The translations under genes were made by a program, and so were the position numbers. This document shows, one piece after another, positions 1-64,000 of a DNA stretch of 64,000 bases. The DNA is taken from assembly GCF_021513175.1 (NCBI RefSeq), contig NZ_CP090953.1, positions 186,001 through 250,000 of the forward strand. The letters are read 5' to 3'. The notes under the pieces are model-generated. The model worked only from the letters and a program-made list of their open reading frames with translations. It searched no databases and was not told the origin of the DNA. Position 1 is the stretch's first letter. Each line of letters starts with the position of its first letter. This DNA is from Sphingomonas sp. S2-65. GTDB taxonomy: Bacteria > Pseudomonadota > Alphaproteobacteria > Sphingomonadales > Sphingomonadaceae.

Positions 1-388
1 CGGCGGCCGCTTGCTCAATCTCGCTGGTTCCGCGGCTCTTCGCAGCCTGCTCGAGCAGTGCGCTCTTGGTGTAGCGGGACGTACCGAGCCACAGGAACAG
101 CAGCGCGGTCGCGCTTGTCCCGAAGGACAATGCTGCGCTGGTCTTGTCCCGCCGAAGGAACGCGATGATCAGCCCGGCGACGATCGCGGCGATCGCGACC
201 ACGAGCAACAGGTTCCAGTCCCCGCCCGACGGTGTTCGGTTGCCGGGAAGCTGGGAGGTGAACTTGCCGATCGTGAGGCCGAATCCGGTAGCCGACACCA
301 GTTGGTTGTTTGAACAGGAAACGCTCATCCACGGCAGGAGGAACGCCAACAGTGCGATTGCCTTCGGTACCTTGATCCAACGCCACAT
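1..388 (-). CDS. Small membrane protein, truncated by the window edge
   Basis: A minus-strand frame opens with ATG at 388 and stays open to the left edge (129 codons visible), so it is incomplete. The N-terminus reads MWRWIKVPKAIALLAFLLPW followed by MSVSC, a hydrophobic segment ending in a Cys; two further hydrophobic stretches lie near residues 58-75 and 88-100. A GGGGGG stretch sits about 8 bases before the ATG, inside the terminator of rpoH just upstream. The Leu-Pro-Trp-x-x-Val-Ser-Cys pattern recalls uncharacterised membrane proteins of alphaproteobacteria. I do not recognise a function. Reading frames on the other strand here are poorer in hydrophobic order and are probably shadows. 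Confidence 0.6.
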   Translation of the reverse strand, partial: MWRWIKVPKAIALLAFLLPWMSVSCSNNQLVSATGFGLTIGKFTSQLPGNRTPSGGDWNLLLVVAIAAIVAGLIIAFLRRDKTSAALSFGTSATALLFLWLGTSRYTKSALLEQAAKSRGTSEIEQAAA

Positions 389-391
389 ACG

Positions 392-421
392 AAAATGCCC
401 CCCGGCTGAAAACCGAGGGGC
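392..421 (-). terminator. Rho-independent terminator of rpoH
   Basis: On the minus strand a 9-bp stem (GCCCCTCGG with CCGGGGGGC, one T-G wobble) encloses a 7-base loop and is followed by ATTTTC. It lies 37 bases after the rpoH stop. Its 3' arm also supplies the G-run in front of the next minus-strand gene. Confidence 0.7.
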
Positions 422-457
422 ACGCTAACAGCCGACAGCCGGCTGTCCAATCAAAGA

Positions 458-1363
458 TCAATGCGCGGCGAGCAGCCGCTTCTCACCGGCCAGCCGCATC
501 ATCGCCTTTTGCAGTTTCTCGAAAGCGCGAACCTCGATCTGGCGCACGCGCTCGCGCGAGACGCCATAGACCTGGCTGAGCTCTTCGAGCGTCTTGGGAT
601 CGTCGGTCAGACGACGCTCGGTCAGGATGTGCTTCTCGCGCTCGTTGAGATCGCCGAGCGCCTCCTGCAGCATCGTGTGCCGGACATCGGCCTCCTGCGC
701 CTCTGCGACGGTCTCGTCCTGAAGCTGGCTATCATCCTGCAACCAGTCCTGCCACTGGCCGTCGCCATCCTCGCGCATCGGCACGTTGAGCGACGTGTCG
801 CCGCCCATCGCCATGCGGCGGTTCATCGAGGTGACTTCTTCCTCGGTCACCCCAAGATCGGTTGCGATCTTGGCGAGGTGCTCGGGGCTGAGATCGCCGT
901 CCTCGAACGCGTCGAGCTTGGCCTTCATCCGGCGCAGGTTGAAGAACAGCTTCTTCTGCGCCGCAGTGGTGCCCATCTTCACCAGCGACCAGGAACGCAG
1001 GATGAATTCCTGGATCGAGGCGCGGATCCACCACATGGCATAGGTTGCCAGGCGGAAGCCGCGATCGGGCTCGAATTTCTTCACGCCCTGCATCAGGCCG
1101 ATATTGCCCTCCGAGATCAGCTCGGAAACCGGCAAGCCATAGCCGCGATAGCCCATGGCGATCTTCGCCACGAGGCGCAGGTGCGAGGTTACCAGCTGCG
1201 CCGCGGCGTCGGTGTCGCCATGCTCCTGGAAACGCTTGGCGAGCATATACTCCTTCTCAGGAGTGAGAATCGGAAACTTCTTGATCTCGGCCAGATAGCG
1301 ATTGAGGCTCGCCTCACCGCCGAGAGCGGGAATCGTCGCTGGGACGTTGCTGCCGCTAGCCAT
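458..1363 (-). CDS. rpoH: RNA polymerase sigma-32 factor (heat shock)
   Basis: This is the heat-shock sigma factor that directs RNA polymerase to chaperone and protease promoters. Region 2 contains the core-binding sequence around GNIGLMQGVKKF and the aromatic -10 melting stretch FRLATYAMWWIR; the RpoH box QKKLFFNLRR, specific to sigma-32, follows at about residue 136. Region 4 ends in a helix-turn-helix (YGVSRERVRQIEVRAFEKL). At 301 aa it has the normal family length. I choose ATG 1363 because AAGGGAG lies 9 bases before it; the in-frame GTG two codons upstream would touch the Shine-Dalgarno. It follows rluD on the same strand (55-base gap), a pairing common in alphaproteobacteria. The gap contains a strong hairpin described separately. 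Confidence 0.97.
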   Translation of the reverse strand: MASGSNVPATIPALGGEASLNRYLAEIKKFPILTPEKEYMLAKRFQEHGDTDAAAQLVTSHLRLVAKIAMGYRGYGLPVSELISEGNIGLMQGVKKFEPDRGFRLATYAMWWIRASIQEFILRSWSLVKMGTTAAQKKLFFNLRRMKAKLDAFEDGDLSPEHLAKIATDLGVTEEEVTSMNRRMAMGGDTSLNVPMREDGDGQWQDWLQDDSQLQDETVAEAQEADVRHTMLQEALGDLNEREKHILTERRLTDDPKTLEELSQVYGVSRERVRQIEVRAFEKLQKAMMRLAGEKRLLAAH

Positions 1364-1384
1364 GATCACATTCTCCCTTCAGAT

Positions 1385-1412
1385 GGCCCGCCAGCCCTGG
1401 GAGCGGCGGGCC
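1385..1412 (-). promoter_or_regulatory. Hairpin in the rpoH leader
   Basis: Perfect 8-bp arms GGCCCGCC (1405-1412 as read on the minus strand) and GGCGGGCC enclose a 12-base loop containing CTCCC. That loop is complementary to the GGGAG of the rpoH Shine-Dalgarno 10-15 bases downstream, so a loop-RBS interaction is possible. It could instead be a weak rluD terminator, although no T-run follows. Confidence 0.5.
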
Positions 1413-1418
1413 AGGAAC

Positions 1419-2372
1419 TCATACGATGAGTTTGTTGAACAGTTCCTGCATGTCGGCAGGCATTTCGCTTTCAAACGCCAAAGCGTGGCTTTTCACCGGG
1501 TGAATGAACCCCAGATGTGCGGCATGCAAGGCCTGGCGCTGGAAACCCAGCGTTGCGAGGACGCCGCGGTGCGCTGGTCGGGTGCTGCCATAAACCGGGT
1601 CGCCGAGTAGCGGGTGGCCGATCGAGGTCATGTGAACGCGGACCTGGTGGGTCCTTCCGGTCTCCAAACGGCATTCGACGAGGGCGGCTTCCCGAAGTTG
1701 GTGAAGGTGCCGCCAATGGGTGGTTGCGTGCTTGCCCTGTCCCGAGGGGACCACGGCCATTTTCTTGCGGTTTACCGACGAGCGGGCGAGGTTGGCGTGG
1801 ACGGTTCCGCCCGAAGTTGACGGACGGCCCGCGACAATGGCCTTGTAGCGGCGGTCGATCGAGTGGACCTTGAACTGGCGCGCCAGACCTTCATGGGCGC
1901 GGTCGGTCTTGGCGGCGACCATCAGCCCCGAGGTATCCTTGTCGATGCGGTGGACGATGCCGGGCCGCGCCACCCCGCCGATGCCAGACAATTGCCCGGC
2001 GCAATGGTGGAGCAGGGCGTTGACCAGCGTGCCGTCGAGATTGCCCGCGGCGGGATGCACCACCAGGCCCGCCTGCTTGTCGATCACGATCAGATGCTCA
2101 TCCTCGAACACGACGTTCAAGGCGATGTCCTGCGCTTCGTTATGCGCGGGCTCGGGCTCGGGCACGGCAACGCTGAACAGGCTGCCGGCAGCCGCCTTTC
2201 GGGCAGGGTCGCGGGCAAGGCCATCGGGGCCGGTCACCGCGCCGGAGGAGATCAGCACCTTCAGCCGTTCGCGCGACAGGATCGGCACGGCTTCGGCAAG
2301 CGCCCGATCGAGGCGCCAGCCATGCGCACCCTCCGAAATACGCGCCTCGATGATGGAAACCCCCCGGTTCAT
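1419..2372 (-). CDS. rluD: Ribosomal large-subunit pseudouridine synthase, RluA/RluD family
   Basis: The protein isomerises uridines in 23S rRNA to pseudouridine (RluD modifies helix 69). An S4 RNA-binding domain covers roughly residues 8-75 (GWRLDRALAE, SRERLKVLISSGAV). The catalytic domain has the family signature HRIDKDTSGL with catalytic Asp144, and the later RTHQVRVHM and GHPLLGDPVYG motifs. Length 317 aa is normal. The start ATG 2372 has no clear Shine-Dalgarno, and only 18 bases separate it from the divergent gene at 2391, so the two promoters must overlap or the transcript may be leaderless. It is the first gene of a likely rluD-rpoH unit. RluD rather than RluC is inferred from the neighbourhood and the S4 domain. 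Confidence 0.93.
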   Translation of the reverse strand: MNRGVSIIEARISEGAHGWRLDRALAEAVPILSRERLKVLISSGAVTGPDGLARDPARKAAAGSLFSVAVPEPEPAHNEAQDIALNVVFEDEHLIVIDKQAGLVVHPAAGNLDGTLVNALLHHCAGQLSGIGGVARPGIVHRIDKDTSGLMVAAKTDRAHEGLARQFKVHSIDRRYKAIVAGRPSTSGGTVHANLARSSVNRKKMAVVPSGQGKHATTHWRHLHQLREAALVECRLETGRTHQVRVHMTSIGHPLLGDPVYGSTRPAHRGVLATLGFQRQALHAAHLGFIHPVKSHALAFESEMPADMQELFNKLIV

Positions 2373-2390
2373 TGTGTTAACAATTTGGGA

Positions 2391-2789
2391 ATGGGGTGTA
2401 GGATTTCAAGGTCTCTGCTCGACGCGATCCGGCAAGAATCCGCGATCGTTGCGCCCGAGGAAGCTTGCGGTTTGCTGTTCGGAACAACCGCGCAGATCGA
2501 TGGCTGGACCCCCGCGCGAAACGTCGCGGAACAGCCCGAACGGCGGTTCGAAATCGATCCCGCGACATTGTTCGCGGCGTTGCGGGCCGAGCGGACGGGG
2601 GGCGCGGCGCTGATCGGATACTGGCATTCGCACCCGAGCGGCGACCCGACGCCGTCGCGCACGGATGGGGCAATGGCACAGCCGGACGGCAAATTGTGGC
2701 TGATCCTGGGTTCCGAGTTTCGGCTGTGGCAAGCCGGAAAAGCCGGCCTGCATGGCCGGTTCGAGGAAGTGCCAATCGAAATCGACTGA
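2391..2789 (+). CDS. JAMM/Mov34-family (M67) metallopeptidase
   Basis: A 132-residue single-domain JAMM protein. The zinc motif is complete: Glu in PEEACGLLFG near residue 24, then HSHPSGDPTPSRTD near residue 78, matching the H-x-H-x7-S-x2-D pattern of active isopeptidases. Bacterial members cleave ubiquitin-like or sulfur-carrier conjugates or process small peptides; the substrate here is unknown, since no ThiS/MoaD or E1-like gene is adjacent. ATG 2391 is used because homologues begin close to this point; there is no Shine-Dalgarno, and TTG 2385 is an in-frame alternative. It is divergent from rluD. Confidence 0.85.
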   Translation: MGCRISRSLLDAIRQESAIVAPEEACGLLFGTTAQIDGWTPARNVAEQPERRFEIDPATLFAALRAERTGGAALIGYWHSHPSGDPTPSRTDGAMAQPDGKLWLILGSEFRLWQAGKAGLHGRFEEVPIEID

Positions 2790-2804
2790 AGGGAAAGGGC
2801 AGCG

Positions 2805-2830
2805 GGAACGTTCCGGAGGCGCAACACGTT
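2805..2830 (+). promoter_or_regulatory. EcfG-type general stress promoter
   Basis: GGAAC (2805-2809), 17 bases, then CGTT (2827-2830) matches the alphaproteobacterial sigma-EcfG consensus GGAAC-N16/17-CGTT exactly. The gene it would serve begins 33 bases downstream of the -10 element. Confidence 0.7.
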
Positions 2831-2862
2831 TGCGTAGCTCCTTTCCACATGGAGCGCTTACC

Positions 2863-3012
2863 ATGCTTTGGACTCTTGCCGTCATTCTGCTCGTACTCTG
2901 GGCGTTGGGTTTCCTGGCCTTTCACGTCGCCGGGGGCCTTATTCACATCCTGCTGGTGATCGCGATCATCGTCGGCCTGATCCAGCTCTTCTCCGGCCGC
3001 CGAGCGGTCTGA
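2863..3012 (+). CDS. Tiny membrane protein, lmo0937/DUF5670-like
   Basis: A 49-residue protein consisting almost entirely of two hydrophobic segments (about residues 2-22 and 24-43) split by a Gly-Gly turn, ending in SGRRAV. The size, the MLWTLAVILLVLWALGF opening and the H-x-A-G-G-L-I-H turn fit the lmo0937-type family of small membrane proteins, whose function is unknown. The perfect EcfG-type promoter upstream suggests general-stress expression. Start ATG 2863 is the only plausible one, with GGAG about 8 bases before it (2851-2854). Confidence 0.8.
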   Translation: MLWTLAVILLVLWALGFLAFHVAGGLIHILLVIAIIVGLIQLFSGRRAV

Positions 3013-3024
3013 GGTGACGGCGAT

Positions 3025-3084
3025 GTCCCCAGCGTGCGCAGCTTGCAGCTTCGTCGCCGCTGCGCCAAAGAAGCCGCTGGGGAC
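3025..3084 (+). repeat. Nested inverted repeat ahead of chpT
   Basis: Outer arms GTCCCCAGCG (3025-3034) and CGCTGGGGAC (3075-3084) are perfectly complementary; inner arms GCGCAGC (3036-3042) and GCTGCGC (3059-3065) form a second helix. It starts 12 bases after the previous stop and ends 18 bases before the chosen chpT start. There is no T-run. Confidence 0.6.
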
Positions 3085-3102
3085 AGCCGGAGCCGAGATC
3101 CT

Positions 3103-3747
3103 TTGAACATCAGCCCAACCGATTTCGCGAGCCTGCTTTGCTCCAGGCTCTGCCACGACCTGCTCAGCCCGGTGGGCGCACTCAACAATGGGCTGGAGCT
3201 GCTGGCCGACGAGCATGATCCAGAAATGCGCGCGCGCTGCCTGGAGCTGCTGAGCGAGAGTGCGAAAGCATCGGCCAACAAGCTGAAATTCTTTCGCCTG
3301 GCGTTCGGCGCCGCCGGCGGGTTCGGCGAAACCGTCGACACCCGCGAAGCGCAAGCCGCCATCGAGGGGCTGTTCGGCGACAACCACAGAGTCAAGATCG
3401 GCTGGATGGTCGAGGACCCGGTTCTGCCCAAGCAGGCGATCAAGGTGCTGTTGAACCTGGCGCTGATCGGCGGCGACGCCCTGATCCGCGGCGGCCAGCT
3501 GGATATCGGCGCGGAGATCGCCGAGGGGAACATGGAGATCGTGGTGCGGGCCGACGGTCCGCGGATCGTGCTGGATCCCGAGCTGCGCAGCGCCCTGGCC
3601 GGCGGCAATGACGACCTGCCGATCACGCCGCGCGCGGCGGCGGCCTATCTGGCGCATGCGCTGGCGACCCAGGGCGGCGGCGTGCTGCAAGTGAGCCCGC
3701 CGGAATCCGACGTGCTGCTGTTCGGAGCCAGCTTCAGCGTCGTCTGA
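3103..3747 (+). CDS. chpT: ChpT histidine phosphotransferase
   Basis: ChpT dimers carry phosphate from the hybrid kinase CckA to the master regulator CtrA and to CpdR. The four-helix-bundle signature FASLLCSRLCHDLLSP is at the N-terminus with the phosphorylated His at residue 18, followed by GALNNGLELL. The rest is a degenerate GHKL-like ATPase fold (LPKQAIKVLLNLALIGGDAL), with no ATP-binding glycine boxes, as is usual for the family. I use TTG 3103 because an upstream GTG (3034) would place the start inside a strong hairpin; GGAG lies 8-11 bases before the TTG. That gives 214 aa. It heads a plus-strand run leading into the chemotaxis genes. CckA and CtrA are not in this window. Confidence 0.88.
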   Translation: MNISPTDFASLLCSRLCHDLLSPVGALNNGLELLADEHDPEMRARCLELLSESAKASANKLKFFRLAFGAAGGFGETVDTREAQAAIEGLFGDNHRVKIGWMVEDPVLPKQAIKVLLNLALIGGDALIRGGQLDIGAEIAEGNMEIVVRADGPRIVLDPELRSALAGGNDDLPITPRAAAAYLAHALATQGGGVLQVSPPESDVLLFGASFSVV

Positions 3748-3792
3748 GGCCGCGCCGACCACTTCCATCAAGAAACTGCATCGCTACGATTT

Positions 3793-3806
3793 CGGAAACG
3801 TTTCCG
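3793..3806 (+). promoter_or_regulatory. Perfect 14-bp palindrome upstream of the MHYT-PAS receptor
   Basis: CGGAAACGTTTCCG is a perfect dyad with the central AAACGTTT typical of LacI-family operators. It lies 78 bases before the receptor start, where an operator would be expected. The regulator is unknown and chance is possible. Confidence 0.4.
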
Positions 3807-3883
3807 GGTCCGTCCCGAGGGCAAGCCTTACAGAGCGTTAACCGTCCGCCGCTAGGCTGTGGGTCCACGACAAGGGACCCTGG

Positions 3884-6766
3884 GTGTTCGCGATCTTCTA
3901 TTGCCTGCGCGATCAGCATGACTTCCGGCTGGTGCTTCTTGCCGGCCTGATCTGCATCGCGTCGGCAGCGACGGCGGTCTCTTTGCTGCGCCAGCTACCG
4001 ACCCTGGCCGGGCGTCACCGGCGTACCGCGACCCTGGCAGCCGGCGTCGCGACCGGCACCGGCATCTGGGCCACCCACTTCCTCGCGATGCTCGGTTTCG
4101 ATCCGGGTATCGTCACCGGCTATCAGGTCGTGTTGACGACGCTGTCGCTGGCGGTGGCGGTCGTCATGGTCACGCTGGGTATCCACATCGCGGTCACGCG
4201 CGGCGAGCGCTGGCGTTTGCCACTGGGCGCAGCGGTGATCGGCGGCGGCATCGCCGCGATGCACTATACCGGGATGCAGGCGATGCAGTTCGCAGGCGCG
4301 TTCGCATTCGCACCGGCCCCCGTGCTCGCCTCGATCGCGTTCGCGATCGCACCAGTGATCCCGGCCGTCAGCCTTGCGCTCACCGGCAGGGGGTGGCGTT
4401 CGGCCTGCGGCGCGGCTGCGCTGCTGACGCTGGCCATCCTGCTGCTCCACTTCACCGGCGTATCGGCGGCGCGGGTCATCCCGTCCTCCGAAATCGGATC
4501 CCCCGGGTTGGCGATCCAGGCGAAAGGCATGGCGCTGCTGGTCACGCTCGCCACCCTGGCGATCCTGGGAATATCGACATGGGCGGCGCGGACGAGGACG
4601 CTGCGCGAGGAGCGCCGGCGCAGCACGTCGGATTCAGCCTGGGCGGCAGTGGTACGATCCAATCTGGTCGCAGAGCTGGACCTGGATGGCATCATCCTGT
4701 GGGCCAACCAGCCCATGCTCGACGCGATGGGCTATACGCTGGACGAGATCCGCGGCCAGGATCATCGCATCCTTTGCAGTCGCGAAGAAGCCGGGAGCGC
4801 GGACTATGCGCGCTTCTGCGAGCGGCTGATCGGCGGCGGAGTCGAATCCGGCACCTATCGCCGGATCGCTTCGGATGGGCGGGTCGTGTGGCTGAACGCC
4901 ACCTACAACCCGATCTTCGGCCGCGACGGCCGGCCCGAGCGCATCCTGACGATCGCGAGCGACGTGACGGCCGTGAAGCACGCCGAGGCCGAGGCGAATG
5001 CGAAGCTGGCGGCGGTCGACCGCAGCCAGGCCGTAGTCGAGTTCGACCTGAACGGCACGATCGTCGAGGCCAATGCCAGGTTCCTGACGCTGACCGGCTA
5101 TACCCGCGGCGAAGTGATCGGCAGGCATCACCGGATGTTCTGCACCGCCGAAGTGCTGGAGGGCGATGCCTACCGCGCCTTGTGGACGAAGCTTCGCGAG
5201 GGCCGCGCCGAGAGCGGCGTGTACAAGCGGCTGGCGCGCGACGGCCGCGAGATCTGGCTGCAGGCGAGCTACAGCCCCGTGCTGGATCCCGACGGCCGCC
5301 CGGTGCGCATCACCGAACTGGCGACCGACGTGACCGCCGACCGGATGCGGACCGCCGAGTTGAAGGCGATCTCCAGCGCGGTCGACCGCAGCCAGGCGAC
5401 CATCGAGTTCGCGCTGGACGGGACCGTCCTGGACGCCAACGGCAATTTCCTGTCGATGATGGGATATGCGCGCGACGAGGTGCTGGGGCAGCATCACCGG
5501 ATGTTCAGCGTCGCGGGGGAGGCGGATAGCGCCGACTATGCCGCATTCTGGAACAAGCTGGCGAGCGGCGCGCATGACGCCGGTGTCTACAAGCGGCGCG
5601 CCAAGGATGGCCGGGACGTGTGGCTGCAGGCGACCTACACGCCGGTGCTGGACCCCGAGGGCCGACCGCTCAAGGTGGTGAAGTTCGCCACCGACGTGAC
5701 CGCCGCCAAGCTGCGCGAGGCTGATTTCGAAGCGCGCACGGTCGCCATGGACCGCAGCCAGGCGGTTATCGAATTCGGCCTGGACGGCACGGTGCTGCAC
5801 GCCAATGCCAACTTCCTGGATGCGACGGGGTACCGGCTGGATGAGGTAATCGGCCGGCACCATCGGATGTTCTGCGCGGCGGATCTTGCCGCGTCGGCCG
5901 AATACAAGGCGTTCTGGGACAAGCTGGGGACGGGCGCGTTCGACGCCGGCGTGTACAAGCGCCGCGCGAAGGATGGCCGCGACCTATGGTTGCAGGCGAC
6001 CTACAACCCGATCCTGGACCCCGACGGCAAGCCCTGCCGCATCGTCAAGTTCGCGATGGACATCACCGATGCCAGGGCGCGTGCCGCCGAGGCGGAGGGC
6101 CAAGTCAACGCGATCGACCGCAGCCAGGCCGTTGCCGAATTCGACCTGAGTGGCCGGATCCTGCACGCCAACGACCATTTCCTGGCGGCATTCGGCTATA
6201 GCCTGGCCGAGCTGGTCGGGCAGCATCACGCGAAACTGTGCCCGAGGGACGTGGCGGCATCGGACGCCTATCGGGCGTTCTGGGACCGGCTGGAGCGCGG
6301 CGAATTCCACAGCGGACGCTATCGTCGCATGGGAGCGGACGGCGGCGAGGTGTGGATACGCGCCACCTATACTCCGATCCTGGATGCCGACGGGCGGCCG
6401 CACAAGATCGTAAAGATCGCCAGCGACGTGACGAACCAGGTGCTGCTGGAGCAGGAAATCCAGACCAGGCTCCGCGAGAGCGAAGCGTTGCAGCACGAAT
6501 TGGAGACGCAGCGCGAAACATTGCAGGGAACGATGGGCGAGCTGGAGACGATCGTCACGACGATCGGCAGCATCGCCGCGCAGACCAACCTGCTGGCGCT
6601 GAACGCGACGATCGAAGCGGCGCGGGCGGGCGAGACGGGCCGCGGCTTCGCGGTGGTGGCGAGCGAAGTGAAGAAGCTGGCCAACGACACCCGCACCGCG
6701 ACCGACCGGGCGACCCGCATGATCTCCGCCCGATACGAGCGCGGCGATCTTGCCAAAGCGAGCTGA
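3884..6766 (+). CDS. MHYT-domain membrane receptor with five PAS domains and a minimal MCP tip
   Basis: Seven hydrophobic segments in residues 1-230 carry the MHYT sensor motifs ([22 protein letters not shown]), a membrane module thought to bind metal and sense gas or redox. Five PAS domains follow at about residues 249-367, 374-485, 496-607, 619-727 and 742-849; four share the opening (V/M/I)DRSQA and several share QHHRMF and YKR.A.DGR, so they are tandem duplicates. A short coiled coil leads to a chemoreceptor signalling tip at about 888-946 ([35 protein letters not shown]). The long helical bundle and methylation helices of a normal MCP are missing. Start is GTG 3884 with AAGGGA 6 bases upstream; that site lies in a GGGTCC/GGACCC hairpin (3861-3880). 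Position just before cheA suggests it signals to that kinase. Confidence 0.88.
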
Positions 6767-6799
6767 TCCGTCCCGCGCCGATCGTGCCGCATGTCGCGG

Positions 6800-6815
6800 C
6801 TAACGCGGAATTAAC
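6800..6815 (+). promoter_or_regulatory. CtrA-like box upstream of cheA
   Basis: CTAA, seven bases, TTAAC differs from the CtrA consensus TTAA-N7-TTAAC at one base. It lies 46 bases before the cheA start. One mismatch in nine informative bases makes this only suggestive. Confidence 0.35.
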
Positions 6816-6860
6816 GCTCCTGCGCCCATGACACAGGCGCATATTTGCCATTGGGGCCCC

Positions 6861-9185
6861 ATGGACGACCTGCTTCAGGAATTCATTGCCGAAACGCGCG
6901 AAACGCTGGAGGCGTTGTCGGGCGAGATCGTCGCGTGGGAAGCGCATCCCGAAGACAGCGCGCGCCTGGATGCGATCTTCCGCTTCGTGCACACGGTTAA
7001 GGGGAGCTGCGGCTTTCTCGACCTGCCGCGGCTGGGGCGGCTGAGCCACGCCGCCGAGGACGTGCTGGCGCAGGTGCGGGTGGGCGAGCGCATCCCCGAC
7101 CGCGCGCTGGTCAATTCGGTGCTGGCGGTGGTCGATCGGATCGGCGAACTGGTCGAGGCGATCGAATCGGGAACGAGCCTGGAGGCGAGCGGCGACGAGC
7201 TGCTGATCGCGGCGCTGGCCGAAGGCACGCAGAATCTGGTGCAGGCGAGCGGGCCGGCGGCGCCGCGCGCTGCCGCGCGCAGCGTGCGGCTGAACGTCGA
7301 CCTGCTCGACCGGATGATGTCGGGAATGTCCGACATGGTGCTGGCGCGCAACGAGCTGGCGCGGCGGCTGCGCCAGGGTGACGTCGATCCCGCGATCGAG
7401 GCGGCGCTGGAGCGGCTGTCGATGACCGTCGGCGAGATGCGCGACACGGTGACCCGCACCCGGATGCAAAAGATCGACGCGCTGTTCTCCGCGCTGCCGC
7501 GGATGGTGCGCGATACCGCCGCCGGGCTCGGCAAGTCGGTGATGCTGCACATCGACGGATCCGACGTCGAGCTGGACCGCGAGATGATCGAAGTGATGCG
7601 CGACCCGCTGGTCCACATCATCCGCAACTCGATCGACCATGGCATCGAGGCGCCGCAACAGCGCCGCACCGCGGGCAAGCGTGAGAATGGCCGGCTGAGC
7701 GTTTCGGCGCGCCAATCGGGCAACCAGATCATCGTCGAGATCGCCGATGACGGGCGGGGCATCGACACCGAGAAGCTGATCGCCAAGCTGGTGGCGGGGG
7801 GCCGCGACGAACAGCAGCTGCGGCGGCTGTCGCACCGCGCCCAGCTGGCGCTGGTGTTCGAGCCCGGGCTGTCGAGCAAGGACGAAGTCACCGAGGTTTC
7901 CGGCCGCGGCGTCGGCATGGACGTGGTGCGCGCGGCGATCGAGCAGATCGGCGGGCGGGTGGAGCTGGACAGCGTGCTCGGCAAGGGGCTGCGGATCACG
8001 ATCCATGTGCCGCTGACCCTGTCGATCATCTCGGCGATCGTCGTGGGCGCGGGGAACCAGCGCTTCGCGATCTCGCGCCAGGCGATCGAGGAAATCGTCA
8101 CCGACCGCAGCGATGCGATCCGCATCGACACGCTGGGCGGCGCGCGGGTCGCCACCGTGCGCGACCGGCGGATGCCGCTGGTCGACCTGGGCGGGTTGCT
8201 GGGGCTCGAGGCCGGGGAGCGCGGCGAAAGCCAGATGCTCGCGATCCTGAGCGTGAGCGACGGCAGCTTCGCGCTGGCGGTGGATACCGTGCTGGACAAT
8301 GAGGAACTGGTGGTGAAGCCGGCTTCGCCCGCGGTGATGGCGGCCGGGCTTTATGCCGGGCAGACGCTGCCCGACAGCGGGCTGCCGATGCTGATGCTCG
8401 ACTGTGCGGGGATGGCGCAGGTGGCCGGGCTCGACTTCAGCCGCGACGCGAACGAGGCGTTCGAGGAAGAAGAAGCGGTGCAGGAGCCCGCGGGCATGCC
8501 GGCGCTGCTGTTCCGCGACCTGGACGGCATGCGGCGCGCGGTGCCGCTGGCGGCGGTCGACCGCGTCGAGCAGGTCGAGGGCTCGGCGGTGCGCTTTGCG
8601 GCGGGGCGCTTCCGGGTGACGATCGACGGGCGCATCCTGCCGCTGGCGGCGCATGGCACGCTGGAGGGCCGGGCGCGGCTGAGCGTGCTGCGGCTGAAGG
8701 ATGGCGACAGCGAAGTGAGCTATGCGATCGACGAGGCGCTCGACATCATCCTGCTGCCCGACGAGATGGTACCGGCGCGCACGGCCGGGCCGGTTGCGGG
8801 GGTGACGCTGGTGGACGGGGAGCAGATCGAGCTGCTCGACGTGCTGTGGGTGTTCGACGAGCATGCCGACCGCGACGTCGAGGCCGAGACTGCGCCTTTG
8901 TGCCTGATCTCGGGCGACAGCGACGGGTGGATGGCGTCGTTCGTGCGGCCGATCCTGGAGTCGGCGGGCTATCGCGTGGCGACCCGGCTGGAACCCGGCG
9001 AGACCCCGGCGGTGGTGCTGGTGCCCGAGGAGAATGCGCAAACCGATGCCGCCAAGGCGCCGCTGGTGCGGCTGCGGCGGCGGCGGTCGGCGGCGGGTGC
9101 CGGGGACGACAGCGTATACCGCTATGACCGCGCCGGGCTGTTGTCCGCGCTGGAGGCCCAGGTGGCCAGAAAAGGACTGCGCTGA
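6861..9185 (+). CDS. cheA: Chemotaxis histidine kinase CheA with C-terminal extension
   Basis: CheA autophosphorylates and passes phosphate to CheY and CheB. The P1 domain has the phosphoryl His44 in RFVHTVKGSCGF; a P2 domain is not evident. A dimerisation region and the GHKL ATPase follow (IIRNSIDHGIEAP N-box, ADDGRGID, GRGVGMDVVR), then a P5 CheW-like domain (about 390-520). A second CheW-like segment (about 540-680) and a final approx. 60-residue piece beginning LCLISGDSDGWMASFVRPIL resemble an extra coupling domain and a degenerate receiver lacking a convincing phosphoacceptor Asp. I choose ATG 6861, since homologues start MDDLLQEFIAET; ATG 6828 is in frame upstream without a better RBS. 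The stop overlaps cheW by one base. Confidence 0.95.
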   Translation: MDDLLQEFIAETRETLEALSGEIVAWEAHPEDSARLDAIFRFVHTVKGSCGFLDLPRLGRLSHAAEDVLAQVRVGERIPDRALVNSVLAVVDRIGELVEAIESGTSLEASGDELLIAALAEGTQNLVQASGPAAPRAAARSVRLNVDLLDRMMSGMSDMVLARNELARRLRQGDVDPAIEAALERLSMTVGEMRDTVTRTRMQKIDALFSALPRMVRDTAAGLGKSVMLHIDGSDVELDREMIEVMRDPLVHIIRNSIDHGIEAPQQRRTAGKRENGRLSVSARQSGNQIIVEIADDGRGIDTEKLIAKLVAGGRDEQQLRRLSHRAQLALVFEPGLSSKDEVTEVSGRGVGMDVVRAAIEQIGGRVELDSVLGKGLRITIHVPLTLSIISAIVVGAGNQRFAISRQAIEEIVTDRSDAIRIDTLGGARVATVRDRRMPLVDLGGLLGLEAGERGESQMLAILSVSDGSFALAVDTVLDNEELVVKPASPAVMAAGLYAGQTLPDSGLPMLMLDCAGMAQVAGLDFSRDANEAFEEEEAVQEPAGMPALLFRDLDGMRRAVPLAAVDRVEQVEGSAVRFAAGRFRVTIDGRILPLAAHGTLEGRARLSVLRLKDGDSEVSYAIDEALDIILLPDEMVPARTAGPVAGVTLVDGEQIELLDVLWVFDEHADRDVEAETAPLCLISGDSDGWMASFVRPILESAGYRVATRLEPGETPAVVLVPEENAQTDAAKAPLVRLRRRRSAAGAGDDSVYRYDRAGLLSALEAQVARKGLR

Positions 9186-9610
9186 TGTCGAACCTGTTCC
9201 TGATCGCGCATGTCGCCGGGCGGACCGTGGCGATCGATTCCGACCAGGTCGAGTCGGTGGTCGATATCGGCGAAGTGACGGCGGTGCCGCGCGCGTCGCC
9301 GCACGTCCGCGGGCTGGCGGCGCTGCGCAGCCGCGTGGTGACGGTGGTGGATACCCAGTCCGCGCTCGGCCATGAGGGCGGGTCCCAGGCAAGCCGCGCG
9401 GTGATCACCCAGGTCGACGGGCACCATTACGCGCTGCTGGTCGACCAGCTGGACGACGTCGCCCCGTTCGAGCTGCGGCCGCTGGGAGGGGGCGTGACGC
9501 TCGACCCGGCCTGGCGGGCGGCGGGCAGGGGCATCGTCGAGCGCGACGGCGAGCCGATCCTGGCGATCGACCTGGCCGCGCTGGTGCCGGGGCAGACCGG
9601 CACGCACTAA
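9185..9610 (+). CDS. cheW: CheW-like coupling protein
   Basis: A 141-residue single CheW domain links receptors to CheA. Visible family features are the N-terminal beta strand SNLFLIAHVAGRTVAID, the VESVVDIGEVTAVPRA segment, the conserved RG(L)AALRSRVV strand and a C-terminal ILAIDLAAL strand. It starts at ATG 9185, whose first base is the last base of the cheA stop (TGATG), so translation is probably coupled and the stoichiometry tied to CheA. The sequence is more divergent than Escherichia coli CheW, as usual in alphaproteobacterial clusters. Confidence 0.9.
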   Translation: MSNLFLIAHVAGRTVAIDSDQVESVVDIGEVTAVPRASPHVRGLAALRSRVVTVVDTQSALGHEGGSQASRAVITQVDGHHYALLVDQLDDVAPFELRPLGGGVTLDPAWRAAGRGIVERDGEPILAIDLAALVPGQTGTH

Positions 9611-9692
9611 TATTTGTGGGTTAACCCGGCGCTTACGGCTTCTTCGCCACTATGAAGCATTAAGACACCTGGCAATCGGGGAACAGGGAAAC

Positions 9693-10058
9693 ATGAAGAC
9701 TTGTCTCGTCGTCGACGACTCAAAGGTTATCCGCAAGGTCGCGCGGCACATCCTCGAAACCCTGAACTTCCAGGTTCGCGAAGCCGGTGACGGCCGCGAG
9801 GCGCTGGACGCGTGCCTGGACACGCCGCCGGACGTGATCCTGCTCGACTGGAACATGCCGGTGATGAGCGGCATGGACTTCCTGCGCGCGCTGAAGGACT
9901 CGGGCATCGCACAGCGCCCGAAGGTGGTGTTCTGCACCACCGAGAACGGCATGGCCTATATCCGCGCCGCGATCGAAGCGGGCGCGGACGAATATGTGAT
10001 GAAGCCGTTCGACCGCGAGACGCTGGAAAGCAAGCTGCAGATCGTCGGCGTCGCCTGA
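9693..10058 (+). CDS. cheY: Single-domain response regulator CheY
   Basis: A 121-residue receiver with no output domain. All active-site residues are present: the acidic pair Asp8-Asp9 (VVDDS), the phosphoacceptor Asp52 (LLDWNMP), Thr82 or Thr83 (FCTTEN) and Lys104 (MKPFD). In CheY proteins this phosphorylated form binds the flagellar switch or another target. GGGAA lies 4-8 bases before ATG 9693. It sits 82 bases after cheW and 19 before cheB in a run of che genes on the same strand. Confidence 0.93.
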   Translation: MKTCLVVDDSKVIRKVARHILETLNFQVREAGDGREALDACLDTPPDVILLDWNMPVMSGMDFLRALKDSGIAQRPKVVFCTTENGMAYIRAAIEAGADEYVMKPFDRETLESKLQIVGVA

Positions 10059-10077
10059 CCGGCGCGAGCGAGTCGCC

Positions 10078-11157
10078 ATGGCGTATAGTTCCAGCCTTGC
10101 CCCCGGGGCGGCCTCGCGTAGCGGCGGAGCGCCGCCGGCCCAGATACTGATCGTCGACGACTCGCTCGTCGCACGGTCGGTGCTGGGACGCATGATCGAG
10201 GGCACGCGCCGCTTCCAAGTGGCGGCGGCGCTGAGCGACGTACGCGGCGCGCTCGAATATCTGCAGAGCCACCGCGTCGACATCATCCTGCTCGACATCA
10301 ACATGCCCGGCATCGACGGCCTCACTGCTTTGCCCGACGTCATCCAGGCGGGGCGCGGTGCCAAGGTGCTGATCGTGTCGTCTTCCGCCGACGAAGGCGC
10401 CGCCGTCACTGTGCAGGCGCTTGCGCTCGGCGCCGCCGACACGCTGGTCAAGCCCGGTATCGGCGCGTTCGGCGGGCGTTTCGCGGCAGTGCTGGAGGAG
10501 CGGTTGACTCGGCTGCTCGACGCCCCCGGCGACCATGGCGCGCATGCCGCGACCAGCTTCGGCCCGGTCCCCACCCCGCAAGAATTCGATATCGTCGCGA
10601 TCGGCGCCTCAACCGGTGGGATCCACGCGCTGGGCCAGTTGCTGCGGGCCATTCCGGCAAGCTTCCGCGTCCCGATCCTGGTAACCCAACATCTGCCGAT
10701 CAGCTTCATGGGCTATTTCGCCGCGCAACTTGCGGTGCTGGGCGGCCGGCCCTGCGATGTGGCGGTGGACCGGATGCGGGTACGGTCCGGACGTATCATC
10801 GTCGCGCCGGGCGACGCGCATATGCGCGTGGCGCGGATGGCGGACGGAGTCGCGATCCGATTGACCGGAGAACGGTCCGACACTGGCTGCATGCCCTCCG
10901 TCGACCCGATGTTCGAGACCGTGGCCGAAGTGTTCGGCGCGCGTGCGCTTGGCGTGATCCTGAGCGGCATGGGCCGTGACGGTTCGGACGGCGCGCGGAA
11001 GCTGAGCGAATGCGGGGCGCGGGTGTTCGTGCAGGACCGCGAGACCTCTGTCGTGTGGGGCATGCCGGGTGCCGTCGCAAAGGCAGGCCGTGCGACCGCA
11101 GTATTGCCGCCCGATGAGATCGGCCTGCTGATCGCCCGCGGAGGGCGGACGGCATGA
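10078..11157 (+). CDS. cheB: Protein-glutamate methylesterase CheB
   Basis: CheB removes methyl groups from receptor glutamates during adaptation. An N-terminal receiver (residues 20-140) has Asp27-Asp28 and phosphoacceptor Asp73 in LLDINMPGIDG with Lys125. The methylesterase domain (about 170-355) contains the catalytic triad: Ser178 in GASTGG, His205 in TQHLP and Asp301 in GMGRDGSDG. The 20-residue N-terminal extension before the first strand is rich in Ser, Ala and Gly, so the true start could be slightly later. The gene overlaps cheR by four bases. Confidence 0.95.
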   Translation: MAYSSSLAPGAASRSGGAPPAQILIVDDSLVARSVLGRMIEGTRRFQVAAALSDVRGALEYLQSHRVDIILLDINMPGIDGLTALPDVIQAGRGAKVLIVSSSADEGAAVTVQALALGAADTLVKPGIGAFGGRFAAVLEERLTRLLDAPGDHGAHAATSFGPVPTPQEFDIVAIGASTGGIHALGQLLRAIPASFRVPILVTQHLPISFMGYFAAQLAVLGGRPCDVAVDRMRVRSGRIIVAPGDAHMRVARMADGVAIRLTGERSDTGCMPSVDPMFETVAEVFGARALGVILSGMGRDGSDGARKLSECGARVFVQDRETSVVWGMPGAVAKAGRATAVLPPDEIGLLIARGGRTA

Positions 11158-12020
11158 GCACGGCGAAGATCGCGCCCGTTATGGGTTCTTCCAGCGCGAT
11201 GAACATGATCGGGGCGCTGCTGGAGCAGCGGGCGGGACAGCAGATCGCTGCGAACCGCGCGTGGCGGATCGAGACGGCACTGAAACCGCTGCTGCGCGCA
11301 CGGGGCCTGGCGACCCTGGACGAGCTGGTCGGCCAATTGGTCGCCGCGCGTACCGGTGAATTGGGCGACCACGTCGTCGATGCGCTGCTGAACCAGGAAA
11401 CGAGCTTCTTTCGCGACGTCGCCGTACTCGACACGGTCGCCGACGCCGCGCAGGCGCTCCATGCCGCGAACCCGCAGCGGAAGCTGCGGATATGGTCGGC
11501 GGGCTGTTCCACGGGGCAGGAGCCGTTGAGCCTTGCCATGCTGCTGATCGAGCGCGGCCTGATGGACTCGGCCACGCCTCCCGAAATCGTCGCCACCGAC
11601 ATCTCGCCCGCCGCGCTGAGCCGTGCGCGCGCCGGCCGGTATTCGCAGTTCGAGATCCAGCGCGGATTGCCGGTGCGGCGCATGATCCAATGGTTCGACA
11701 GCGTGGGCGGAGACTGGGTCGCGAAACCGGAACTGGTTCGACGCGTGCAGTTCCGCCAGCACAACCTAACCGCCGACTGCGCGCCGGCCGGACGGTTCGA
11801 CATCATACTGTGCCGCAACGTGATGCTGTATTTCTCCACGGCGGTGCGCCAGCGGGTGTTCGACCTGCTCGCGACGGGCGTACGGCCCGGAGGGTTGCTG
11901 GTGCTTGGGGCCGGCGAGACAGTGATCGGAATGACCGAGCATTTCAGCCCGACCAAAGCGTTTCGCGGCTTCTACGAGGCCGCCGATCCCGCAGCGCCGT
12001 CGGCGGCTGTACTGGGCTGA
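11154..12020 (+). CDS. cheR: Chemotaxis protein methyltransferase CheR
   Basis: CheR methylates receptor glutamates using S-adenosylmethionine and opposes CheB. The all-alpha N-terminal domain (about 17-90) is followed by the SAM-binding domain with the motif IWSAGCSTGQEPLS and the acidic motif IVATDIS; the substrate-side CRNVMLYFS motif appears near residue 222. Length 288 aa is normal. The ATG lies inside the cheB stop region (ATGA overlap), so the pair is translationally coupled. It closes the che cluster. The C-terminus has no pentapeptide-binding extension that I can recognise. Confidence 0.95.
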   Translation: MSTAKIAPVMGSSSAMNMIGALLEQRAGQQIAANRAWRIETALKPLLRARGLATLDELVGQLVAARTGELGDHVVDALLNQETSFFRDVAVLDTVADAAQALHAANPQRKLRIWSAGCSTGQEPLSLAMLLIERGLMDSATPPEIVATDISPAALSRARAGRYSQFEIQRGLPVRRMIQWFDSVGGDWVAKPELVRRVQFRQHNLTADCAPAGRFDIILCRNVMLYFSTAVRQRVFDLLATGVRPGGLLVLGAGETVIGMTEHFSPTKAFRGFYEAADPAAPSAAVLG

Positions 12021-12063
12021 TCCCGCTTGCCCGCCGGCGCCTGGCGGTTCTAACGTCGCTGCG

Positions 12064-12765
12064 ATGCAGAACGGGCTACCCACGATCAACGCGCCGTCCC
12101 CCAATTTCGACGCGCGCGCGTTGCCGGTCTCGATGATCGTGCTGCATTATACCGGGATGGAGAGCGGCGAGGCGGCGATCGCCCGGCTGCGCGATCCCGA
12201 GGCCAAGGTTTCGGCCCATTACCTGGTGGACGAGGACGGCACGATCCTGCGCATGGTCGCGGAGGACAAGCGGGCATGGCACGCCGGACGTTCGCACTGG
12301 CGCGGGATCACCGACGTCAACAGCGCCTCGATCGGCATCGAGATCGTGAACCCCGGCCATGACTTCGGATATCGCCCTTTCACCGATGCGCAGATGAGCG
12401 TGCTGATCCCGCTGGTCGCCGACATCAAGGAGCGGCACGGCATCACCCGCGGCAATGTCGTGGGGCATTCCGACGTCGCGCCGGCGCGCAAGCAGGATCC
12501 AGGCGAATTGTTCAACTGGCACGCGCTGGCGCGGCTGCGGCTGGCACTGCCGCGCCCGACCAAGAACCTAGTGGATCCCGGCTGGCCGGACGCCGGGTTC
12601 ATGTTGGCGCTGGAACGGTTCGGGTATGACGTGAGCGACAGGGAAGCGGCCGTGATCGCGTTTCAACGGCGGTTCCGGCCCGAGATGATCGATGGCGAGA
12701 TCGACATGGAGTGCCGCTGTATCCTGCTGGCCTTGCTGCTGCCGAAGCCACAAGGCGAGGACTGA
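12064..12765 (+). CDS. AmpD-like N-acetylmuramoyl-L-alanine amidase
   Basis: An amidase_2 domain zinc hydrolase that cuts the bond between MurNAc and L-Ala in peptidoglycan or in recycled anhydro-muropeptides. Zinc and catalytic residues are visible in MIVLHYTGM, the GIEIVNPGHD segment and VVGHSDVAPARKQDPG. A C-terminal peptidoglycan-binding type helix bundle follows at about 175-225 (FMLALERFGYDV, AVIAFQRRFRPEMIDG). There is no signal peptide, so a cytoplasmic AmpD role in cell-wall recycling is likely. That fits the AmgK and MurU genes later in the window. Length is 233 aa. Confidence 0.88.
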   Translation: MQNGLPTINAPSPNFDARALPVSMIVLHYTGMESGEAAIARLRDPEAKVSAHYLVDEDGTILRMVAEDKRAWHAGRSHWRGITDVNSASIGIEIVNPGHDFGYRPFTDAQMSVLIPLVADIKERHGITRGNVVGHSDVAPARKQDPGELFNWHALARLRLALPRPTKNLVDPGWPDAGFMLALERFGYDVSDREAAVIAFQRRFRPEMIDGEIDMECRCILLALLLPKPQGED

Positions 12766-12858
12766 CCTAAAGAAGGTTTCAGCCCGCTTCAGCATCTTTC
12801 CCGCTAGGTCGGCTATCGCCCTGCTGTCATCGTGGGTGCGGAGGGACGGGAGAACGAC

Positions 12859-13191
12859 ATGCTCGATAGCGGAGGGCTCCGGCAGCCCGTGACCCTTGGC
12901 CCCGTGCGGGTGCGCCTGACCGGCGTCGTGAAGGGGGATGCCGCCTCGGTAAACGCGCCGACCATGGCAGAGGCGACTGCGGCGCTGCACCGGGCGGCAC
13001 GCGTCAACGGCGCGGACGCAGTGGTGCAGATCAGTTCCGATCATCGCCGCACCACGCTGGCGAGCGGGCCATTATCGGTCCAGACCCTGGTCGAGGTCCA
13101 GGCGTGGGGAACGGCCGTGCAGGAGACGTGGGAAGAGCCGTCAAGCGACGCTGTGCCTAAGCAGGCGGAGGGAACCGCCGAAGAAGAATGA
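12859..13191 (+). CDS. Hypothetical protein, YbjQ-like fold suspected
   Basis: A 110-residue protein started at ATG 12859 because GGGAG lies 7 bases upstream; an in-frame GTG at 12832 would extend it without an RBS. The core (about residues 12-80) contains AEATAALHRAARVNGADAVV and a final VEVQAWGTAV strand, a pattern like the C-terminal half of YbjQ/UPF0145 proteins, in which a helix with Ala-rich face precedes G-A-x-A-V-V. The C-terminal 25 residues are Glu/Pro-rich and probably disordered. No enzyme motif is seen. It lies between the amidase and the RNase P RNA. Confidence 0.6.
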   Translation: MLDSGGLRQPVTLGPVRVRLTGVVKGDAASVNAPTMAEATAALHRAARVNGADAVVQISSDHRRTTLASGPLSVQTLVEVQAWGTAVQETWEEPSSDAVPKQAEGTAEEE

Positions 13192-13258
13192 CGGCGTGGG
13201 CGTTGGAGGCCGTCGATTGGGCTTCCATCCTGCGCGCTTGCCGCTATCAGCCGTCGAG

Positions 13259-13643
13259 CCAGAGGGTTGGGCGGCCGCGTTGGCACCGCAAGGTGTCACC
13301 GAGGAAAGTCCGGGCTCCACGGAACGACGGTGCCGGGTAACGCCCGGCGGGGGCGACCCCAGGGAAAGTGCCACAGAGAGCAGACCGCCCACTGGTTCCC
13401 GGTTTTCGGACCGGGAACTGAGGGCAAGGGTGAAAGGGTGCGGTAAAAGCGCACCGCGCGACCGGTAACGGAAGCGGCATGGTAAACCCCACCGGGAGCA
13501 AGACCGAATAGGGACGGCACATGCGCCTCGTTCCGGCGCGTCGTCCGGGTTGGTTGCTTGAGCGGCGGAGCAATCCGTCGCCTAGAGGAATGGTCGCACA
13601 GCCCTTTCGAGGGTGGACAGAACCCGGCTTACAGACCCTCTGG
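13259..13643 (+). ncRNA. rnpB: RNase P RNA, bacterial class A
   Basis: RNase P RNA removes 5' leaders from tRNA precursors. The conserved core elements are present in order: GAGGAAAGTCCGGGCTCC at 13301-13318, ACAGAGAGCAGACCGCC near 13372, a GGGTGAAAGGGTGCGG helix near 13427, and the 3' core AGAACCCGGCTTACAGACC near 13619. Helix P1 defines the ends: CCAGAGGGT (13259-13267) pairs perfectly with ACCCTCTGG (13635-13643). The resulting 385 bases match class A lengths in alphaproteobacteria. Nearby short reading frames on either strand are shadows of this RNA. Confidence 0.97.
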
Positions 13644-13827
13644 CATCTTTATCGCGAATGGCGGCTTCTCGCGGAGGTCGCCCCGAGGCCGGGCTCCGCC
13701 GCTTCCTTCTGGAAGAAGCGGGATCCGTCTCGGGCCCTGGATGGCGAAGTATCTGGGTCGGTGACGAAGAAGATGCGCGCCCTCAGCCTAGCCTTTCGCG
13801 AACCGTGCCCCTATCTGCTTCAAATCT

Positions 13828-14364
13828 ATGGCAAGACACACCAGATCGAGCGATTGGGGTTTTCCGCGGTGGCGCAGCTATGGTGCCGAGCGCGAAGCCG
13901 TGAAGGTGCGGATGTGCGACCGGCATGGTTGCGAGGAGCCCGGCGACCGCCCCGCACCCAAATCCCCGAACAACCCCGAACGCTGGTATTTCTGCGAGAC
14001 GCATGCCGCCGAGTACAACCGCAATTGGAATTACTTCGAGGGGCTGAACGCCGAGGAAGCCGCACAGCGCGAGGCGGAAGAGCGCCGCGACGCGAGCGGC
14101 TATTCGGAATCGCGGCATAATGGCTGGGCAGGCCCTGGCGACGGCAGCCGTTCGCGCGACGAGATGCGCGCGCTCGAAGTGCTGGAACTGGAGGTCGACG
14201 CGGATTTCGACGCAGTGCGGATCGCGTGGCGGCGGCTGGCCAAGTCCAACCACCCGGATGTGAAGCCGAACGACGCCGATGCCGCGAAGCGGTTCCAGGC
14301 GATCCAGGCGGCCTATGAAGTGCTCAAGGCGGCCGAGGAGCGCCGGACCTGGAAGCCGGGTTGA
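13828..14364 (+). CDS. J-domain (DnaJ-like) protein with N-terminal zinc-ribbon-like segment
   Basis: The C-terminal 70 residues form a J domain: RALEVLELEVDADFDAVRIA, then KSNHPDVKPND with the essential His-Pro-Asp, then FQAIQAAYEVLKAAEERR. J proteins stimulate Hsp70 ATPase. The N-terminal half has MCDRHGCEEPG and YFCETHAAEYN, a pattern of three Cys and two His that could bind zinc. This layout is typical of a small sphingomonad/alphaproteobacterial J protein. Its stop is overlapped by the next gene (TTGA). Confidence 0.85.
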   Translation: MARHTRSSDWGFPRWRSYGAEREAVKVRMCDRHGCEEPGDRPAPKSPNNPERWYFCETHAAEYNRNWNYFEGLNAEEAAQREAEERRDASGYSESRHNGWAGPGDGSRSRDEMRALEVLELEVDADFDAVRIAWRRLAKSNHPDVKPNDADAAKRFQAIQAAYEVLKAAEERRTWKPG

Positions 14365-14696
14365 AGACGGTCCGGTCGAACTGGTCCGACGCGATCCTGG
14401 TTTGCGCCAAATGCTCCAAGAAGCTGGACGGCGGTTTCGGGCCCAAGGGCAAGGCGCCGCTTGGCAAGGCGCTGCGCAAGCATTTGCACGTGAAGAAGGG
14501 GCGCAAGGCGGCGGCGGGCATCGTCGAGGTGAAGTGCCTTGGTATCTGTCCGCGCGGAGCGGTCACCGTGGTGAACGGCGCGCGGAGCCGCGAGTGGCTC
14601 CTAGTGCCCGAGGGGGCCGATCTGGACGTGGTTGTCGCGAATCTGGGGCTCTCAGCGCCGGTTAATTCGGACGAGGTTGCCGGAAGCTTCCTGTAA
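14361..14696 (+). CDS. Thioredoxin-like [2Fe-2S] ferredoxin-domain protein
   Basis: A 111-residue protein with four Cys in two pairs: CAKC at residues 15-18 and CLGICPRGA near residue 59, the arrangement of thioredoxin-fold 2Fe-2S ferredoxins (C-x2-C ... C-x3-C). The linker is Lys-rich (KGKAPLGKALRKHLHVKKGRK). It starts with TTG 14361, overlapping the J-domain stop by four bases, so the two are probably co-translated. The electron partner is unknown; sufE for Fe-S assembly is convergent downstream. Confidence 0.78.
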   Translation: MKTVRSNWSDAILVCAKCSKKLDGGFGPKGKAPLGKALRKHLHVKKGRKAAAGIVEVKCLGICPRGAVTVVNGARSREWLLVPEGADLDVVVANLGLSAPVNSDEVAGSFL

Positions 14697-14729
14697 CCTC
14701 GGGGCGTTGAGCCGGAATCCCGCTACTTC

Positions 14730-14774
14730 AACCCGCTAGAAGAAGCGGGACCCCGGCTCAAGGCCGGGGTGACG
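14730..14774. repeat. REP-like palindromic element
   Basis: CCCGCT/AGCGGG and CCCCGGC/GCCGGGG stem pairs sit side by side, followed by GTGACGA, between the convergent 2Fe-2S and sufE genes. Related copies occur at 19731, 35291-35517 and 41571. It may also serve as a bidirectional terminator. Confidence 0.7.
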
Positions 14775-14787
14775 ATGAGCGGGCTGA

Positions 14788-15195
14788 TCAGTTCGCGTAG
14801 CGGGCTGCGGTGTCGCGGATCAGGGCGATCATGTTGGGAATGCCCTGCGTCCGGTTCGAACTCAGCTGGTTCTTGAGATCGAAGGGCGCGAGTGCGGCGT
14901 CGACATCGGTGGCCAGGATGTCGGCCGGCGCGCGGTCCTGCACGGTCAGCAGGACAAGCGCGATGATACCCTTGGTGATGGCCGCATTCGAATCCGCCAG
15001 GAAGTGCAGCGTGCCGTCGTCGCGGCGGGTAGGATAGACCCAGACCGAGGCGGAGCACCCACGCACGAGCGTCGCATCGGTCTTCAACGGATCGGGCATC
15101 GGTTCCAGGCCGCGGCCGAGATCGATCAGCAGGCGGTAGCGGTCGTCCGCGTCGAGGAATTCATATTCGTCCTGAAGATCGGCTAGGCTGGTCAT
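14788..15195 (-). CDS. sufE: SufE family sulfur acceptor
   Basis: SufE accepts persulfide sulfur from the cysteine desulfurase SufS and passes it to Fe-S cluster assembly. The active Cys47 sits in VRGCSASVW, the family signature (G-C-x-S-x-V-W). At 135 aa it has the normal size. The C-terminus SSNRTQGIPNMIALIRDTA matches the conserved final helix. No other suf gene is adjacent, so partner genes are elsewhere. Confidence 0.92.
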   Translation of the reverse strand: MTSLADLQDEYEFLDADDRYRLLIDLGRGLEPMPDPLKTDATLVRGCSASVWVYPTRRDDGTLHFLADSNAAITKGIIALVLLTVQDRAPADILATDVDAALAPFDLKNQLSSNRTQGIPNMIALIRDTAARYAN

Positions 15196-15266
15196 GCGGA
15201 GCGCTATAGCGGCGCGGCGTTCGTCGCGTCATCCCCGGCTGGGCAGGATCTGGAAATAAGCCGTGC

Positions 15267-15300
15267 GGTGGCGGGGCTGCCCGGGCCCCGTTGCCGCCAC
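15267..15300 (-). terminator. Possible terminator of the psp operon
   Basis: On the minus strand GTGGCGG and CCGCCAC, plus GGGC/GCCC inside, form an imperfect stem about 30 bases after the last gene of the phage-shock run; no true T-run follows, so the call is weak. Confidence 0.35.
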
Positions 15301-15328
15301 GAAGGACGCAGGCGTGGTGTAGCGGGGT

Positions 15329-15577
15329 TTAGAGGTCGACGCCGGCCGCGATCGCCTCGAGCTTGCGGATCCGCTCCTTGAGATCGGCCATTTCGATGCG
15401 CGATGCTGCCGAAGGCAGGGCGGGCGCGTCGATCTGCGACTGGCTGTGGCGGCCGAGTTCCTGTTGCTTGAGCGAGAGCCAGCCGCGCCAGCCCGACAGC
15501 CCTGCGGTGGTGAGCATGGCCAGGCCGGCAAGGCCCGATACCGCGCAAGTGATGTAGAGTTCGGGGTCGTGGATCAC
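15329..15577 (-). CDS. Last PspB-like small membrane protein of the psp run
   Basis: An 82-residue protein with one hydrophobic segment (about 10-28, AVSGLAGLAMLTTAGLSGW) and a C-terminal charged coiled coil ending RIRKLEAIAAGVDL. This tail is a shortened form of the R-x-x-x-LER-(I/V)-x-(T/A)-(D/A) motif found in the upstream neighbours and in PspB. It is separated from the preceding gene by 15 bases, so it is part of the same transcription unit. Function is unknown; I infer an accessory role in envelope stress. Confidence 0.7.
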   Translation of the reverse strand: MIHDPELYITCAVSGLAGLAMLTTAGLSGWRGWLSLKQQELGRHSQSQIDAPALPSAASRIEMADLKERIRKLEAIAAGVDL

Positions 15578-15592
15578 GTCATGCCTCCCTGG

Positions 15593-15871
15593 TCAGACGT
15601 TGTTCTTGGTACGCAGCGCGTCGATCTCGCGTTCGAGCCGGGTGCTGCTGGTCTCGTTGTCGGTGATGACGCGTTCGAGAACCTGGACGCGCTCCTTGAC
15701 GGCGCGGAGCTCTTCGCGGAGGCGCGCGGCCTCCTGAGCCGCGGCGGGATCCTGGACGCCGCGATAGACGTCCTTGCCATCGCGGTCCTTGTGGATCCCC
15801 AGGCGCGCCTTGAGCACGCTGCCGATGGTGACCACGACGAGGATCGCGACGACCATTTCGAACGGGTTCAT
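15593..15871 (-). CDS. PspB-like small membrane protein
   Basis: A 92-residue protein: one N-terminal membrane segment (about 5-20, EMVVAILVVVTIGSVL), a short linker (KDRDGKDVYRG), then a long coiled coil carrying RVQVLERVITDNE and LEREIDALRTKN. The shared tail motif LER-(I/V)-x-T-D ... EI-(D/E)-x-LR recurs in five proteins of this locus. GGGAG stands 8 bases before ATG 15871. PspB proteins are inner-membrane partners of PspC that relay envelope stress; this is inferred to be a paralogue rather than PspB itself. Confidence 0.75.
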   Translation of the reverse strand: MNPFEMVVAILVVVTIGSVLKARLGIHKDRDGKDVYRGVQDPAAAQEAARLREELRAVKERVQVLERVITDNETSSTRLEREIDALRTKNNV

Positions 15872-15900
15872 CCTCTACACTCCCTCTTGTGCCGGTGCGG

Positions 15901-16026
15901 CTATTTGGTCTGTTGTTGCTGCTGCGCCAAGCGGAGTGCGCGGCGGACGGGTCGGTCCCGGGCTTCGGCGAGGGCGATAGCGCCCCCGCACAGTGCGGTG
16001 AGCACTGCGAAAACTGCAATCATCAT
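15901..16026 (-). CDS. 41-residue membrane peptide in the psp run
   Basis: A short frame from ATG 16026 to TAG 15901 encodes MMIAVFAVLTALCGGAIALA followed by a basic/Gln-rich tail (ARDRPVRRALRLAQQQQQTK). One hydrophobic segment and a positive tail predict a single-pass peptide. AGAGG lies 8 bases upstream and the frame fills the otherwise empty gap between two same-strand genes, which supports it being real. The peptide lacks the coiled coil of its neighbours. Function unknown. Confidence 0.6.
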   Translation of the reverse strand: MMIAVFAVLTALCGGAIALAEARDRPVRRALRLAQQQQQTK

Positions 16027-16038
16027 GGGGTTGATCCT

Positions 16039-16305
16039 CTAGTTGAGCGGCGCGTCGCGCAGCTTCTCGATTTCATCCGCGACGGCGATGCCGCGGTCGG
16101 TGACGATGCGCTCCAGGACACGGACCCGTTGTTCGAGACGCTCGGTCTGGGCGGCGTATTGCGCGGCCTTTTCGGCGACCATCTGCGACTCCAGTTCCAT
16201 CTGGCGCTCCTTGAGCTTGAACCAGGGGCGGAGGAACACGCCGCCGAAGATGGCGAGCAGCCCGCAGCTGATGCCGAGGATGGGGATGAGAAGGGGGCTG
16301 ATCAT
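16039..16305 (-). CDS. PspB-like small membrane protein
   Basis: An 88-residue protein with a long N-terminal hydrophobic stretch (about 2-26, LLIPILGISCGLLAIFGGVFL), a charged coiled coil (KLKERQMELESQMVAEKAA) and the locus motif RVRVLERIVTDRGIAV then EIEKLRD. The architecture is the same as PspB: one membrane helix then a cytoplasmic leucine-rich coil. It is 13 bases from its upstream neighbour. I treat it as a PspB paralogue by architecture; sequence identity to PspB is low. Confidence 0.75.
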   Translation of the reverse strand: MISPLLIPILGISCGLLAIFGGVFLRPWFKLKERQMELESQMVAEKAAQYAAQTERLEQRVRVLERIVTDRGIAVADEIEKLRDAPLN

Positions 16306-16318
16306 CGAATGCTTCCTC

Positions 16319-16651
16319 TCAGTTGGTGTGCGTGCCGCGCAGCGACTCGATCTCGCGGTCGAGGCTCACGGCGCCGTCGGTGACGATGCGCTCGACATTG
16401 GCGAGGCGGTCCTTGACCGAGCCGAGCTCGGCGCGGAGCTGGGCGGTCTCCTGGCTGAGCAGGCGGATGCGCTCCATCGCCTCGTCGTCGCGCTTCGGGT
16501 AGAGCGCCTTGCCCCAGCTGTTTTCCAGCGGGTAGCCGTTCTTGATGCGAAGCCAGGTGGTGAGGACCCAGCCGGCCATCGTCACCGAGACGATGATGGC
16601 GATCAGCGGGAAGATGCCCTGGACGAACATCAGTTTGTCGGCACTGTTCAT
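16319..16651 (-). CDS. PspB-like small membrane protein
   Basis: A 110-residue protein with one membrane segment (about 11-32), then LRIKNGYPLENSWGKALYP, a long coiled coil (ERIRLLSQETAQLRAELGSV) and the shared tail RLANVERIVTDGAVSLDREI. The WLRIKNGYPLE linker closely matches WIRARHGYPVE in the next gene upstream (16664-16954), so the two are recent paralogues. Spacing to the neighbours is only 12-13 bases. Function is not established; envelope-stress signalling is inferred from location. Confidence 0.78.
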   Translation of the reverse strand: MNSADKLMFVQGIFPLIAIIVSVTMAGWVLTTWLRIKNGYPLENSWGKALYPKRDDEAMERIRLLSQETAQLRAELGSVKDRLANVERIVTDGAVSLDREIESLRGTHTN

Positions 16652-16663
16652 GGTCTCAACTCC

Positions 16664-16954
16664 TTAGCGCAGTGCGTCGATTTCGCGGGCGGTGCGCTCG
16701 GCGGGATCGGTGGCGATCCGTTCGAGCACGGCGATGCGGTCCTCGAGGCGCGAGATCTGGCCGGTGAGGCGTGCGTTCTCGCTCGAGAGCAGTTCGATCT
16801 TCCGCTCGGCGGTGGGGTCGCCCTTGTGGCTCACCCCGTTCCACTCGCTCTCCACCGGGTAGCCGTGCCTGGCGCGGATCCAGTTGTTGAAGATCATTCC
16901 GAAGGTCGAGATCGCGATGATGGCGATGACGAAGCCTGGTCCACTCCAGCTCAT
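16664..16954 (-). CDS. PspB-like small membrane protein
   Basis: A 96-residue protein: membrane segment at about 5-24 (GPGFVIAIIAISTFGMIF), linker WIRARHGYPVESEW, coiled coil (ERKIELLSSENARLTGQISR) and the shared tail RIAVLERIATDPAERTAREI. It is the closest relative of the neighbouring 16319-16651 product. It lies 38 bases after pspC. Confidence 0.78.
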   Translation of the reverse strand: MSWSGPGFVIAIIAISTFGMIFNNWIRARHGYPVESEWNGVSHKGDPTAERKIELLSSENARLTGQISRLEDRIAVLERIATDPAERTAREIDALR

Positions 16955-16992
16955 GATGTTTTCCCTTCCTGTTTGACGGCCTGGCGATTGGC

Positions 16993-17367
16993 TCAGCGCA
17001 GGCTGTCGATCTCGTCCGCCAGGCGCGTGTTGCGGCTGGTATAGTACATCTCGATGTCGGCGAGGCGGCGGTCGATGTCGCGGAACTTCGAGCGGACCTC
17101 GGCGGTGGAGCGGCTCGGGTTCGAGCGCACGCCCTGCCAGAACTTGGCTTCCTCAGGGCCCTGATAGAGCCCCGCGGGCCTGTTCGGCGCCATCCACGCG
17201 ATCAGCAGATAGGCGAAGATGTTCATCGGGAAGATCGCGAAGCTGAGCATCACGAAGCCGACGCGGAGCCAGATGGCATCGATGCCGGTATATTCCGCCA
17301 GGCCCGAGCATACGCCCAGCCACTTGCTGTTCTGCTTGTCGAGATAGAATTTGGTACGAGCGGACAT
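16993..17367 (-). CDS. pspC: Phage-shock protein C with an added PspB-like tail
   Basis: The first 60 residues are a PspC domain: FYLDKQNSKWLGVCSGLAEY, TGIDAIWLRVGFVMLSFAIF and a second hydrophobic stretch NIFAYLLIAWMAP. PspC is an inner-membrane sensor that recruits PspA or regulates the response. The C-terminal 45 residues (SKFRDIDRRLADIEMYYTSR, then RLADEIDSLR) are a short coiled coil with the same final EIDSLR seen in the PspB-like proteins downstream, so this PspC carries its own version of the shared tail. Total 124 aa. Confidence 0.9.
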   Translation of the reverse strand: MSARTKFYLDKQNSKWLGVCSGLAEYTGIDAIWLRVGFVMLSFAIFPMNIFAYLLIAWMAPNRPAGLYQGPEEAKFWQGVRSNPSRSTAEVRSKFRDIDRRLADIEMYYTSRNTRLADEIDSLR

Positions 17368-17368
17368 C

Positions 17369-17641
17369 TTAGTTCCTCCTCGAATGATCGTACGGGCTCG
17401 GTTCGCGATGCGCGGACAGCGGCCGGAAATCGGGATTGTCGGCGGCGATGATGCGTTCGACGGTGAGCAGGCGTTCCTCGAGCTGCTTGGCGGTGTAGAA
17501 GAGCTCGTCGAGCAGCTTCTCGTCCTCGCCGGTGATCGTGGCCGACTGCTTCCACTTGGTGATGTAGTGCATGATCACCCAGGGGAGCCCGATGAAGAGC
17601 ATCCCCACGATGACGATGGGCAGGAGCACTTCGTCCAACAT
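17369..17641 (-). CDS. pspB: Phage-shock protein B
   Basis: A 90-residue protein with an N-terminal membrane helix (about 4-24, EVLLPIVIVGMLFIGLPWVI), the HYITKWKQ segment typical of PspB, and a coiled coil LLDELFYTAKQLEERLLTVE followed by RIIAAD. It lies 3 bases downstream of pspA and one base upstream of pspC, the canonical pspABC order. PspB works with PspC at the inner membrane to release PspA from PspF. Confidence 0.9.
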   Translation of the reverse strand: MLDEVLLPIVIVGMLFIGLPWVIMHYITKWKQSATITGEDEKLLDELFYTAKQLEERLLTVERIIAADNPDFRPLSAHREPSPYDHSRRN

Positions 17642-17644
17642 GAC

Positions 17645-18313
17645 TTAGGCTCCCTTGTTCAGCCGCGCCTTGAGCGCTTCGAGTTCGGCGTCGACCTTTT
17701 CGGACGAACGCAGCTCGGCGATCTCTTCCTCCAGCGTCTTTGGCTGGCCGCCGAAGCCCATCGCATCGGCGCGGCCTTCGGCCATGTCGACCCGGCGCTC
17801 CAGGACGTCGAAGCGCGAGAAGGCGTCCTGCATCTTCGAGCCGTTGGTCATCTCGCGCAGGCGGAAGCGGTTGTTGGCGCTTTCCAGGCGGGCGACGATC
17901 GAGTTCTGGCGGGTGCGGGCCTCGCGCAGCTTGTTCTGCAGCTTGTTGATGTCCTCTTCGGACGCCTTGAGCGCGTCGTCGAGCACTGCGATTTCGGCTG
18001 CCAGCTGCTCGCACATGTCCTTGGCCTTCTGCCGCTCGACCAGAGCTGCCTTGGCGAGGTCCTCGCGGCCCTTGCTCAGTGCCAGCTCGGCCTTCTCGGT
18101 CCAGCTCTCCTGGAGCTTTTCGAGCTTGGCGATGTGGCGGCGCATTTCCTTCTGGTCGGCGATGGTGCGGGCGGCGGAGGCGCGAACCTCAACCAGCGTT
18201 TCCTCCATCTCGAGGATGATCATGCGGATCATCTTGGCCGGGTCCTCGGCCTTGTCGAGAAGGTCGGTGACGTTGGCGGCGATGATGTCGCGGGTTCGCG
18301 AAAAGATACCCAT
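17645..18313 (-). CDS. pspA: Phage-shock protein A
   Basis: PspA is an ESCRT-III-like coiled-coil protein that coats damaged membrane and inhibits PspF. The N-terminal MGIFSRTRDIIAANV amphipathic helix and the region LLDKAEDPAKMIRMIILEME are family hallmarks, followed by about 180 residues of coiled coil. I use ATG 18313 because AAGGAG is 7 bases upstream; ATG 18319 (MY-MGIF) is too close to it. Length 222 aa is normal. The 5' leader contains two strong hairpins and a short upstream ORF. Confidence 0.96.
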   Translation of the reverse strand: MGIFSRTRDIIAANVTDLLDKAEDPAKMIRMIILEMEETLVEVRASAARTIADQKEMRRHIAKLEKLQESWTEKAELALSKGREDLAKAALVERQKAKDMCEQLAAEIAVLDDALKASEEDINKLQNKLREARTRQNSIVARLESANNRFRLREMTNGSKMQDAFSRFDVLERRVDMAEGRADAMGFGGQPKTLEEEIAELRSSEKVDAELEALKARLNKGA

Positions 18314-18335
18314 GTACATACTCCTTGGTTTGAGA

Positions 18336-18398
18336 CCGCCGGGAGGCTCTAGGGGCGTCCTCCCGGCGGGGATCCCGCTCGCCGGGGCATTGGCGAGC
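18336..18398 (-). promoter_or_regulatory. Two hairpins in the pspA leader
   Basis: CCGCCGGGAGG (18336-18346) and CCTCCCGGCGG (18359-18369) form a perfect 11-bp stem; GCTCGCC (18377-18383) and GGCGAGC (18392-18398) form a perfect 7-bp stem. Both lie between the 35-codon leader ORF and the pspA Shine-Dalgarno. No T-run follows, so they look more like stability or processing structures than terminators. Confidence 0.6.
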
Positions 18399-18414
18399 AG
18401 GGAGGCTTTGTCCG

Positions 18415-18522
18415 TCAGGCGATCGCGGGGCCGACCGCACCAGCCATCAGCACGACGCTGGCGAGAAGGGCGATGGTGACTGCGAAGAAGGCGCTGCGGA
18501 CGTTGTTGGCTTGGTAGGTCAT
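18415..18522 (-). CDS. 35-residue hydrophobic peptide at the head of the psp operon
   Basis: ATG 18522 to TGA 18415 encodes MTYQANNVRSAFFAVTIALL and then ASVVLMAGAVGPAIA, a single hydrophobic helix with a polar N-terminus. GGGA lies about 9 bases upstream. It is the first open frame after the sigma-54 promoter at 18579-18593, about 45 bases from the predicted start of transcription. It could be a real small membrane protein or a leader peptide controlling pspA. I know no named family. Confidence 0.6.
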   Translation of the reverse strand: MTYQANNVRSAFFAVTIALLASVVLMAGAVGPAIA

Positions 18523-18578
18523 TGTCTCGTTCCCTGAACCTTGTGTGTTTGCCCGTTGCCGGGCTTGCCAATACACCA

Positions 18579-18593
18579 GCAGGAAGCGTGCCA
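18579..18593 (-). promoter_or_regulatory. Sigma-54 promoter of the psp operon
   Basis: Minus strand TGGCACG (18593-18587), four bases, CTGC (18582-18579) matches the -24/-12 consensus TGGCACG-N4-TTGC with one change. It lies between divergent pspF and the psp operon, the standard position for PspF-dependent control. Confidence 0.8.
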
Positions 18594-18693
18594 GTTTGCA
18601 AAAGCCGCAGAAATCCGCGCTTTTCCGCCGTTGCAGGGTGCGATCACAAGTTTGCAGTTGCCAAGGGTTGGGAAATCACCCCAATCTTTCGGT

Positions 18694-19722
18694 ATGGAGC
18701 GAACAACGCAGGTAATCGGGCAGTCGGGCGCCTTTCTCGACGCCCTCGAACAGGCCAGTCGCGCCGCCGCGCTGGACCGCCCGGTGCTGGTGATCGGCGA
18801 ACGCGGCACCGGCAAGGAGCTGGTCGCCGAGCGCCTCCACCGGCTGAGCCCGCGCTGGGATCAGCCGCTGGTGGTGATGAACTGCGCGGCGTTGCCCGAG
18901 ACACTGATCGAGGCCGAGCTGTTCGGGCACGAGGCGGGCGCGTTCACTGGGGCCACAAAGACGCGCGCGGGCAGGTTCGAGGAAGCCGATGGCGGCACGC
19001 TGTTCCTCGACGAACTTGGAACCCTGTCAAAGGCGGCGCAAGACCGGCTGCTGCGCGCGGTCGAATATGGCGAAATCACTCGGATCGGGTCGTCGCGGGC
19101 GCTACGCGTCGACGTGCGTATCGTCGCGGCGACCAACGAGCATCTGCCGGACCGAGTGGAGCAGGGCACGTTCCGGGCCGACTTGCTCGACCGGCTGAGC
19201 TTCGAAGTGGTGACGCTGCCGCCGCTGCGGGCCCGGCGCGGGGACATCGAAGTGCTTGCCGAGTTTTTCGGGCGCCGGATGGCGGCGGAGATCGGGTGGA
19301 CGGATTGGCCGGGATGGGGACCCACCGCGCTGGACACGCTGCTTCACCATGAATGGCCCGGTAATGTCCGCGAGCTGCGCAACGTCGTCGAGCGGGCGGT
19401 GTATCGCTGGAATCGCGAAGGGCCGATCGACTATATCGAAGTCGATCCTTTCGCGTCGCCATATCGCCCGCGGCCGATGTCACCGCCTCCCGCCACACCG
19501 GTGCCGCCGGTCGCTCCCGTGCCGGTAGCCGAGGGCGCCTCGCCCAGCGAAGTCGGAGGCGACTTCAAGACGCGCGTCGCCGCTTTCGAGCGGCAGCTGC
19601 TCACGCGCTCGCTGGCCGAGCACCGCTTCAACCAGCGTTCGACAGCGGAGGCGCTGGGGCTGAGTTATGATCAGCTCCGCCATGCGCTGAAACGGCACGA
19701 TCTGCTGGGGGCCAGCGGCTGA
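18694..19722 (+). CDS. pspF: Psp operon transcriptional activator PspF
   Basis: PspF is a sigma-54-dependent AAA+ activator that lacks a receiver domain and is held off by PspA. Visible are Walker A GERGTGKE (about residue 36), the sigma-54 contact loop GAFTGA, Walker B GGTLFLDELG, the NVRELRNVVERAVYR sensor II region and a C-terminal Fis-type helix-turn-helix (RSTAEALGLSYDQLRHALKR). A Pro-rich linker (SPPPATPVPPVAPVPVA) joins AAA+ and DNA-binding domains. ATG 18694 is used; in-frame codons upstream run through the psp promoter region and are unlikely to be coding. Length 342 aa. Divergent from pspA. Confidence 0.94.
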   Translation: MERTTQVIGQSGAFLDALEQASRAAALDRPVLVIGERGTGKELVAERLHRLSPRWDQPLVVMNCAALPETLIEAELFGHEAGAFTGATKTRAGRFEEADGGTLFLDELGTLSKAAQDRLLRAVEYGEITRIGSSRALRVDVRIVAATNEHLPDRVEQGTFRADLLDRLSFEVVTLPPLRARRGDIEVLAEFFGRRMAAEIGWTDWPGWGPTALDTLLHHEWPGNVRELRNVVERAVYRWNREGPIDYIEVDPFASPYRPRPMSPPPATPVPPVAPVPVAEGASPSEVGGDFKTRVAAFERQLLTRSLAEHRFNQRSTAEALGLSYDQLRHALKRHDLLGASG

Positions 19723-19730
19723 CCGACTTT

Positions 19731-19758
19731 CCCCCGGGCCTGACAAGGCCGGGGTGAC
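19731..19758. repeat. REP-like palindromic element
   Basis: CCCCGGGCC, a five-base spacer and GGCCGGGG form an imperfect palindrome followed by GTGACGA, downstream of pspF. It is a short copy of the genome's REP-like family. Confidence 0.6.
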
Positions 19759-19863
19759 GAAAGAGGAAGGCATTTTCCTACCCGGATACGCTGGCGAAAC
19801 GAGTTAGACGGAGCCATATGGCGCGCATCGCGTTGCTCGCGTGAACCTGACAGGAGATTTCCG

Positions 19864-20478
19864 ATGGCTTTCGAATTGCCGCCGCTTCCCTATGCCTATG
19901 ATGCGCTGGAGCCGACCATCGACAAGGAGACGATGACTCTCCACCACGACAAGCACCATGCCGCCTATACCGCCAAGCTGAACGAGGCAGTGAGCGAGGA
20001 CTCGAGCCTGGAGGGCAAGTCGATCGAGGATCTGCTGGGGCAGATGGGCAGCGCGCCTGCCAAGCTGCGCAACAATGGCGGCGGCTATTGGAACCACGAC
20101 TTCTTCTGGAAGACGATGGGCCCGAATGGCGGCGGCACCCCGACTGGTGCGCTGGCCGAGGCGATCGACGCCAAGTTCGGCTCGCTAGACGCGATGAAGG
20201 AGCAGTTCAACACGGCCGGCGCCAACCAGTTCGGATCGGGCTGGGCGTGGTTGATCGTCAACGGTTCGGGCGAGCTCGAGATCACCTCGACCCCGAACCA
20301 GGACAATCCGCTGATGGACGTCGCGCCGGTCAAGGGCACGCCGATCCTGGGCAACGACGTGTGGGAGCACGCCTATTACGTCACTTATCGCAACGACCGC
20401 CCGGGCTATCTGAAGGCCTGGTGGAACGTCGTGAACTGGGACGTGGTGTCCGAGCGTTACACGGCTGCCAAGGGCTGA
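19864..20478 (+). CDS. sodB: Iron/manganese superoxide dismutase
   Basis: The enzyme converts superoxide to oxygen and hydrogen peroxide in the cytoplasm. Metal ligands are visible in [14 protein letters not shown] (His), [11 protein letters not shown] (His) and [15 protein letters not shown] (Asp and His). The segment [14 protein letters not shown] is typical of Fe-type enzymes, so sodB is likelier than sodA, but metal choice cannot be settled from sequence alone. AGGAG lies 7 bases before ATG 19864. Length 204 aa. A strong terminator follows at 20534. Confidence 0.95.
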
Positions 20479-20533
20479 GGCTCTAGCATCCTGGGTTCCT
20501 CGCCTGAAACCAGGTTGGGGGACGGATTAGAAG

Positions 20534-20563
20534 CGGCCGGGGCTCGATGCTCCGGCCGTTTTT
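20534..20563 (+). terminator. Rho-independent terminator of sodB
   Basis: CGGCCGGGGC and GCTCCGGCCG form a 10-bp stem (one G-T pair) with loop TCGAT, followed by TTTTT. It lies 56 bases after the sodB stop. Confidence 0.9.
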
Positions 20564-20648
20564 CTGCGCCCGCGCCTCGGGCGGGGGCCTCTGTCGCGCA
20601 GACGCGCACCACACCCCTGGGCCGCTTGCTTGCGGCGAGGAGAGCCAG

Positions 20649-21662
20649 TCAGCGTGGAGCGGCGAGTGTGGTGCTCGAACTCGCCGGTTCGGCGAAGACG
20701 GGGTGGCCGTCCTTGCCGAAGGTGAAGCGCTGGATGCGCGGCGAGCGCTTGGCCGTGCACTTCATGTCGGGTCCCGGATTGGCGTGATAGACGATCCAGT
20801 GCTCGCCGGTGGGCGAGGTGAAGAAGCCGTTATGCCCGGGCGCGTACACGCCCGCGGACGGCGCCTTTGCAAGGATCGGGCGCGGGGCCTTGGTCCAGGC
20901 GGCGGGGTTCAGCGGGTCGCTGCCGGCCTGGGCGTGCAGCAGGCCGATGGCATAGTCGTCGGACCAGCAGGCGCTGCCCGAATAGCTGAGGAACAGGTCG
21001 CCCTTTGGCCCCTGCAGGAATTCGGGGCCCTCCAGGATCTGGCGGCCGCCCTGACGCTCCCAGGCCTGGTCGGGGCGGGCGATGATCGTCTCCGCGCCTT
21101 GCAGCGTCCAGGGGTTGGCCATCGCCGATATCGCGAGATCGCTGTCGGACCCGACATAGGGCGAGTAGACGAAGTAGCGCTTGCCGCGATAGGCGAAGGT
21201 CGTGCCGTCGATGCCGGTGTAGCGGGTGTTCACGCGCCCGCGATCGATCCACTTGCCCTGGCGCGGGTCGGCGCTGGCATTCTCCAGTACGAAGATGCCG
21301 CGATGGGCGTCGTCGTCATGCTGGGCGTCGGCGGCGGTGTAGTAGAGGTACCATTTGCCGCCGATGCGGTGCAGCTCGGGCGCCCAGATTGAGCGCGCGT
21401 TCGGGCCTGTCGCCGCCGGGCGCCAGATCACTGTCTCTTCCGCCTGCGCCAACCGGGTCAGGTCGCGGGTGGCGCGGATCGCCAGCCGGTCGCCCAGCGT
21501 GTGCATGTAATAATAGGTGTCGCCCGCGCGGACGATCCACGGATCGGCGCCTGAATCGAGCAGCGGATTGGTGAAGCGGTTGGGAGCGTCGTCGGCCACC
21601 AGCAACGGCGCCGCTGCCAGCAGGGCGGCGAGAGTGACGCATTTCAGCGAGCGGCGCATCAT
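20649..21662 (-). CDS. Glycoside hydrolase family 43 (arabinanase/xylosidase type), exported
   Basis: A five-bladed beta-propeller glycosidase that cuts arabino- or xylo-oligosaccharides. The three catalytic acids of GH43 are visible: Asp in NPLLDSGADPWIV, the pKa-tuning Asp in YTGIDGTTFAY, and Glu in QILEGPEFLQGP. A signal peptide (MMRRSLKCVTLAALLAAAPL) directs it out of the cytoplasm. Length 337 aa is typical. It is four genes from no obvious polysaccharide locus; the neighbours on the same strand are yciB and ftsY, so it may be transcribed with them. Substrate is not assignable from sequence. Confidence 0.85.
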   Translation of the reverse strand: MMRRSLKCVTLAALLAAAPLLVADDAPNRFTNPLLDSGADPWIVRAGDTYYYMHTLGDRLAIRATRDLTRLAQAEETVIWRPAATGPNARSIWAPELHRIGGKWYLYYTAADAQHDDDAHRGIFVLENASADPRQGKWIDRGRVNTRYTGIDGTTFAYRGKRYFVYSPYVGSDSDLAISAMANPWTLQGAETIIARPDQAWERQGGRQILEGPEFLQGPKGDLFLSYSGSACWSDDYAIGLLHAQAGSDPLNPAAWTKAPRPILAKAPSAGVYAPGHNGFFTSPTGEHWIVYHANPGPDMKCTAKRSPRIQRFTFGKDGHPVFAEPASSSTTLAAPR

Positions 21663-21672
21663 CTTCTCCAGC

Positions 21673-22290
21673 TCAGCCCTCGGGTGGGAGGGGGGCGTCC
21701 TCGGGCTGGTCGAGCTGCAGGCCGTGTCGCATCAGCATGGGGATGTTGATCATCGCGAAGACCAGAGTCATCGGGATCACCGCCCATGTCTTGAAGGTCA
21801 CCCACTGATCCCAGGTCAGCATGTGGCGCATCACTTCGTTGAGTACTGCCATCGCGACGAAGAAACCGGCCCAATTGATCGTCAGCAGCCGCCAGCCCTT
21901 GGCGGACAGGCCGGGATAGGCGCTTTCCAGGAGCATCTGGAGCAGCGGCTTGCCTGTTATCAGGCCGTAGCCGAGGATCACCGCGAACATCGTGTAGACG
22001 ATGGTGGGCTTGATCTGGATGAAGGTCTGGTCGTGGAAATAAATGGTCAAGGCGCCGAAGGGCAGCACCAGCGCGGCGGTGATCCACAGCATCGGCGAGA
22101 TGTGCCTGGCCTTCCACCAGGAAAGCAGCATCGCCGCGACCATGGCGACCATGAAGGCGGCGGTGGCAGTGATGACGCGCTGGATCTGAAGGCCGGGCGC
22201 ATAGCTGTTGACCAGGAAGAAGACGGCGAGGGGGCCGAAATCGATCAGCATCCGCATACCCGGCGAGAGCGGGGTCCTGGTCTCAGCCAC
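21673..22290 (-). CDS. yciB: Inner-membrane septation protein A (YciB/IspZ)
   Basis: A 205-residue polytopic membrane protein with five or six hydrophobic segments. Family marks include LIDFGPLAVFFLVNSY near the N-terminus, FHDQTFIQIKPTIVYTMFAV and NEVMRHMLTWDQWVTFKTWAV. YciB is needed for normal septation and envelope integrity. It overlaps the 3' end of ftsY by eight bases, so the two are probably co-transcribed. Sphingomonad genomes commonly show ftsY-yciB together. Confidence 0.92.
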   Translation of the reverse strand: MAETRTPLSPGMRMLIDFGPLAVFFLVNSYAPGLQIQRVITATAAFMVAMVAAMLLSWWKARHISPMLWITAALVLPFGALTIYFHDQTFIQIKPTIVYTMFAVILGYGLITGKPLLQMLLESAYPGLSAKGWRLLTINWAGFFVAMAVLNEVMRHMLTWDQWVTFKTWAVIPMTLVFAMINIPMLMRHGLQLDQPEDAPLPPEG

Positions 22291-23221
22291 GGGTCAGTTC
22301 CTCTACGCCGGCGATGATGCGGGCGACTTCATTCGGGTTGAACGGGCGCAGGTCGTCGACCTTTTCGCCTACGCCGATCGCATGGATCGGCAGACCGTAT
22401 TGCTCGGCAGCCGCGACCAGCACACCGCCGCGCGCGGTGCCGTCGAGCTTGGTCATGACGAGGCCGGTGACGCCGGCCACTTCCTTGAACACCTCGATCT
22501 GGTTGAGCGCGTTCTGGCCCGTGGTGGCGTCGAGCACGAGCACGACGTCGTGAGGCGAAGCGGCGTTCAGGCGGCCGAGCACGCGGCGGATCTTGGCAAG
22601 CTCGTCCATCAGCTCGCGCTTGTTCTGCAAGCGGCCGGCGGTGTCGACGATCAGGATGTCGGTGCCGCGGTCGGTCGCCTGCTTCACTGCTTCGAAGACG
22701 ATGCCCGCGGCGTCGCCACCCTCGGCGCCCGAGACGATCGGCACGCCGATCCGCTCGGCCCAGGTGCGCAGCTGGCCGATCGCCGCGGCGCGGAAGGTGT
22801 CGCCGGCGGCGACCATCACGCTATAGTCCTGTTCGAGGAACAAGTTGGCAAGCTTGGCGATGGTGGTGGTCTTGCCCGAGCCGTTGACGCCGATGACGAG
22901 GATCACCTGGGGCCGCGGAAACGCTTCGATCTCGAGCGGCTTGGCAACCTTCGCGAGGACCTTCTCGACTTCCTCGGCGACGACCAGGCGGATGCCGAGT
23001 TCTTCCATGTTGCGCTCGAACTGCCCCTCGGCCAGCCGGGCGCGGACGCGGGCTGCGGTTTGCGGGCCGAGATCGGAGGCGATCAGCGCCTCTTCGATCT
23101 CGTCGAGCGTGGCGTCGTCGAGGCGGGCGAGGCTGAGGCCGGCGAGATTGCCGAGCAGCCGGTCCGAGGTCTTGCGGAAGCCCCCGAGCAGACGGTCGTG
23201 CCAGGTTGGGTTGGTACTCAT
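22283..23221 (-). CDS. ftsY: Signal recognition particle receptor FtsY
   Basis: FtsY is the membrane-bound GTPase receptor that docks SRP with ribosome-nascent-chain complexes; Ffh, its partner, is at 26548. An N domain (about 20-95) precedes the G domain with G1 GVNGSGKTTTIAKLA, the insertion-box AAGDTFRAAAIGQL, DTAGRLQNK and TKLDGTARGG, and the closing GVGEKVDDLRPFN. There is no long acidic A domain, as usual in alphaproteobacteria. ATG 23221 lies in an ATGA overlap with mtaB upstream. Length 312 aa. Confidence 0.96.
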   Translation of the reverse strand: MSTNPTWHDRLLGGFRKTSDRLLGNLAGLSLARLDDATLDEIEEALIASDLGPQTAARVRARLAEGQFERNMEELGIRLVVAEEVEKVLAKVAKPLEIEAFPRPQVILVIGVNGSGKTTTIAKLANLFLEQDYSVMVAAGDTFRAAAIGQLRTWAERIGVPIVSGAEGGDAAGIVFEAVKQATDRGTDILIVDTAGRLQNKRELMDELAKIRRVLGRLNAASPHDVVLVLDATTGQNALNQIEVFKEVAGVTGLVMTKLDGTARGGVLVAAAEQYGLPIHAIGVGEKVDDLRPFNPNEVARIIAGVEELTRG

Positions 23222-24492
23222 GCGTGGATCTCTGTCATCGGTTCTTGGGCGCGGGAAGCGCCGGAAAGGCTGGCGATCAGCCCTGTATCGCTCGCGTCGA
23301 CGATCGTCACCTGCTGGATCGAGCCGACGGGGCTTTGCGGCAGGCGGACTTCGGCGAAATTGCCGGCATGGCCGCGCTCGCCCGGGCGCTCGACCAGGAC
23401 GGCCTGGCTGGTGCCGATCAGGCTGCACAGCCAGGCGGCGCGGCGCTCTGCGGCGCGGGCGCGCAAGCGGGCGGCGCGTGCCTTGACCAGGGCGGGTTCG
23501 ACCTGGGGCATGTGCGCGGCGGGGGTGCCCGCGCGGGGGGAGTAGGGAAAGATGTGGGCGTGGACGATGTCGCAGTCGTCGAGCAGCGCGAGCGTGTTGG
23601 CGAACATCGCCTCGCTTTCGGTGGGGAAACCCGCGATCAGGTCTGCGCCGACTGCGAGCTCGGGGCGTGCCGCCTTGAGGCGCTGGATCAAGGCGACGCT
23701 GTCGGCGCGCAGGTGGCGGCGCTTCATGCGCTTGAGGACGAGGTCGTCGCCTGCCTGGAGCGAGAGGTGGACGTGGGGCATGAGCCGCGGCTCCTGCGTC
23801 AGCAGGGCGAAGAGGCGGTCGTCGATCTCCACGCCGTCGAGGGACGAGAGGCGGAGGCGGCGCAGCTGGGGCACGTGGTGGAGGATGCGCTCGACCAGCT
23901 GGCCGAGCGACGGGGTGCCGGGCAGGTCGGGGCCGTAGCTGGTGAGGTCGACGCCGGTGAGGACGATCTCCGAATGGCTCTCGGCGAGCGCGGCGATGCG
24001 GTCGATCACTGCGCCGGCGGGCACCGAGCGGCTGTTGCCGCGGCCCTGGGGAATCGCGCAGAAGGTGCAGCGATGGTCGCAGCCATTCTGCACTTCGACA
24101 AAGGCGCGGGCATGGGTGGAGAAGCTGGCGGCGAGGTGTGGCGCGGTGGCGCGGACGGCCATGATGTCCTGGACCTGCACCGGTGTGGCGGCCGCCCAGG
24201 CGAGAGGATCGAGCTTTTCGACATTGCCGATCACGCGGGTGACCTCGGGCATCGCCGCGAAGCTGGCCGGATCGATCTGCGCGGCGCAGCCGGTGACGAC
24301 GATCTCCGCCTCGGGCTGCTCGCGGCGGGCGCGGCGGATTGCCTGGCGGGTTTGCTTGACGGCTTCGTTGGTGACGGCGCAGCTGTTGACCACGATCGTG
24401 CCGCGTTCGCCCAGGATGGTGCGGATGGTCTCGCCCTCCGCCAGGTTGAGGCGGCAGCCCATGTTGATCACGCGAGGCTGAGGAGTGGGCAT
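23218..24492 (-). CDS. mtaB: tRNA t6A37 methylthiotransferase MtaB (MiaB family)
   Basis: A radical-SAM enzyme that adds a methylthio group to t6A37 of tRNA. The N-terminal UPF0004 domain has Cys in NMGCRLN, VNSCAVTNEA and VTGCAAQIDP for one Fe-S cluster; the radical-SAM cluster is in VQNGCDHRCTFCAIPQGRGN (C-x3-C-x2-C). MtaB rather than MiaB is supported by the C-terminal section and absence of a long TRAM. I choose ATG 24492 (MPTPQPRVINMGC); an upstream in-frame ATG lacks conservation and RBS. It is followed by ftsY with a four-base overlap. Confidence 0.9.
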   Translation of the reverse strand: MPTPQPRVINMGCRLNLAEGETIRTILGERGTIVVNSCAVTNEAVKQTRQAIRRARREQPEAEIVVTGCAAQIDPASFAAMPEVTRVIGNVEKLDPLAWAAATPVQVQDIMAVRATAPHLAASFSTHARAFVEVQNGCDHRCTFCAIPQGRGNSRSVPAGAVIDRIAALAESHSEIVLTGVDLTSYGPDLPGTPSLGQLVERILHHVPQLRRLRLSSLDGVEIDDRLFALLTQEPRLMPHVHLSLQAGDDLVLKRMKRRHLRADSVALIQRLKAARPELAVGADLIAGFPTESEAMFANTLALLDDCDIVHAHIFPYSPRAGTPAAHMPQVEPALVKARAARLRARAAERRAAWLCSLIGTSQAVLVERPGERGHAGNFAEVRLPQSPVGSIQQVTIVDASDTGLIASLSGASRAQEPMTEIHA

Positions 24493-24616
24493 CGGCCCGC
24501 GATCTAGGGTCGCGTGGGCAGGAAGTCCACGCCGGTTGACCATCTGGTTGACGCGAAAGACAATCGCTTTTGAGGGTCAAATACCGAATTAATCGTTATA
24601 CATCAGACACCTGAGG

Positions 24617-26251
24617 CTAAAGCGCGACGCGGCGGACCGGCGGGGCGTTCTCGGTCGCCGCGGCGGGGAAGTTGGGCTGTTGCAACAGCCGGCGCTCGGC
24701 GAGGAGGCGGCGGACGCCGGCCTGGGACAGCGGGCGGCCATAATGCCAGCCCTGCGCCTTGGCACAGCCCATCGCGCGCAGCCGCTCCTCGATCGCGGCA
24801 TCCTCGACCCCCTCGGCGGTGATCGGCAGGTTGAGGCTGGCGCCCAAAGACACGATCGCGTTGACGATCGCGAGCGAATCCGCGCTTTCGTTGAGCGAAA
24901 TGACGAAGCTTTTGTCGATTTTGATGCGATCGAACGGCAGCGCGCGCAAATGGGCTAGCGAGGAATAACCGGTGCCGAAATCGTCCAGCGCGATGCGGAT
25001 GCCCTGGTTCTTCAGGCTGCCGACGATCGACTGGGCGAGCGGGAGATTGTCGAACAACGAGCTTTCGGTGATCTCGACCTCCAGCCGGTTGGCGGGGAAG
25101 CCGGTCTCGGTCAGCGTCTTGATGATCTTCTGCGCCAGCCAGGCGTCGCGCAGCTGCCAGGGCGAGATGTTGATCGACACGCTGAGCGACGGATCCCAGT
25201 CGCGCGCGGCATGGAACGCCTGACGCATGATCGACAGCGACAATTCGGCGATCAGGCCGGTTTCCTCGGCGATCGGGATGAACTGTTCGGGACTGATCAT
25301 GCCGCGCGTGGGATGCTCCCAGCGGGCGAGCACTTCGAAACCGTGGAGGCGGCCGGTGGTGAGGTCGATCTGCTGCTCGAAATACGGGACCACTTCCTGG
25401 CGCGGAATGGCGAGGCGCAGGCCGGATTCGAGTTCGTTGCGCGCCTGGAGATCGCGCTCCATCGACTGATCGAACCAGGCATAGCGGTTCCGTCCGGCCT
25501 TCTTGGCCTGGTACATCGCGATGTCGGCCGAGCGCGTCAGCGCGTCGATGCTGGGGCAGTCGAAGTCCGAGCGCGCGACGCCCACCGAGCAGCTGACATG
25601 GAGGTGAAAGCCGTCGGCCTCGAACGGCTGGGCGAGGCGGCTGACCAGCTTTTCCGCGATCCGCTCGACGACGCTGGGCTCGCCGCAGTCGAAGAGGAAG
25701 CCGCAGGCGAACTCGTCCCCACCCAGACGCGCGGTAAGCGACAGCGGCGGCAGGATCGCCGCGATCTCGGTGGCGACCGCGCGCAGCAGGCTATCGCCGA
25801 CGGCGTGGCCGTGCATGTCGTTGATCGTCTTGAAATGGTCGAGGTCGAGCATGATCAGCGCCATCGCCTTGCGGCGGCGCTCGGCGCGGGCGAACATCGC
25901 CGCGCCCTCCTCGGCAAGGCTGCGGCGGTTGAGGAAACCAGTCAGCGGGTCGCGGCTGGCGAGGAGCTGGGCCCGCTCCTCCGCAGCGGTGCGTACGCGC
26001 ACTTCCTGGCTCAGCGCCTGATGGCGGCGCCAGCCGAACAGGATCAAGGCGACATTGAGCAGCAGCGCCACGACCAATTGCCGATCCGCGGGCTGGCCGC
26101 CCTGCACGTAATATTGCACCGTCTGAGTCAGAACCGAACTACCGGTGCCGACGAAGAGCAGAATAGCCGCCACGCTGATCGCGCCGGTAAGGAGATTGGC
26201 GCGCGGCGCATTGGATTGCAGGTTCAGATCCTCGTTCAAATCGCCCGACAT
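24617..26251 (-). CDS. Membrane GGDEF-EAL cyclic-di-GMP enzyme
   Basis: The protein may make and/or break cyclic di-GMP. Two membrane segments flank a short periplasmic part (about residues 20-44 and 58-73). The GGDEF domain (about 95-260) has an intact GGDEF motif at 177-181. The EAL domain (about 275-520) has FEVLARWEHP, where Ala is Val (EVL), a variant found in active enzymes, plus the metal motifs DDFGTGYSS and FDRIKIDKSF and final AQGWHYGRP. Whether synthase or hydrolase activity dominates cannot be told. The gene stands alone between mtaB and ffh. Confidence 0.93.
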   Translation of the reverse strand: MSGDLNEDLNLQSNAPRANLLTGAISVAAILLFVGTGSSVLTQTVQYYVQGGQPADRQLVVALLLNVALILFGWRRHQALSQEVRVRTAAEERAQLLASRDPLTGFLNRRSLAEEGAAMFARAERRRKAMALIMLDLDHFKTINDMHGHAVGDSLLRAVATEIAAILPPLSLTARLGGDEFACGFLFDCGEPSVVERIAEKLVSRLAQPFEADGFHLHVSCSVGVARSDFDCPSIDALTRSADIAMYQAKKAGRNRYAWFDQSMERDLQARNELESGLRLAIPRQEVVPYFEQQIDLTTGRLHGFEVLARWEHPTRGMISPEQFIPIAEETGLIAELSLSIMRQAFHAARDWDPSLSVSINISPWQLRDAWLAQKIIKTLTETGFPANRLEVEITESSLFDNLPLAQSIVGSLKNQGIRIALDDFGTGYSSLAHLRALPFDRIKIDKSFVISLNESADSLAIVNAIVSLGASLNLPITAEGVEDAAIEERLRAMGCAKAQGWHYGRPLSQAGVRRLLAERRLLQQPNFPAAATENAPPVRRVAL

Positions 26252-26469
26252 CGTCGGCCTTGCCCCCCGTGAAGAAGGCGCGGTTTTCCCATGACGAGAG
26301 TGTAGATAGCGTTAAGTGCGGGCCTTCGTGCATGCGGGAAGGGCGGTTTTGTCGTAGCCCCGGGGAACAAATCGAGGCGAGCCCGACACGGTTGCCTCTT
26401 TGGCCCAGTTGCGCTATGCGGCGCCCGACCGTTCCCGTGGAACGCGAGACAGCAACGCCCCGAGGGGCG
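26252..26469 (+). other. Gap that may encode a small RNA
   Basis: No credible protein gene is present in this 218-base stretch between the GGDEF-EAL and ffh genes. Local hairpins include CGCCCC/GGGGCG near 26456 and GTTCC/GGAAC near 26430. Because the terminator at 26470 reads plus and the upstream gene is divergent, a noncoding RNA ending at 26506 is possible. I could not match it to SRP, 6S or tmRNA. Confidence 0.35.
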
Positions 26470-26506
26470 ACGCCGGCCAACGAGGTTTCGTTCGCCGGCG
26501 TGTTTT
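26470..26506 (+). terminator. Strong plus-strand terminator upstream of ffh
   Basis: Arms ACGCCGGCCAACGA and TCGTTCGCCGGCGT pair over 14 positions with one mismatch, with loop GGTT and TTTT directly after. It lies 41 bases before ffh, in a region with no plus-strand protein gene, so it implies a short transcript reading toward it. Confidence 0.75.
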
Positions 26507-26547
26507 GCGTTTAGCAGGTCCGGCATGATTTTGGAGTGGTTGGACCC

Positions 26548-28032
26548 ATGTTCGACAGTTTGAGCGATCGGTTAGGCGGCGTATTCGACCGGCTCCGCGG
26601 GCGTGGCGCGCTCACCGAGGCCGATGTCCGCACCGCGATGCGCGAAGTTCGGATCGCGCTGCTGGAAGCGGACGTGGCGCTTCCGGTCGCGCGCAGCTTC
26701 GTCGAGAAGATCACCGAGCAGGCGATCGGCCAGAACGTGCTGCGTTCGGTGACGCCGGGCCAGCAGGTCGTGAAGATCGTCCATGACGGCCTGATCGACA
26801 TGCTGGGTTCGGATACCGCCGAGCTCGAGATCGACGTCACCCCGCCCGCCGTCATCATGATGGTGGGTCTGCAGGGTTCAGGTAAGACCACCACCACCGC
26901 CAAGATCGCCCGGCTGCTCAAGAAGCAGGGCAAGAAGGTGATGATGGCGTCGCTGGACGTCAATCGCCCGGCTGCGCAGGAACAGCTGGCGGTGCTCGGC
27001 ACCCAGATCGAAGTCACGACGCTGCCGATCGTCGCCGGCCAGCAGCCGGTGGATATCGGACGGCGCGCGCTGCAATCGGCGAAGCTCCAGGGCTTCGACG
27101 TGGTGATGCTCGATACCGCGGGACGGCTGCACGTCGACCAGGCGCTGATGGACGAGATGAAGGCGGTGTCCGACATCGCCCGTCCGCAGGAAACGCTGCT
27201 GGTCGTCGATAGCCTGACCGGCCAGGACGCAGTGAACGTCGCGTCCAACTTCTCCGAGCAGGTGCCGCTGACCGGCGTCGTGCTGACCCGGATGGACGGC
27301 GATGCGCGCGGTGGCGCGGCGCTGTCGATGCGCGCGGTCACCGGCAAGCCGATCAAGTTCGCCGGCATGGGCGAAAAGCTGGACCAGATCGAGCCGTTCC
27401 ACCCCAAGCGGGTGGCCGGGCGGATCCTGGGCATGGGCGACGTCGTCAGCCTGGTCGAGCGCGCCGCGGAGTCGATCCAGCAGGAAGACGCCGAGCGGAT
27501 GGCGAACCGGCTCGCCAAGGGCCAGTTCGACATGAACGACCTGCGCAGCCAGTTGCAGCAGATGCGCAACATGGGCGGGCTGGGCGCGCTTGCCGGCATG
27601 ATTCCGGGCATGAAGAAGGCCCAGGCGGCGATGGCCGGCGGGGCGATGGACGAGAAGATCCTGCTGCGCATGGACGCGATGATCACGTCGATGACGGTGA
27701 AGGAGCGCGGCAAGCCCGAGCTGATCAACGCCAAGCGCAAGATCCGCATCGCCAAGGGCAGCGGCACCACGGTTCAGGACGTCAACAAGCTGCTCAAGAT
27801 GCATCTCGAGATGCAGACGGCGATGAAGAAGCTGCGCAAGATGGGCGGCCTGAAGGGCATGCTGGGCATGCTTGGCAAGGGTGGTCCGGGCGGCGGCATG
27901 GCCGGGCTGGGCAACGCGCTGGGCGGCGCCGAAATGGGCGACATGATGGGCAAGATCGGCGGCGGGCTTCCCGGCCTTCCCGGTGGCGCCAAGCTGCCGC
28001 CCGGTTTCGAGAACATCCTGAAGAAGAAGTAA
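26548..28032 (+). CDS. ffh: Signal recognition particle protein Ffh
   Basis: Ffh binds signal sequences and the SRP RNA and pairs with FtsY. N domain (1-85), G domain with GLQGSGKTTTTAKIARLL, MASLDVNRPAAQEQL, LDTAGRLHVDQ and TRMDGDARGG, then GMGEKLDQIEPF. The Met-rich M domain (about 325-430) carries NMGGLGALAGMIPGMKK and the C-terminus is a long Gly/Met tail ending FENILKKK. ATG 26548 matches the family N-terminus MFDSLSDRLG; GTG 26536 in frame is possible. Length 494 aa. It opens the ffh-rpsP-rimM unit. Confidence 0.97.
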   Translation: MFDSLSDRLGGVFDRLRGRGALTEADVRTAMREVRIALLEADVALPVARSFVEKITEQAIGQNVLRSVTPGQQVVKIVHDGLIDMLGSDTAELEIDVTPPAVIMMVGLQGSGKTTTTAKIARLLKKQGKKVMMASLDVNRPAAQEQLAVLGTQIEVTTLPIVAGQQPVDIGRRALQSAKLQGFDVVMLDTAGRLHVDQALMDEMKAVSDIARPQETLLVVDSLTGQDAVNVASNFSEQVPLTGVVLTRMDGDARGGAALSMRAVTGKPIKFAGMGEKLDQIEPFHPKRVAGRILGMGDVVSLVERAAESIQQEDAERMANRLAKGQFDMNDLRSQLQQMRNMGGLGALAGMIPGMKKAQAAMAGGAMDEKILLRMDAMITSMTVKERGKPELINAKRKIRIAKGSGTTVQDVNKLLKMHLEMQTAMKKLRKMGGLKGMLGMLGKGGPGGGMAGLGNALGGAEMGDMMGKIGGGLPGLPGGAKLPPGFENILKKK

Positions 28033-28068
28033 TTTTTCCCCAAACGTTCAAAGAAGGAAGTAGATTTT

Positions 28069-28467
28069 ATGGCTCTCTCTATGCGTCTCTCGCGCGGCGG
28101 TTCCAAGAAGCGTCCGTACTACCGGATCGTCATCGCGGATGCGCGTTCGCCGCGCGACGGCAAGTTCATCGAGAAGATCGGCACCTATAACCCGCTGCTC
28201 GCCAAGGATGCGGCCGACCGCCTGAAGCTCGACACCGAGCGCGCCGCGCACTGGCTGAAGATGGGCGCGCAGCCGACCGACCGGGTCGCTCGCTTCCTCG
28301 ACACCACCGGCGTCAAGGAGCGCAGCGCGCGCAACAACCCGAACAAGGGTGTCCCCGGCGAGAAGGCCAAGGAGCGCGCCGAGGAGCGTGCCGAGAAGGC
28401 ACGGGCCGCCGAGGAGGCAGCCAATGCACCGGCCGAGGCTCCCGCCGAGGAAACCGCCGAGGCGTGA
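28069..28467 (+). CDS. rpsP: 30S ribosomal protein S16
   Basis: S16 is a small-subunit assembly protein. The family N-terminus is present after a short extension ([20 protein letters not shown]), as are [13 protein letters not shown] and [13 protein letters not shown]. The last 45 residues are an Ala/Glu-rich low-complexity tail (from [17 protein letters not shown]), a common extension in alphaproteobacteria. AAGGAAG lies 9 bases upstream of ATG 28069. Length 132 aa. Confidence 0.97.
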
Positions 28468-28521
28468 GGAACTTGCCGGTCGTCATGCGTTCCGTAACGG
28501 ACAGCACCAGAGGAGCGCATG

Positions 28522-28680
28522 ATGGCCGGCAATATGCCCAACGGAACCGGACCTGAGGATCAGTCCGACAAGGACAATCCGGGTGGCGAGACCCTCAACC
28601 CCAGCGGCGTGTCGACCGACGCGCCTGCCGAGGGAGGGGAGGAGTCCGAACCCAAGCAGCCGGGATCGCCGCAGGGCTGA
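28522..28680 (+). CDS. Short acidic disordered protein between rpsP and rimM
   Basis: A 52-residue frame begins at ATG 28522 (ATG 28519 directly before it is too close to AGAGGAG). It is rich in Gly, Pro, Glu and Asp (GPEDQSDKDNPGG, EGGEESEPKQPGS), with no hydrophobic core, so it should be disordered. A good Shine-Dalgarno and clear stop in an operon support translation. The function is unknown. A weak EcfG-like element (GGAAC-N15-CGTT, 28468-28491) precedes it but its spacing is off. Confidence 0.55.
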   Translation: MAGNMPNGTGPEDQSDKDNPGGETLNPSGVSTDAPAEGGEESEPKQPGSPQG

Positions 28681-28697
28681 TACGGCGGCGGACGGAG

Positions 28698-28790
28698 CCC
28701 AGCTTCGTCATGCCGGTGAAGGCAGGGGTCCGAAGCGCATGTGCCATCCGGCGCGGCGCTTTTGGACCCCTTTCTATTGGAAATGACGAT
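28698..28790. repeat. REPIN-like inverted repeat pair before rimM
   Basis: CCCA...CGTCAT...AGGGGTCC on the left and GGACCCCT...ATGACG...TGGG on the right are complementary blocks in mirrored order. Together they form a nested inverted repeat of about 93 bases between the 52-residue protein and rimM. Confidence 0.6.
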
Positions 28791-28802
28791 GGGTGGGATG
28801 GC

Positions 28803-29282
28803 ATGACTTCCGAAAAGACGGTTACGCTTGCTGCCGTCATCGGCGCGCACGGCATTGCCGGAGAGGTGCGGCTGAAGGTCTTCGGCGACGACCTGGCCAG
28901 CTATAAGAGCTTCAATGGCGGCACGCTGACGCTCAAGAGCGTGCGCACCGGATCAAACGGGGCGATCGCCCGCTTCGCCGAAGTGCCCGACCGTAATGCC
29001 GCCGAAGCGCTGCGAGGAACGACGCTGACCGTGCCGCGCTCCGCTTTGCCGCCGCTGGGCGAAGGCGAATATTATCATGCCGACCTGCTCGGGCTGGCGG
29101 CGGTGGACGAGAGCGGCGCCGCGCTGGGGCAGGTGGTCGCGATCGACGATTATGGCGCGGGCGACGTGCTGGAGATCGAGATGGCGGACGGCAAGCGCTT
29201 CATGGTGCCGATGAACGCCGCGGCGGTGCCGGAGTGGAACGCCGAGCGGCTGGTGGTGGCCGAGGACTTTATCGAGCGGTGA
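28803..29282 (+). CDS. rimM: 16S rRNA processing protein RimM
   Basis: RimM binds S19 and helps mature the 30S head. The N-terminal beta-barrel has VIGAHGIAGEVRLKVFGD, and the second PRC-like barrel has EGEYYHADLLGLAAVDESG and a PMNAAAVPEWNAERLVV strand. Length 159 aa is a little short but normal for the group. Start ATG 28803 gives the conserved opening. In most alphaproteobacteria trmD follows directly; here 1.9 kb of other sequence intervenes. Confidence 0.95.
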   Translation: MTSEKTVTLAAVIGAHGIAGEVRLKVFGDDLASYKSFNGGTLTLKSVRTGSNGAIARFAEVPDRNAAEALRGTTLTVPRSALPPLGEGEYYHADLLGLAAVDESGAALGQVVAIDDYGAGDVLEIEMADGKRFMVPMNAAAVPEWNAERLVVAEDFIER

Positions 29283-29317
29283 GGGGCTGCGGCTACTGCT
29301 GTTCGTCATCCGCCACT

Positions 29318-29418
29318 AGTTCCCCGGCATAGGCCGGGGCCCGGTAGCGACGCATTCTGAGGTTTCTCCTGCCGTCGCCAGTGCAGTGCGACTGGGCCCC
29401 GGCCTACGCCGGGGAACT
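29318..29418. repeat. REPIN: two inverted REP copies
   Basis: Left arm 29320-29342 and right arm 29394-29416 are reverse complements over 23 bases with one mismatch (TTCCCCGGC A/G TAGGCCGGGGCCC). The spacer is 51 bases. Each arm is itself palindromic (CCCCGGC/GCCGGGG). A related single right arm is found at 44587-44615. Confidence 0.8.
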
Positions 29419-29552
29419 GAGGGGCGCGGTTTCGCCGTTAGCGCTCCACTCTGTGTGTTCCTATGAGGAGAGCCCCCTCCACCACCAGCTTGCGCTGGCG
29501 GTCCCCCTCCCCGTGCCGGGGAGGATTTTGCGGCGGTTGGGCTTGCCGAGGA

Positions 29553-30455
29553 TTAGCGGCGGATCGGCTTTTGCTCGTTCAGGGTGTTGCGGATCGTGGT
29601 GGCGGCTACGCCGGCTTCGCCCATGGCGTGGCTGATCTGGTCGAGGCCCTTGGCAACGTCGCCGGCGGCGAACAGGCCGGGCACCGAGGTGCGCTGGTGA
29701 TCGTCGACCTCGAGGCAGCCATCCTCCGCTGCGCGGGCGCCGGCCTGGACTGCGAGGCGCGAACGAATGCGGGAGCCGAGCGCGGGGTAGACGCTGTCGA
29801 ACGACAGGCGGCCCCTGGCAGTGTCGAAGGCGATCTGGTCGCCCTCGATCGCCCAATTGCCGCAGGGGCCGTCGACGCGGGCGATGCCGGCGTCGTCGAG
29901 TTGGTCGGTCAGGGCGGTGTCGAGTTCATGGGCTTCGGGGGCGATCATGGTGAGGTCGGCCGTGAAGCCGCGGATGAACAGCGCTTCGCGCATGCCGTGC
30001 TCGCCGGTGCCGATCACGCCGACGCGCTTGTCGGTGACTTCATAGCCGTCGCACACCGGGCAATAGCGCAGCAGGCCGCGTTGCAGCGCCTCGTCGTGGA
30101 GGTCGTCGGGCATGTCCGGGCGGTGATTGACCACGCCGGTGGCGAGCAGGACCGAGCGTGCGGCGAACTCGCGATCGCCGACGCGTACCGCGAAGCCTTC
30201 GTCGAGGACGCGCAGGCTGGTGACTTCGGCCTGTTCGCGGGTGGCGCCATATTTCTCGGCCTGTTCCAGCATGAGCCCCAGCAGCGCCTTGCCGGAAATG
30301 CCGTCTGGATAGCCGGCATGGTTGTGCGTGCACGGGATCAGCGCCGCCCGGCTCGATCCGGAATCGAACATCCGGATCTTGAGGTGGTAGCGCGCGAGGT
30401 AGATCGCGGCGGTGAGCCCGGCGGGTCCTGCGCCGATGATGATGCAGTCGTCCAT
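29553..30455 (-). CDS. Thioredoxin-reductase-like NAD(P)/FAD oxidoreductase
   Basis: A flavoprotein with the class-II thioredoxin reductase fold. The FAD-binding [20 protein letters not shown] is at residues 5-24, the redox pair CPVC in [11 protein letters not shown] near residue 139, a NAD(P)-binding [15 protein letters not shown] follows, and [20 protein letters not shown] is the second FAD motif. Length 300 aa matches short TrxR-like proteins of unknown substrate. ATG 30455 is used; the frame upstream crosses the vapBC operator. It is minus-strand while the surrounding rimM, vapBC, trmD and rplS are plus, so it is an insertion relative to the usual operon. Confidence 0.85.
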
Positions 30456-30510
30456 GGAGCGGCGTAGCGCGTGGGCGGCGGGTTCGTTCCTTGCTCGCCG
30501 GTTGGAGGAT

Positions 30511-30531
30511 GTATATACGTCCGGTATATAC
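30511..30531 (+). promoter_or_regulatory. Operator-like double palindrome of the vapBC module
   Basis: GTATATAC, itself a perfect dyad, occurs twice (30511-30518 and 30524-30531) with the spacer GTCCG. Right next to it is AGGAGG and the antitoxin start. This is the expected place for autorepression by an AbrB-like antitoxin. Confidence 0.75.
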
Positions 30532-30542
30532 AGGAGGCGATG

Positions 30543-30815
30543 ATGGGCGAGGAATATCGCGCCAAGGTGTTCAAGTCGGGGAATTCGGTCGCGTTGCGGC
30601 TGCCCAAGGCACTGGGCATCAAGGAAGGCACGGAGATGCGCGTGCGCGAGGAAGCGGGGCGTTTCGTAGTGGAGCCGGCCGAGGCTCCGGCGCGCAAGAT
30701 CAGCCTGGATGGGATTTGGGGTGCTATCCCGTGGTTGAAGCCGCTTTCGCCGGAAGAGCGAGAGTTCGAGGAGCGTGAACTCGACTGGGAAGGAAAGCTG
30801 CTGAAGCGTGACTGA
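30543..30815 (+). CDS. vapB: VapB-type antitoxin, AbrB/SpoVT-fold
   Basis: A 90-residue antitoxin. The swapped-hairpin AbrB DNA-binding domain is clear: [40 protein letters not shown]. The C-terminal 35 residues ([18 protein letters not shown]) are acidic and likely wrap the toxin. ATG 30543 is 5 bases after AGGAGG; ATG 30540 is nearer. It overlaps the toxin gene by eight bases. It should repress its own promoter through the double GTATATAC site. Confidence 0.9.
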
Positions 30816-31185
30816 GCCCAGGTTCATGCTCGACAGCAACATCCTCATCTATGTGCTGCGATCCGTGTTCCCAGATCTGCGGCGGCGGATCGAGGCCGCC
30901 GATGTCGGGACAGTGGCGACTTCGTCTGTCGCCTATGCCGAGGTCATGCTGGGCGCTCAGGCGGGCGGTGTGGCGGAACGGGCCGAGCGGGTGTTCAGCG
31001 TTGTTACCGTTCTACCTTTCGACCAGGCGGCGGCGCGCAGCTATGCGGCGCTGCCGTTCAGGCGGGGACGGTTCGACCGGCTTATTGCCGCCCATGCGCT
31101 TTCGTTGGGTTTGACGTTGGTGACGAACAACGAGGGCGACTTTGCCGACGTGCCCGGCCTCAAACTTGAGAATTGGACGCTGTGA
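30808..31185 (+). CDS. vapC: VapC-type PIN-domain toxin
   Basis: PIN ribonucleases of the VapC group cut tRNA or rRNA when freed from the antitoxin. The acidic site is complete: Asp9 (MLDSN), Glu45 (YAEVMLG), Asp90 ([11 protein letters not shown]) and Asp111 (NNEGDF). Length is 125 aa from GTG 30808. The stop overlaps trmD (GTGA at 31182-31185), so the toxin is directly joined to an essential downstream gene. Confidence 0.92.
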
Positions 31186-31916
31186 CTTTCGCTGCCACGA
31201 TATTGACGCTGTATCCCGAGATGTTTCCCGGGCCGCTGGGGCTGTCGCTTGCGGGGCGGGGGCTGCGCGAGGGGCTGTGGAGCCTGGAGACGGTGCAGAT
31301 CCGCGACTTTGCCGCCGACAAGCACCGCACCGTCGACGACACCCCGGCGGGCGGGGGTGCGGGGATGGTGCTGCGCGCCGATGTGTTGGGGGCGGCGCTG
31401 GACAGCGTGGCGCCGGGGCGGCCGGTGCTGGCGATGACGCCGCGCGGGGCCCCACTGACCCAGGAGCGCGTGCGGGGGCTGGCGGCGGGGCCGGGGGTGA
31501 CGGTCCTGTGCGGGCGGTTCGAGGGGTTCGACGAGCGGCTGCTCGAGGCGCGCGCGGTCGAGCAGGTGTCGATCGGGGACTATATTCTCTCGGGCGGGGA
31601 GATGGCGGCGCTGACGCTGCTCGATGCTTGCATTCGGCTGATCCCTGGCGTAATGGGCGCGGCTTCAAGCGGCATGGACGAGAGCTTCGAAACGGGGCTG
31701 CTCGAATATCCGCAATATACCCGACCAGTGACATGGGAAGGGCGCACGATCCCCGAAGTGCTGCGATCGGGGGATCATGCGAGGATCGAAGCCTGGCGAC
31801 GTGCCCAGGCCGAGACCGACACACGGCTAAGGAGGCCGGACCTTTGGGAGCGCCATGAGGGCGCTCGGGTCCAGTCTCCCTCTGGCGCGCGGCAACGAAA
31901 CGGGAAAAAGACATGA
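31182..31916 (+). CDS. trmD: tRNA (guanine37-N1)-methyltransferase TrmD
   Basis: TrmD methylates G37 next to the anticodon to prevent frameshifting; it is usually essential. The deep-knot SAM-binding core shows [48 protein letters not shown] and [15 protein letters not shown], with the basic [19 protein letters not shown]-terminal part. The first GTG after the VapC stop region (31182) starts it, in a GTGA overlap. ATGA couples it to rplS. Confidence 0.95.
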
Positions 31917-32302
31917 ACGTCATCCAGACGCTCGAAGCCGAGCAGATCGCCAAGTACACCGAAGCGAAGAAGATTCCGGAATTCCGCCCGGGCGACACCG
32001 TCAAGGTCGGCGTCAAGGTCGTCGAAGGCGAGCGCACCCGCGTGCAGAACTTCGAAGGCGTGTGCATCGCCCGTGCCAACCGCGGCATGGGTTCGAGCTT
32101 CACCGTCCGCAAGATCTCGTTCGGCGAAGGCGTCGAGCGCGTGTTCCCGCTTTACTCGCCCAACATCGATTCGGTCGAAGTCGTGCGCCGCGGTGTCGTG
32201 CGCCGCGCCAAGCTGTACTATCTGCGTGGCCGCACCGGTAAGTCGGCGCGTATCGCCGAGCGCCGCGACCCGCGTCCGACCGAGGTCGCCGCAGCCGAGT
32301 AA
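31913..32302 (+). CDS. rplS: 50S ribosomal protein L19
   Basis: L19 lies at the 30S-50S interface. Family sequence is obvious: [60 protein letters not shown] and [20 protein letters not shown]. Length 129 aa. Start ATG 31913 overlaps the trmD stop by four bases. It closes the ribosomal unit; a terminator follows at 32327. Confidence 0.97.
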
Positions 32303-32326
32303 GCTTCGCGCTTCGAGGAAAGAAAA

Positions 32327-32360
32327 GGGGCGCGGTGGCTTGGCTACCGCGCCCCTTTTT
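32327..32360 (+). terminator. Rho-independent terminator of rplS
   Basis: GGGGCGCGGT and ACCGCGCCCC form a 10-bp stem with a GGCTTGGCT loop, flanked by AAAA on the left and TTTTT on the right. The flanking A-run makes it potentially bidirectional for the converging gene at 32363. Confidence 0.9.
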
Positions 32361-32362
32361 CG

Positions 32363-32815
32363 TCAGTCCGCCGCCTGGAACTGGTCGCGCAGTGCGCGGG
32401 CGCGGTCGTGGCCGCGCAGGACCGACTGGTAGCACTGCTCGACCACGTTCAGGCTCTCAGGGGACATGCGGTCGTCCTTGCGGACGCGGTCGAACTCTTC
32501 CTTGAGGTAATCCTCGCCGCGCTCGATTTCGGCCAGCAGCGCCTTGTCGCCGCCCCCGAGCACGCGGCGCAGGTCTTCCCAACGGCGGTGGATGGTGGCC
32601 GCAGCGGAGCCATAGTCGGCGGGGGTGCCGCCTTCGGCGCGGCTGCGGGCGGAGAGCGCCTCCACGACCTGACGCCGCTCGGCGGCCATGTCGGCGAAGA
32701 ATTGGGCGTAGCGGCCGGCGTCGGCATGCTCGGCGGAATGTTCGTAGCCGCGGACGCTGTCGATCGTGGTGACGATCAGGTCGTCGAGCTTGGAAACGTC
32801 GTGGTTGGTGGTCAT
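32363..32815 (-). CDS. PA2169-type four-helix-bundle protein (DUF2383)
   Basis: A 150-residue all-helical protein: DDLIVTTIDSVRGYEHSAEH, FFADMAAERRQVVEALSARS, GGGDKALLAEIERGEDYLKE and LNVVEQCYQSVLRGHDRARA. Spaced Glu/His positions recall the ferritin-like DUF2383 family of unknown function, often stress-regulated. A minus-strand element GGAGC-N16-CGTT just upstream differs from the EcfG consensus by one base. It converges with rplS across the shared terminator. Confidence 0.78.
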   Translation of the reverse strand: MTTNHDVSKLDDLIVTTIDSVRGYEHSAEHADAGRYAQFFADMAAERRQVVEALSARSRAEGGTPADYGSAAATIHRRWEDLRRVLGGGDKALLAEIERGEDYLKEEFDRVRKDDRMSPESLNVVEQCYQSVLRGHDRARALRDQFQAAD

Positions 32816-32999
32816 GCGGGGATCCTCATCGTCGTTCTGGTGCGGGAACGAAGCGTGCGCGCGGGTGCTCCGGGAAAAGATGGTCAACAAGGCGTGAAGA
32901 TGCGCACCGCCTTGTTCCGCCCGGCCTTTACCCGACGCCTCGGCTTCGCGATAAACCGGCCACCCCGCGTCCGCGGGGCTTGCTCCGGAGAGTCGTGGG

Positions 33000-35243
33000 A
33001 TGCGCAAATGGTTGCTGGGATTGGCGTTGGTGTCCTTGGGAAGCGCCGGCATGAGTGTTGAGGCCGCGGCGCAGGCGGCCAGCCAGGCGCTGACGCTGGA
33101 ACGCGTGTTCGCCAGCCCCGACCTGAACGGCCAGACCCCGCGCGCCCCCCGGCTGTCCCCGGACGGCAAGTATCTGACGCTGCTCCGCAACCGCGCCGAT
33201 GAAAAGGAGCGGTTCGACCTGTGGGCGATGGACACGACCACGGGGCAATGGCGGATGCTGGTCGATTCCAAGAAGATCGGATCGGGCGCCGAGCTGTCCG
33301 AAGCCGAGAAGATGCAGCGCGAGCGGCTGCGCATCGGCGGCAGCAAGGGCGTGGTCGCCTATGGCTGGGCGCCGGACGGCAAGTCGATCCTCGTGCCGCT
33401 GGACGGCGACCTGTACCTGGCGATGCTCGACGGCGAGACGCGCCGGCTGACCCAGACGACCCAGGGCGAACTGAATCCAACGGTCAGCCCGGCGGGCAAC
33501 TTCGTCAGCTTCGTGCGCGACCAGAATCTGTTCGTGCAGCCGCTGAGCGGCGGCGCGGCCAAGCAGCTGACCATCACCGGCGCCGGTACGGTGCATTGGG
33601 GCGAGGCCGAGTTCGTGGCGCAGGAGGAAATGGACCGGCGCACCGGATATTGGTGGTCGCCGAACGACGCGCTGGTGGCGGTCGAGCGCTTCGACGAGGC
33701 GCCAGTGGGCGTGGTACGCCGCGCGGCGATCGGTGCCGAAGGGACCAGCATCTATGAGCAGCGCTACCCGGCGGCGGATACGCCCAACGTGCTGGTCGAG
33801 CTGCATGTGATCGATCCCGCCAGCGGCCGGCAGGTCAAGGTCGACCTGGGCGCGAACCCCGACATCTATCTGGCGCGGGTCGACTGGGCGCCCGATGGCA
33901 AGACGCTGTACGTCCAGCGGCAGAGCCGCGACCAGAAGCGGCTCGACATGCTGAAGGTCGATCCGGCTACGGGCAAGGCGTCGGTGCTGTTCAGCGAGAC
34001 GATCCGGCCCGAGGCGAAGGGCAAGAGCTGGCTGAACCTGTCCGACGCGTATCACTTCATGCCCGACGGCAGCCTGATCTGGGCATCGGAGCGGAGCGGA
34101 TTCCGGCATCTGTACCGCTATGCCGGCGGCAAGTGGACGCAACTGACCAAGGGCCCTTGGGTCGTCACCGATCTGGTGGGCGTGGACGAGGCGCGCGGAC
34201 GGCTGTTCTTCACCGCGAACAAGGACGATCTGCTGGAGCAGCAGCTCTATGCGCTCGATCTCGCGCATCCGGACAAGGTCACGCGGCTGACCGAAGCCGG
34301 GTGGAACAACGGCGCGACGATGGACGGCGCGGCGACGCGGGCGATCGTCACGCGATCGAGCCCGAGCCAGCCGAGCCAGGTCTATCTGGCCGACACGAGC
34401 GGCAAGCGGATCGCCTGGGTGGAGGAGAATGCGCTGAAGCCCGGGCATCCCTATTACCCCTTCGCGGCCAGCCACCGGAAGACGCAGTACGGGTCGTTCA
34501 AGGCAAAGGACGGCACGACGCTGTATTGGGAGATGATCACCCCCGAGCTGGAGCCGGGCAAGCGCTATCCGGTGTTCTTCGAGCATTATGGCGGGCCGGG
34601 GACCGGGCAGCAGGTGATGCACCGTTGGACCGGCGCGTTGCCGCAATATCTGGTCGATCGCGGCTATGTGTATTTCCGCATCGACAATCGCGGGTCGTTC
34701 AACCGCGGCAAGGAGTTCGAAGACCATATCTACCATGCGATGGGCACGGTGGAGGTCGAGGACCAAGTCGCCGGCGCCGACTATCTGAAGACGCTGCCGT
34801 TCGTCGATGCCAAGAAGATCGTGACCTATGGCTGGTCGTATGGCGGCTATATGTCGATCAAGATGCTCGAAAAGGCGCCGGGGGTGTTCGCCGCAGCGGT
34901 ATCGGGCGCGCCGGTGACGCGCTGGGAGCTGTACGACACCCACTACACCGAGCGCTATCTGGGCGATCCCAAGAGCGATCCGCGGAGCTATGCCTCGTCC
35001 GACGCTTTGGCGGATGTGGGCAAGATCCAGGACCCGCTGCTGCTGATCCACGGCATGGCGGACGACAATGTCGTGTTCGAGAACGCCACCGTGTTCGCGG
35101 CGCGGATGCAGGCCGAGGCGCGGCCGTTCGAAATGATGTTCTATCCCGGCCAGACCCACCGCGTCGGCGGACCGGGGGTGAGCGTGCACCTGTGGGAGAC
35201 GATCCTGAACTTCCTGGACCGCTATACGAGGGACGCTAAATAG
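33000..35243 (+). CDS. Dipeptidyl peptidase IV family serine peptidase, exported
   Basis: An S9B prolyl peptidase that removes N-terminal dipeptides. A signal peptide (MRKWLLGLALVSLGSAGMSV) leads to a beta-propeller (about 40-490) with the double-Glu AQEEMDRRTGYWWSPN that binds the substrate amino end, then an alpha/beta hydrolase domain. The triad is Ser in TYGWSYGGYMS, Asp in IHGMADDNV and His in GQTHRVGG. Length 747 aa. Periplasmic location and a role in peptide nutrition are inferred; M2 and TonB-type genes for nutrient use occur later in the window. Confidence 0.93.
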   Translation: MRKWLLGLALVSLGSAGMSVEAAAQAASQALTLERVFASPDLNGQTPRAPRLSPDGKYLTLLRNRADEKERFDLWAMDTTTGQWRMLVDSKKIGSGAELSEAEKMQRERLRIGGSKGVVAYGWAPDGKSILVPLDGDLYLAMLDGETRRLTQTTQGELNPTVSPAGNFVSFVRDQNLFVQPLSGGAAKQLTITGAGTVHWGEAEFVAQEEMDRRTGYWWSPNDALVAVERFDEAPVGVVRRAAIGAEGTSIYEQRYPAADTPNVLVELHVIDPASGRQVKVDLGANPDIYLARVDWAPDGKTLYVQRQSRDQKRLDMLKVDPATGKASVLFSETIRPEAKGKSWLNLSDAYHFMPDGSLIWASERSGFRHLYRYAGGKWTQLTKGPWVVTDLVGVDEARGRLFFTANKDDLLEQQLYALDLAHPDKVTRLTEAGWNNGATMDGAATRAIVTRSSPSQPSQVYLADTSGKRIAWVEENALKPGHPYYPFAASHRKTQYGSFKAKDGTTLYWEMITPELEPGKRYPVFFEHYGGPGTGQQVMHRWTGALPQYLVDRGYVYFRIDNRGSFNRGKEFEDHIYHAMGTVEVEDQVAGADYLKTLPFVDAKKIVTYGWSYGGYMSIKMLEKAPGVFAAAVSGAPVTRWELYDTHYTERYLGDPKSDPRSYASSDALADVGKIQDPLLLIHGMADDNVVFENATVFAARMQAEARPFEMMFYPGQTHRVGGPGVSVHLWETILNFLDRYTRDAK

Positions 35244-35290
35244 GCGCGATTGGGGGCTGAAAGCCCGCTTTGCGGCGACGGCTGTCTTTC

Positions 35291-35517
35291 CGCTTCTTGT
35301 CCGTCGCGTGAGGCGCGGTGGGCCCCGGCACGAGGCCGGGGTGACATAAAGGGAGAAGGGGGAGAAGGGGGAGAAGCGGCCGGTGGGGTGGCGTGACTTC
35401 ACTCACCCACGGGTCACCCCGGCCTTGTGCCGGGGTCCACGTCGCCGCGCTTGCTGCCTGGTCGCTTCTTGTCCGTCGCGTCAGGCGCGGTGGACCCCGG
35501 CACGAGGCGGGGGGGAC
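35291..35517. repeat. Cluster of three REP-like copies plus a nine-base tandem repeat
   Basis: This fills most of a 381-base gap without genes. Copy A (35291-35345) and copy C (35463-35517) are a direct repeat of about 55 bases (CGCTTCTTGTCCGTCGCGT then AGGCGCGGTGG and CCCCGGCACGAGGC) with about four differences. Copy B (35412-35450) is inverted. Between A and B, GGGAGAAGG is repeated three times (35351-35377). No protein gene or promoter is evident. Confidence 0.8.
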
Positions 35518-35624
35518 GAAGGAGGAAGGTGCCGGGCGAAAAGCGAAAAAAGTCCGCGCCGTCTGATATTTACCGGCTGGACACGAAGTCGCGCGTATAG
35601 CGCGGGGCTTGTTCGGAGTGCGTC

Positions 35625-36953
35625 ATGACCAATGTCGGTGAACTGGAGTTGGCGCCGACCGGGGGCGGGGCTCGCATCGACCTGCTGGACATGCTGCGCG
35701 GGATCGCGATCCTGGGCATCCTCTACATCAACGTGCCGTATATGGCCGCGCCGGTGTGGCAGTTCACCAGCGGCGATATGCGCGGGATCGGCTGGGGTGC
35801 GACGGACGAGGCGGCATGGGCCGGCGTGGAGCTGCTGCTCGCCGGCACGATGCGCTGCCTGCTGGAGTTCCTGTTCGGTGCCGGCATGATGCTGATGGCG
35901 CGCAAGGCCATGGCGCCCGACGGGCCGGTCGCCGTTTCCGACCTGTATTACCGACGCAACCTGTGGCTGCTCGGTTTCGGATTGATCGATGTGTTCGTGC
36001 TGCTGTGGCCGGGGGACATCCTCCACATCTATGCATTGGCGGCGCTGTTCCTGTTCCCTTTCCGGAGGCTGGCGGCGAAGTGGCTGGTGGCGATCGGGCT
36101 GGTCTGGCCGCTGCTGTTCGCGATCGGCATCCCGGACAATGGCGTGCGAGGCTATCTCGACCGGGCGACGCTGACGGCGCAGGTCGAGGCTGCGCGGAGG
36201 CACGCCGCTGGTGGGGCGGCGCTGACCGCGCCAGAGGTGGCCGCGGTGCAGCGCTGGCGGATGCTGGAACGGCGCGGGCACGATCCGCAGACGCTGCGGC
36301 ACGAAGCCGAGGAGCGGCAGGCCCATTCGGGGCCGGTCGCGGCGTATCTGAAGCGCGCCTGGGGCCTGTGGAGCTTGTGGACGCAGCAATGGCTGGTGTG
36401 GAACGTGGTCGAGGCGTTCTGCACGATGTCGATCGGCGTGGCGCTGTGGAAATGGGGCGTGATCCAGGGGGCGAGGGGTCGGCGCTTCTATCTGGCGCTA
36501 ATGGTCGTGGGATATGGCTTCGGACTGACGGCGCGGGGGTTCGGGCTGGCCGAGATGCTGGATCCGCAGCCCGTGGCGCGCTCGATCTGGATCACCGGTG
36601 AGGCTGCGCGGCTGAGCATGGGGCTGGGGCATGTGGCGCTGATCAACCTGCTGGTACGCGACCGATGGGGCGCGCGGCTGCTGAATCCGTTCAAGGCGGC
36701 GGGCCGGATGGCGTTCTCGCTATACTTTCTCCAGCAGCTGGTGGGCATGTGGCTGTTGTTCGCGCCCTGGGGCCTGGTTGCCTGGGGGCGGCTCGGCTGG
36801 GGCGCGATGGCGGGAGTGGCGACTGCGATGGCCGCGGGCGAACTGGTGCTTGCCGCGTTGTGGCTGCGTTACTTCACCAGCGGACCGCTGGAGTGGCTCT
36901 GGCGGAGCCTGGCGTATCTGCGCGTGCAACCCTTGCTGCGGAAAGCTGGCTAA
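35625..36953 (+). CDS. DUF418 (YeiB-like) membrane protein
   Basis: A 442-residue multipass protein with about ten hydrophobic segments. The opening LLDMLRGIAILGILYINVPY and the later FLFGAGMMLMARK and RRNLWLLGFGLIDVFVLLWP DxxH-style region are typical of DUF418, and GRMAFSLYFLQQLVGMWLL marks the conserved C-terminal part. YeiB-type proteins resemble acyltransferase-3 membrane proteins, but no activity is proven. A soluble linker (about 205-235) divides the two halves. It has no close operon partner except the next tiny gene. Confidence 0.87.
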   Translation: MTNVGELELAPTGGGARIDLLDMLRGIAILGILYINVPYMAAPVWQFTSGDMRGIGWGATDEAAWAGVELLLAGTMRCLLEFLFGAGMMLMARKAMAPDGPVAVSDLYYRRNLWLLGFGLIDVFVLLWPGDILHIYALAALFLFPFRRLAAKWLVAIGLVWPLLFAIGIPDNGVRGYLDRATLTAQVEAARRHAAGGAALTAPEVAAVQRWRMLERRGHDPQTLRHEAEERQAHSGPVAAYLKRAWGLWSLWTQQWLVWNVVEAFCTMSIGVALWKWGVIQGARGRRFYLALMVVGYGFGLTARGFGLAEMLDPQPVARSIWITGEAARLSMGLGHVALINLLVRDRWGARLLNPFKAAGRMAFSLYFLQQLVGMWLLFAPWGLVAWGRLGWGAMAGVATAMAAGELVLAALWLRYFTSGPLEWLWRSLAYLRVQPLLRKAG

Positions 36954-37025
36954 GGAATGTCGGCGTATCCTTAGTGCACCGAAATCGGTTCTCCTGCGTT
37001 TCCAATCCAGCAAGCGGGAGCGATC

Positions 37026-37181
37026 ATGCCGGAACCGGACAAACAACTGTCGTCGAAGAAGCCGGCCGCGCTGCTGGGCCTATACATCCTGATCGCCTTC
37101 GTGGTTGCGGTTGCGGTGATCGTCGTCGCGACGCGCAAGCACGAGTCCGGGCAGGCCACCGCGATCGAACAGACGAAATGA
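37026..37181 (+). CDS. 51-residue single-pass membrane protein
   Basis: ATG 37026, preceded by GGGAG at a 5-base distance, encodes MPEPDKQLSSKKPAALLGLY then ILIAFVVAVAVIVVATR, so a polar N-terminus is followed by one membrane helix (about 14-36) and a polar tail ending EQTK. It fits the gap between the DUF418 gene and asd. No family is recognised. Confidence 0.6.
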   Translation: MPEPDKQLSSKKPAALLGLYILIAFVVAVAVIVVATRKHESGQATAIEQTK

Positions 37182-37236
37182 GCCGGGACAGCCTTTCGGC
37201 GATCGCCAGGTAAAGCCAGGCTTTGCCGGTGGCGCA

Positions 37237-37258
37237 GGCGAAAGCGTTTCCTTTCGCC
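37237..37258 (+). repeat. Stem-loop before asd
   Basis: GGCGAAAG and CTTTCGCC form a perfect 8-bp hairpin with a six-base loop, 62 bases before the asd start; no T-run follows. Confidence 0.4.
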
Positions 37259-37320
37259 GCCCATCTCCTTACATGGCGAACACCGCTCGTCATGGGCGGG
37301 GACAATCGAAAAGGACGCAA

Positions 37321-38358
37321 ATGGGCTACCGTGTCGTGGTCGCTGGCGCCACCGGCAATGTCGGGCGCGAAATGTTGAACATCCTGGCGGAGCGGGAATT
37401 CCCGATCGACGAGCTGGCCGTATTGGCCTCGTCGCGCAGCCAGGGCGACATGGTCGATTTCGGCGAGACCGGGAAGCAGTACAAAGTCCAGAATATCGAC
37501 AATTTCGATCCCGCGGGATGGGACATGGCGCTGTTCGCGATCGGCTCCGAAGGCTCGGCGCTCCACGCGCCACGCTTCGCCGCGGCAGGCTGCACGGTGA
37601 TCGACAATGCGTCGCTATACCGCATGGACCCCGACGTGCCGCTGATCGTGCCCGAGGTGAACCCCCAGGCGATCGATGGCTACAAGGCCAAGAACATCAT
37701 CGCCAACCCGAACTGCTCGACCGCGCAGATGGTCGTCGCGCTCAAGCCGCTGCACGATGCGGCGACGATCAAGCGGGTGGTGGTCGCGACTTACCAGTCG
37801 GTGTCAGGCGCGGGCAAGGCCGGCATGGACGAGCTGTTCGAGCAGAGCCGCAACATCTTCGTCGGCGATCCCGCGACGCCGAGCAAGTTCACCAAGCAGA
37901 TCGCGTTCAACGTGATCCCGCACATCGACAGCTTCCTCGACGACGGGTCGACCAAGGAAGAGTGGAAGATGGTGGTCGAGACCAAGAAGATCCTCGACAC
38001 CAAGATCAAGGTGACCGCGACCTGCGTGCGCGTGCCGGTGTTCGTCGGGCACAGCGAGGCGATCAACATCGAGTTCGAGAACGAGATCTCGGCCGAGGAC
38101 GCGCAGAAGATCCTGCGCGAGGCGCCCGGGATCATGCTGGTCGATAAGCGCGAGGACGGCGGCTACATCACCCCGATCGAGAGCGTCGGCGAGTTCGCGA
38201 CCTATGTCAGCCGCGTGCGCGAGGATTCGACCGTGGAGAACGGGCTGAGCCTGTGGTGCGTCAGCGACAATCTGCGCAAGGGCGCCGCGCTCAACGCAGT
38301 ACAGATCGCCGAGCTGCTCGGGCGGCGGCATCTGAAGAAGGCCGACCTGATCGACTGA
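37321..38358 (+). CDS. asd: Aspartate-semialdehyde dehydrogenase
   Basis: The enzyme reduces aspartyl phosphate to aspartate semialdehyde, the branch point to lysine/diaminopimelate, threonine and methionine. The NADP-binding VVAGATGNVGREMLN opens the protein, Cys132 in IANPNCSTAQM is the nucleophile, and QSVSGAGKAGMDEL and the ATCVRVPVFVGHSEAINIEF substrate-site strand follow. Length 345 aa is normal. ATG 37321 gives the expected N-terminus; AAAGGA lies near. It meets a convergent MCP gene across a hairpin. Confidence 0.96.
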   Translation: MGYRVVVAGATGNVGREMLNILAEREFPIDELAVLASSRSQGDMVDFGETGKQYKVQNIDNFDPAGWDMALFAIGSEGSALHAPRFAAAGCTVIDNASLYRMDPDVPLIVPEVNPQAIDGYKAKNIIANPNCSTAQMVVALKPLHDAATIKRVVVATYQSVSGAGKAGMDELFEQSRNIFVGDPATPSKFTKQIAFNVIPHIDSFLDDGSTKEEWKMVVETKKILDTKIKVTATCVRVPVFVGHSEAINIEFENEISAEDAQKILREAPGIMLVDKREDGGYITPIESVGEFATYVSRVREDSTVENGLSLWCVSDNLRKGAALNAVQIAELLGRRHLKKADLID

Positions 38359-38366
38359 CGGGAACA

Positions 38367-38390
38367 ATCCTCCCCCTGGCGGGGGAGGAT
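38367..38390. terminator. Bidirectional hairpin between asd and the chemoreceptor gene
   Basis: ATCCTCCCCC and GGGGGAGGAT form a perfect 10-bp stem with loop TGGC between two convergent genes. There is no real T-run on either strand, so it may act through other means. Confidence 0.55.
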
Positions 38391-38401
38391 CACTGGTCGG
38401 T

Positions 38402-40183
38402 TCAGCGCGCCTTGGGGAAGGCCGGGCTGAACGATTTGGGCCGGATCGGCGCGGCGCCCGAGGTGCGGAAGGTGCGGGCGAGGCGGTCGAGCTCGGCGGC
38501 CTGATCGGTCAGCTGGCGTGCGGCGGCGGAAGTCTGCTCCACCATCGCGGCGTTCTGCTGGGTTGCCTGATCCATTGTGCCGATCGCAGTGCTGACTTCG
38601 CGGATCGCCTGCGACTGGGCGTTGTTGTCCGCCGAGATGGCGCCGAGCAGCGTGTGGACCTCGTCCACCGTGCCGACGATCTGCGAGAGCGACTGGTCGA
38701 CGCGCTCGACGGCGCCGACCGCCAGATCGACTTCGCCGCGGGTGGCGGTGAGCTGGTCGCGGGCACGGCCGGCTTCCTCTTCGGCGCGCATCGCGAGGGC
38801 GGAGACCAGATCGGCGACGACCGCGAAGCCGCGGCCCGCTTCGCCGGCGCGGCCGGCCTCCACGGCTGCGTTCATCGCGAGTACGCGTGTCTGGAAGGCG
38901 ATCTTGTCGAGCCCCTCGATGACGCTGTCGATGCCCTTCGCGCTTTCGGACACGCGCGACATCGCCTGGACGGCTTCGTCGGTGGTGCTGCGGCCGGTGC
39001 CGACGACGGCGATCGCCTCGTCGGCACGCGCGAGCGTCTTGGTCGCGGCCTGGGCGGTGAAGCCGATCCGCTCGCTCATCTGAGTGATCGCGGCGGAGGT
39101 CTGCTCGAGGCTGGCGGCGTTGCCTTCGGTGCGGCGGGCGAGATTCTCCGACGCGCTGGCGATCTCGCTGGAGCCGGTGCGGATCGAGTCGGTGCTGTCG
39201 ACCACGGCGCCGATCAGCTCGCGCAGCTTGGCGATGGCGGCGTTGAAGTCGTGCGCGAGCGCGACATAGTCGCGCGGGAAGTCGCGCCCGAGCTCGACGG
39301 TGAGGTCGCCGTCGGAGAGCCCGGTAAGCGCATTGCCCAGCGCGTCCATCGCCTTGGCGCGATCGGCCTGGGCTTCGGCGTTGCTGGTCTCGGCGGCTTG
39401 CTTGGCGATCGTCGCCTGGCGGAAGACCTCGAGCGCGCCGGCCATGCGGCCGATCTCGTCGGCGCGGCCGCGGGCGGGGATGTCGACGCCGGTTTCGCCG
39501 GCCGCGAGGCGCTGCATCGCCTTGTCCATCTGGCCGAGCGGGCGGAACATGGCGCGGTTGACCAGGAAGCAGGCGAGGGTGGCGGCGAGGGCGATCAACA
39601 GGCTGGCGAGCCCAATCGAGCGGCGCAGATCGCCGATCGACGCGGCGACGTCGTCCTTGGGGATGCCGACATAGAGGACGCCGATGGTCTGGCCGGACGC
39701 GTCCTTGATGGGGTCATAGGCGGTGTAGAAGGGCTTGCCGAGGATGTCGGCTTCACCGCGATAGGGCTTGCCGTCGCCGAGCACGGTGTCGCGTGCCGGC
39801 CCGGCTGCGAGCGGCGTTCCGACCGCGCGGGTGCCGTCCGGCTTGGTGACGTTGGTGGTGACGCGCATGTCGCCCGCGAAGACGGTCGCGGTGCCGCCGA
39901 CCAGCGCCTTCACTTCGTCCACAGGTTCGGACCAGTCGTTGAGGAGCTTGTCGCCGACGTACAGCTTGTCGCCGTCCCGGCGGAAGCTGGCGCCGTGCTT
40001 GCGCAGCACGTTCCAGGCCACGCGCATGTTGGTTTCCTGGCGCTCGGCAGCAGTGCGGGCGGCCTCGCCGGTCACTGCATTGTCGCTGACCAGAAAGGTC
40101 GCGACCGCGAGCGTAATCAGGGCGAGGATGGTCAGCGCCGTCGTCTTGGTGGCGAGCGGAAGATTGCGGATACGCGCGAACAT
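38402..40183 (-). CDS. Methyl-accepting chemotaxis protein with sCache-like sensor
   Basis: A 593-residue chemoreceptor. Membrane segments at about 13-33 and 190-210 flank a periplasmic region (VAGDM...KPYRGEADILGKPFYTAYDPI, GVLYVGIP) that looks like a single Cache_3 domain. HAMP follows (RPLGQMDKAMQRLAAGE) and the signalling domain has an unusual tip: IAFQTRVLAMNAAVEAGRAG with DLVSALAMR where many receptors have EVRxLA. ATG 40183 is used (MFARIRNLPL); the frame extends further upstream without an RBS. The ligand is unknown; CheA/CheR/CheB are at 6.9-12 kb. Confidence 0.9.
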   Translation of the reverse strand: MFARIRNLPLATKTTALTILALITLAVATFLVSDNAVTGEAARTAAERQETNMRVAWNVLRKHGASFRRDGDKLYVGDKLLNDWSEPVDEVKALVGGTATVFAGDMRVTTNVTKPDGTRAVGTPLAAGPARDTVLGDGKPYRGEADILGKPFYTAYDPIKDASGQTIGVLYVGIPKDDVAASIGDLRRSIGLASLLIALAATLACFLVNRAMFRPLGQMDKAMQRLAAGETGVDIPARGRADEIGRMAGALEVFRQATIAKQAAETSNAEAQADRAKAMDALGNALTGLSDGDLTVELGRDFPRDYVALAHDFNAAIAKLRELIGAVVDSTDSIRTGSSEIASASENLARRTEGNAASLEQTSAAITQMSERIGFTAQAATKTLARADEAIAVVGTGRSTTDEAVQAMSRVSESAKGIDSVIEGLDKIAFQTRVLAMNAAVEAGRAGEAGRGFAVVADLVSALAMRAEEEAGRARDQLTATRGEVDLAVGAVERVDQSLSQIVGTVDEVHTLLGAISADNNAQSQAIREVSTAIGTMDQATQQNAAMVEQTSAAARQLTDQAAELDRLARTFRTSGAAPIRPKSFSPAFPKAR

Positions 40184-40322
40184 GGGGCCTCGTCGATGCG
40201 CCGAGGACAAGCGCCGCCCCCGGGATGAAATTCACTCCCTTCCATCATAGGAAGATTTTCGCGGACCCGTTGGCGTGCCAGGGGTTTTACCCTGAGAGCT
40301 GCGTAGCGGAGGGAGATGGACG

Positions 40323-40766
40323 GTGGCCGAGCAAGTGACCGGCGGATGCCAGTGTGGACGCATCCGCTACCGTGCTACGATCGAGGACGACGAGGCGTAT
40401 CTGTGCCATTGCAAGATGTGCAAGAAGGCTACCGGCGGGATCTCCATAGCCTTCAAGAATCTGCGCAAGGCAGATGTAGCCTGGGAGCGGGAGCCGGACC
40501 GCTATGCGTCCTCACCGATCGCCGAGCGGGGCTTCTGTTCGGCATGCGGAACGCCGCTGACGTTCGAATTTCCTGACAGCGAGACGATGGACCTGACCAT
40601 CGGGAGCTTCGACGCGCCTGACCGTTTCGTGCCCAAACATCATTATGCCGTTGAGAGCATGCAGGGGCAGTGGCTCGACACGCGCGACCTGCCCCGATAC
40701 CGGAGCGAGGACAACGCCCCCGTAGTCAAACGCTGGATGGATAAAGTTGGCAGACTTCCCGACTGA
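40323..40766 (+). CDS. GFA (glutathione-dependent formaldehyde-activating) family protein
   Basis: A 147-residue zinc-binding fold protein. Cys positions fit the family: GGCQCGRIRY, CHCKMCKKATGG and GFCSACGTPL give two zinc sites. Family members include glutathione-dependent formaldehyde-activating enzyme, but most have no proven activity. It starts at GTG 40323. Its final 20 bases overlap the next gene, which suggests co-translation. Confidence 0.85.
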   Translation: MAEQVTGGCQCGRIRYRATIEDDEAYLCHCKMCKKATGGISIAFKNLRKADVAWEREPDRYASSPIAERGFCSACGTPLTFEFPDSETMDLTIGSFDAPDRFVPKHHYAVESMQGQWLDTRDLPRYRSEDNAPVVKRWMDKVGRLPD

Positions 40767-41508
40767 GACGCACCGCTTCACGAGCTTCGACGGCGTCGAG
40801 CTTGCCTGGCACGAGGTGGGGAAGGGCCGGCCGCTGGTGCTGATCCACGGCTATTTCTCGACGGCCTTCGTGAACTGGATCAAATACGGCCATGCCGCGG
40901 TGCTGGCGGAGGCGGGCTTCCGGGTGATCCTGCCGGACCTGCGGGCACATGGCGAGAGTGCCAAGCCGCACGATCCGGCCGCCTATCCACCCGATGTGCT
41001 GATGCGCGACGGGATGGCGCTGATCGAGCATCTGGGCCTGAGCGACTATGACCTGGGCGGCTATTCGCTGGGCGCGCGGACGGTGGTGCGGATGCTGGCG
41101 AACGGCGCCGCGCCGCGCCGCGCGGCCTTGTGCGGCATGGGGCTCAGCGGGCTGCTCGCGACCGAAGGGCGCGGCGGATATTTCAGGCGAGTGCTGACCA
41201 ACCTCGGGAGCTTCGAGCGGGGAAGCACCGAGTGGATGACCGAGGCGTTCCTCAAGACGACCAAGGGCGACCCCGAGGCGTTGCTGCTGATCCTGCAGAC
41301 CTTCGTCGACACCCCGCGCGAGAAGATCGCGGCGATGACGCAACCCACGGTGGTGATCGCCGGCGCGGAGGATTTCGACAACGGATCGGCGCAGGAAGTG
41401 GCGGACCTGCTGCCGGACGGGCGGTTTGTGGAGATCCCGGGCAATCACATGAGCGCGGTGTCGCGGCCGGAGCTGGCGGCGGCAATTTTGGCGTTCTTGC
41501 GGGACTGA
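40747..41508 (+). CDS. Alpha/beta-fold hydrolase
   Basis: A 253-residue hydrolase. The oxyanion strand LVLIHGYF, nucleophile elbow GGYSLGA, Asp in IAGAEDFDNG and the probable His in IPGNHMSAV give a complete triad. The start is TTG 40747, overlapping the GFA gene by 20 bases. The cap region (about 130-190) is short and mixed. No substrate can be deduced, though the linkage to a GFA protein may point to thiol-adduct or ester detoxification (inference). Confidence 0.85.
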   Translation: MADFPTETHRFTSFDGVELAWHEVGKGRPLVLIHGYFSTAFVNWIKYGHAAVLAEAGFRVILPDLRAHGESAKPHDPAAYPPDVLMRDGMALIEHLGLSDYDLGGYSLGARTVVRMLANGAAPRRAALCGMGLSGLLATEGRGGYFRRVLTNLGSFERGSTEWMTEAFLKTTKGDPEALLLILQTFVDTPREKIAAMTQPTVVIAGAEDFDNGSAQEVADLLPDGRFVEIPGNHMSAVSRPELAAAILAFLRD

Positions 41509-41570
41509 ATGGCCGGTTTTTCCGCCGCGTCGGACTTGGGTCCGGGTCGCGCTGCCCTGCGGCCGCAGAA

Positions 41571-41606
41571 GAAGAAGCGGGATCCCGGCTCGAGGCCGGG
41601 ATGACG
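41571..41606. repeat. REP-like palindromic element
   Basis: AGAAGCGGG is followed by ATCCCGGC, spacer TCGAG and GCCGGGAT, then GACGG. It is the best-conserved single copy of the genome's REP-like family in this window. Confidence 0.7.
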
Positions 41607-41722
41607 GGGGGGGGTGCGGTGTGCGGGACTTCGTTCCTTTGTCTGTGCGTGCGCCGCTTGACCCGCGGCGATCTGCGCGCGAGTGTCCGGCGCATTCCTC
41701 CTGCGTTTTGAAGGCACTCCCG

Positions 41723-43537
41723 ATGATCCGTACCGGCATTTCGATGCTTGCGCTTGCTGCGTTCCTCGCCACTCCCGCCGTCTCGCAGACCGCCGCCGCG
41801 CCCACGGCGGCCGAGGCGCAGGCATTCCTCGATCGCGTCCAGAAGGAAGTGACCGAGTTCAACCTGACGGCGCAGCGCGTCGCCTGGGTCAACGCGACCT
41901 ATATCAACGACGATACCGACGCCCTGGCGGCCGATTACGGCGCGCGCGGGACCGAGATGGCGGTGCGTTATGCCGGTGAGGCGGCGCGGTTCCAGAAGGC
42001 GTCGGGACTGAGCGCCGAGCAGCAGCGCCAGCTGACCATGCTGCGCAGCGCGATCACGCTGCCGGCACCGGCGACGCCGGCTGCTGCCCAGACGCTGTCG
42101 GACATTTCGACCAAGCTCGGTTCGATGTACGCCAAGGGTAAGGGCACGCTGAACGGCAAGCCGATCAACGGCAGCGATATCGAGGCGGCGATGGGCGAAA
42201 GCCGCAACCCGGCCGAGCTCAAGGAGATGTGGGTCAGCTGGAACGATCAGGTCGGCGCGCCGATGCGCAGCGACTATGCCAAGATGACCGGCATCGCCAA
42301 TCAGGGCGCGCGCGACCTGGGCTTCCCCGATACGGGCACGATGTGGCGGTCGGCGTACGACATGCCGCCCGAAGAGTTTGCCAAGCTGACCGACAAGCTG
42401 TGGACCGAAGTGAAGCCGCTTTACGTGTCGCTGCACACCTATGTCCGCCGCAAGCTGAACGAGAAATATGGCGACGCGGTGCAGGCCAAGACCGGTCCGA
42501 TCCGCGCCGACCTGCTCGGCAATATGTGGGCGCAGGAATGGGGCAACATCTATGATGTGGTCGCGCCCAAGGGTTCGGGTGACCTGGGCTTCGACACCGG
42601 CGAACTGCTCAAGGCGAAGGGCTATGACTGGAAGAAGATGGTCCAGACCGGCGAGGGCTTTTATTCCTCGCTGGGCTTCGCGCCCCTGCCCGAGACGTTC
42701 TGGCAGCGGTCGCTGTTCCTGAAGCCGGCGGACCGCGAAGTGCTGTGCCACGCATCGGCCTGGGACATCGACGAGAAGAACGACGTCCGCATCAAGATGT
42801 GCATCAAGGTGAATTCGGACGATTTCGTCACGATTCACCATGAGCTGGGCCACAATTACTACCAGCGTGCGTACCAGAACCAGCCCCAGCTCTATCGCAA
42901 CGGCGCGAATGACGGCTTCCACGAGGCGATCGGCGATTTCGTCGCGCTGTCGATCACGCCCGAATACCTCACCCAGATCGGGCTGCTCGACAAGGCGCAG
43001 GTGCCGAGCGCCGACAAGGATACCGGGCTGCTGCTGCGCCAGGCGATGGACAAGGTGGCGTTCCTGCCATTCGGGCTGATGGTCGACAAATATCGCTGGA
43101 ACATCTTCTCGGGCCAGATCGCGCCCGAGGCGTATCAGGCCGGCTGGGACAAGCTGCGGCTGCAATATCAGGGGATCGTGCCGCCGGTGGCGCGCGACGA
43201 GACCAAGTTCGATGCGGGCGGCAAGTATCACGTGGCGGGCAGCGTGCCCTATACCCGCTACTTCCTGGCGCGACTGCTCCAGTTCCAGTTCTTCAAGGCG
43301 GCCTGCGACCAGTCGGGCTGGAAGGGGCCGCTGCACCGCTGCTCCTTCTACGGCAACAAGGATGTCGGCGCGCGGCTGAACAAGATGCTGGAGATGGGCG
43401 CCTCCAAGCCATGGCCGGACGCGCTGCAGACCTTCACCGGCAGCCGTGAGATTTCGGGCAAGGCGATGATGGAATATTTCGCGCCGCTCAAGAAGTGGCT
43501 CGACCAGCAGAACAAGGGCCAGCCTCAGGGTTGGTGA
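41723..43537 (+). CDS. M2 family zinc dipeptidyl carboxypeptidase (ACE-like), exported
   Basis: A bacterial relative of angiotensin-converting enzyme that trims dipeptides from peptide C-termini. Zinc motif HELGH at residues 373-377 (IHHELGHNYYQRAYQNQPQ), third ligand Glu in GFHEAIGDFVAL, and RPEEFAK-like spacing YDMPPEEFAKL are visible. A signal peptide with Ala-rich cleavage (MIRTGISMLALAAFLATPAV) starts at ATG 41723. Length 604 aa. Sphingomonads and xanthomonads often carry M2 enzymes. It is followed by a hairpin at 43543. Confidence 0.92.
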   Translation: MIRTGISMLALAAFLATPAVSQTAAAPTAAEAQAFLDRVQKEVTEFNLTAQRVAWVNATYINDDTDALAADYGARGTEMAVRYAGEAARFQKASGLSAEQQRQLTMLRSAITLPAPATPAAAQTLSDISTKLGSMYAKGKGTLNGKPINGSDIEAAMGESRNPAELKEMWVSWNDQVGAPMRSDYAKMTGIANQGARDLGFPDTGTMWRSAYDMPPEEFAKLTDKLWTEVKPLYVSLHTYVRRKLNEKYGDAVQAKTGPIRADLLGNMWAQEWGNIYDVVAPKGSGDLGFDTGELLKAKGYDWKKMVQTGEGFYSSLGFAPLPETFWQRSLFLKPADREVLCHASAWDIDEKNDVRIKMCIKVNSDDFVTIHHELGHNYYQRAYQNQPQLYRNGANDGFHEAIGDFVALSITPEYLTQIGLLDKAQVPSADKDTGLLLRQAMDKVAFLPFGLMVDKYRWNIFSGQIAPEAYQAGWDKLRLQYQGIVPPVARDETKFDAGGKYHVAGSVPYTRYFLARLLQFQFFKAACDQSGWKGPLHRCSFYGNKDVGARLNKMLEMGASKPWPDALQTFTGSREISGKAMMEYFAPLKKWLDQQNKGQPQGW

Positions 43538-43542
43538 GCGCT

Positions 43543-43570
43543 GCGCCTCCCGTCACTCGGCGGGAGGCGC
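43543..43570 (+). terminator. Hairpin downstream of the M2 peptidase gene
   Basis: GCGCCTCCCG and CGGGAGGCGC form a perfect 10-bp stem, 5 bases after the stop; there is no T-run, so termination is only probable. Confidence 0.5.
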
Positions 43571-43628
43571 GCCTATCGACTTGCCCCGCGTATCTGCACT
43601 AAGCTGATGCGACAGAGGGAGTTCGAAC

Positions 43629-44372
43629 ATGTTGAAATATGGACTGGCGCTGGCATTGCTGGCGGCGCCGACGAGTGCGTGGGCTCAGGCGAACGCAGTG
43701 ACGGGCCCGGTATCGGTGGAGATCGTCGCCGCGGGCCAAGTGAAGGTGCCGGCGCAGCGCTTTCGGATATCGGTCTCGCTCGCGGCGAGCGGCGCGGACG
43801 AGGCGGCGGCCGGAACGGCGCTGGCGGCCGCGCGGGCCAAGCTGATGCAGCAATTGGGCGCGATGAATATCCGCGAGGCGCAGGCGGATGCGAGTGCGCC
43901 GAGCTCGATCCCGAGCCTGATCGCGAGCTTCGGCGGGCGTTCCAAGCCGAAGTTCAGCACCGAAGTGGCCGATGACGACAGCGACGAGACGCCGCAATCG
44001 ACCGCTACCGAGACGATCCAGTTCGACGCTCCGAGCAGAGTGGCCGTGAACGGCGCCAAGCCGGTGATCGAGGCGAACGGCGGCACGCTTGGCGATGAAG
44101 TGATTCCGTTGCTGGTCGACTATGTCGTGCCGGCACGCCAGGCAAAGGCCGACGCGCTGAAGAAGGCACAGAGCGAGGCGGACGCGTATGCCGCGTCGCT
44201 GGGGCTACGCCGCGCGAGCGTTACCCGGATCAGCGAGAAGCAGGACCTGACCGCCGGCGCGATCAACTTCGTCGGCCAGATCATCGCCACCTTTGCCCCG
44301 AAGCCCGAGGCGCAGGCGGACGACGTGTCGGTCCAGGCCAATTTGACGGTGGAGTTCCAGCTGACCCGCTGA
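43629..44372 (+). CDS. SIMPL-domain (DUF541) protein, exported
   Basis: A 247-residue periplasmic protein. A signal peptide (MLKYGLALALLAAPTSAWAQ) is followed by the SIMPL core: VEIVAAGQVKVPAQRFRISV, then AAARAKLMQQLGAMNIREAQ. The C-terminal part has ARQAKADALKKAQSEADAYA and SLGLRRASVTRI, the usual two helices. SIMPL proteins (YggE/BP26 group) affect oxidative stress and form ring assemblies; the exact role is unknown. Confidence 0.85.
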   Translation: MLKYGLALALLAAPTSAWAQANAVTGPVSVEIVAAGQVKVPAQRFRISVSLAASGADEAAAGTALAAARAKLMQQLGAMNIREAQADASAPSSIPSLIASFGGRSKPKFSTEVADDDSDETPQSTATETIQFDAPSRVAVNGAKPVIEANGGTLGDEVIPLLVDYVVPARQAKADALKKAQSEADAYAASLGLRRASVTRISEKQDLTAGAINFVGQIIATFAPKPEAQADDVSVQANLTVEFQLTR

Positions 44373-44373
44373 G

Positions 44374-44517
44374 TTATTCGGGGATCTCGTCGGGGATGGT
44401 GTTCTCGTCGGCGACGCCGGCATCGAACGACCCCGACGAGTCAGTGCCGTCGGGCTGATGGGCGTGGCCGCCTTCCTCGGTTTCGAGGGTGTTCGGATCG
44501 GTAGGTTCGGGGTTCAT
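44374..44517 (-). CDS. Short acidic disordered protein
   Basis: ATG 44517 to TAA 44374 encodes 47 residues with 13 acidic residues and many Pro, Gly and Thr (MNPEPTDPNTLETEEGG, then DENTIPDEIPE). AAAGGAG is 8 bases before the start, which supports translation. It has no hydrophobic core. No family is known. It converges with the SIMPL gene. Confidence 0.6.
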   Translation of the reverse strand: MNPEPTDPNTLETEEGGHAHQPDGTDSSGSFDAGVADENTIPDEIPE

Positions 44518-44586
44518 GTCGTGCTCTCCTTTGCAGGAAGAACGCGCTGATGTGGGGTTCTTTCCCGCGCCGTCGAAGCGACATGG

Positions 44587-44615
44587 CGACTGGGCCCCGG
44601 CCTTCGCCGGAGAAC
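44587..44615. repeat. Single REP arm
   Basis: CGACTGGGCCCCGGCCTTCG then CCGGAGAAC matches the right arm of the 29318-29418 REPIN with two changes. It lies in the gap before amn. Confidence 0.6.
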
Positions 44616-44658
44616 CAATGCCATATGCCGCTTTGCGCTTCGACGGCTCCGCGGCGAC

Positions 44659-46110
44659 TCAGCGGAACGGAGGCTCGTTGAAGGCGCGCAGCTTGCGGCT
44701 GTGGAGCTTGGCGCCTTCGCGGCGAAGCTGTTCCACGGTTTCGATGCCGATGCGAAGATGCTCGTTGATCGCGCGTTCGTAGAAGCGGTTGGCCTGGCCG
44801 GGCAGCTTGAGCTCGCCGTGCAGCGGCTTGTCGGAGACGCAGAGCAGCGTGCCATAGGGCACGCGGAAGCGGTAGCCCTGGGCGGCGAGGGTGGCGGATT
44901 CCATGTCCACGCCGACCGCACGGCTGAGCGAGAAGCGCAGTGCGGTGGTGGAATAGCGCAGCTCCCAGTTTCGATCGTCGGTGGTGACGATCGTGCCGGT
45001 GCGCAGGCGCTGCTTCAGCTCGTCGCCAGACTGGCCCGAGACGATCTCGGCCGCGCTGGCGAGCGCCAGCTGCACCTCGGCGATCGCCGGGATCGGGATT
45101 TCCGGCGGAAGGACATCGTCCATGATGTGGTCGTCGCGCAGATAGGCATGCGCCAGGACATAGTCGCCGATGCGCTGACTGGGGCGCAGCCCGCCGCAAT
45201 GGCCGATCATCAGCCAGGCCTCGGGCCGCAGCACGGCAAGATGGTCGGTGATCGTCTTGGCGTTCGAAGGCCCGACGCCGATGTTGACGAGCGTGATGCC
45301 GGTGCGGCCAGGCGCCATCAGGTGATAAGCGGGCATCTGATGCCGGCGCCAGGCGCTGTCCGATACCAGCCGGTCCATGTCCTCGGGCCGTTCGATGACG
45401 ATGCCGCCGGCGCCCGAGACGCCGGTGAAGCGGCTGGGCTCGCCATTTTCGCGCGGGCCGAGCTGACTGCACGCCCAGCGGACGAACTCGTCGACATAGC
45501 GGTGGTAGTTGGTGAACAGGATGTACTGCTGGACATGCTCGGTCGGCGTGCCGGTGTAGTGGCGCAGGCGCGCGAGCGAAAAGTCGGTGCGCAGGCCGTC
45601 GAACAGCGCGAGCGGGCGAATGCCGTGGTGATTGACCCACAGCCCATCGGCGATCTCGTCGCCGATATGGGCGAGTTCGGTGGCGGGGAAGTGGCGCGCG
45701 AGGTCGGAGACCGAAACCTGGTCGAGGCTCAGCGCGTGGCCGGGATCGAGAACATAGGCGAAGGGGATCTCCTGACGCCCCGGACGCGCCGCCACTTCGA
45801 CGTCATGGTCCTCGATGAGGAAGGTCAGCTGCTCGGTGAGATAGTCCGAGAACATCGCCGGTTTGGTGACGCTGATCCGGTACTCGCCGGCATCGACCAG
45901 CCGGCCGAACGAGCGGCGCGGGACCGGGCGATCGGTGCCGCCGCGATAGGTGAGGTGGATCTCGGGATAGGCGAAGGAGCCGTCGGTGCGGCTTTCCGGA
46001 GATGGGGGCGTGCCGTCCGTCAGATAGCGGGTGAGTGCGGCCTGAAGCCGGTCGACCGAGGCGCTGTAGAGGCGGTCCAGCTCGGCGACGATATCGGATG
46101 CGCTTGTCAT
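44659..46110 (-). CDS. amn: AMP nucleosidase
   Basis: The enzyme cleaves AMP to adenine and ribose-5-phosphate. A N-terminal regulatory half (about 1-190) precedes the nucleoside-phosphorylase-like fold with GITLVNIGVGPSNAKTITDH, LMIGHCGGLRPSQRIGDYVL, and VGVDMESATLAAQGYRFRVP. Length 483 aa fits the family, which has an N-terminal phosphate-sensing domain. The gene stands alone; ATG 46110 has a weak RBS. Confidence 0.94.
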   Translation of the reverse strand: MTSASDIVAELDRLYSASVDRLQAALTRYLTDGTPPSPESRTDGSFAYPEIHLTYRGGTDRPVPRRSFGRLVDAGEYRISVTKPAMFSDYLTEQLTFLIEDHDVEVAARPGRQEIPFAYVLDPGHALSLDQVSVSDLARHFPATELAHIGDEIADGLWVNHHGIRPLALFDGLRTDFSLARLRHYTGTPTEHVQQYILFTNYHRYVDEFVRWACSQLGPRENGEPSRFTGVSGAGGIVIERPEDMDRLVSDSAWRRHQMPAYHLMAPGRTGITLVNIGVGPSNAKTITDHLAVLRPEAWLMIGHCGGLRPSQRIGDYVLAHAYLRDDHIMDDVLPPEIPIPAIAEVQLALASAAEIVSGQSGDELKQRLRTGTIVTTDDRNWELRYSTTALRFSLSRAVGVDMESATLAAQGYRFRVPYGTLLCVSDKPLHGELKLPGQANRFYERAINEHLRIGIETVEQLRREGAKLHSRKLRAFNEPPFR

Positions 46111-46160
46111 CTTCCACGGCTAAGCCGCGAATCGCCGCCGTGCAAGTGCATGGATCGGCA

Positions 46161-46186
46161 AAGCCCCTCCCGTGTGGGAGGGGCTT
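46161..46186. terminator. Palindromic terminator between amn and the 87-residue protein gene
   Basis: AAGCCCCTCCC and GGGAGGGGCTT pair perfectly (11 bp) around loop GTGT, giving short A and T runs on both strands. It most likely ends the minus-strand 46194-46457 transcript. Confidence 0.7.
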
Positions 46187-46193
46187 TCCGGGG

Positions 46194-46457
46194 TTACTTC
46201 TTGGTGTCGGCCTTGGTGGTCTTGCCGCCGGTCTCTTCCTTGTCGCCGCGCAGCTGGGTAGCGGCATAGGCCGCGCCACCTACCGCCGCTGCGGCGCCGG
46301 CCGCGATCGCCGCGGCGGCGACCGGGTGTTCCTTCACTGCGTTCACTGCCGTGTCGACAGCGTCGCCGATCGCGTCCTGCGCGGTCTTGATGAAGGACGT
46401 GTTCGACTCCTGGCTCTGGCCGGTGCCTTCGCCGCTGGTGCTCTTGGTGTCTGCCAT
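46194..46457 (-). CDS. Hypothetical 87-residue protein with one hydrophobic segment
   Basis: Started at ATG 46457 with GGGAG 7 bases upstream. The sequence has a polar Ser/Gly-rich N-terminus, an amphipathic helix (FIKTAQDAIGDAVDTAVNAV), an Ala-rich hydrophobic helix (AAAAIAAGAAAAVGGAAYA) and a Lys-rich tail (GGKTTKADTKK). Such proteins resemble small stress-related alphaproteobacterial proteins of unknown role. An EcfG-like promoter (46489-46514) precedes it. Confidence 0.65.
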   Translation of the reverse strand: MADTKSTSGEGTGQSQESNTSFIKTAQDAIGDAVDTAVNAVKEHPVAAAAIAAGAAAAVGGAAYAATQLRGDKEETGGKTTKADTKK

Positions 46458-46488
46458 GACCTGTCTCCCTTCAAAATTGCGCACCTGC

Positions 46489-46514
46489 AACTCCTGCGGC
46501 AGCGCGGCAGTTCC
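46489..46514 (-). promoter_or_regulatory. EcfG-like promoter for the 87-residue protein gene
   Basis: On the minus strand GGAAC (46514-46510), 17 bases, then AGTT gives one mismatch in the -10 (CGTT). The -10 is about 30 bases before ATG 46457. Confidence 0.4.
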
Positions 46515-46529
46515 GCTTCCGTAACCGTT

Positions 46530-47012
46530 TTACAGGCGGGCGAGCAGATAGTCGGCCGAGCTGACTTCGAACTGGCCCGGCGCCTCGACATGCAACTGCT
46601 CGATCACGCCGTCGTCGACGAGCATCGAGAAGCGCTGGCCGCGCATGCCCATGCCATAAGCCGAGCCATCCATCTCGAGGCCCAATGCCTTGGGGAACGC
46701 GCCATTGCCGTCGGCGAGCATCGTGACCTTGCCTTCCACGCCCGACACCTTGCCCCACGCGTCCATGACGAAGGCGTCGTTGGCGGCGGTGCAGGCGACT
46801 TCGTCGACACCCTTGGCCTTCAGTGCGTCGGCCTTGTCGACGAAGCCCGGCAGATGGTGCGCGGAGCAGGTCGGGGTGAAGGCGCCGGGTACCGAGAAGA
46901 GCGCGACGCGGCGTCCGGCAAAGAAGTCGTCGGAACTGACCTGCTCCGGGCCGTTCTCGGTCACCTTGACGAAGGTCGTGGCGGGGATGCGGTCACCGGT
47001 CTGGACGGGCAT
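46530..47012 (-). CDS. Peroxiredoxin (Prx5 type)
   Basis: A 160-residue thiol peroxidase. The peroxidatic Cys49 is in FSVPGAFTPTCSAHHLPGF, the Prx5 signature with Thr and Cys, and Cys74 (VACTAAND) may act as a partner. The DGNGAFPKALGLEMDGSAYG segment is typical of 1-Cys/atypical 2-Cys Prx5. It reduces hydrogen peroxide and organic hydroperoxides, usually with glutathione or thioredoxin. It is on the minus strand, with no EcfG element clearly in front. Confidence 0.92.
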   Translation of the reverse strand: MPVQTGDRIPATTFVKVTENGPEQVSSDDFFAGRRVALFSVPGAFTPTCSAHHLPGFVDKADALKAKGVDEVACTAANDAFVMDAWGKVSGVEGKVTMLADGNGAFPKALGLEMDGSAYGMGMRGQRFSMLVDDGVIEQLHVEAPGQFEVSSADYLLARL

Positions 47013-47120
47013 GGAGTCTCTCCTGATTGAAACGCCCTAGCCGGGTAGGCGCGCAGGGACGGCGCGGCAAGCGGCGGAAGGCGCGGCGGAGCCAATGGCG
47101 CGCCGGTAAGTTGAGGGGCC

Positions 47121-47681
47121 ATGGAGTCCACGCCCTTTCTGACCGGCCAGTTCCTGCTCGCAATGCCTGGGATCGGCGATCCGCGCTTCGAGCGGGCAGT
47201 GATAGCGGTGTGTGCGCATGACGAGGACGGTGCGCTGGGCATCGGCATCGGCGACACGATCGAGGGGCTGGGGCTGCATGAATTGCTCAAGCAGTTCGAC
47301 ATCGATCCGGGCGGCCTGCCCGACACCCCGGTGCATTTCGGCGGGCCGGTGGAGCCGCGCCGCGGCTTCGTGCTGCATTCGACCGACTGGAGCGGGCAGG
47401 ACACAGTGGATGTCGGCGGACGCTGGGCGCTTTCCGGGACGATCGATGTGCTGCGCGCGATCGCCGAGGGCAAGGGCCCGACACAATGGCTGGTGGCGCT
47501 GGGCTATGCCGGTTGGGGCGAGGGCCAGCTGGACGCCGAGATGACGCGCCACGGGTGGTTCAGCACCCTTGGCGATCCCCGGCTGATGTACGAGGTCGAC
47601 GCGGAAGAGCGCTGGGAAGAGGGTTTCTTCGGCGCGGGCGTCGATCCGCGGCTGCTGGCCAACTGTACCGGCAGGGCCTGA
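47121..47681 (+). CDS. YqgE/AlgH family protein
   Basis: A 186-residue protein. The N-terminal GQFLLAMPGIGDPRFERAVI and ICAHDEDGALGIGIGDTIEG-like segment, the PVHFGGPVEPRRGFVLHSTD motif and GYAGWGEGQLDAEM are diagnostic. YqgE binds nucleotides in some structures, but its role is unknown (AlgH influences alginate regulation in Pseudomonas). It starts at ATG 47121 without a strong Shine-Dalgarno. The DUF1810 gene follows 8 bases downstream. Confidence 0.9.
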   Translation: MESTPFLTGQFLLAMPGIGDPRFERAVIAVCAHDEDGALGIGIGDTIEGLGLHELLKQFDIDPGGLPDTPVHFGGPVEPRRGFVLHSTDWSGQDTVDVGGRWALSGTIDVLRAIAEGKGPTQWLVALGYAGWGEGQLDAEMTRHGWFSTLGDPRLMYEVDAEERWEEGFFGAGVDPRLLANCTGRA

Positions 47682-47689
47682 GCGAGAGG

Positions 47690-48112
47690 ATGCGCGAACC
47701 ACTGGAGCGGTTCATCGAGGCGCAGGCAGGCGTGTATCCCGCCGCGCTGGGCGAGCTGAGGGCGGGGCGCAAGCGCAGTCACTGGATGTGGTTCGTGTTT
47801 CCGCAACTCGCCGGGCTGGGACGCAGCGAGACGGCACGCTTCTATGCGCTTCGGTCGGCGGAGGAAGCGCGGCTATATTGGGCGCACCCGCTGCTGGGTT
47901 CGCGGCTGCGCGAGGCGACGGGGGCCGCGATCGGTAGCGGCGTCCCGGCAGAGGCGCTGTTCGGCTACCCCGACGATCTCAAGTTCCGCTCCTGCATGAC
48001 GCTGTTCGCGCACGCCGTTCCGGACGAGGGGCTGTTCATGGACGCGCTCGATCGGCTTTGCGACGGCAGGAGCGATGCGGCCACGATCGAGTTGCTCGCG
48101 GGCGCCATATAA
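47690..48112 (+). CDS. DUF1810 family protein
   Basis: A 140-residue protein with RSHWMWFVFPQLAGLGRS near residue 27, FYALRSAEEARLYWAHPLLG and FGYPDDLKFRSCMTLFAHA, which together identify DUF1810 (sometimes misnamed calpastatin). The function is unproven. The stop codon lies inside the 20-bp palindrome before ahcY, so its 3' end and the ahcY control region overlap. Confidence 0.87.
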   Translation: MREPLERFIEAQAGVYPAALGELRAGRKRSHWMWFVFPQLAGLGRSETARFYALRSAEEARLYWAHPLLGSRLREATGAAIGSGVPAEALFGYPDDLKFRSCMTLFAHAVPDEGLFMDALDRLCDGRSDAATIELLAGAI

Positions 48113-48126
48113 AGATATCTTTATAT
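48107..48126 (+). promoter_or_regulatory. Perfect 20-bp palindrome in the ahcY control region
   Basis: ATATAAAGATATCTTTATAT is a complete dyad and the only such AT-rich block for several hundred bases. It sits 92 bases before the ahcY start. ArsR-family SahR regulators of S-adenosylhomocysteine genes use AT-rich palindromes at this place, so it is a likely operator. Confidence 0.65.
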
Positions 48127-48217
48127 CTGCTTGCGGTCGCGACGCTGGAAGAGTAGGGCGCAGCCCATCACCGCCGGGTATCCGGCGCGCAGCCGATTCA
48201 ATCGTGGAGACCCATTC

Positions 48218-49615
48218 GTGGCTACCGAACAAGACTACGTCATCAAGGACATCGAACTCGCCGCTTTCGGCCGCAAGGAGATCGAGATCGCCGAGACGGA
48301 AATGCCCGGCCTGATGTCGCTCGTCAGCGAATTCGGCGAGTCCAAGCCGCTCAAGGGTGCGCGCATCACCGGCTCGCTGCACATGACGATCCAGACCGCC
48401 GTGCTGATCGAGACGCTGGCCAAGCTGGGCGCCGAACTGCGCTGGGCTTCGTGCAACATCTATTCGACCCAGGACCATGCCGCCGCCGCGATCGCCGCGA
48501 CGGGCGTGCCGGTGTTCGCTGTGAAGGGCGAGACGCTGGAAGAATATTGGGATTACGTGATCCGGATCTTCGACTGGGGCCAGGACCAGACCTGCAACAT
48601 GATCCTCGACGATGGCGGCGACGCCACCATGTTCGCGCTGTGGGGCGCGCGCGTCGAGGCGGGCGAGGAACTGTTCACGCCGACCAACGAGGAAGAAGAG
48701 ATCTTCGTCGCGACGCTGAAGCGCTTCCTGGCCGAGCGTCCGGGCTACCTCACCAAGACCGTCCAGAACATCAAGGGCGTGTCGGAAGAGACCACCACCG
48801 GCGTGCACCGCCTGTATGAGCTCGCCAAGCAGGGCAAGCTGCCCTTCCCGGCGATCAACGTGAACGACAGCGTCACCAAGTCGAAGTTCGACAACCTCTA
48901 TGGCTGCAAGGAATCGCTGGTCGACGCGATCCGTCGCGGCACCGACGTGATGCTCGCGGGCAAGGTCGCCGCGGTTGCCGGCTTCGGCGACGTGGGCAAG
49001 GGCTCGGCCGCATCGCTCCGCAACGGCGGCGCGCGCGTGCTGGTGACCGAAGTCGACCCGATCTGCGCCCTGCAGGCGGCGATGGAAGGCTATGAAGTCG
49101 TGACGATGGAAGAAGCGGCGACCCGCGCCGACATCTTCGTCACCGCGACCGGCAACGCCGACGTCATCACCGTCGATCACATGCGCGCGATGAAGAACAT
49201 GGCGATCGTCTGCAACATCGGCCACTTCGACAGCGAGATCCAGATCGCGGGTCTCAACAACATGAAGTGGACCGAGATCAAGCCGCAGGTCGACGAAGTT
49301 GAGTTCCCCGATGGCAAGAAGATCATCGTCCTGTCGAAGGGCCGCCTGGTCAACCTGGGCAACGCAACCGGCCACCCGTCGTTCGTGATGTCGTCGTCGT
49401 TCACCAACCAGGTGCTGGCGCAGATCGAGCTGTGGACCGGCGCGGACAAGTACAAGAACGAAGTGTATGTCCTGCCCAAGCACCTCGACGAGAAGGTCGC
49501 GGCGCTGCACCTGGACAAGCTGGGCGTGAAGCTTTCAAAGCTGACCGACCAGCAGGCCGCCTATATCGGCGTGCCGGTCGAGGGCCCGTTCAAGCCGGAC
49601 CACTATCGCTACTGA
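48218..49615 (+). CDS. ahcY: Adenosylhomocysteinase
   Basis: The enzyme hydrolyses S-adenosylhomocysteine to adenosine and homocysteine, relieving inhibition of methyltransferases. NAD-binding [20 protein letters not shown] and catalytic-site motifs [59 protein letters not shown] and [10 protein letters not shown] are present. GTG 48218 is used because it gives the conserved [11 protein letters not shown]-terminus at 465 aa. Control by the 48107 palindrome is likely. A terminator follows at 49640. Confidence 0.97.
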
Positions 49616-49639
49616 TGCTGGCATAAGCCTGCGATCGAG

Positions 49640-49673
49640 GGGCCGCATTCCTGCTGGAATGCGGCCCTTCTTC
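49640..49673 (+). terminator. Rho-independent terminator of ahcY
   Basis: GGGCCGCATTCC and GGAATGCGGCCC form a perfect 12-bp stem with loop TGCT, then TTCTTCG. Confidence 0.85.
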
Positions 49674-49877
49674 GTTTGCGCGCTAGAGCACGTTTCGTGG
49701 TGTGGCTTTGAAGTGACACATCCCGGAAATTGCGCGATCTAAGTCGTTGAAACCCCGTGTGTGTTCGCCCGAAATCCGAGGGACACGCAGCAGCAACATC
49801 GGCCTGTACTAAGCGCGGCCCTTCCCACGACAGACGCGTGAAAGCGTGCTGGCACTGGGAACAGTGAAAGGGTTTGT

Positions 49878-52800
49878 ATGCGTTTCGTACCTCTGGGCAG
49901 CCGCTCGCGGCTCAGCCTGACTGCGTCCCTGGCTGTGCTGGCGATCGCCGCAGCCAACCCTGCCGCCGCGCAGGATACCTCCGACACCACCGGCGCCAAC
50001 ACGGCTCCAGGCACCGACACCACTGCGACCGACACGGCCGTCCCGCCGAGCGGCGAAGCGGCCGCTGCGCCGAGCGCGCAATCCGAGCCGGTTCAGGCAG
50101 AGGAAGTCGTCGTCACCGGATCGCGCATCGCGCGTCCGACGCTCGACTCGCCGATCCCGGTAACCTCGGTCTCGGTCGCCGACCTGACCCGCACCGGTGG
50201 AGTCGTCATCGGTGACGCGCTCAACGATCTCCCGTCGCTGCGCTCGACCTACAGCCAGGCGAATTCGACGCAGTATATCGGCACCTCCGGCGTCAACTTC
50301 CTCGACCTTCGCGGCCTTGGGCCGAGCCGCACACTGGTGCTGGTCAACGGCCGTCGCCACATCACCTCGTCCGAGGGCGAGTTCATCGTCGACACCAACA
50401 CCATTCCGACCGACCTGATCGACCGTGTCGACATCGTCACCGGCGGCAGCTCGGCGGTGTACGGCTCCGACGCGATGGCCGGCGTGGTCAACTTCGTTCT
50501 CAAGCGGAACTTCGAAGGCGCGCGGCTGAACGCCCAGGCGGGCCTGAGCGACAAGGGCGATCGCGGCACCTATCGCCTGTCGGGCACGTTCGGGAAGAAC
50601 TTCTCCGAAGGCCGCGGCAATGTCGCGCTTAGCCTGGAATACAACCAGGCCGACATGGTGACCTTCGCGGATCGCCCGGAGCTGACCGGTGCCTTTTCCG
50701 GCCGCACTCAGATCCAGCTGGTCGACGACCCCAGCCTGGACAACACCATTCCCGACCGCACGCTGCTGAGAGGCGTGCGCAGCTTTGGCTACGACAATGG
50801 CGGCAACTTCATCGCCTATAACGGCACCGGCATCACTGTGTGCGGGACTCAGCCGGGCGGCTGCCTGCCAAACGGCATGCCGCGTATCTTCGGCTTCAAT
50901 TCGGATGGTTCGCTGTCGGAGTACAACTACGGCACCGACTTCCGTCCTGTGGGCTCGGGCAACAACCAGGGTGGCAGCGGTGCGATCCTGAACGACACCG
51001 GCACGCTGGTGCCATCGCTCAAGCGCTACGTGGCCAATTTCCTGGCGCATTACGACGTTTCCGACGCGTTCCGTCCGTTCATCGAAGCCAAGTTCGTTCG
51101 GGTTGAGAGTTTCAACCAGGGAACGCCGACCTTCGCCCAGGGCGGCGAGCAGGGTACGATCGCCTATCGCGACGCCGCCGGCACGGCGCTGAACCGTCCG
51201 GCTGCGCTGAGCTATGCCACCAGCCGTGGTATTCCGATCCAGTTCGACAACGCGTTCCTGCAGCCGGGCGCGGCCGCGACGATCCGCTCGCTGCTGCCGG
51301 GCGACGCAACCTTCTTCCGGCTGAACCGTAACAATGTCGACCTGGGTACCCGCGACGAGTTCGACCGCCGTGACACCTACCGTGTCGTCGTCGGTGCGGA
51401 TGGCACGTTCAACGATGACTGGAAGTACGACTTCTCGGTCAATTATGGCGAGTTCCGTTCGCTCTCGCGCTTCCCGAACAACCGCATCGAGCAGAACTTC
51501 TACAATGCGGTCGACGCGGTGCGGAACGGCGCCGGCCAGATCGTCTGCCGGATCAACCAGACCGCAGTGACCGATCCGAGCTGCGTACCGATCAACCTGT
51601 TCGGCGCCGGTTCGCCGAGCCGGGCGGCGTTGAACTATATCAACACCACTGCGAGCCGCGAAGGCAAGGCTACCGAGTTCGACGTGAATGCGAACCTGGT
51701 CGGCGACACCTCGCAATGGTTCGAACTGCCGGGCGGACCGGTGCGCTTCGCGATCGGTGGCGAGTATCGCCGCGAGACCGCATCGTACCAGTATGACGCA
51801 CTGACGAAGAGCGGTGCGACCTTCCTGAACGCCATTCCGGACTTCAACCCGCCGGCGTTCGAAGTGAAGGAAGCCTATGGCGAGATCGAGCTGCCGGTGC
51901 TGCGCAATCTGCCGTTCGCACAGGAGCTGACGATCAACGGCGCGGCACGTGTCGCCGATTATAAGGGCTCGACCGGCACGGTGTGGGCGTGGAATGCGGG
52001 CGGCATCTATGCGCCGATCCGCGACATCAAGTTCCGCGTGAACTATTCGAAGTCGGTGCGGGCGCCTACGCTCGGCGATCTCTACTCCTCGCCGTCGCAG
52101 AACTTCGCCTCGATCGACGATCCGTGCGACATCAACTTCATCGACAACGGGCCGAACCGCGCGGCGAACTGCCTTGCGGCCGGTGTGCCGGTGGGGTTCA
52201 AGAACGATCCGGCTCGGGCCGGCACGACCGAGATCCTGTCGGGCGGCAACGAGAACCTGACCGCCGAGACCTCGCGCAGCTTGACCTATGGCGTGATCCT
52301 GCAACCCAGCTTCCTGCCGGGCTTCGCGATCACCGCCGATTACTATGACATCAAGATCAGCAACGTCATCAACGCGGTTGGCGCGCAGACGATCGTCGAT
52401 GCCTGCTACGATGGTGACACGCTGGAGAACCAGTTCTGCGGCTTCATCAATCCGCGCCAGTCGAACGGGTATTTTGCGTTGCCTGCGCTGCTTCAGAGCA
52501 GCATCAACTTCGCGGCGCTTCGTGCGAAGGGCATCGATGTCGACATGTCGTACAATCACCGTTTCGACTCGAATGACCGCCTGGCTGTCCGCCTGGTCGG
52601 TACTTGGGTGCAGAACCGGACGGACTATCCCTATCTCGACGATCCGGAGTTCCCGGAGCGCGTGAAGGGCGAGCTGGGCGACCCGATCTTCAGCGCGAAC
52701 GCCACTGTCGATTATTCGCACGGTCCGTTCAGCCTGGGGTATCAGGTGCGTTATGTCGGCAAGCAGTCGATCACGGACTGGGAAGCGCAGCACGACACCA

Positions 52801-53030
52801 ACGGCGTGCCAGCCTATGATCCATATTATGCCGACGTGACTTATTATCCGGAGGTGTTCTACCACGCGATCCGCGCATCGGTGGACGTCAACCGCCAGTT
52901 CACTCTGTATGGCGGCGTCGACAACCTGACCGACGAGCGTCCGCCCTATGGCCTTACTGGCACCGGTGAAGACGCTGTTTACGACAATGTCGGCCGTTTC
53001 ATGTATGTCGGGGCGGCCATCAAGTTCTGA
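49878..53030 (+). CDS. TonB-dependent outer-membrane receptor
   Basis: A 1050-residue receptor. Signal peptide to about residue 33 (SLAVLAIAAANPAAA), an Ala/Thr/Pro-rich linker, then a plug domain starting EEVVVTGSRIARPTLDSPIP with GPSRTLVLVNGRRH and VDIVTGGSSAVYGSDAMAGV. A 22-strand barrel follows, ending in GRFMYVGAAIKF, with the terminal aromatic Phe of outer-membrane proteins. Sphingomonads carry many such receptors for sugars, peptides and siderophores; the ligand cannot be told here. The 262-base leader contains no clear riboswitch. Confidence 0.95.
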   Translation: MRFVPLGSRSRLSLTASLAVLAIAAANPAAAQDTSDTTGANTAPGTDTTATDTAVPPSGEAAAAPSAQSEPVQAEEVVVTGSRIARPTLDSPIPVTSVSVADLTRTGGVVIGDALNDLPSLRSTYSQANSTQYIGTSGVNFLDLRGLGPSRTLVLVNGRRHITSSEGEFIVDTNTIPTDLIDRVDIVTGGSSAVYGSDAMAGVVNFVLKRNFEGARLNAQAGLSDKGDRGTYRLSGTFGKNFSEGRGNVALSLEYNQADMVTFADRPELTGAFSGRTQIQLVDDPSLDNTIPDRTLLRGVRSFGYDNGGNFIAYNGTGITVCGTQPGGCLPNGMPRIFGFNSDGSLSEYNYGTDFRPVGSGNNQGGSGAILNDTGTLVPSLKRYVANFLAHYDVSDAFRPFIEAKFVRVESFNQGTPTFAQGGEQGTIAYRDAAGTALNRPAALSYATSRGIPIQFDNAFLQPGAAATIRSLLPGDATFFRLNRNNVDLGTRDEFDRRDTYRVVVGADGTFNDDWKYDFSVNYGEFRSLSRFPNNRIEQNFYNAVDAVRNGAGQIVCRINQTAVTDPSCVPINLFGAGSPSRAALNYINTTASREGKATEFDVNANLVGDTSQWFELPGGPVRFAIGGEYRRETASYQYDALTKSGATFLNAIPDFNPPAFEVKEAYGEIELPVLRNLPFAQELTINGAARVADYKGSTGTVWAWNAGGIYAPIRDIKFRVNYSKSVRAPTLGDLYSSPSQNFASIDDPCDINFIDNGPNRAANCLAAGVPVGFKNDPARAGTTEILSGGNENLTAETSRSLTYGVILQPSFLPGFAITADYYDIKISNVINAVGAQTIVDACYDGDTLENQFCGFINPRQSNGYFALPALLQSSINFAALRAKGIDVDMSYNHRFDSNDRLAVRLVGTWVQNRTDYPYLDDPEFPERVKGELGDPIFSANATVDYSHGPFSLGYQVRYVGKQSITDWEAQHDTNGVPAYDPYYADVTYYPEVFYHAIRASVDVNRQFTLYGGVDNLTDERPPYGLTGTGEDAVYDNVGRFMYVGAAIKF

Positions 53031-53056
53031 TCATCCCTTCGACGCTTTGAAAAAGA

Positions 53057-53085
53057 GGGGCTCGGCAATCTGCCGGGCCCCTTTT
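53057..53085 (+). terminator. Rho-independent terminator of the TonB receptor gene
   Basis: GGGGCTCGGC and GCCGGGCCCC form a 10-bp stem (one T-G) with loop AATCT, then TTTT. Confidence 0.85.
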
Positions 53086-53100
53086 CGTTGCCGACGGATC

Positions 53101-53125
53101 GGAACGCAGCGTTCTAGCTTACGTT
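53101..53125 (+). promoter_or_regulatory. EcfG-type general stress promoter
   Basis: GGAAC (53101-53105), 16 bases and CGTT (53122-53125) match the consensus exactly. The two small genes start 25 bases downstream of the -10. Confidence 0.7.
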
Positions 53126-53149
53126 ATTCCCGGGAACGGGAGCAGTTTC

Positions 53150-53392
53150 ATGGTGCGTGCGCTGATTGCAAGGCTGGTCCTCGGAGGCGCCATGATCGGT
53201 GCTGGTGGCGGATTGGCCGGGATCGGCCTTGCCAATTACACCGAGTCGGGAACTTTCCACTTCTACAAGGCGCCGGCGATGCGCGAGTGGAGTGCGCCCA
53301 AACCGACGGCTTCGGAACCCTCGGCTGTCGCCTTCGCCGCGGATCGCCTGGACCTATCGCGCGGTGTGCCCGACGCTGGTGTCGGCCGCTGA
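53150..53392 (+). CDS. Hypothetical 80-residue protein with an N-terminal hydrophobic segment
   Basis: The N-terminus MVRALIARLVLGGAMIGAGG plus GLAGIGLANY is a Gly-rich membrane or signal segment; the remaining 45 residues are polar. GGGAG lies 8 bases before ATG 53150. It overlaps the next gene in the pattern TGATG and shares the EcfG-type promoter. Function is unknown. Confidence 0.65.
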   Translation: MVRALIARLVLGGAMIGAGGGLAGIGLANYTESGTFHFYKAPAMREWSAPKPTASEPSAVAFAADRLDLSRGVPDAGVGR

Positions 53393-53688
53393 TGATGGGG
53401 TCAGACGGCAATCGTGATGAACGGGCGATCGGTTCCGCGCGCGAACGGATGGCCGATGTGCTGAAGGCCGCGCTGGAGCCGGTGGAGGATGCGCCCATCG
53501 ACGACGCCACGCGACGGCTGATGCTGCACCTGTCGATTGAGCCGCTGGGCGGCGTGTCGGCGGGGCCGGCCAAGCATTTGGAGCCGGAGGACGGCGCCAC
53601 ATCGGCCTCTCTGCTGAGGCGCATCTTCGGCTACAGACGGTGGAAATCGGGACAAACGCGGCGAAGCGCTAACCCTGATCGTGAGTGA
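53392..53688 (+). CDS. Hypothetical 98-residue protein in an EcfG-type unit
   Basis: ATG 53392 overlaps the previous stop (TGATG); ATG 53395 follows directly. The polar sequence has a helix-forming central part SARERMADVLKAALEPVEDA then PIDDATRRLMLHLSIEP, and a basic end GYRRWKSGQTRRS. The Pro-x-Asp-Asp-x-x-x-x-Leu-Met-x-x-Leu spacing recalls in a loose way the NepR anti-sigma motif, but similarity is too weak to assign. Start and reading frame are supported mainly by the overlap. Confidence 0.5.
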   Translation: MMGSDGNRDERAIGSARERMADVLKAALEPVEDAPIDDATRRLMLHLSIEPLGGVSAGPAKHLEPEDGATSASLLRRIFGYRRWKSGQTRRSANPDRE

Positions 53689-53781
53689 AGCGCGCCGCGC
53701 CGTCCGCTAACGCTTCCCGAGGGCCGTGGCTTTGCTTAAGGGTATTGCCATGGTGATCCGGCACCGCCGCGAAGGTGCGGC

Positions 53782-56100
53782 TTGATCCTTATTTCGCAAT
53801 CGAGCGCGGTGCTGGCTGGTGCCGTGGTGGCGTTGCTGCTCCTGCTGGGCTGCTGGGCGCTGTTCACGGGGCTGCGCGCGCGCTCCGTGGCGCGGGGAAT
53901 GGTGGAAGAGAACCGGCAGCTCAATACGCTGCTGGACTCCGCGCCGTCCCAGGCGCTGCTGGTGCGGGCCGATGGACGGGTCGAGCTTTCCCGCCGGCTG
54001 GCGGGCTGGTTGGGACTGGAAGCATTGCCGCGCGAGCTCGACGCCCTGTCGGCAGACGGCGCGGGGCTTTCGGCGGAGGATGCCGATCTGCTCAAGCGCA
54101 ATGTGGCGGCGGCGCAGCGCGCGGGGCGCGGCTTTACCATGGCGGTGCAGCCGCAAGGGTCGCAACGGGCATTGTTGGTTACGGGCGAGCGCGGGGCGAT
54201 GGGCGTAGTGCTCTGGTTCGTCGACATGACCGAGAGCGTGCGCGAGATCGAAGAGCTGCAGCACGACTCCGACCGGCTGCATGCCGCCTTCGAAGCGCTC
54301 ACCGCGCTGATCGAAGCCGCGCCGATGCCGATGTGGTACCGGGGGCCCGACCTCAGGCTGCTGATGGTCAACACCGCCTATGTGCGCGCCGTCGAGGGAC
54401 AGGATGGTGAGGATGTCGTCTCGCGAGGGTTGGAACTGGTCGAGGGCGGGGGACTTGGCGGGCCGCTGGCCAACGCGGCGATCGCGCGCGACACCGGCGA
54501 GCCCCAGGTGGCGGCAATGCCGGCGACCGTCAGCGGCGCACGGCGCATGTTCCGGCTGCACGACGTGCCGCTACCGACCGGCGGCGTGGCGGGTTTCGCA
54601 GTCGATATCGAGGAACTGGAGCAGGCGCGGGTCGGGCTGAAGCGGTTCGGCGAGGCGCAGCGGGCGATGCTCGACCGCGTCTCGGGCGGCGTGGCGCAGT
54701 TCGGGTCCGACCGCGGGCTGGTGTTCAGCAACCAGGCATTCCGGCGCATGTTCGCGATGAAGAACGAGTGGCTGGCCGATCGTCCCGAATTCGACCGCGT
54801 TCTCGAGCGGATGCGCGAAGTGAATCGGCTGCCCGACGTGCGCGACTTCCCGGCGTGGAAGGCGGAGCGGCGGGAATGGTTCACCGCGCCCGAGGCGATG
54901 GAGGAGACGTGGAGCGTCGCCGGCACGCATCTGCGCGTGGTCGCGCAGCCGCTTCCGGAAGGCGGATTGTTGTTGCTGTTCGAGGATCGCACGCAGCAAT
55001 TCGAGCTGCAGCGCGAGCATGGCGAGATGCAGCAGGTGCGCACCGCCACGCTCGAAAGCCTGGCCGAGGCGGTGGCGGTGTTCAGCAAGGGGCGGCTGCA
55101 GCTGTGGAACCGCAAGTTCCGCCAGGTCTGGGGGTTCGAGGATAGCTTCCTGGACGGGCATCCGCAGATCCCGAACCTGGTCAAGGCGGTGGGGCCGAAG
55201 CTCGCCAATCCCAACCGAGCCGAAGTGCTGGGCGACCTGATCCGGATCGCGGCGAAGGATCGGCAGCAGCGAGGGTCTAGCATCGCGTTCGCCGACGGCC
55301 GGCATTTCGACGTGTCGGCGGTCCCGCTGCCCGACGGCAACGCGCTGGTGACGATGCTGGATACGACCGATCACCACCGCGCCGAGAGTGCGCTGCGCGA
55401 CCGCAATGTGGCGCTGGAGGCGGCGGACCGGGTTAAGACGGCGTTCGTCGCCAATATGAGCTATGAGCTTCGCACGCCGCTGACTTCCATCAAGGGGTTC
55501 GGCGAGATGCTGCACGGCGGCTTCGCGGGCAAGCTGACCAAGAGCGCGAAGGAATATACCGAGGCGATCCTGACCTCGGTCGACCGGCTCGGCAACCTCA
55601 TCGACGACGTGCTCGACCTCACGCAGAGCGAAGGCGCGCCGCTGGAGCGGGTCAGCGTCGATCTGGAGCACGCCGCCAACAGCGCCGCCGAGGCGATCGC
55701 GCCGCTGGCCAAGGACAAACGGATCGAGCTGGTGGTGGAAGATGCCGGCAGCGCGGGAAGCGTGACGGGCGATCGCCGACGCCTGCGCCAGGCAATCGAG
55801 CATCTGCTTCGCCATGCGGTTGCCGGGACGCCGGAGGAGGGACGGGTGCTGCTGCACCTCGATGGCAACAGCGAGGTGGCGCGGATCATCGTATCGGACA
55901 ACAGCGCGGGGATGAGCAGGCAGGCGGTGGCGAATGCGTTCGACCGCTTTGCCCAGCACGGCATCTCCGGCAGCGGCGAGCGTGCGCTTGGCTTGGGGCT
56001 CCCGCTGGCCAAGCAGTTCGTGGAGGCACATGGCGGGCGGATCCAGCTGATCTCCGAACCTGGCCAGGGCACCTTGGTCACCGTGGAACTGCCGCGATGA
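53782..56100 (+). CDS. divL: DivL-like PAS sensor pseudo-kinase with Tyr in place of the phosphoryl His
   Basis: In Caulobacter DivL controls the CckA kinase upstream of ChpT and CtrA. This protein has one N-terminal membrane segment (about 8-28), several PAS-like domains (about 45-500) and a kinase core. The H-box reads FVANMSYELRTPLTSI with Tyr561 where histidine kinases have His, the hallmark of DivL. The ATP domain is degraded: the expected N-box Asn is His in IEHLLRHAVAGTP and the G1 loop is SDNSAGMS, while LGLGLPLAKQFVEAHGG remains. Length 772 aa matches DivL. The start is TTG 53782. The adjacent tsaE, amgK, murU, addB, addA order is that of DivL loci in alphaproteobacteria. Confidence 0.9.
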   Translation: MILISQSSAVLAGAVVALLLLLGCWALFTGLRARSVARGMVEENRQLNTLLDSAPSQALLVRADGRVELSRRLAGWLGLEALPRELDALSADGAGLSAEDADLLKRNVAAAQRAGRGFTMAVQPQGSQRALLVTGERGAMGVVLWFVDMTESVREIEELQHDSDRLHAAFEALTALIEAAPMPMWYRGPDLRLLMVNTAYVRAVEGQDGEDVVSRGLELVEGGGLGGPLANAAIARDTGEPQVAAMPATVSGARRMFRLHDVPLPTGGVAGFAVDIEELEQARVGLKRFGEAQRAMLDRVSGGVAQFGSDRGLVFSNQAFRRMFAMKNEWLADRPEFDRVLERMREVNRLPDVRDFPAWKAERREWFTAPEAMEETWSVAGTHLRVVAQPLPEGGLLLLFEDRTQQFELQREHGEMQQVRTATLESLAEAVAVFSKGRLQLWNRKFRQVWGFEDSFLDGHPQIPNLVKAVGPKLANPNRAEVLGDLIRIAAKDRQQRGSSIAFADGRHFDVSAVPLPDGNALVTMLDTTDHHRAESALRDRNVALEAADRVKTAFVANMSYELRTPLTSIKGFGEMLHGGFAGKLTKSAKEYTEAILTSVDRLGNLIDDVLDLTQSEGAPLERVSVDLEHAANSAAEAIAPLAKDKRIELVVEDAGSAGSVTGDRRRLRQAIEHLLRHAVAGTPEEGRVLLHLDGNSEVARIIVSDNSAGMSRQAVANAFDRFAQHGISGSGERALGLGLPLAKQFVEAHGGRIQLISEPGQGTLVTVELPR

Positions 56101-56543
56101 TCGAACTGCGTTCGTTGGAGGAGTCGCTGGCGCTGGGCGCGCGGCTGGCGAGCCTGGTTCGGGCGGGAGACGTGATCGCGCTCTCCGGTCCACTGGGAGC
56201 TGGCAAGACGAGCATTGCCCGGGGGCTGTTAGCCGCGCTGGGTCTTGAGGCGGAAGCGCCGTCGCCCAGCTTCGCGATCGTCCAGCCCTATGAGCCGCCC
56301 GAAGTCAGGCTGCCGGTGCTGCATGTCGATTTGTATCGGATCGAGCATCCCAATGAGGCGGAGGAGCTGGGGCTGGAGGACGCGCGGTACGATTCGCTGC
56401 TGATCGTGGAATGGCCCGAGCGGCTGGGTTCGGAATATTGGGCCGATGCGCTGTGGCTGAGCGTGGAGCCGCAGCCGGATGGCGCGCGGCGCTTGACAGT
56501 GCGGGTGCCGGCGGCATGGGAGGACCGATGGCCCCTGACATGA
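56097..56543 (+). CDS. tsaE: tRNA threonylcarbamoyladenosine biosynthesis ATPase TsaE
   Basis: TsaE is the ATPase that drives t6A37 synthesis with TsaB and TsaD. Walker A GPLGAGKTSIARGLLAALG is at residues 32-50, and the conserved SPSFAIVQPYE, LHVDLYRI and IEWPERL-like segments follow (IVEWPERLG). Length 148 aa. It overlaps divL by four bases and the next gene by 16 bases (or four if ATG 56540 is used). Confidence 0.95.
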   Translation: MIELRSLEESLALGARLASLVRAGDVIALSGPLGAGKTSIARGLLAALGLEAEAPSPSFAIVQPYEPPEVRLPVLHVDLYRIEHPNEAEELGLEDARYDSLLIVEWPERLGSEYWADALWLSVEPQPDGARRLTVRVPAAWEDRWPLT

Positions 56544-57514
56544 ACCCGCCCGCCGGCGTGCCCGATTTCCTGACCGCCGCCGGATGGGATGGCGCGGAGG
56601 TCCGGCCGCTTGCCGGCGACGCGTCGTTCCGCCGCTATTTCCGCGTGGTCGAGCATGACCGCAGCGCGATCCTGATGGACGCGCCGCCGCCGCAGGAGGA
56701 TCCGCGGCCGTTCATCGCCATCGCCGAGTGGCTGACGGGGCGGGGCTTCGCGGCGCCGGCGATCCTGCACAAGGATCTGGCGCAGGGCCTGGTGCTGATC
56801 GAGGACTTTGGCGACGCGCGGCTGAAGGAGACCGTGGAGGCGGCGCCCGAGAGCGAGCTGCGGTTGTACGAGGCGGCGGTCGATCTGCTGGTACGGTTGG
56901 GCGAGGAGGATGCCGCCGACGTGCCGCCCTATGACATGGCGGTGTACCAGCGCGAGGCGGCGCTGCTGACCGAGTGGTATTGCCCGGCGGTGGGGCTCGA
57001 GGTGGACGTCCAGGGCTATGCGGATGCGTGGCGGACTATCTTGTTGAGCCTGACGACAGACTCTCGCGCCGTCACTGTGTTACGTGACTACCACGCTGAG
57101 AACATCATGCTGATCGGGGGAAGCGAGAGCCTGGGGCTGCTCGACTTCCAGGATGCGCTGGCGGGGCACCCGGCCTACGACCTGGTGTCGCTGCTCCAGG
57201 ATGCGCGGCGCGACGTGCCGGCAAGCCTGGAGACGGCGATGCTCGACCGGTACAAGCGGACCACAGGGGCGGGCGACGCATTCGACGTGGCCTATCACGT
57301 GCTCGGCGCGCAGCGGAATGCGAAGATCGTCGGCATCTTCACTCGGCTTTGGCAGCGCGACGGCAAGCCGCGTTATGCCGGACTGTGCCCGCGCGTGTGG
57401 GGCTATCTGGAGCGCGACCTGAGGCACCCGGCGCTGAAGCCGATGGCCGACTGGTTCGACGCCAACATCCCGCGCGAACTGCGCGGCGACCCGCTGGCGA
57501 TCGCCGGCGCATGA
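56528..57514 (+). CDS. amgK: AmgK-type MurNAc/GlcNAc anomeric kinase (aminoglycoside phosphotransferase fold)
   Basis: In cell-wall recycling AmgK phosphorylates MurNAc at C1, and MurU then makes UDP-MurNAc. The kinase-like fold shows GDASFRRYFRVV, LVLIEDFGDARL, the catalytic VLRDYHAENIML (Asp in RDYHAEN) and the Mg-binding LGLLDFQDALAGHPAYDLVS. Start ATG 56528 (328 aa) has GGGAGG upstream; ATG 56540 (324 aa) gives the ATGA overlap with tsaE. The pair with the following nucleotidyltransferase strongly supports the role. Confidence 0.88.
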   Translation: MAPDMNPPAGVPDFLTAAGWDGAEVRPLAGDASFRRYFRVVEHDRSAILMDAPPPQEDPRPFIAIAEWLTGRGFAAPAILHKDLAQGLVLIEDFGDARLKETVEAAPESELRLYEAAVDLLVRLGEEDAADVPPYDMAVYQREAALLTEWYCPAVGLEVDVQGYADAWRTILLSLTTDSRAVTVLRDYHAENIMLIGGSESLGLLDFQDALAGHPAYDLVSLLQDARRDVPASLETAMLDRYKRTTGAGDAFDVAYHVLGAQRNAKIVGIFTRLWQRDGKPRYAGLCPRVWGYLERDLRHPALKPMADWFDANIPRELRGDPLAIAGA

Positions 57515-58272
57515 CCCAAGGCACAACGCTGTCGCTTCGGCCGCAGCCCGAGGCGGTGGTGCCCGAGACCGCGATGGTGATGGCGGCGGGCCTGGGCAAG
57601 CGGATGCGTCCGCTGACCGCGACGCGTCCCAAGCCGCTGGTAGAAGTCGCCGGCAAGCCGTTGATCGACCACGTGTTCGACCGTTTGCGAACCGCCGGCG
57701 TGAAGCGGGCGGTGGTGAACGTCCACTATCTGGCCGACCAGATGGAGGCGCATCTGCGCGCGCGCGTGAAGGACATAGACGTCCTGATTTCCGACGAGCG
57801 CGCGCAGCTGCTGGAGACCGGCGGGGGCCTGGTCAAGGCGCGCGAAATGCTGGGCGACAAGCCGTTCCTGTGCGTCAACAGCGACAATCTGTGGGTCGAC
57901 GGGCCGACCGACGCGATCCGCAGCCTGGCGGCGCAGTGGGACGACGCCCGCATGGATGCGCTGCTGCTGGTGGTGCCGCTGGCCCGCGCGCACAATCATC
58001 CCGGCAGCGGCGACTTCCGCCTCGACGCGTTCGGGCGCATCGTCGAGCGGCGTGAGCCGGGTCGGATGGCGCCGTTCGTCTTTACCGGCGTGCAGATCCT
58101 GTCGCCCCGGGTGCTGCGCGATTGGCCGGAAGGGCCGTTCTCGACCAACCTGTTCTGGAACCGGGCGATGGAAGCGGAGCGGCTTTGGGCCGTGGTGCAC
58201 CAGGGCCTGTGGTTCGATGTCGGCTCGCCACCGGCGATCGCCGCGACCGAGGCAGTGCTCGCCGAGATGTGA
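57511..58272 (+). CDS. murU: MurU-type nucleotidyltransferase
   Basis: It should make UDP-MurNAc from MurNAc-1-phosphate and UTP. The nucleotidyltransferase signature AMVMAAGLGKRMRPLTATRP KPLVEV lies at residues 21-46, then VNVHYLADQMEAHL, the GGGLVKA loop (LETGGGLVKAREML), FLCVNSDNLWVDG with the metal Asp, and FDVGSPPAIAA. Length 253 aa. ATG 57511 overlaps amgK by four bases. Murein-recycling with AmgK and AmpD-like amidase is inferred. Confidence 0.88.
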   Translation: MTQGTTLSLRPQPEAVVPETAMVMAAGLGKRMRPLTATRPKPLVEVAGKPLIDHVFDRLRTAGVKRAVVNVHYLADQMEAHLRARVKDIDVLISDERAQLLETGGGLVKAREMLGDKPFLCVNSDNLWVDGPTDAIRSLAAQWDDARMDALLLVVPLARAHNHPGSGDFRLDAFGRIVERREPGRMAPFVFTGVQILSPRVLRDWPEGPFSTNLFWNRAMEAERLWAVVHQGLWFDVGSPPAIAATEAVLAEM

Positions 58273-58313
58273 GCTTGCTTTCTTGCCGCCAAGCGGGGAG
58301 GAACAAAGCAAGT

Positions 58314-61250
58314 ATGCCGAGCAAGCTGCATCTCTACACCATTCCGCCGCATCGCGCCTTTGCCGATGCGCTGGCAAAGGGGCTGATCCGGCGCTTCGGC
58401 GGCGATCCGATGCGGCTGGCGCGCGGCACGGTGCTGCTGCCGAACAACCGTGCGAAACGGTCGATCCAGGATGCGTTCGTACGCGCCAGCGAAGGCGGGC
58501 TGCTGCTGCCGCGACTGGTGGCGGTGGGCGATCCGGAATTGGACGAAGCGGCGTTCGACAGCGCCGAGCTGGCGCCGATCGCCCCGGCGGTGGATCCGCT
58601 GCAGCGGCGGATGATCCTGGCGCGGCTGATCCAGGAGAGCGGGTCTCCGGTGGACGCGGCGGAAGCGGTGCGGCTGGCGGGCGAACTGGCGACGACGCTG
58701 GACCAGTTGCTGATCGAGGAAGTGCCGCCGCGCGCGCTGAAGGAACTGGAGCTGGGGCCCGAGCTGTCGGCGCATTGGGAAAGATCGCTGGCGCTGTTCG
58801 AGATCCTGCTGGCGCGCTGGCCGCAGGAACTGGAGAAGCTGGGGCGGATCGATCTGGCCGAACGGCGACGGCTGTTGCTGGAGCGGGTGGCGAAGACATG
58901 GCGCGAGCGCCCGCCGGAACAGGGTTTCGTCTGCGCCGCGGGCATCGCCACCTCCGCGCCCGCGATCGCCCGACTGCTGCGCGTGGTCGCCGAGATGCCG
59001 CAGGGCATGGTGGTGTTACCCGGCCTGGCGACGGGGATCAGTGACGCCGAGTGGGAGTCGCTGGGGCCGCATGCCCCCGATCCGGTGACCGGCAAGCGGC
59101 GGCGCAGCATCGAGACTCACCCGCAATTCCAGCTGAAGCTGTTGCTCGACCGCATGGGCGTACACCGTAGCGAGTTCGACCCGTGGCGCGCCACCAGCGA
59201 ACTTGACGCACCGCCCGCGCGCAGCAAGGCGATCGCATCGGCGATGGCGCCGCCTGAGCTGACGCATGGCTGGACCGCGCTGCCGGTGGCCGAGCGGCGG
59301 CTGGAGGGGGTGCGGGCGCTTGAAGTGGCGACCCCCGCCGAAGAGGCGCAGGCGATCGCCATCGCGCTGCGCGAGGTGCTGGAGACGCCTGGTCGGACCG
59401 CGGCCCTGGTCACGCCGGACCGCGCGCTGGCGCGGCGGGTGGCGGCGCATTGCGTCCGCTGGGGATTGGAGATCGACGATTCGGCCGGGCAGCCGCTGTC
59501 GATCCTGCCGCCGGGCACGCTGTTGCTGGCGCTGGCCGATGCGGCTTCGCAGGGTTTTGCCCCGCTGCCGCTGCTCACCCTGCTCAAGCATCCGCTGGTG
59601 GGCCACCCGCAGCGGCTGGAATGGCTGGAAGGCGCGCGCGCGCTGGATCGCGCGCTGCGCGGACCTCGGCCGGCCACGGGGCTGGACGGCATCGACCGGC
59701 ACCTGGCCGAGCAGACCGGGCGCGATGGGCCACTGCGCCGGCGTGCGCAGCTATGGTGGACGCAGGCGCAGCCGCCGCTCCGCGCGCTGGAGGTGGCGTT
59801 CGGGCGCGGGCCGCAGCCGCTGAGGCTGATGATCGCGGCACTGCGCGAGGCGGCACAGGTGCTGGGCGGCGATGCGGTGTGGAGTCGCGGGGAGGGCCGT
59901 GCGGCCGCCGACTTGCTCGACCAGCTGGAGCGCGAGGCGGTGCATGGCCCGGCGATGGCCGAGCCCGAGGCGATGGCGCCGATGCTGCGGACGTTGATGG
60001 ACGAGCAGGCGGTGCGGCCGCCGCAGGGCGGACACCCGCGATTGTCGATCCTGGGCCTGATCGAAGCGCGGTTGCAGACCGCCGACCTGATGATCCTGGG
60101 CGGGCTGAACGAAGGCGTCTGGCCGGGCCTGCCCGCGCCCGATCCGTGGCTGGCGCCGCGGGTGCGCAGTGAACTAGGGCTGCCCGGACTGGAGCGGCGG
60201 ATCGGCCTTTCGGCGCATGATCTGGCGGGTGCGCTGGGCGCGCCGCAGGTGTTGCTGACGCGGGCGCGCCGCGACGCGAGCGCGCCGACGATCGCCTCGC
60301 GCTTCTGGCTGCGGCTGGAAGCCTTGTCGGGCGGGCTGGTGCGGGCGCGCGAGCTGGAGCAGTGGATCGCCGCGATCGACGATCCGAGAGCGTTCGATCC
60401 CGCCGAGCGGCCCGGCCCCACACCGGCGGTGGCGCTGCGGCCCAAGGCGATCTCGGTGACCGAAGTCGACCGGTTGAAGGCGGATCCTTATGCGTTCTAC
60501 GCGCGCCGGATGCTGCGGTTGATGCCGCTGGACCCGGTCGACGCCGACTTCAGCGCCGCATGGCGGGGTACAGCCGTACATGAAGTCCTTCAACGCTGGT
60601 TCGAAGAGGACGATTGTGCGCCCGAAAGGCTGCTCCCGCGCGCTGACGCGATGTTCGAGGACGAAAGAACGCACCCTGTAATACGCGCGCTTTGGAAGCC
60701 CAGGCTTAGAGAAGCTATCAAGTGGATCGCCGCCGAGCTGGTGAGCAGCGCCGCGGCCGGGCGGAAAGTGATCGCAGTGGAGCGGCGCGGCGTGATTGCC
60801 TTCGACGGGGTTGAGCTGAGCGGCACCTTCGACCGAGTCGACCGTCTGGAGGGCGGCGGGCTGGCGATCGTCGACTACAAGACTGGCAAGCCGCCCTCGC
60901 TGGCGGCGGTGCGCGAGGGGTTCAGCCTGCAGCTGGGGCTGTTGGGGCTGATCGCCGAGCGTGGTGGGTTCGACGACGTAACGGGCCGCGCGCGGGCGTT
61001 CGAATATTGGTCGCTGTCGCGCAACCGCTTCGGCGGGTTCGGCTATGTCGAGAGCCCGTGCGATCCCAAGCGCCGCGATCACCTGCCCGCCGACGACTTC
61101 ATCGACAAGGCGGTGGAGCAGTTCGAAGGCGCGGCGCGGACCTGGCTGACCGGCGATGCGCCGTTCACCGCCAAGCTCCATCCGGATTATGCGCCCTATG
61201 CCGAGTATGACCAGCTGATGCGCCGGGATGAATGGTATGGGCGTGATTGA
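58314..61250 (+). CDS. addB: Double-strand break repair protein AddB
   Basis: AddB is the inactive-helicase nuclease partner of AddA in recombination-linked end processing. A Rep-type fold covers most of the protein (LLPNNRAKRSIQDAF, LSILGLIEARLQTADLMILG, GGLNEGVWPGLP). The C-terminal RecB-like nuclease has GTAVHEVLQRWFEED, GTFDRVDRLEGG and AIVDYKTGKPPSL with the catalytic Asp and Lys. Length 978 aa. ATG 58314 is chosen; GGAGG is 12 bases upstream. No Fe-S Cys set is evident, as in other alphaproteobacterial AddB. Confidence 0.94.
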   Translation: MPSKLHLYTIPPHRAFADALAKGLIRRFGGDPMRLARGTVLLPNNRAKRSIQDAFVRASEGGLLLPRLVAVGDPELDEAAFDSAELAPIAPAVDPLQRRMILARLIQESGSPVDAAEAVRLAGELATTLDQLLIEEVPPRALKELELGPELSAHWERSLALFEILLARWPQELEKLGRIDLAERRRLLLERVAKTWRERPPEQGFVCAAGIATSAPAIARLLRVVAEMPQGMVVLPGLATGISDAEWESLGPHAPDPVTGKRRRSIETHPQFQLKLLLDRMGVHRSEFDPWRATSELDAPPARSKAIASAMAPPELTHGWTALPVAERRLEGVRALEVATPAEEAQAIAIALREVLETPGRTAALVTPDRALARRVAAHCVRWGLEIDDSAGQPLSILPPGTLLLALADAASQGFAPLPLLTLLKHPLVGHPQRLEWLEGARALDRALRGPRPATGLDGIDRHLAEQTGRDGPLRRRAQLWWTQAQPPLRALEVAFGRGPQPLRLMIAALREAAQVLGGDAVWSRGEGRAAADLLDQLEREAVHGPAMAEPEAMAPMLRTLMDEQAVRPPQGGHPRLSILGLIEARLQTADLMILGGLNEGVWPGLPAPDPWLAPRVRSELGLPGLERRIGLSAHDLAGALGAPQVLLTRARRDASAPTIASRFWLRLEALSGGLVRARELEQWIAAIDDPRAFDPAERPGPTPAVALRPKAISVTEVDRLKADPYAFYARRMLRLMPLDPVDADFSAAWRGTAVHEVLQRWFEEDDCAPERLLPRADAMFEDERTHPVIRALWKPRLREAIKWIAAELVSSAAAGRKVIAVERRGVIAFDGVELSGTFDRVDRLEGGGLAIVDYKTGKPPSLAAVREGFSLQLGLLGLIAERGGFDDVTGRARAFEYWSLSRNRFGGFGYVESPCDPKRRDHLPADDFIDKAVEQFEGAARTWLTGDAPFTAKLHPDYAPYAEYDQLMRRDEWYGRD

Positions 61251-61321
61251 GGTGGGCGAAACCGTTCGATTTTTCTGTTCCCAGGCGAAGGCCGGGGAAC
61301 AGGGTGTGGGGGAAATCGCCT

Positions 61322-64000
61322 GTGTCTGAGGTTCGCCCGCTCCACCGGCTGAAGGGCAATCAGCGGCTCGCCAGCGATCCGTCGCGGCACATCTGGCTGT
61401 CGGCATCGGCGGGCACGGGGAAGACCCAGGTGCTGGCGGCGCGGGTGTGGCGGCTGTTGCTGGCCGGCGTCGATCCGAGCGCGATCCTGTGCCTGACCTT
61501 TACCAAGGCGGGCGCTGCGGAGATGTCGGAGCGGATCACCAGCAGGCTGGCGCGGTGGGTGCGGGCGAGCGAGGCGGAGCTGAGCGCCGATCTGGAGGCG
61601 CTGGGCGAGAGCATCGCCCCTGAGGGGCGCATGCGGGCGAGGACGCTGTTCGCCAAGGTGCTCGATGCGCCCGGTGGCGGCATCCGCATCCAGACGATCC
61701 ACAGCTTCTGCCAGTCCCTGTTGTCGGCGTTTCCGCTGGAGGCGGGGTTGGTACCGGGCTTCCGCCCGCTCGATCAGCGCGAGGAAGCGGTGCTGGCGCG
61801 CGAAAGCCTGGCCGAGATGCTGGTGGATGCCGAGCGCGAAGGGCGGCGCGGGCTGACCGAGGCAGTGGGCGCGCTGAGCCTGAGGCTGGGCGAGGGCAAG
61901 GCCGAGGCGTTCCTGAAGGCGTGCGCGCATTCGGCCGAGGCGCTGGAGGCGCTGCCGGTCGGCATCCAGCCGTTCCTGCGCCGGTCGCTGGGGCTGCCCC
62001 AGGGCGACATCGCCGAGGAACTGGAGCGGTGCTGCGGCGACGACGCGTTCGATTGCGTGAGCCTGCGCGAAGTGGCGGCGATGAACGCGGGTTGGGCGAC
62101 GGGCAAGGGGCTGGAGCGCGCCGACGCGATCGCCAAGTGGCTGGGCGGATCGGCCAGCGAGCGGATGGCCGGACTATCGGCCCTGCACCTGGTGTGGGCG
62201 ACGGCCAAGGGCGAGCCGCGCTCGTTCGGCAAGGGGCAGGCGCCGCAGGATGCGGGCTATGCCGATGCGGCGATGCGGCTGCACGGGCGGTGCGGCGAAT
62301 TGCTGGCGATGAAGGTGCAGGCCGACTTCGCCGATCTGCTGGCCAAGGGGCTGGAGGCGGGGCGGGACTATGCGCGGGCCTATGCCAAGGCCAAGCGGCG
62401 GGTGGGCGCGGTCGACTTCAACGATCTGATTCGGCGGACGGTGGAACTGCTGGGGCAGCCCGGAATGGGCGAGTGGGTGCGCTTCAAGCTCGACCAAGTG
62501 ACCGAGCACGTGCTGATCGACGAGGCACAGGACACCAATCCCCAGCAATGGAACATCGTCAGCGCCGTGGCCGACGAGTTCTTTGCCGGCGAGGGCGCAC
62601 GCGGCGACCGAGCGCGGACGCTGTTCACGGTGGGGGATTACAAGCAGGCGATCTTCGGCTTTCAGGGGACCGACCCGATCTTTTTCCGCGCGGCGTTCGA
62701 GCGGTTTCGCCAGCTGGCCGAAGTCGTGCCGGATGCCGGGTTCGACGCCGAACCCCGGAGCGTGGAGGAGCTGTCGCTGACGCACAGCTTTCGGACCACC
62801 AAGCCGGTGCTGGAGTTCGTCGATGCGGCGCTGGAGGCGCTGCCGGACCCGGGCATGGGGCCGATGAGCGCACTGGAGCCGCACGCCAGCGAAGTGCCGG
62901 GACCCGGCACGGTGACGCTGTGGCCCGCGACGGTGGAAGGGGGCAGCGAGGCCGAGGAAGAGGAGTGGGTGAGCGACGCCACCCGCAAGCTCGCCGGGGA
63001 CATCGCGCGCCAGATCAAGCGCTGGGTCGGCACGCTGGAGCTGGAAAGCAAGGGACGGACGCTGCGGCCCGAGGATGTGATGATCCTGGTCAAGCGGCGC
63101 GGCGAGCTTGCGGCGCTGATCGTCGCGCGGCTCTATGCCGAGGGCGTGCCGGTGGCGGGAGTCGACCGGCTGCGGCTGAACGCGCCGCTGGCGGTGCAGG
63201 ACCTGCTCGCGGCGGTGCGCTTCGCGTTGCAGCCCGAGGACGATTTGTCGCTTGCCTCGCTGCTGGTGTCGCCGCTGATCGGGTGGAGCCAGGACGAACT
63301 GATGGCGGCGGCGCTGCGCGAGGGCGGGGGCCTGTGGCGGCATCTGCGGGCGACGCAGAGCGAGGAACGGCTGGCCCCGCTCTATGCGCTGCTGGCGCGG
63401 GCGGACATCGCCACGCCGTACCGGTTCCTGGAGGAGATATTGTCCGGGCCGCTGCAGGGGCGGCGCAAGCTGCTGCTGCGGCTGGGCGAGGAAGCGCGCG
63501 ATCCGGTCGAGGAATTGCTGAACGCCGCGCTCAATTTCGAGAAGCTGGCGACGCCGTCGCTGCAGCGCTTCCTCGACTGGTTCGATCGCGGCGATGTCGA
63601 GATCGTGCGCGACGCGGCGCAGCCCCAGGGGGCGGTACGCGTGATGACCGCGCACGGTGCCAAGGGTCTGCAGGCGCCGCTGGTGATCCTGGCCGACGCG
63701 ACGGTGGACCCGACGCGGAGCCCGCGCGACTTGCTGCTGTGGGCGCCGGAGGAGCATGACGGGCCGAAATTCCCGATCTTCCGGCCACGCTCGGCGGAGC
63801 AGGCCGGAGCGCTGGGGAAGGCAGTTGCGGCAGAGGCGGAGCGCGAGCTTCAGGAGCATTGGCGGCTGTTCTACGTCGCGGCGACGCGGGCGGAGGAGCG
63901 GCTGGTGATTGCCGGCGCGTTGGGTCCGATGGCCAAGGGCGTGCCGCCTCAGGCGAGCTGGTACGGCGCATGCGCGCGGGCGTTCGACGCTCTGGGGGTG
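61322..64000 (+). CDS. addA: Double-strand break repair helicase AddA, truncated by the window edge
   Basis: This UvrD-type helicase-nuclease subunit is open to the right edge (893 codons visible; the C-terminal nuclease is outside). Motif I SASAGTGKTQVLAARVW, Ia LCLTFTKAGAAEMSERI, IQTIHSFCQSLLS, motif II VLIDEAQDTNPQQW, motif III FTVGDYKQAIFGFQGTDP, motif IV SLTHSFRTTKPVL and motif V VMTAHGAKGLQAPLVIL, then FYVAATRAEERLVIAGAL are present. The start is GTG 61322, 71 bases after addB. It pairs with AddB in a heterodimer. Confidence 0.95.
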   Translation, partial: MSEVRPLHRLKGNQRLASDPSRHIWLSASAGTGKTQVLAARVWRLLLAGVDPSAILCLTFTKAGAAEMSERITSRLARWVRASEAELSADLEALGESIAPEGRMRARTLFAKVLDAPGGGIRIQTIHSFCQSLLSAFPLEAGLVPGFRPLDQREEAVLARESLAEMLVDAEREGRRGLTEAVGALSLRLGEGKAEAFLKACAHSAEALEALPVGIQPFLRRSLGLPQGDIAEELERCCGDDAFDCVSLREVAAMNAGWATGKGLERADAIAKWLGGSASERMAGLSALHLVWATAKGEPRSFGKGQAPQDAGYADAAMRLHGRCGELLAMKVQADFADLLAKGLEAGRDYARAYAKAKRRVGAVDFNDLIRRTVELLGQPGMGEWVRFKLDQVTEHVLIDEAQDTNPQQWNIVSAVADEFFAGEGARGDRARTLFTVGDYKQAIFGFQGTDPIFFRAAFERFRQLAEVVPDAGFDAEPRSVEELSLTHSFRTTKPVLEFVDAALEALPDPGMGPMSALEPHASEVPGPGTVTLWPATVEGGSEAEEEEWVSDATRKLAGDIARQIKRWVGTLELESKGRTLRPEDVMILVKRRGELAALIVARLYAEGVPVAGVDRLRLNAPLAVQDLLAAVRFALQPEDDLSLASLLVSPLIGWSQDELMAAALREGGGLWRHLRATQSEERLAPLYALLARADIATPYRFLEEILSGPLQGRRKLLLRLGEEARDPVEELLNAALNFEKLATPSLQRFLDWFDRGDVEIVRDAAQPQGAVRVMTAHGAKGLQAPLVILADATVDPTRSPRDLLLWAPEEHDGPKFPIFRPRSAEQAGALGKAVAAEAERELQEHWRLFYVAATRAEERLVIAGALGPMAKGVPPQASWYGACARAFDALGV

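Follow-up and report, generated by a model that had tools for sequence, protein, structure and literature searches.

A psp operon with an array of single-pass membrane proteins sharing a C-terminal tail in Sphingomonas sp. S2-65 and related genomes

In Sphingomonas sp. S2-65, pspA, pspB and pspC are followed by genes for five single-pass membrane proteins, four of which share a C-terminal tail with PspC. The genes and their order, the common tail, its conservation in relatives and the separate identities of the paralogs are seen directly, and they appear to reflect a lineage-specific expansion of the psp system, which protects the inner membrane and in which PspB and PspC are the established stress sensors. 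We put at about even the chance that a PspB/PspC-type cytoplasmic helix of the psp operon has been multiplied onto several single-pass heads, giving extra docking anchors for PspA. The array may act as a sensor or scaffold, as a preliminary description had proposed.

The psp locus and its promoter region

The window analyzed is a 64,000-nt stretch of Sphingomonas sp. S2-65 (contig NZ_CP090953.1, positions 186,001–250,000, forward strand). The locus comprises, in window coordinates:

18694..19722, plus strand: pspF, sigma-54 activator, divergent; open reading frame (ORF) with GAFTGA motif
18578..18593, minus strand: sigma-54 -24/-12-like site TGGCACGCTTCCTGCT upstream of pspA, by consensus match
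18415..18522, minus strand: hydrophobic leader ORF, 35 aa, between the promoter-like site and pspA
17645..18313, minus strand: pspA (TIGR02977 280.7 bits, cut-off 242.95)
17369..17641, minus strand: pspB (PF06667 86.4 bits, cut-off 25.6; TIGR02976 74.3 bits, cut-off 51.7)
16993..17367, minus strand: pspC (TIGR02978 106.9 bits, cut-off 104)
16664..16954, minus strand: G3, single-pass, W-I-R-x-R-x-GYP linker, shared tail (ORF, family alignment)
16319..16651, minus strand: G4, single-pass, W-L-R-x-K-x-GYP linker, shared tail (TIGR02978 below cut-off)
16039..16305, minus strand: G5, PspB-like single-pass, shared tail (hhalign to PspB; PF06667 below cut-off)
15901..16026, minus strand: G6, 41-aa membrane peptide lacking the tail (ORF, hydropathy)
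15593..15871, minus strand: G7, single-pass, shared tail (TIGR02978 below cut-off; hhalign to G3)
15329..15577, minus strand: G8, single-pass, GTG start, C-terminal end RIEMADLKERIRKLEAIAAGVDL
14788..15195, minus strand: downstream neighbour, presumably SufE-like, conserved in 74 of 81 loci

Eight minus-strand genes (pspB, pspC and G3 to G8) thus lie 3' of pspA at 15329–17641, not the seven counted before, one single-pass protein having been missed; their open frames, common orientation and coordinates agree with the earlier reading. The single-pass proteins are G3, G4, G5, G7 and G8. The GAFTGA motif leads us to take the divergent ORF, whose start we set at the ATG at 18694, to be the sigma-54 activator pspF; a longer form of it, used as a profile, has a counterpart close to pspA in several related loci. 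With pspA, pspB and pspC, a divergent pspF and a sigma-54 promoter called from the consensus alone, the locus qualifies as a psp operon.

Scored against what we take to be the -24/-12 consensus, the best sigma-54-like site reaches at least 14 of 15.5 in 69 of 80 named loci (counted from the listing), with a mean of 14.3 versus 11.2 in shuffled sequence; these loci were the top 80 among 358 confirmed places, which biases their counts to close relatives. No sigma-70-like promoter was found in 14700–18760, which we count in favor of the docking proposal. A hydrophobic ORF of 30–85 aa occurs between promoter and pspA in 72 of the 80 loci, a figure without a shuffled control. In Zymomonas, ZMO1062, which adjoins pspA by its numbering, is named pspD and goes up with pspA, pspB and pspC in xylose medium (passages of PMC8645129); it and pspA are both listed among temperature-responsive genes (passages of PMC8237431).

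The organization resembles that of the E. coli K-12 pspF-pspABCDE locus in its divergent pspF, the order pspA-pspB-pspC and sigma-54 control (for E. coli, part of PMC3068692). In E. coli, however, a single PspB and a single PspC precede PspD and PspE, whereas here pspC is followed by five single-pass proteins and the 41-aa peptide. Ravi 2024 (PMC11237479) already mentions duplicated PspB-type genes in the operon, AOL22920.1 among them, and a PspC whose end resembles PspB; the relevant passages name neither copy number nor paralogs nor lineage. Beyond that remark, as it stands in these passages, a limited literature search found no account of the sphingomonad array.

A shared C-terminal tail

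A C-terminal helix is common to G3, G4, G5, G7 and PspC, with a weaker likeness to PspB. Of two motifs previously ascribed to all five, EI-(D/E)-x-LR is literally present in each, but LER-(I/V)-x-T-D only in G3, G5 and G7, its position being occupied by VERIVTD in G4 and IEMYYTS in PspC. The W-(I/L)-R-x-(R/K)-x-GYP linker attributed to two proteins occurs to the letter in G3 and G4. In G8 only R-I-x-x-L-E remains, the T-D and EI-x-x-LR part being absent.

We compared the tails with a control in which alignment columns were permuted only within heptad phase (60 permutations). The real score was reached in 0/60 permutations for the six pairs among G3, G4, G5 and G7 and for the four pairs of PspC with them. 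For PspB against G3, G4, G5 and G7 it was reached in 0, 1, 0 and 0 of 60, and for G8 against the same four in 0/60 each, by small margins. Compared directly, PspB and PspC (7/60) and G8 and PspC (13/60) were indistinguishable from the control. In a whole-genome search the joint G3/G4/G5/G7 profile matched these four proteins and PspC and nothing else. A PspC-tail query of the genome returned G4 (E 0.006), a place outside the operon (E 0.37) and G3 (E 1.7), which speaks against the docking proposal, and recovered neither G5 nor G7. Given the permutation control and the genomic background, of which the PspC-tail search is the weaker part, a generic coiled-coil resemblance is unlikely. Some profile matches in the class sample fall in long proteins resembling generic coiled coils (L117 and L120), and the specificity of the profile is therefore imperfect, a further point against the docking proposal.

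Tails are more conserved than heads in G3, G4, G5, G7 and G8 (0.72–0.88 versus 0.48–0.64). PspB shows no such excess (0.70 versus 0.69), a point against multiplied docking helices. Family alignments took G members that scored 60 bits or more and led the second G family by 20 bits or more; with identical rows removed, 76 (G3), 80 (G4), 70 (G5), 55 (G7) and 77 (G8) rows were retained, at the loss of divergent copies, most of them in G7.

Relation to PspB and PspC

One NCBIfam model each recognizes PspA (TIGR02977), PspB (TIGR02976) and PspC (TIGR02978) above its cut-off. The relation of the tails to PspB, on which the preliminary description depended, is detectable by profile comparison and extends to PspC. 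G5 aligns best with PspB, nearly over its full length (hhalign 94.7% over residues 1–71), followed by G3 (84.6%), G7 (41%) and G4 (38%). PspC residues 88–124 align on G4 69–105 (94.5%), and the array proteins align with one another (G3–G4 99.8% over 89 columns; G7–G3 99.2%). The tail link of G8 is weak (72–73% to G5 and G7, 28% to G3, <3% to G4, PspB and PspC), and its homology to PspB is not convincing (1.3%; 1/60 permutations).

Among array proteins, pspB alone passes the PspB cut-offs of PF06667 and TIGR02976. G5 stays below them (16.7 versus 25.6 bits and 14.4 versus 51.7 bits), G3 and G7 score 10.4 and 8.0 bits with TIGR02976, and G4 and G8 match neither model. TIGR02978 matches G4 (model positions 51–121, E 1.8e-4), G7 (positions 48–119, E 9.4e-5) and G5 over its second half only, in each case below cut-off; the PspC domain PF04024 matches none of G3, G4, G5, G7 and G8. 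The earlier label 'PspB-like' suits G5 best; because G4 and G7 have their best match in the second half of the PspC model, 'PspB/PspC-tail proteins' is preferable. Among the ten proteins searched, no PspD family appeared at up to E 10, and no PspE family was matched.

Run against the five proteins of the E. coli operon, the joint profile gave 19.6 bits for PspB, 7.1 for PspC, 1.4 for PspE, -1.6 for PspD and -4.3 for PspA; E. coli PspC itself already carries such a tail, if only as a weak match. With single G families, E. coli PspB reaches at most 51% in hhalign (G5) and E. coli PspC at most 7.8%, both values arguing against extra docking sites.

By hydropathy, a single transmembrane helix lies at the N-terminus of each of G3, G4, G5, G7 and G8, and the helical part after it is predicted from flanking charges to be cytoplasmic. 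AlphaFold2 models give G4 helices at 3–38 and 55–109 (mean pLDDT 77, pTM 0.31) and G5 a single helix at 6–84 (mean pLDDT 73, pTM 0.31). PDB sequence searches yielded no relative: PspC gave no match, and the seven hits obtained with PspB (best E 0.23) we regard as chance.

Conservation and paralog identity

Conservation in related genomes, which the preliminary description had named as decisive, is borne out. We found matches in 140 of 149 evenly drawn family genomes, and at least three in 115 of them (range 0 to 8); the 9 without one and the variable copy number count against the docking proposal. In 81 loci, gene order is nearly fixed, and arrays hold 2 to 6 genes of G3/G4/G5/G7 type. PspA, PspB and PspC lie beside all 81 (loci chosen by G4 match), G8 is present in 78, and the G6 profile is the best match in 33. 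By eye, 8 of 64 family genomes have a second place near pspB matching PF06667 (E<=0.001), two above cut-off. In contrast to the array, other families of the order have one or two matches in 56 of 83 evenly drawn genomes, with the same single membrane helix and then a tail like LEERVRVLERIxTDxxxxLxxEIxxL. By eye, one such copy begins 0.67–0.77 kb past the PspB match in 13 genomes, all of one family, whereas in the remaining 43 it lies far away or on another contig. Among the top 120 related genes from each of two sets, of about 8000 and about 7100, most of those named are called 'hypothetical protein'; a few are named phage shock protein B or something unrelated.

The paralogs look old and distinct. 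Fixed tail residues are paralog-specific, each paralog having its own set kept in orthologs. In a tree of 84 proteins from 20 of the 81 loci (101 columns; group labels by best profile match), G4 and G5 each form one clade (SH-aLRT 99), G3 does not, and many forks stay open. Pairwise dN/dS is 0.04–0.55 for all ten genes in three comparisons; the 0.24–0.55 of G4 and G7 marks only moderate constraint and weighs against the docking proposal. Tail exchange, suggested earlier, is not general: head and tail profiles assign the same family in 547 of 554 genes (564 less 10 with uncallable head), although this agreement is partly by construction, the profiles being built from most of these genes. It does hold for one group of loci, since six of the seven exceptions are one G5-head/G7-tail gene (L063, L081, L085, L090, L096, L105); the seventh, in L052, is a marginal head call (8.1 versus 7.4 bits).

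Possible roles of the array

If the tails act as docking sites, the G proteins would span the inner membrane, their C-termini facing the cytoplasm, and their tails would pair with one another and with the PspB and PspC tails. Under stress these additional sites would draw PspA off PspF and retain it at the membrane, while the differing transmembrane and linker parts may set the timing or the trigger of each anchor's response. In favor of this proposal we count the tail relationships, the joint-profile scores against the E. coli proteins, the higher conservation of G tails than of G heads, the paralog-specific tail residues, the G4 and G5 clades and the overall dN/dS range. According to passages of PMC5596341, in the on state the C-terminal cytoplasmic domain of PspC binds PspA and PspF is released; in part of PMC3068692, PspA interaction requires the leucine-zipper motif of E. 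coli PspC. The same part of PMC3068692 assigns this zipper to a putatively periplasmic part and allows two topologies, which tells against cytoplasmic anchors. In a doubtful but conceivable variant, the sphingomonad array would be a mixed-subunit platform with anchors in defined combinations, and the place and time of PspA polymerisation would depend on its composition instead of on a single PspBC pair.

Heads more variable than tails would also be expected of PspA-independent effectors that act like PspB/PspC on mislocalised secretins, joining complexes or plugging leaks, the tail only holding the proteins together. In Yersinia, PspB and PspC suffice to prevent the toxicity of secretins, and PspA is dispensable (passages of PMC5596341). 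However, the common part corresponds to the PspC end linked to PspA binding in passages of PMC5596341 and PMC3068692, and all 81 arrays, chosen by G4 match, adjoin PspA, PspB and PspC, so we regard such effectors as unlikely. The swings in copy number, both per genome and per array, are what old, mainly interchangeable tandem duplicates would produce if member gain or loss had little effect; paralog-specific residues kept by orthologs, nearly fixed gene order and dN/dS below 1 oppose such dosage or neutral expansion, which we consider quite improbable. Alternatively, the tails could vie with PspC for PspA binding, or attach to PspC itself, thereby holding the response in its off state or resetting it. 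The PspB-like character of G5 and the title of Flores-Kim and Darwin 2016, in the reference list of PMC5596341, point in this direction, but we saw no sequence feature separating activating from silencing tails and hold negative regulation to be distinctly unlikely.

Significance

PspA is a bacterial relative of ESCRT-III, and its recruitment to damaged membrane has been studied, in the papers examined, with one PspB and one PspC. The six or seven tails of a single operon (PspB, PspC, G3, G4, G5, G7 and perhaps G8) form a natural variant set, and comparing them can reveal PspA-binding residues and residues that set partner choice. The array also gives context to genes mostly annotated as hypothetical. 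Overall, the series from an unlinked single gene through a single operon gene to an array, a direction that we infer, offers a tractable case of the enlargement of a signalling complex.

Organization and promoter of the psp locus

Genes from pspA through G8 are separated by gaps of only 1 to 38 bases, in the following arrangement:

18694-19722, pspF, divergent from pspA
18593-18578, sigma-54-type site TGGCACGCTTCCTGCT, starting 280 bases 5' of pspA
18522-18415, minus strand, hydrophobic 35-aa leader ORF between the sigma-54-like site and pspA
18313-17645, minus strand, pspA
17641-17369, minus strand, pspB
17367-16993, minus strand, pspC
16954-16664, minus strand, G3
16651-16319, minus strand, G4
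16305-16039, minus strand, G5
16026-15901, minus strand, G6, 41-aa membrane peptide
15871-15593, minus strand, G7
15577-15329, minus strand, G8, GTG start
next 3' of G8, minus strand, SufE-like gene

Across 14700-18760 no sigma-70-like promoter was found, and three terminator-like matches were not above shuffled sequence. The best upstream sigma-54-type site averages 14.3/15.5 over 80 loci (11.2 for shuffled sequence). A small hydrophobic ORF, often with AVGPA among the loci compared, lies 5' of pspA in 72 of 80 loci (a count made without a shuffled control); the leader ORF at 18522-18415 may be the counterpart of Zymomonas ZMO1062 ('pspD'). In Zymomonas mobilis, pspA, pspB and pspC are reported to be up under ethanol (PMC3495753).

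A tail shared within the array

Family profiles, each drawing on up to 81 loci, were compared with hhalign. Probabilities among the single-pass membrane proteins G3, G4, G5 and G7 were 99.8% (G3-G4), 99.2% (G3-G7), 98.8% (G4-G7), 98.5% (G3-G5), 98.1% (G5-G7) and 97.1% (G4-G5). PspC matched G4 at 94.5%, G3 at 86%, G7 at 84% and G5 at 75%. PspB aligned with G5 over nearly its full length (94.7%) and matched G3 at 85%, G7 at 41% and G4 at 38%; PspB and PspC compared directly gave 42%. G8 reached 72-73% with G5 and G7, 28% with G3 and <3% with the remainder. As a control, tail columns were permuted within the same heptad phase only, 60 times per pair. The real score was never matched (0/60) in the six G3/G4/G5/G7 pairs or for PspC against each of the four, and was reached once (1/60) for PspB-G4; PspB-PspC (7/60) and G8-PspC (13/60) were indistinguishable from the control. 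Since the direct PspB-PspC pair behaves like the control and the G pairs lie above it, the two tails are linked here via the G tails, not directly.

PspA, PspB and PspC each pass one NCBIfam model cut-off, and none of G3, G4, G5, G7 and G8 reaches a Pfam or NCBIfam cut-off. The best Psp matches, all under cut-off, are to the latter half of the PspC model (G7, E 9.4e-5; G4, E 1.8e-4; G5, 0.009); G5 also matches PspB (PF06667) under cut-off at E 0.008, and G8 has no Psp match in these searches. Scored against the G3/G4/G5/G7 profile, E. coli PspB gave 19.6 bits, PspC 7.1, PspE 1.4, PspD -1.6 and PspA -4.3. With single G families in hhalign, E. coli PspB matched G5 (51%), G7 (47%), G3 (26%), G8 (12%) and G4 (8%); E. 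coli PspC reached 8% at most.

Over the whole 3.8 Mb genome, the four-gene profile recovered its source genes and PspC (E 4.2e-4), and no other place up to E 10. The reverse search with 26 PspC tails, a weaker test, ranked PspC first and G4 next (0.006), followed by one site lying outside the operon (0.37) and by G3 (1.7), with G5 and G7 absent.

From pspA to SufE, ten genes in all, pairwise dN/dS against three relatives spans 0.04-0.55; G5 (0.04-0.10) is about equal to PspA (0.06-0.12), and G4 and G7 are the least constrained G genes (0.24-0.55). The tail is more conserved than the head (the N-terminal part with the membrane helix) in PspC and the G proteins but not in PspB, and each G family has its own fixed tail residues. 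AlphaFold2 predicts helices 3-38 and 55-109 joined by a linker for G4 and a single long helix for G5 (pTM 0.31 each), in single-chain models that carry no information on partners.

Distribution of the array

Among 147 genomes of the order, a G4 query, which also picks up close paralogs, matched 60 of the 64 inside the family and none of the 83 outside it. The four-gene profile matched 140 of 149 family genomes; 0/1/2/3/4/5/6/7/8 matches occurred in 9/11/14/36/37/25/12/4/1 genomes, counts that may take in PspC tails, as happens in the window. We compared gene order in the best 80 of 358 loci, nearly all named as sphingomonads, plus the window. In these 81 loci the commonest order is pspA-pspB-pspC-G3-G4-G5-(G6)-G7-G8-SufE, with 2 to 6 G3/G4/G5/G7-type genes per locus; G8 is present in 78 and G6 in 33, usually between G5 and G7. 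G6 has a conserved AExRDRPvRRA end.

Outside the family, one or two matches were found in 10/16 and 46/67 genomes of the order. Set against the PspB matches by eye, 13 of these, all from one family, have a tail-gene copy whose start lies 0.67-0.77 kb past the PspB match; in the remaining 43, many of them drafts, the copy is on a separate contig or at least tens of kb distant. Reading out-of-family loci directly, we found no psp gene nearby in ten of the order, two of which are truncated at a contig end, nor in one of another order. L157 (genome G015) differs in having its copy inside a psp operon, which holds a further PspC-like gene and a single tail gene besides pspA, pspB and pspC; it is possibly an intermediate stage. 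Loci L156, L158, L159, L160, L161 and L162, from other families of the order, have single same-tail genes with psp genes absent nearby. The L156 gene directly follows what we take to be rpoD, the L161 gene follows another such gene by ~1.7 kb, and those of L158 and L159 lie 5' of similar, presumably GAF-like genes. The single tail gene of genome G031 scores 21.1 bits against Pfam PspB, under cut-off.

In a class-wide sample the four-gene profile matched 11/289 genomes, 4 from the family. Among the seven others, L119 is an ordinary pspABC operon matched through its PspC tail, and L117 and L120 look like generic coiled coils. A profile of single-copy genes with G5 and G7 matched 7/289, 5 from the family.

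Paralog history and tail exchange

A phylogenetic tree covering 84 proteins of 20 loci recovers G4 as one clade and G5 as another (SH-aLRT 99 each) and G7 as a single group (SH-aLRT 74); G3 is not resolved as one clade. Paralog labels change 4 times on this tree versus a shuffled mean of 47.3. Hence, the duplications appear to predate the divergence of the sampled loci. The preliminary description had coupled duplication with tail exchange. Head and tail profiles name the same family in 547/554 callable genes; the clear exception, shared by six loci and situated between G5 and G7, is a gene that joins a G5-type head to a G7-type tail, the pattern that recombination between neighbours would give. 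Exchange can thus happen, without explaining the array as a whole. Two database proteins, each from one contig, appear to fuse neighbouring members (P0001 and P0002; a G3-like tail with G4-like, and G4-like with G5-like sequence) and are either real fusions or errors.

Proposed role of the array

Work on Yersinia reports that in the on state the C-terminal cytoplasmic domain of PspC binds PspA and PspF is freed (PMC5596341); that on E. coli reports that PspA binding requires the PspC zipper, and leaves open on which side of the membrane the zipper lies (PMC3068692). Ravi et al. 2024 (PMC11237479) note that psp operons can carry duplicated PspB genes and that PspC can end in a divergent PspB, in passages that do not describe the sphingomonad array. 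Array products might act as direct effectors or as silencers, or their effect might be one of dosage. Overall, we suggest that the array is most simply read as an enlarged layer in which same-tail membrane anchors from one operon would serve PspA docking and sensing.
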